From Anaerolineales bacterium (GTDB lineage: Bacteria > Chloroflexota > Anaerolineae > 4572-78 > J111), in NCBI GenBank assembly GCA_012032575.1, contig JAAUSP010000536.1, positions 1 to 5,425 of the forward strand: 5,425 nt of DNA, in the 5' to 3' direction. This document shows, piece after piece, positions 1 to 5,425 of this stretch. The number at the start of each line of letters is the position of its first letter. Position 1 is the first letter of the stretch. Under the pieces are notes generated by a model. That model ran no database searches, was not told where the DNA came from, and saw only the letters and a program-made list of their open reading frames with translations. A program made the position numbers and the translations under genes.

Positions 1-24
1 GGCAGATTGAGGTAAAATAGGCAT

Positions 25-96
25 TGACAGAGCCTTTCTTTCTGGGTTGTTTTTTGTGTGGTAACAAAATTTTGCCTCAGAAGAAGGTCTCTGTCA
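25..96. repeat. Imperfect ~20-bp inverted repeat (hairpin) left of the CRISPR relic
   Basis: The left arm at 25-44 (begins TGACAGAG, ends TTTCTG) is the imperfect reverse complement of 78-96 (begins CAGAAG, ends CTCTGTCA). The outer eight bases pair exactly. The inner part pairs with a few single-base bulges. The 33-nt interior is T/A-rich and holds a weaker TTTTGT / ACAAAA pairing, so one long hairpin of about 72 nt is possible. No convincing gene overlaps it: the open frame at 24-218 has no ribosome site and runs into the CRISPR repeat. The structure could be a terminator for something left of the window, a small non-autonomous element, or a chance fold. Confidence 0.45.
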
Positions 97-163
97 CTTT
101 TCAGGTTAGTTTTTCCACTGGCCCCGCCGAGCCTGTTTGCTCCTTTGATTTATGCAACGCTCT

Positions 164-330
164 CAAAAGGGGATGGAAACTGCCCGCTCTTGCCGCCGTT
201 GCTGTACGTCTGGCGTAGTTCTAATTGAGGCCCCGATGAAAAGGGGATGGAAACGAGAATCGCAAGAAGCTCGCGGCATGACCGCTTTGCATTTGTTCTA
301 ACTTGAGGCCCCGATGAAAAGGGGATGGAA
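164..330 (+). CRISPR. Eroded CRISPR array: three repeat copies, two spacers
   Basis: The best copy is 218-254 (37 nt): it starts GTTCTAATTGAGG, has a CCCC(231-234)/GGGG(243-246) hairpin and ends GGGGATGGAAAC. The GAAAC end is typical of type I and III arrays and suggests transcription along the plus strand. The copy at 295-330 has an extra C (GTTCTAACTTG) and ends at GGAA, missing the final AC or having it changed to GAC. The copy at 164-180 keeps only the 3' part (CAAAAGGGGATGGAAAC); its 5' half is unrecognisable. Spacers are 181-217 (37 nt) and 255-294 (40 nt), unrelated to each other and GC-rich. No cas genes or clear leader lie in the window. Both outer repeats are damaged, so this is a relic, an orphan, or the broken end of a larger array. 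Confidence 0.8.
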
Positions 331-332
331 GA

Positions 333-407
333 CCAGTTGGGAGTTAGAGTTGGGAGTTGGAGAAAGAGAGAAAGCCTCTCCAACTCCAGTCTCAAGTCTC
401 AAACTGG
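333..407. repeat. Left-arm long hairpin
   Basis: The G-rich strand 333-363 pairs with the C-rich strand 377-407. The core is a perfect 11-bp stem, GGAGTTGGAGA (353-363) against TCTCCAACTCC (377-387), around a 13-nt purine-rich loop. CCAGTT (333-338) and AACTGG (402-407) close the outer end, with mismatches between. Confidence 0.6.
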
Positions 408-442
408 CATCCTCTCCAACTCCAGTCTCCAGTCTCCAACTG
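375..442. repeat. Two 36-bp direct repeats, left arm
   Basis: Units start at 375 and 411, each opening with CCTCTCCAACTCCAGTCTC and closing with CAACTG or AAACTGG. They differ at a few positions in the middle. The same unit recurs in the right arm (904 and 940). The second copy runs up to the ribosome site of the IVP gene, so the array forms that gene's upstream region. Confidence 0.75.
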
Positions 443-452
443 ATGAGGGAGA

Positions 453-791
453 ATGTTTAGTTTTGAGAAGTTAGAGGTGTGGAAGCGCAGCCTTGACTTT
501 GCCAACGCGATGTTTGAGGTTGCCGATAATCTGCCGCAGCGGTATCAAAAATCGTTGGGGGATCAATTGCGCCGAGCGGCGTTATCAATTCCAACGAATA
601 TTGCTGAAGGCAGTGGCCGTGAAAGTGGTAAAGAGCAAGCCTACTTTTATGGAGTGGCTAAAGGCTCTGTATATGAAGTGGTCAGTCTGCTGGCGATGAT
701 CGGCAAACGAGGCAATTTGACCCGGGAGGATTACCAGCACCATCACCGAGGAAGCCGACGAAATTGCCGCGATGTTAAGCGGCCTGGCTAA
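453..791 (+). CDS. Four-helix-bundle protein, 23S rRNA intervening-sequence (IVP/S23) family, frameshifted C-terminus
   Basis: The 112-aa frame shows the family's signatures: F-x-x-L-x-V-W at residues 4-10 (FEKLEVWKRSLDFA), then QLRRAALSIPTNIAEGSGR (38-56), then EQAYFYGVAKGSVYEV (61-76), a helix-rich core. The family (Pfam 23S_rRNA_IVP, TIGR02436) is found in ORFs inside 23S rRNA intervening sequences and is related to Avd of diversity-generating retroelements. Its members form small helical bundles, and a biochemical role is mostly undefined. The start is ATG 453, with GAGGGA at 445-450 rather close upstream. Homology stops at about DYQ (residue 95). The remaining 17 residues (HHHRGSRRNC...) are unlike the family, and the expected helix continues in another frame (742-834). 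So the frame has a one-base gain or two-base loss near 735-745. The gene is bracketed by repeat arms and is alone on its strand. Confidence 0.8.
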   Translation: MFSFEKLEVWKRSLDFANAMFEVADNLPQRYQKSLGDQLRRAALSIPTNIAEGSGRESGKEQAYFYGVAKGSVYEVVSLLAMIGKRGNLTREDYQHHHRGSRRNCRDVKRPG

Positions 792-834
792 GGCTGTAAC
801 AGCAACGAAGGCCAAAACCCCGGACAAGTCTTGA
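742..834 (+). pseudogene. Displaced C-terminal helix of the IVP-family gene
   Basis: Frame 742-834 (codons one position off the upstream gene) reads ITEEADEIAAMLSGLAKAV and then a charged tail, ending at TGA 832-834. This is the amphipathic fourth helix that normally follows the DYQ region in this family. Joining the two frames would give a protein of about 126 aa, near the usual family length. The TGA lies at the first unit of the 13-bp tandem repeat, so the intact gene would have filled the space up to the right arm exactly. Confidence 0.65.
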
Positions 835-880
835 GTTGGAGTTGGGAGTTGGAGTTGGGAGTTGGAGTTGGGAGTTGGAG
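833..880. repeat. 13-bp perfect tandem repeat, 3.7 copies
   Basis: The unit GAGTTGGAGTTGG repeats without a mismatch from 833 to 871, plus nine bases of a fourth copy. It overlaps the TGA of the repaired IVP frame. The plus strand has regularly spaced GG runs separated by AGTT, so a two-layer G-quadruplex is possible on paper. The same GAGTTGG words occur imperfectly at 341-363 in the left arm. Confidence 0.85.
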
Positions 881-898
881 AAAGAGAAATCTCCAACT
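873..898. terminator. Right-arm hairpin between convergent genes
   Basis: AGTTGGAG (873-880) pairs exactly with CTCCAACT (891-898) around a 10-nt A-rich loop. It lies between the end of the IVP gene (plus) and the end of the SBBP gene (minus). There is no T-tract on either side, so intrinsic termination is only a possibility. It may simply be the mirror of the left-arm hairpin. Confidence 0.3.
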
Positions 899-903
899 GG
901 CCT

Positions 904-974
904 CCTCTCCAACTCCAGTCTCAAATCTCCAACTGGTATCCTCTCCAACTCCAGTCTCAAATCTCCAACTGGTC
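904..974. repeat. Two 36-bp direct repeats, right arm
   Basis: Units begin at 904 and 940 with CCTCTCCAACTCCAGTCTC and continue AAATCTCCAACTGGT. They are identical to each other for 34 bases. They match the left-arm units (375, 411) in the same orientation. The last ten bases, CCAACTGGTC, are the right terminus of the cassette. Confidence 0.8.
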
Positions 975-988
975 CGTTCTAATTGCGG

Positions 989-1099
989 TCAACTACTTCG
1001 TGATGAGCGGGAGATAATATTTGGTCGGGTCTCGTTTGGCTGGTGGGGGTCACTCCCCGCCTGATACTCGGCCAGATTGATCAGCCCATCCCCGTCCGG
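989..1099 (-). pseudogene. Displaced C-terminus of the SBBP-repeat protein gene
   Basis: On the minus strand, one frame off the main ORF, the sequence reads DGDGLINLAEYQAGSDP and then a short polar tail, with TGA at 989-991. It exactly completes the last DxDxDG calcium-binding repeat, which the main frame breaks after DAGSD. A single lost G (plus strand) in the CCGG at 1096-1099 accounts for the shift: GTCCGGGTCGC would restore DPDGDG. The repaired protein would be about 832 aa from the ATG at 3486. The stop lies 15 bp from the right end of the IVP cassette, and the last bases run toward CRISPR-repeat-like sequence. Confidence 0.75.
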
Positions 1100-3486
1100 T
1101 CGCTGCCGGCGTCATTCGCCAGGGGATCGAGGCCATTTGACGCCTCCCAGCCGTCAGGCATTCCATCCTGATCGGTATCAGCCGCGTCGGGTTGAGTGCC
1201 CGTCTGGTACTCGGCCAGATTGGTCAGTCCATCGCCATCCAGGTCGCTCCCGGCATCGTTGAGTTGCGGGTTGAGGCCGTGGCTTGTTTCCCAATCATCC
1301 AACATCCCATCCTGGTCGGCGTCTTGCGGGGGCTGGCCGTTCACATAAAGCTTGGCCATAAAGGCGTCCGTGCCGCCGCCCTGGTAGACCGGGCCGGGCG
1401 TTTCGCCTGCCGTCGGGAAGTGGTTGCTGCGAGTATAACCGGTCAGGTAAGCGTCGCCGGCGGCGTCTATTGCCACTCCATACCCGGCCTCGTTATTCTC
1501 CGCCCCCAGGAAGGTGCTGTAAAGCAGTTGGCCAGCGTCCTCGCTAAGCTGAGCGATGAAGGCATCCTCGTTTCCATTATAACTGGTATCAAAAGCGCCG
1601 GGGGTCGTGGGAAAGGCGGGGCTGTACGTGTAGCCGGTCACAAATACATGCCCGGTTCGATCAACCGCAATGTCCTGCCCGGCCTCATTGGCCGAACTGA
1701 CCAGACTTCCACCCAGGAAGGTGCTGTAGACCAGGCTCGCGCCGGAGGCTGCCAGCTTGGTGACAAAGACATCCTCGCCGCCGCTGTAACTCCGGTCAAA
1801 GACGCCCGGGGTCGTCGGGAAATCAGGGCTATAACTCTTCCCGGTCAGATAGACATTATTGTTCCCATCCAGGGCCAGGTTGTAAATAGCGTCGTTGCCG
1901 CTGCCGCCCAGAAAAGTCCCGTAGACCAGCTCCGGGATGCCAGGATTAAGCTTGACCACAAACCCCTCCTGACCGCCACCGGGATAATCATCGAAGCTGC
2001 TGTAAGTGACTGGGAACCAGCCGTAGGTGTAGCCGGCCACGTAGACAAAGCCGCCGCCATCCACGGCAATGCCGGTAGCCACATCGGTGCTGGAACTGCC
2101 CAGGTAGGTGCTGTAGTCAAGATAGGCTCCGTCGGGATCTACCTTCACTATGAAGACATCCTCACTGCCCTGGTGATAGTCTTGCAAGACGTTTCCGGTC
2201 AGGGGAAAATCGTCGCTGAAGGTGTAGCCGGTGATGTAGGCCGCGTTTCCGGCATCCACCGCAATGTCCTGGCCGCGCTCGTTGGACCAACCGCCGAGAT
2301 AGTCGCAGTAATCCAGCCCGCTCCCGTCGGCGTTCAGCCGCAGGACAAAGGCATCCTCGGCTCCATTGAGATAGTCGCTGCCAAAGCCGCCCTGCGCGGT
2401 CAAGCCCAACCCGCCGCCGTGACCTTCGGGAAAGTTGGGGCTGCGGGTGTAACCGGTCACGTAAGCCCGGTCATTGCCGTCGAGGGCGATACCCCATCCT
2501 TCTTCATCATCATTGCCGCCGATATAGGTGCTGTAGACCAGCGCCGTCCCGGCCGGGTTGATTTTGGTCACAAAGACATCCTTGCTGCCATTGGTATCCC
2601 CATCATAATAAACGCCGCCGCTGTCGGTGATGACGAAATCGGGGCTGTAGGTGTAGCCAGTCACGTAAGCCGCGCCACTGGGGTCCACGGCAATATCGTA
2701 GCCGGCCTCGTTGCTGCTGCCGCCCAGAAAAGTGCTGTAATACAGCACCGGGTCTATCACCAGCGGGGTGGCCCGGTCGTAGGCAGCCAGCCGCAGCCGG
2801 ACCTGATCGCCGGACAGGGTATAATGCCCGGAAACACTCACTCGTTGACCGCCGGTTTCCTGATAGATCATGGGCGCCTGTTGGCGTAGCGTCTGGCCGT
2901 CGGGCAGGCGCAAATTCAGGTTGCCGGCCTCGTCCAGGCCGAGCGCCTCAGCCCCGCTAAACTCCATCACGATCTGGCCGGGATCACCGCCGGGAGCGAC
3001 GATAAAATCGTACTCCAATTGGCCGCCGCTGTTGCCGTATAGGCGCAGGTCCACCCCCTCGTAAACTCGCTGGTAGGACACCTGCCCATAGTGGGGGATG
3101 TGGGTGTGCCAGTTGGCCGGGTCGCGGCCAATCAGGTAATTGCTCTGGCCAGCCTGTTTGTTCAGCCCGGCGATGGCTTCCGGGGTATCACCCCCAGTCA
3201 GCGACATTTGCAGCAGGTTGGGTTCGCCGGTGTCAGCCTGGCTCAGGGCCAGGGTAAAACCGGATTCGGTCAGGAATAGGGTGTAGCCCGGCCTGCGCGA
3301 AATGAATTTCACCGCCGCCGGCGCCTGGCCCCGGTTGGCCTCGAAACTGAGCGGCAGGCGGGGATAAGCCAGCGCCGGATCAGGATTATCTGCGGCAGCC
3401 GGAGCGGCCCCGGTCAGGGAGAGCAGCAGCACAGCCAGGAGTAAAAAGGATAGTATTTCGATTTGAGGAAAAGTGATGTGCTTCAT
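1081..3486 (-). CDS. Secreted SBBP-repeat beta-propeller protein with C-terminal DxDxDG calcium-binding repeats
   Basis: The start is ATG 3486, chosen because AGGAG (3494-3498) lies 7 bases upstream and the protein then opens with a clean signal peptide (basic MKH, then LSFLLLAVLLLSLTGAAPAAA, residues 12-32). An upstream in-frame ATG at 3513 would bury it. Residues about 43-245 (FEANRGQAPAAVKFISR..., LRLYGNSGGQLEYDF...) match the domain that commonly precedes SBBP repeats. Seven SBBP repeats follow (about 248-713), each with YSTFLGG, G-x-x-IAVD and VTGYTYSPDFP-type motifs; seven suggests one closed propeller. From about 722, DxDxDG / GLNP / LTNLAEY units resemble thrombospondin-type-3 calcium-binding repeats. 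The protein is probably exported and surface-associated or released. No sortase, anchor or catalytic motif is seen. The 801-aa frame ends by frameshift at 1081 (see 989-1099). Alone on its strand; substrate unknown. Confidence 0.88.
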   Translation of the reverse strand: MKHITFPQIEILSFLLLAVLLLSLTGAAPAAADNPDPALAYPRLPLSFEANRGQAPAAVKFISRRPGYTLFLTESGFTLALSQADTGEPNLLQMSLTGGDTPEAIAGLNKQAGQSNYLIGRDPANWHTHIPHYGQVSYQRVYEGVDLRLYGNSGGQLEYDFIVAPGGDPGQIVMEFSGAEALGLDEAGNLNLRLPDGQTLRQQAPMIYQETGGQRVSVSGHYTLSGDQVRLRLAAYDRATPLVIDPVLYYSTFLGGSSNEAGYDIAVDPSGAAYVTGYTYSPDFVITDSGGVYYDGDTNGSKDVFVTKINPAGTALVYSTYIGGNDDEEGWGIALDGNDRAYVTGYTRSPNFPEGHGGGLGLTAQGGFGSDYLNGAEDAFVLRLNADGSGLDYCDYLGGWSNERGQDIAVDAGNAAYITGYTFSDDFPLTGNVLQDYHQGSEDVFIVKVDPDGAYLDYSTYLGSSSTDVATGIAVDGGGFVYVAGYTYGWFPVTYSSFDDYPGGGQEGFVVKLNPGIPELVYGTFLGGSGNDAIYNLALDGNNNVYLTGKSYSPDFPTTPGVFDRSYSGGEDVFVTKLAASGASLVYSTFLGGSLVSSANEAGQDIAVDRTGHVFVTGYTYSPAFPTTPGAFDTSYNGNEDAFIAQLSEDAGQLLYSTFLGAENNEAGYGVAIDAAGDAYLTGYTRSNHFPTAGETPGPVYQGGGTDAFMAKLYVNGQPPQDADQDGMLDDWETSHGLNPQLNDAGSDLDGDGLTNLAEYQTGTQPDAADTDQDGMPDGWEASNGLDPLANDAGSDRTGMG

Positions 3487-3493
3487 AGAAAAG

Positions 3494-3498
3494 CTCCT
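3494..3498 (-). promoter_or_regulatory. Ribosome binding site of the SBBP gene
   Basis: The minus strand reads AAAGGAGCTTTTCT before ATG 3486. AGGAG with 7-base spacing decides between this ATG and the ATG at 3513, in favour of this one. Confidence 0.7.
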
Positions 3499-3506
3499 TT
3501 CTTCTG

Positions 3507-3542
3507 ACAACATAAATTAACAACATAATGCCCAAGATGTTG
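3507..3542. repeat. Direct repeats ACAACATAA with an inverted ATGTTG, upstream of the SBBP gene
   Basis: ACAACATAA occurs exactly at 3507-3515 and 3520-3528, a 13-bp step. Its core appears inverted as ATGTTG at 3537-3542. The group lies in the upstream region of the minus-strand gene, close to where its promoter should be. That makes an operator possible, but no clear -35/-10 pair could be fixed. Confidence 0.35.
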
Positions 3543-3582
3543 ACACAACGCTGCCTGGATGATAGGCTGGAGACAGGTTAAG

Positions 3583-3627
3583 GCCGTTTTTGAGCCAATT
3601 TTGGCCGGTTTTAAGCCGGTTTCGACC
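3583..3627. repeat. Helically phased GCC/T-tract repeats upstream of the integrase
   Basis: GCC followed by an A/T-rich run recurs at 3583 (GCCGTTTTTGA), 3594 (GCCAATTTTG), 3604 (GCCGGTTTTAA) and 3615 (GCCGGTTTCGA), with a weaker GACC at 3624. The steps are 11, 10, 11 and about 10 bp, i.e. one helical turn, putting every T-tract on the same face of the DNA. This is the usual look of intrinsically curved DNA or of arrayed protein sites. It ends 36 bp before the integrase start, so it could be arm-type sites or an autoregulatory region of the recombinase. No promoter box stands out. Confidence 0.5.
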
Positions 3628-3651
3628 TTAAATATTGCCAACATATTTTTT

Positions 3652-3656
3652 GGAGG
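3652..3656 (+). promoter_or_regulatory. Ribosome binding site of the integrase; favours a TTG start
   Basis: GGAGG at 3652-3656 is a strong site. It lies 6 bases before TTG 3663 and 12 bases before ATG 3669. Normal spacing favours the TTG, adding Met-Thr to the N-terminus. The ATG is the fallback. Confidence 0.6.
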
Positions 3657-3662
3657 TCCATT

Positions 3663-4562
3663 TTGACGATGCCAACACTCCATTCCACTATCGCTGAATG
3701 GCTGGACTATCTGGCCCGGCAGGGTAAAAGCGAGCTGACGATGGCCGCTTATCGGCGCGGCCTGGTTCACTTTTGTTGTTGGTCCGAGCAGGCTTACGGC
3801 CAGGCCTTCGACCCAGCGGCGATCATTCCCCGCGACATAGCCGAGTGGAAAGCCCGCCAGCAAACAGTTGAAAAAGCGCCCCCGGCCACAGTCAACGCCC
3901 GCCTGACCGCGCTCTCTCGCTATTTTAAGTGGGCCCTGGCCCAAGGTTATGCCCGCAGCGACCCGACGGCTGACATCAAAAGTATGCGCCCCACGATCCG
4001 CCAGCCCAAAGCCCTTAAAGACGTATATGTCCGCCGCTTGCTGCGCTACGTCCACCAAACCGGCCAAAAACGGGACATCGCTTTGGTGGAAGTAATGCTC
4101 GGTTCAGGCTTACGGGTCTCCGAGGCGCTGGCCTTGCGGGCTGGAGACGTCATCCTCAACGTCCGGATTGGCGAGGTAACCGTGCGACGGGGCAAGGGCG
4201 GGGTTCACCGGGTGGTGCCCCTGACCAGCCCGGTGCGCCAGGCAGTTAAGGCTTACCTGGACTCGCAACCGGGGTTGCAGCCCGACGACCCCCTGTGGGT
4301 GGGTGAGCGCGGCCCGCTGCACGACCGGAGCGGGGTGTTCCAGATGCTCAAGAAATATGCCCGCCTGGCCGGGCTTGATCCCGACTTGATTAGTCCCCAT
4401 ATTCTCAGGCACACTTTCGCCAGCCGCTATTTGGCGGCTAATCCCGATGATTTACGCGGCCTGGCAGCTATCCTGGGCCATGCCAACCTGAACACCGTAA
4501 TGATTTACACTATTCCCGACCCGGCCGACCTGCTCAGCCGGATGGAGAAAGCGGAATTGTGA
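3663..4562 (+). CDS. Tyrosine recombinase / phage-type integrase, XerC/D-like
   Basis: The 299-aa protein is a site-specific recombinase that cuts and rejoins DNA through a covalent phosphotyrosine intermediate. The N-terminal SAM-like core-binding domain covers about residues 5-105 (AEWLDYLARQGKSELTMAAY...; LTALSRYFKWALAQG). The catalytic domain follows with the full set of active-site residues: Arg151 (GSGLRVSEALALR), Lys178 in the beta-hairpin (VRRGKGGVHRVVPL), His246 and Arg249 (SPHILRHTFAS), His273 (ILGHANLNTVMIY) and nucleophile Tyr282. Length and layout fit Xer-type or solitary integron-free integrases. Nothing points to chromosome dimer resolution rather than element mobility. The start is TTG 3663 by ribosome site, or ATG 3669. 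No excisionase is next to it. It converges on a broken sigma gene and is preceded by phased repeats that may be its own sites. It looks intact and functional. Confidence 0.92.
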   Translation: MTMPTLHSTIAEWLDYLARQGKSELTMAAYRRGLVHFCCWSEQAYGQAFDPAAIIPRDIAEWKARQQTVEKAPPATVNARLTALSRYFKWALAQGYARSDPTADIKSMRPTIRQPKALKDVYVRRLLRYVHQTGQKRDIALVEVMLGSGLRVSEALALRAGDVILNVRIGEVTVRRGKGGVHRVVPLTSPVRQAVKAYLDSQPGLQPDDPLWVGERGPLHDRSGVFQMLKKYARLAGLDPDLISPHILRHTFASRYLAANPDDLRGLAAILGHANLNTVMIYTIPDPADLLSRMEKAEL

Positions 4563-4590
4563 AATCAAAACACTAATAAAGCAGGCAATC

Positions 4591-4692
4591 TCACCCGGCC
4601 TGGTGGCACAGGCCCCTTAATCGTTGCCGGGTTTCCCGTTCGATCTGGCGGATACGCTCGCTGCTAACGCCGCCCAATCCGCTAACGTCGCC
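4591..4692 (-). pseudogene. Out-of-frame remnant of sigma-70 region 4.2
   Basis: In a frame different from the upstream sigma ORF, the minus strand reads GGVSSERIRQIERETRQRLR and then a short tail, stopping at TGA 4591-4593. SSERIRQIE is the helix-turn-helix recognition segment of sigma-70 region 4.2, which contacts the -35 box (canonical form: GVTRERIRQIE). The third frame at 4674-4706 reads [11 protein letters not shown], resembling the preceding LTPxEE...TLAEIG part of regions 4.1-4.2. So the C-terminal domain is present only in fragments, spread over two frames. It directly follows region 2.4, with no room for region 3. Confidence 0.6.
4597..4614. terminator. Weak hairpin between the convergent integrase and sigma remnant
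   Basis: GGCCTG (4597-4602) pairs exactly with CAGGCC (4609-4614) around a 6-nt loop, 35 bp after the integrase stop. Only CCTTAA follows on the plus strand, so there is no proper T-tract. It also overlaps the codons of the displaced sigma C-terminus, so it may be fortuitous. Confidence 0.25.
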
Positions 4693-5143
4693 CCCGCTTC
4701 TTCATTGGAGTCAGGGAGATGGATACCGGGGTCTGCCGGGCGAGAGCGCCGCGCATCGCTCGCCGAATCCAGTGCATAGCGTAGGTGCTGAAGCAGCAGC
4801 TCAGCCGATAATCAAATTTATCCACCGCCTGGATCAGGCCGAGGTTGCCCTCCTGGATCAGGTCGGGCAGGGGCAAATCAGCCCGTGCGTACCGGCGAGC
4901 CACGCTCAGTACCAGGCGGTAATTGGCTTCGATGAAGCGCTGCCGGGCGACCTGACCGCAGCGAACCACCTGCTCCAGTTGGTCTCGTTGGGTACTGTCT
5001 GGATTGGCCTGCAACTGCTGGGCGGCCCGGCGGCCAGCCTCGATCTGGTGGGCCAGGTCTATTTCCTCCCCGGCTTCGAGCAGCCGCAGGCCTCTGATAT
5101 CGTTCAGGTACAGTCTCAAGGTGTCGTTTTCCTGGGCTAACAT
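4682..5143 (-). CDS. RNA polymerase sigma-70 family factor, truncated after region 2
   Basis: The 153-aa frame holds region 1.2 ([25 protein letters not shown], residues 7-31) and region 2 ([21 protein letters not shown] 66-86; [22 protein letters not shown] 92-113; [13 protein letters not shown] 118-130). These bind the beta-prime coiled coil and the -10 element. It then ends abruptly with MKKRGRR; region 3 and all of region 4 are missing from this frame. Two positions are unusual: [10 protein letters not shown] where primary sigmas have RRGFKFSTYA, and HW in place of the WW pair that opens the -10 strands. The start is ATG 5143, with GAGGAG (5152-5157) 8 bases upstream. That site overlaps the stop of the preceding gene, so the two are probably co-translated. 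An out-of-frame region 4.2 remnant follows at 4591-4692. This is most likely a decayed alternative (group 2-like) sigma gene; a deliberately short factor is less likely. Confidence 0.8.
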
Positions 5144-5151
5144 AGGGGATT

Positions 5152-5157
5152 CTCCTC
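5152..5157 (-). promoter_or_regulatory. Ribosome binding site of the sigma gene overlapping the upstream stop codon
   Basis: GAGGAG on the minus strand (5152-5157) shares bases with the TGA at 5156-5158 that ends the upstream gene. This arrangement suggests translational coupling of the two genes in one transcript. Confidence 0.55.
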
Positions 5158-5425
5158 ACTCCGTTGGTTTGGTTGCCGGAATCAGCGACTGACCGGGCGC
5201 TAACTGCCCATCCGGGTTAATGACCGTCCAGATCGGTGCAGTCAGAATATCGCCGGCGGCCATTAGCTCTTGCCACTGCCCTAACTGGTAAACGACCGGC
5301 TGGCGGCGGTGCTTGCTAATAGCCGCCGCCAGGTTTTGTAGCCGCTGCGCGCCGTGTGTCACCACCAATACCCGCGGAAAAATACCCAGCGTAGATAGGA
5401 CCGGGTGCTGCTGCCACTGGCCGGC
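5156..5425 (-). CDS. C-terminal part of a replication-relaxation-like protein (partial, runs off the window)
   Basis: The frame is open from the window edge (5425) to TGA 5156-5158, giving the last 89 residues. A TTG at 5368 is internal, since the frame continues upstream without a stop. The visible part starts AGQWQQHP, then FPRVLVVTHGAQRLQNLAAAI, then a second short block, VVYQLGQWQELMAAGDILTAPIWTVINPDG. The W-x-x-x ... FPRVLVVT-x-x-x-R pattern resembles the C-terminal part of replication-relaxation family proteins (Replic_Relax), in which a restriction-endonuclease-like core ends in a similar strand-helix segment. These are associated with plasmid and integrated-element replication. The assignment rests on this short tail only, and another nuclease-fold or hypothetical protein is possible. 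It lies 12 bp upstream of the sigma gene in a likely operon. Confidence 0.5.
   Translation of the reverse strand, partial: AGQWQQHPVLSTLGIFPRVLVVTHGAQRLQNLAAAISKHRRQPVVYQLGQWQELMAAGDILTAPIWTVINPDGQLAPGQSLIPATKPTE

What the first reader, a model, noticed from the sequence alone, without database searches (positions are those of the whole stretch)
331..974. A four-helix-bundle gene packaged in a 644-bp unit with complementary ends: a possible IVS-like mobile cassette outside rRNA
The sequence shows exact 10-bp inverted termini (GACCAGTTGG / CCAACTGGTC), 26/33 matches over the longer ends, repeat arms on both sides and a single IVP-family gene. IVP-family genes are known inside stem-forming intervening sequences of bacterial 23S rRNA. 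Inference: this is the same kind of unit in a non-rRNA location, a non-autonomous element whose RNA or DNA folds end to end, with the small protein possibly binding that structure.
Basis: partly seen in the sequence, partly recalled or inferred. Interest (0 to 1): 0.72.

Follow-up and report, generated by a model that had tools for sequence, protein, structure and literature searches.

The report
Small-gene hairpin unit among CRISPR-like repeats
The stretch is one member of a widespread family of small DNA units, each a single poorly understood gene between two mirror-image repeat arms, found between genes in many bacteria and here sitting where a CRISPR spacer would be; such units might explain both an orphan protein family and some puzzling short repeats.

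Summary
In detail: 331-974 has exact 10-bp inverted termini (26/33 over longer ends), repeat arms on both sides and one IVP gene (PF05635). Two things were missed: each side is itself a hairpin (331-442, 835-974), and the unit stands in spacer position between CRISPR-like repeats (218-254, 295-330, partial 976-988).

It is not unique. Of 230 IVP loci, 176 have complementary arms beating all 100 shuffles (score >=18 in 137/230; control ORFs 2/305). Arm sequence follows IVP type, and the two arms change together (90/97 pairs at 60-70% protein identity). At four of four cyanobacterial plasmid sites compared, related plasmids lack the unit. Neighbours are mostly co-directional (142 against 7). Arm motifs reach >=5 copies in 12 of 13 genome-by-type cells with the matching IVP, 3 of 43 without.

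Best reading: a mobile IVP-hairpin family organised like REPIN-RAYT but without that transposase. That the protein acts on its arms is inferred. The end-to-end RNA reading is weakly supported: no G-U excess in arm mismatches. Three of 11 window-like units lie among CRISPR repeats, one beside RT-cas1-cas2.

The parts
149..330 (+). CRISPR-like repeats left of the unit: degenerate copy ending at 180, full 37-nt copy 218-254, 36-nt copy 295-330 (ends GGATGGAA), unique 37- and 40-nt stretches between them
   Evidence: (family D4: 28 nt identical in two copies, 64% in the third); the repeat is in 0 of 396 genomes of the class of L002's genome
331..340 (+). left 10-bp terminus GACCAGTTGG
331..442 (+). 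left hairpin: G-rich arm (331 to about 371) and C-rich arm (375-442)
   Evidence: inverted repeats I3, I4; z -3.15
453..791 (+). IVP (S23, four-helix-bundle) gene, ATG start; homology ends at about codon 97, the C-terminus is out of register with relatives
   Evidence: PF05635 E 1.4e-26; 71% identity to L001; 2gsc, E 3.6e-13
835..974 (+). right hairpin: G-rich repeats with 13-nt spacing (about 835-885) and C-rich arm (about 886-974)
   Evidence: families D1, D2; I5, I6; z -5.62
965..974 (+). right 10-bp terminus CCAACTGGTC
976..988 (+). start of a degenerate copy of the CRISPR-like repeat directly right of the unit
   Evidence: (family D6, 92% over 13 nt)

Best explanation
The unit belongs to a widespread family of compact insertable elements: one IVP (S23) gene between complementary arms made of imperfect 6-8-nt repeats. 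Shown by comparison: paired arms are a property of the family; arm sequence follows the IVP type; the two arms of a unit change together; units stand at gene junctions, mostly in sense, where related replicons lack them; arm motifs of a type are dispersed mainly in genomes that hold the matching IVP. Inferred: the IVP protein recognises its own repeat type as a DNA or RNA hairpin and helps copy it, with or without its gene, into gene junctions, as RAYT is thought to do for REPINs (recalled). It has no known nuclease domain, so host enzymes would do the cutting or annealing. At the four sites compared, 0 to 42 nt of the empty site are missing and no long target duplication is present, which fits annealing or template switching better than a classical transposase. 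In the window the unit stands in place of a spacer in a CRISPR-like array.
For: Arms: score >=18 in 137/230 units against 24/1150 mismatched pairs, 29/230 in direct orientation and 2/305 control ORFs; 176/230 beat all 100 shuffles. Type-specific: arms alike in 81.5% of 92 between-genome pairs above 70% protein identity, about 2% below 40%. Co-evolving: own pairing beats swapped pairing in 90/97 pairs at 60-70% identity, p 1e-16. Insertions: L290 against L316/L317, L293/L299 against L313, L294 against L315, L300 against L318. Dispersed arms: >=5 copies in 12/13 cells with cognate IVP, 3/43 without. Sense bias 142 against 7. Similar IVP plus arms in unrelated contexts (L194 against L202/L203/L204, L190 against L157/L160).
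Against: No movement was observed in real time. Same-genome copies are almost all of different types (4 of 133 pairs above 60% identity), so there is no IS-like burst of the gene. Most pairs above 70% identity share their neighbours on both sides (57 of 92), that is, they are largely inherited in place. G257 and G016 carry T1 arms without a T1 IVP (27 and 16). The T3 reversed control was not clean (46 in G090). 54 of 230 units do not beat all shuffles, and 4 of 23 cyanobacterial plasmid loci likewise. IVP binding to arms was not tested.
Confidence: 0.55

Rival explanations
1. IVP is a regulator and the dispersed arms are its binding sites in operon junctions (translation or transcript stability). 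The arms around its own gene are autoregulatory, and repeats spread by slippage and selection rather than by IVP.
For: Sense-strand bias; dispersed arms often lie in one orientation only (12 of 20 T1 sites). For the heptamer TAACTGA, the motif counted as T5 here, a post-transcriptional regulator has been proposed (PMC4679880, abstract).
Against: Whole units appear at sites empty in relatives, and gene-less arms vary from genome to genome at one junction; binding sites alone do not explain the inverted pairing around the gene.
Confidence: 0.22
2. IVS-like RNA element: the transcript folds end to end, is trimmed by RNase III, and the structure is what selection keeps.
For: The full-length RNA closes its ends, z -6.3; units lie in sense in operons; the family is known from RNase III-excised IVS (PMC4990558, abstract and introduction).
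Against: No G-U over A-C excess in 135 units (230 against 246); local hairpins on both sides of the window gene; single unpaired arms are dispersed.
Confidence: 0.12
3. Capture by the CRISPR adaptation machinery: the unit entered the array as an oversized spacer, possibly through an RT-Cas1 route.
For: The unit stands in spacer position in window, L009 and L012; L009 has RT, cas1 and cas2 just upstream.
Against: Repeats right of the units in L009 (second repeat) and L012 are truncated at their 5' side, which whole-repeat duplication would not give. The other 228 units were not recognised next to such repeats (detectors that can miss two-copy arrays), so it cannot be the general route.
Confidence: 0.06
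4. Simple-sequence slippage: both flanks are low-complexity repeats that pair by chance.
For: Arms are low-complexity short repeats.
Against: Own pairing beats mismatched pairs, direct orientation and control ORFs, and the arms change together.
Confidence: 0.03

Closest known systems
23S rRNA intervening sequences (IVS) with an S23p/IVP ORF
   Same: one IVP-family gene inside an element bordered by complementary sequences (PMC4990558, introduction)
   Different: not in rRNA; arms are short tandem repeats that differ by IVP type; gene-less arms are dispersed; no test of RNase III excision here
REPIN-RAYT systems (recalled; PMC3116915 seen in a search listing only)
   Same: single gene flanked by hairpin repeats, related gene-less copies dispersed in intergenic DNA, type-specific pairing of gene and repeat
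   Different: IVP is PF05635 alone, not a Y1 (HUH) transposase; arms are 6-8-nt tandem repeats, not REP palindromes
Intergenic heptamer repeats: TAACTGA (PMC4679880, abstract, outline and passages), GGGAATC and GGGGACT (PMC4692102, passages), cyanobacterial STRR (recalled)
   Same: 6-8-nt tandem repeats between genes; TAACTGA is the arm motif of the L190 unit
   Different: the terms S23, four helix, IVS and 23S and S23 and hypothetical protein were not found in the main text of the two papers; no paired gene is described in the passages I saw
Avd of diversity-generating retroelements (recalled)
   Same: related four-helix-bundle fold, pentameric (recalled)
   Different: none of the five window ORFs scanned matches a reverse transcriptase; template and variable repeats were not searched

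Membership tests
IVP / S23 protein family (PF05635) | match above the curated cut-off | tested here: met
   93.2 bits against 33.8
23S rRNA IVS | located inside an rRNA gene | tested here: not met
   no Rfam family reaches its gathering score in the window
23S rRNA IVS | complementary borders | tested here: met
23S rRNA IVS | excision by RNase III | not testable with these tools
   needs RNA from the host
REPIN-RAYT | Y1 (HUH) transposase gene | tested here: not met
   the gene matches PF05635 only
REPIN-RAYT | dispersed gene-less copies in genomes with the gene | tested here: met
   met for relatives, four arm motifs in 14 genomes; not testable for the window, whose genome is not held
Insertion sequence | transposase and target-site duplication | tested here: not met
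   no transposase in the unit; at relatives' sites 16-42 nt missing, or a 3-nt duplication in L290
CRISPR array around the unit | regular repeats with unique spacers, and cas genes | tested here: inconclusive
   two near-identical repeats plus two partial ones; no cas match among the five window ORFs scanned; repeat in 0 of 396 genomes searched
DGR accessory protein Avd | reverse transcriptase and template/variable repeats nearby | tested here: inconclusive
   no RT among the five window ORFs scanned; the window is only 5.4 kb and template/variable repeats were not searched

The most novel reading that the evidence does not exclude
IVP proteins and short tandem-repeat hairpins form a two-part system across bacteria: each IVP type recognises its own 6-8-nt repeat and propagates it, with or without its gene, into transcribed gene junctions and sometimes into CRISPR arrays. 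This would be the missing origin of intergenic heptamers such as TAACTGA and a function for the S23/IVP family.
Probability: 0.4. Interest if true: 0.9.

Novelty: new variant of a known kind. Interest (0 to 1): 0.77.

Why it matters
S23/IVP proteins are described as having no known function (PMC4990558, introduction), and the spread of the TAACTGA heptamer as having no evident mechanism (PMC4679880, abstract). If each IVP type is the partner of one repeat type, both questions become testable by a binding assay and a strain comparison. The units are short and lie between genes of operons, so annotation passes over them as one small gene.

Tried and rejected
Same arms elsewhere: one exact-pattern scan of viral contigs gave 0, the distant plasmid search of the whole unit gave none, phage tblastn gave none. 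General CRISPR association of IVP units: rejected. (three or more spaced copies) flagged nine arrays, of which only L012 (also held as L102) is a CRISPR array next to its IVP. (direct repeats on both sides) flagged 12 of 239 units, with the CRISPR repeats only in L009 and L012 by my reading; the window's hit there is its arm repeat, and I did not examine the other nine for arrays. The window's own repeats were read; these detectors would miss such a two-copy case in other units, so '0 of 228' is a lower bound and the p is indicative only. L195 has a 3-copy spaced repeat about 1.2 kb from its IVP that I did not examine. Cas operons: 3 of the 13 plasmid records opened (14 found; H6 not opened) hold the IVP between cas genes; enrichment was not tested. 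RNA-stem selection: no G-U excess. IS-like multiplication of the gene in a genome: not seen. The (GATAGA)n count in G001-G010 was dropped as a test because its reversed control is nearly the same repeat. Reversed controls were 0 in all 14 genomes for T1, T4 and T5, but for T3 46 in G090 and 1-3 in five others. In one search the loci were each counted as a genome of their own, and 3 of 133 same-genome pairs had arms scoring >=14, all below 40% protein identity. Of the 37 plasmid records I opened 10; of the 23 cyanobacterial plasmid IVP loci scored, 19 beat all 100 shuffles (L298, L301, L303 and L311 did not; L293/L299 share a locus type, and so do L295/L302). TAACTGA arms were not among the arms printed for those loci. 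Literature: the listings showed no title or abstract start that joins IVP genes to repeat arms; this covers the held open library only and the shown rows only.

Full report
Observation. The arm score of 21 lies above the maximum of 11 in 60 shuffles. Both sides are themselves hairpins: 331-442 (DNA fold z -3.15) and 835-974 (z -5.62). The full-length RNA also closes end to end (z -6.3, 20 shuffles). The gene's frame leaves the family after about codon 97.

Directly left of the unit lies a 36-nt repeat (295-330) that repeats 218-254, with a degenerate copy ending at 180. Directly right, 976-988 matches the start of that repeat at 12 of 13. With 37- and 40-nt unique stretches between copies this looks like the end of a CRISPR array with the unit in spacer position. 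It is not proven: none of the five window ORFs scanned is a cas gene, and the repeat is in 0 of 396 genomes of the class of L002's genome. Two relatives of the window IVP show it more clearly. In L012, five regular repeats are followed by an IVP unit and a truncated repeat. In L009, a reverse transcriptase (PF00078, E 1.6e-30), GATAGA repeats, cas1 and cas2 precede repeat - gene-less hairpin - partial repeat - IVP unit - repeat (the hairpin is read by eye). These are 3 of the 11 window-like Chloroflexota units (window, L001-L009, L012); none of the other 228 was recognised (p 7e-5). That comparison was made after seeing the cases, and the detectors can miss two-copy arrays, so the p-value is indicative only.

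Family survey. One search gave 80 loci (the best 80 of 552), 30 loci from 11 genomes, (301 genomes of L009's phylum, 92 with a match) 29 new loci, and 100 further regions. With the window this gave 239 distinct IVP units, 230 with enough flank. Upstream against reverse-complemented downstream flank: score >=18 in 137/230, against 24/1150 mismatched pairs, 29/230 in direct orientation and 2/305 control ORFs; 176/230 beat all 100 shuffles. In the matched arms the upstream side is G-rich and C-poor and the downstream side the reverse. Motifs differ widely (GAGTTGG in the window; GATAGAG, GTTTATTTG, TTCGATA, TCAGTTA and others).

Arms belong to IVP types. Among 158 units with arms, arms of different genomes are alike in 81.5% of 92 pairs above 70% protein identity, 48.5% of 97 pairs at 60-70%, 9.8% of 420 at 50-60% and about 2% below 40%. 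Copies in one genome are of different types (4 of 133 pairs above 60%, none of those four with like arms; 3 of the 133 have like arms, all below 40%). At 60-70% identity a unit's own arms pair better than arms swapped between the two units in 90 of 97 pairs (p 1e-16), at 70-80% in 38 of 51, and above 80% no longer (14 of 31, 2 of 10). So arm sequence drifts while pairing is kept. Mismatches show no G-U excess (230 G-U against 246 A-C in 135 units), which fits copying at DNA level, or selection on both strands, better than selection on a sense RNA stem.

Insertion. Neighbours are co-directional with the IVP on both sides in 142 of 239 units and both opposite in 7; 36 are mixed and 54 lack a neighbour (crude ORF calling). 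For four cyanobacterial plasmid loci I searched for relatives, and each has relatives without the IVP unit. L290 sits in a TAATG stop/start overlap with a 3-nt duplication (L316, L317 empty). L293/L299 replaces 42 nt (L313 empty; L314 holds, by eye, a gene-less inverted repeat). L294 replaces 16 nt (L315). L300, between cas10 and cmr3, replaces 32 nt (L318) (7 of the listed relatives were fetched). At the YgeW-arcC junction of Anaerolineae, 25 distinct loci hold an IVP unit (4), an inverted repeat above all 50 shuffles without IVP (11, of which five look like ordinary terminators to my eye) or neither (10). Pairs above 70% identity share neighbours on both sides in 57 of 92 and on neither in 31. 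L190 and L194 lie in contexts unrelated to those of close relatives with like arms, and L207 (against L161, L188, L217) and the pair L181/L206 lie with their flanks exchanged, that is, inverted between the same neighbours.

Dispersed arms. In 14 genomes (10 rich in IVP, 4 without) I counted four arm motifs and located the cognate IVP (T1; T3; T4; T5, with IVP presence from fetched units only). At least 5 copies occur in 12 of 13 cells with the cognate IVP and in 3 of 43 without (p 1e-8; 3 of 27 within IVP-positive genomes, p 1e-6). Counts include the unit's own arms and overlapping registers of one array. Exceptions are G257 (27 T1, 5 T3) and G016 (16 T1) without, and G038 (2 T5) with the IVP. 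Genomes are related, and no phylogenetic correction was made. Of 20 T1 sites read in G074 none has an IVP in its 2 kb, 12 lie outside any frame of 100 aa or more, and 12 have arms in one orientation only. T5 is the heptamer TAACTGA, reported as abundant in marine Beggiatoaceae, possibly spread horizontally, with no evident mechanism (PMC4679880, abstract).

Interpretation. Shown: a family of paired-arm IVP units with type-specific arms, variable occupancy of gene junctions, and gene-less arms. Inferred: the protein acts on its arms. I give the REPIN-RAYT-like mobile reading 0.55, the regulator reading 0.22, the IVS-like RNA reading 0.12, spacer capture 0.06 and chance 0.03. The unit is not a 23S IVS (not in rRNA), not a RAYT and not an IS; it works like a REPIN-RAYT pair built on an IVS-type protein. 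The window itself gives anatomy and context only: its genome is not held, so its own mobility and dispersed arms could not be tested.

Noticed in passing
L009 96-3446: Reverse transcriptase, GATAGA repeats, cas1, cas2 and a CRISPR array whose only two 'spacers' are a gene-less hairpin and an IVP unit.
   Followed up: partly
L292, L297 (cas6 - IVP - cas4), L300 (cas10 - IVP - cmr3): IVP units inserted between cas genes on three cyanobacterial plasmids; in L300 a related plasmid (L318) lacks the unit.
   Followed up: partly
window 3663-4562; L295, L302, L308, L309, L310, L312: A tyrosine recombinase gene lies 2.7 kb downstream in the window, and integrase genes lie next to the IVP in six of the 23 plasmid loci examined. 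Not tested for meaning.
   Followed up: no
L216 1983-2453: The IVP ORF (156 aa) seems to run on towards the right arm, so its C-terminal tail may be written in repeat sequence.
   Followed up: no
L012 766-872 and 2366-2426: The IVP gene of L012 is interrupted by further sequence, and a lone CRISPR repeat followed by an arm lies about 1.3 kb further on.
   Followed up: no
window 1081-3513: SBBP beta-propeller gene on the minus strand with DUF7948; its C-terminal TSP3-like part appears out of frame at 1081, judged from the repeat 1043-1097 against 1186-1240.
   Followed up: no
window 4682-5143: Sigma-70 gene on the minus strand with regions 1.2 and 2 only.
   Followed up: no
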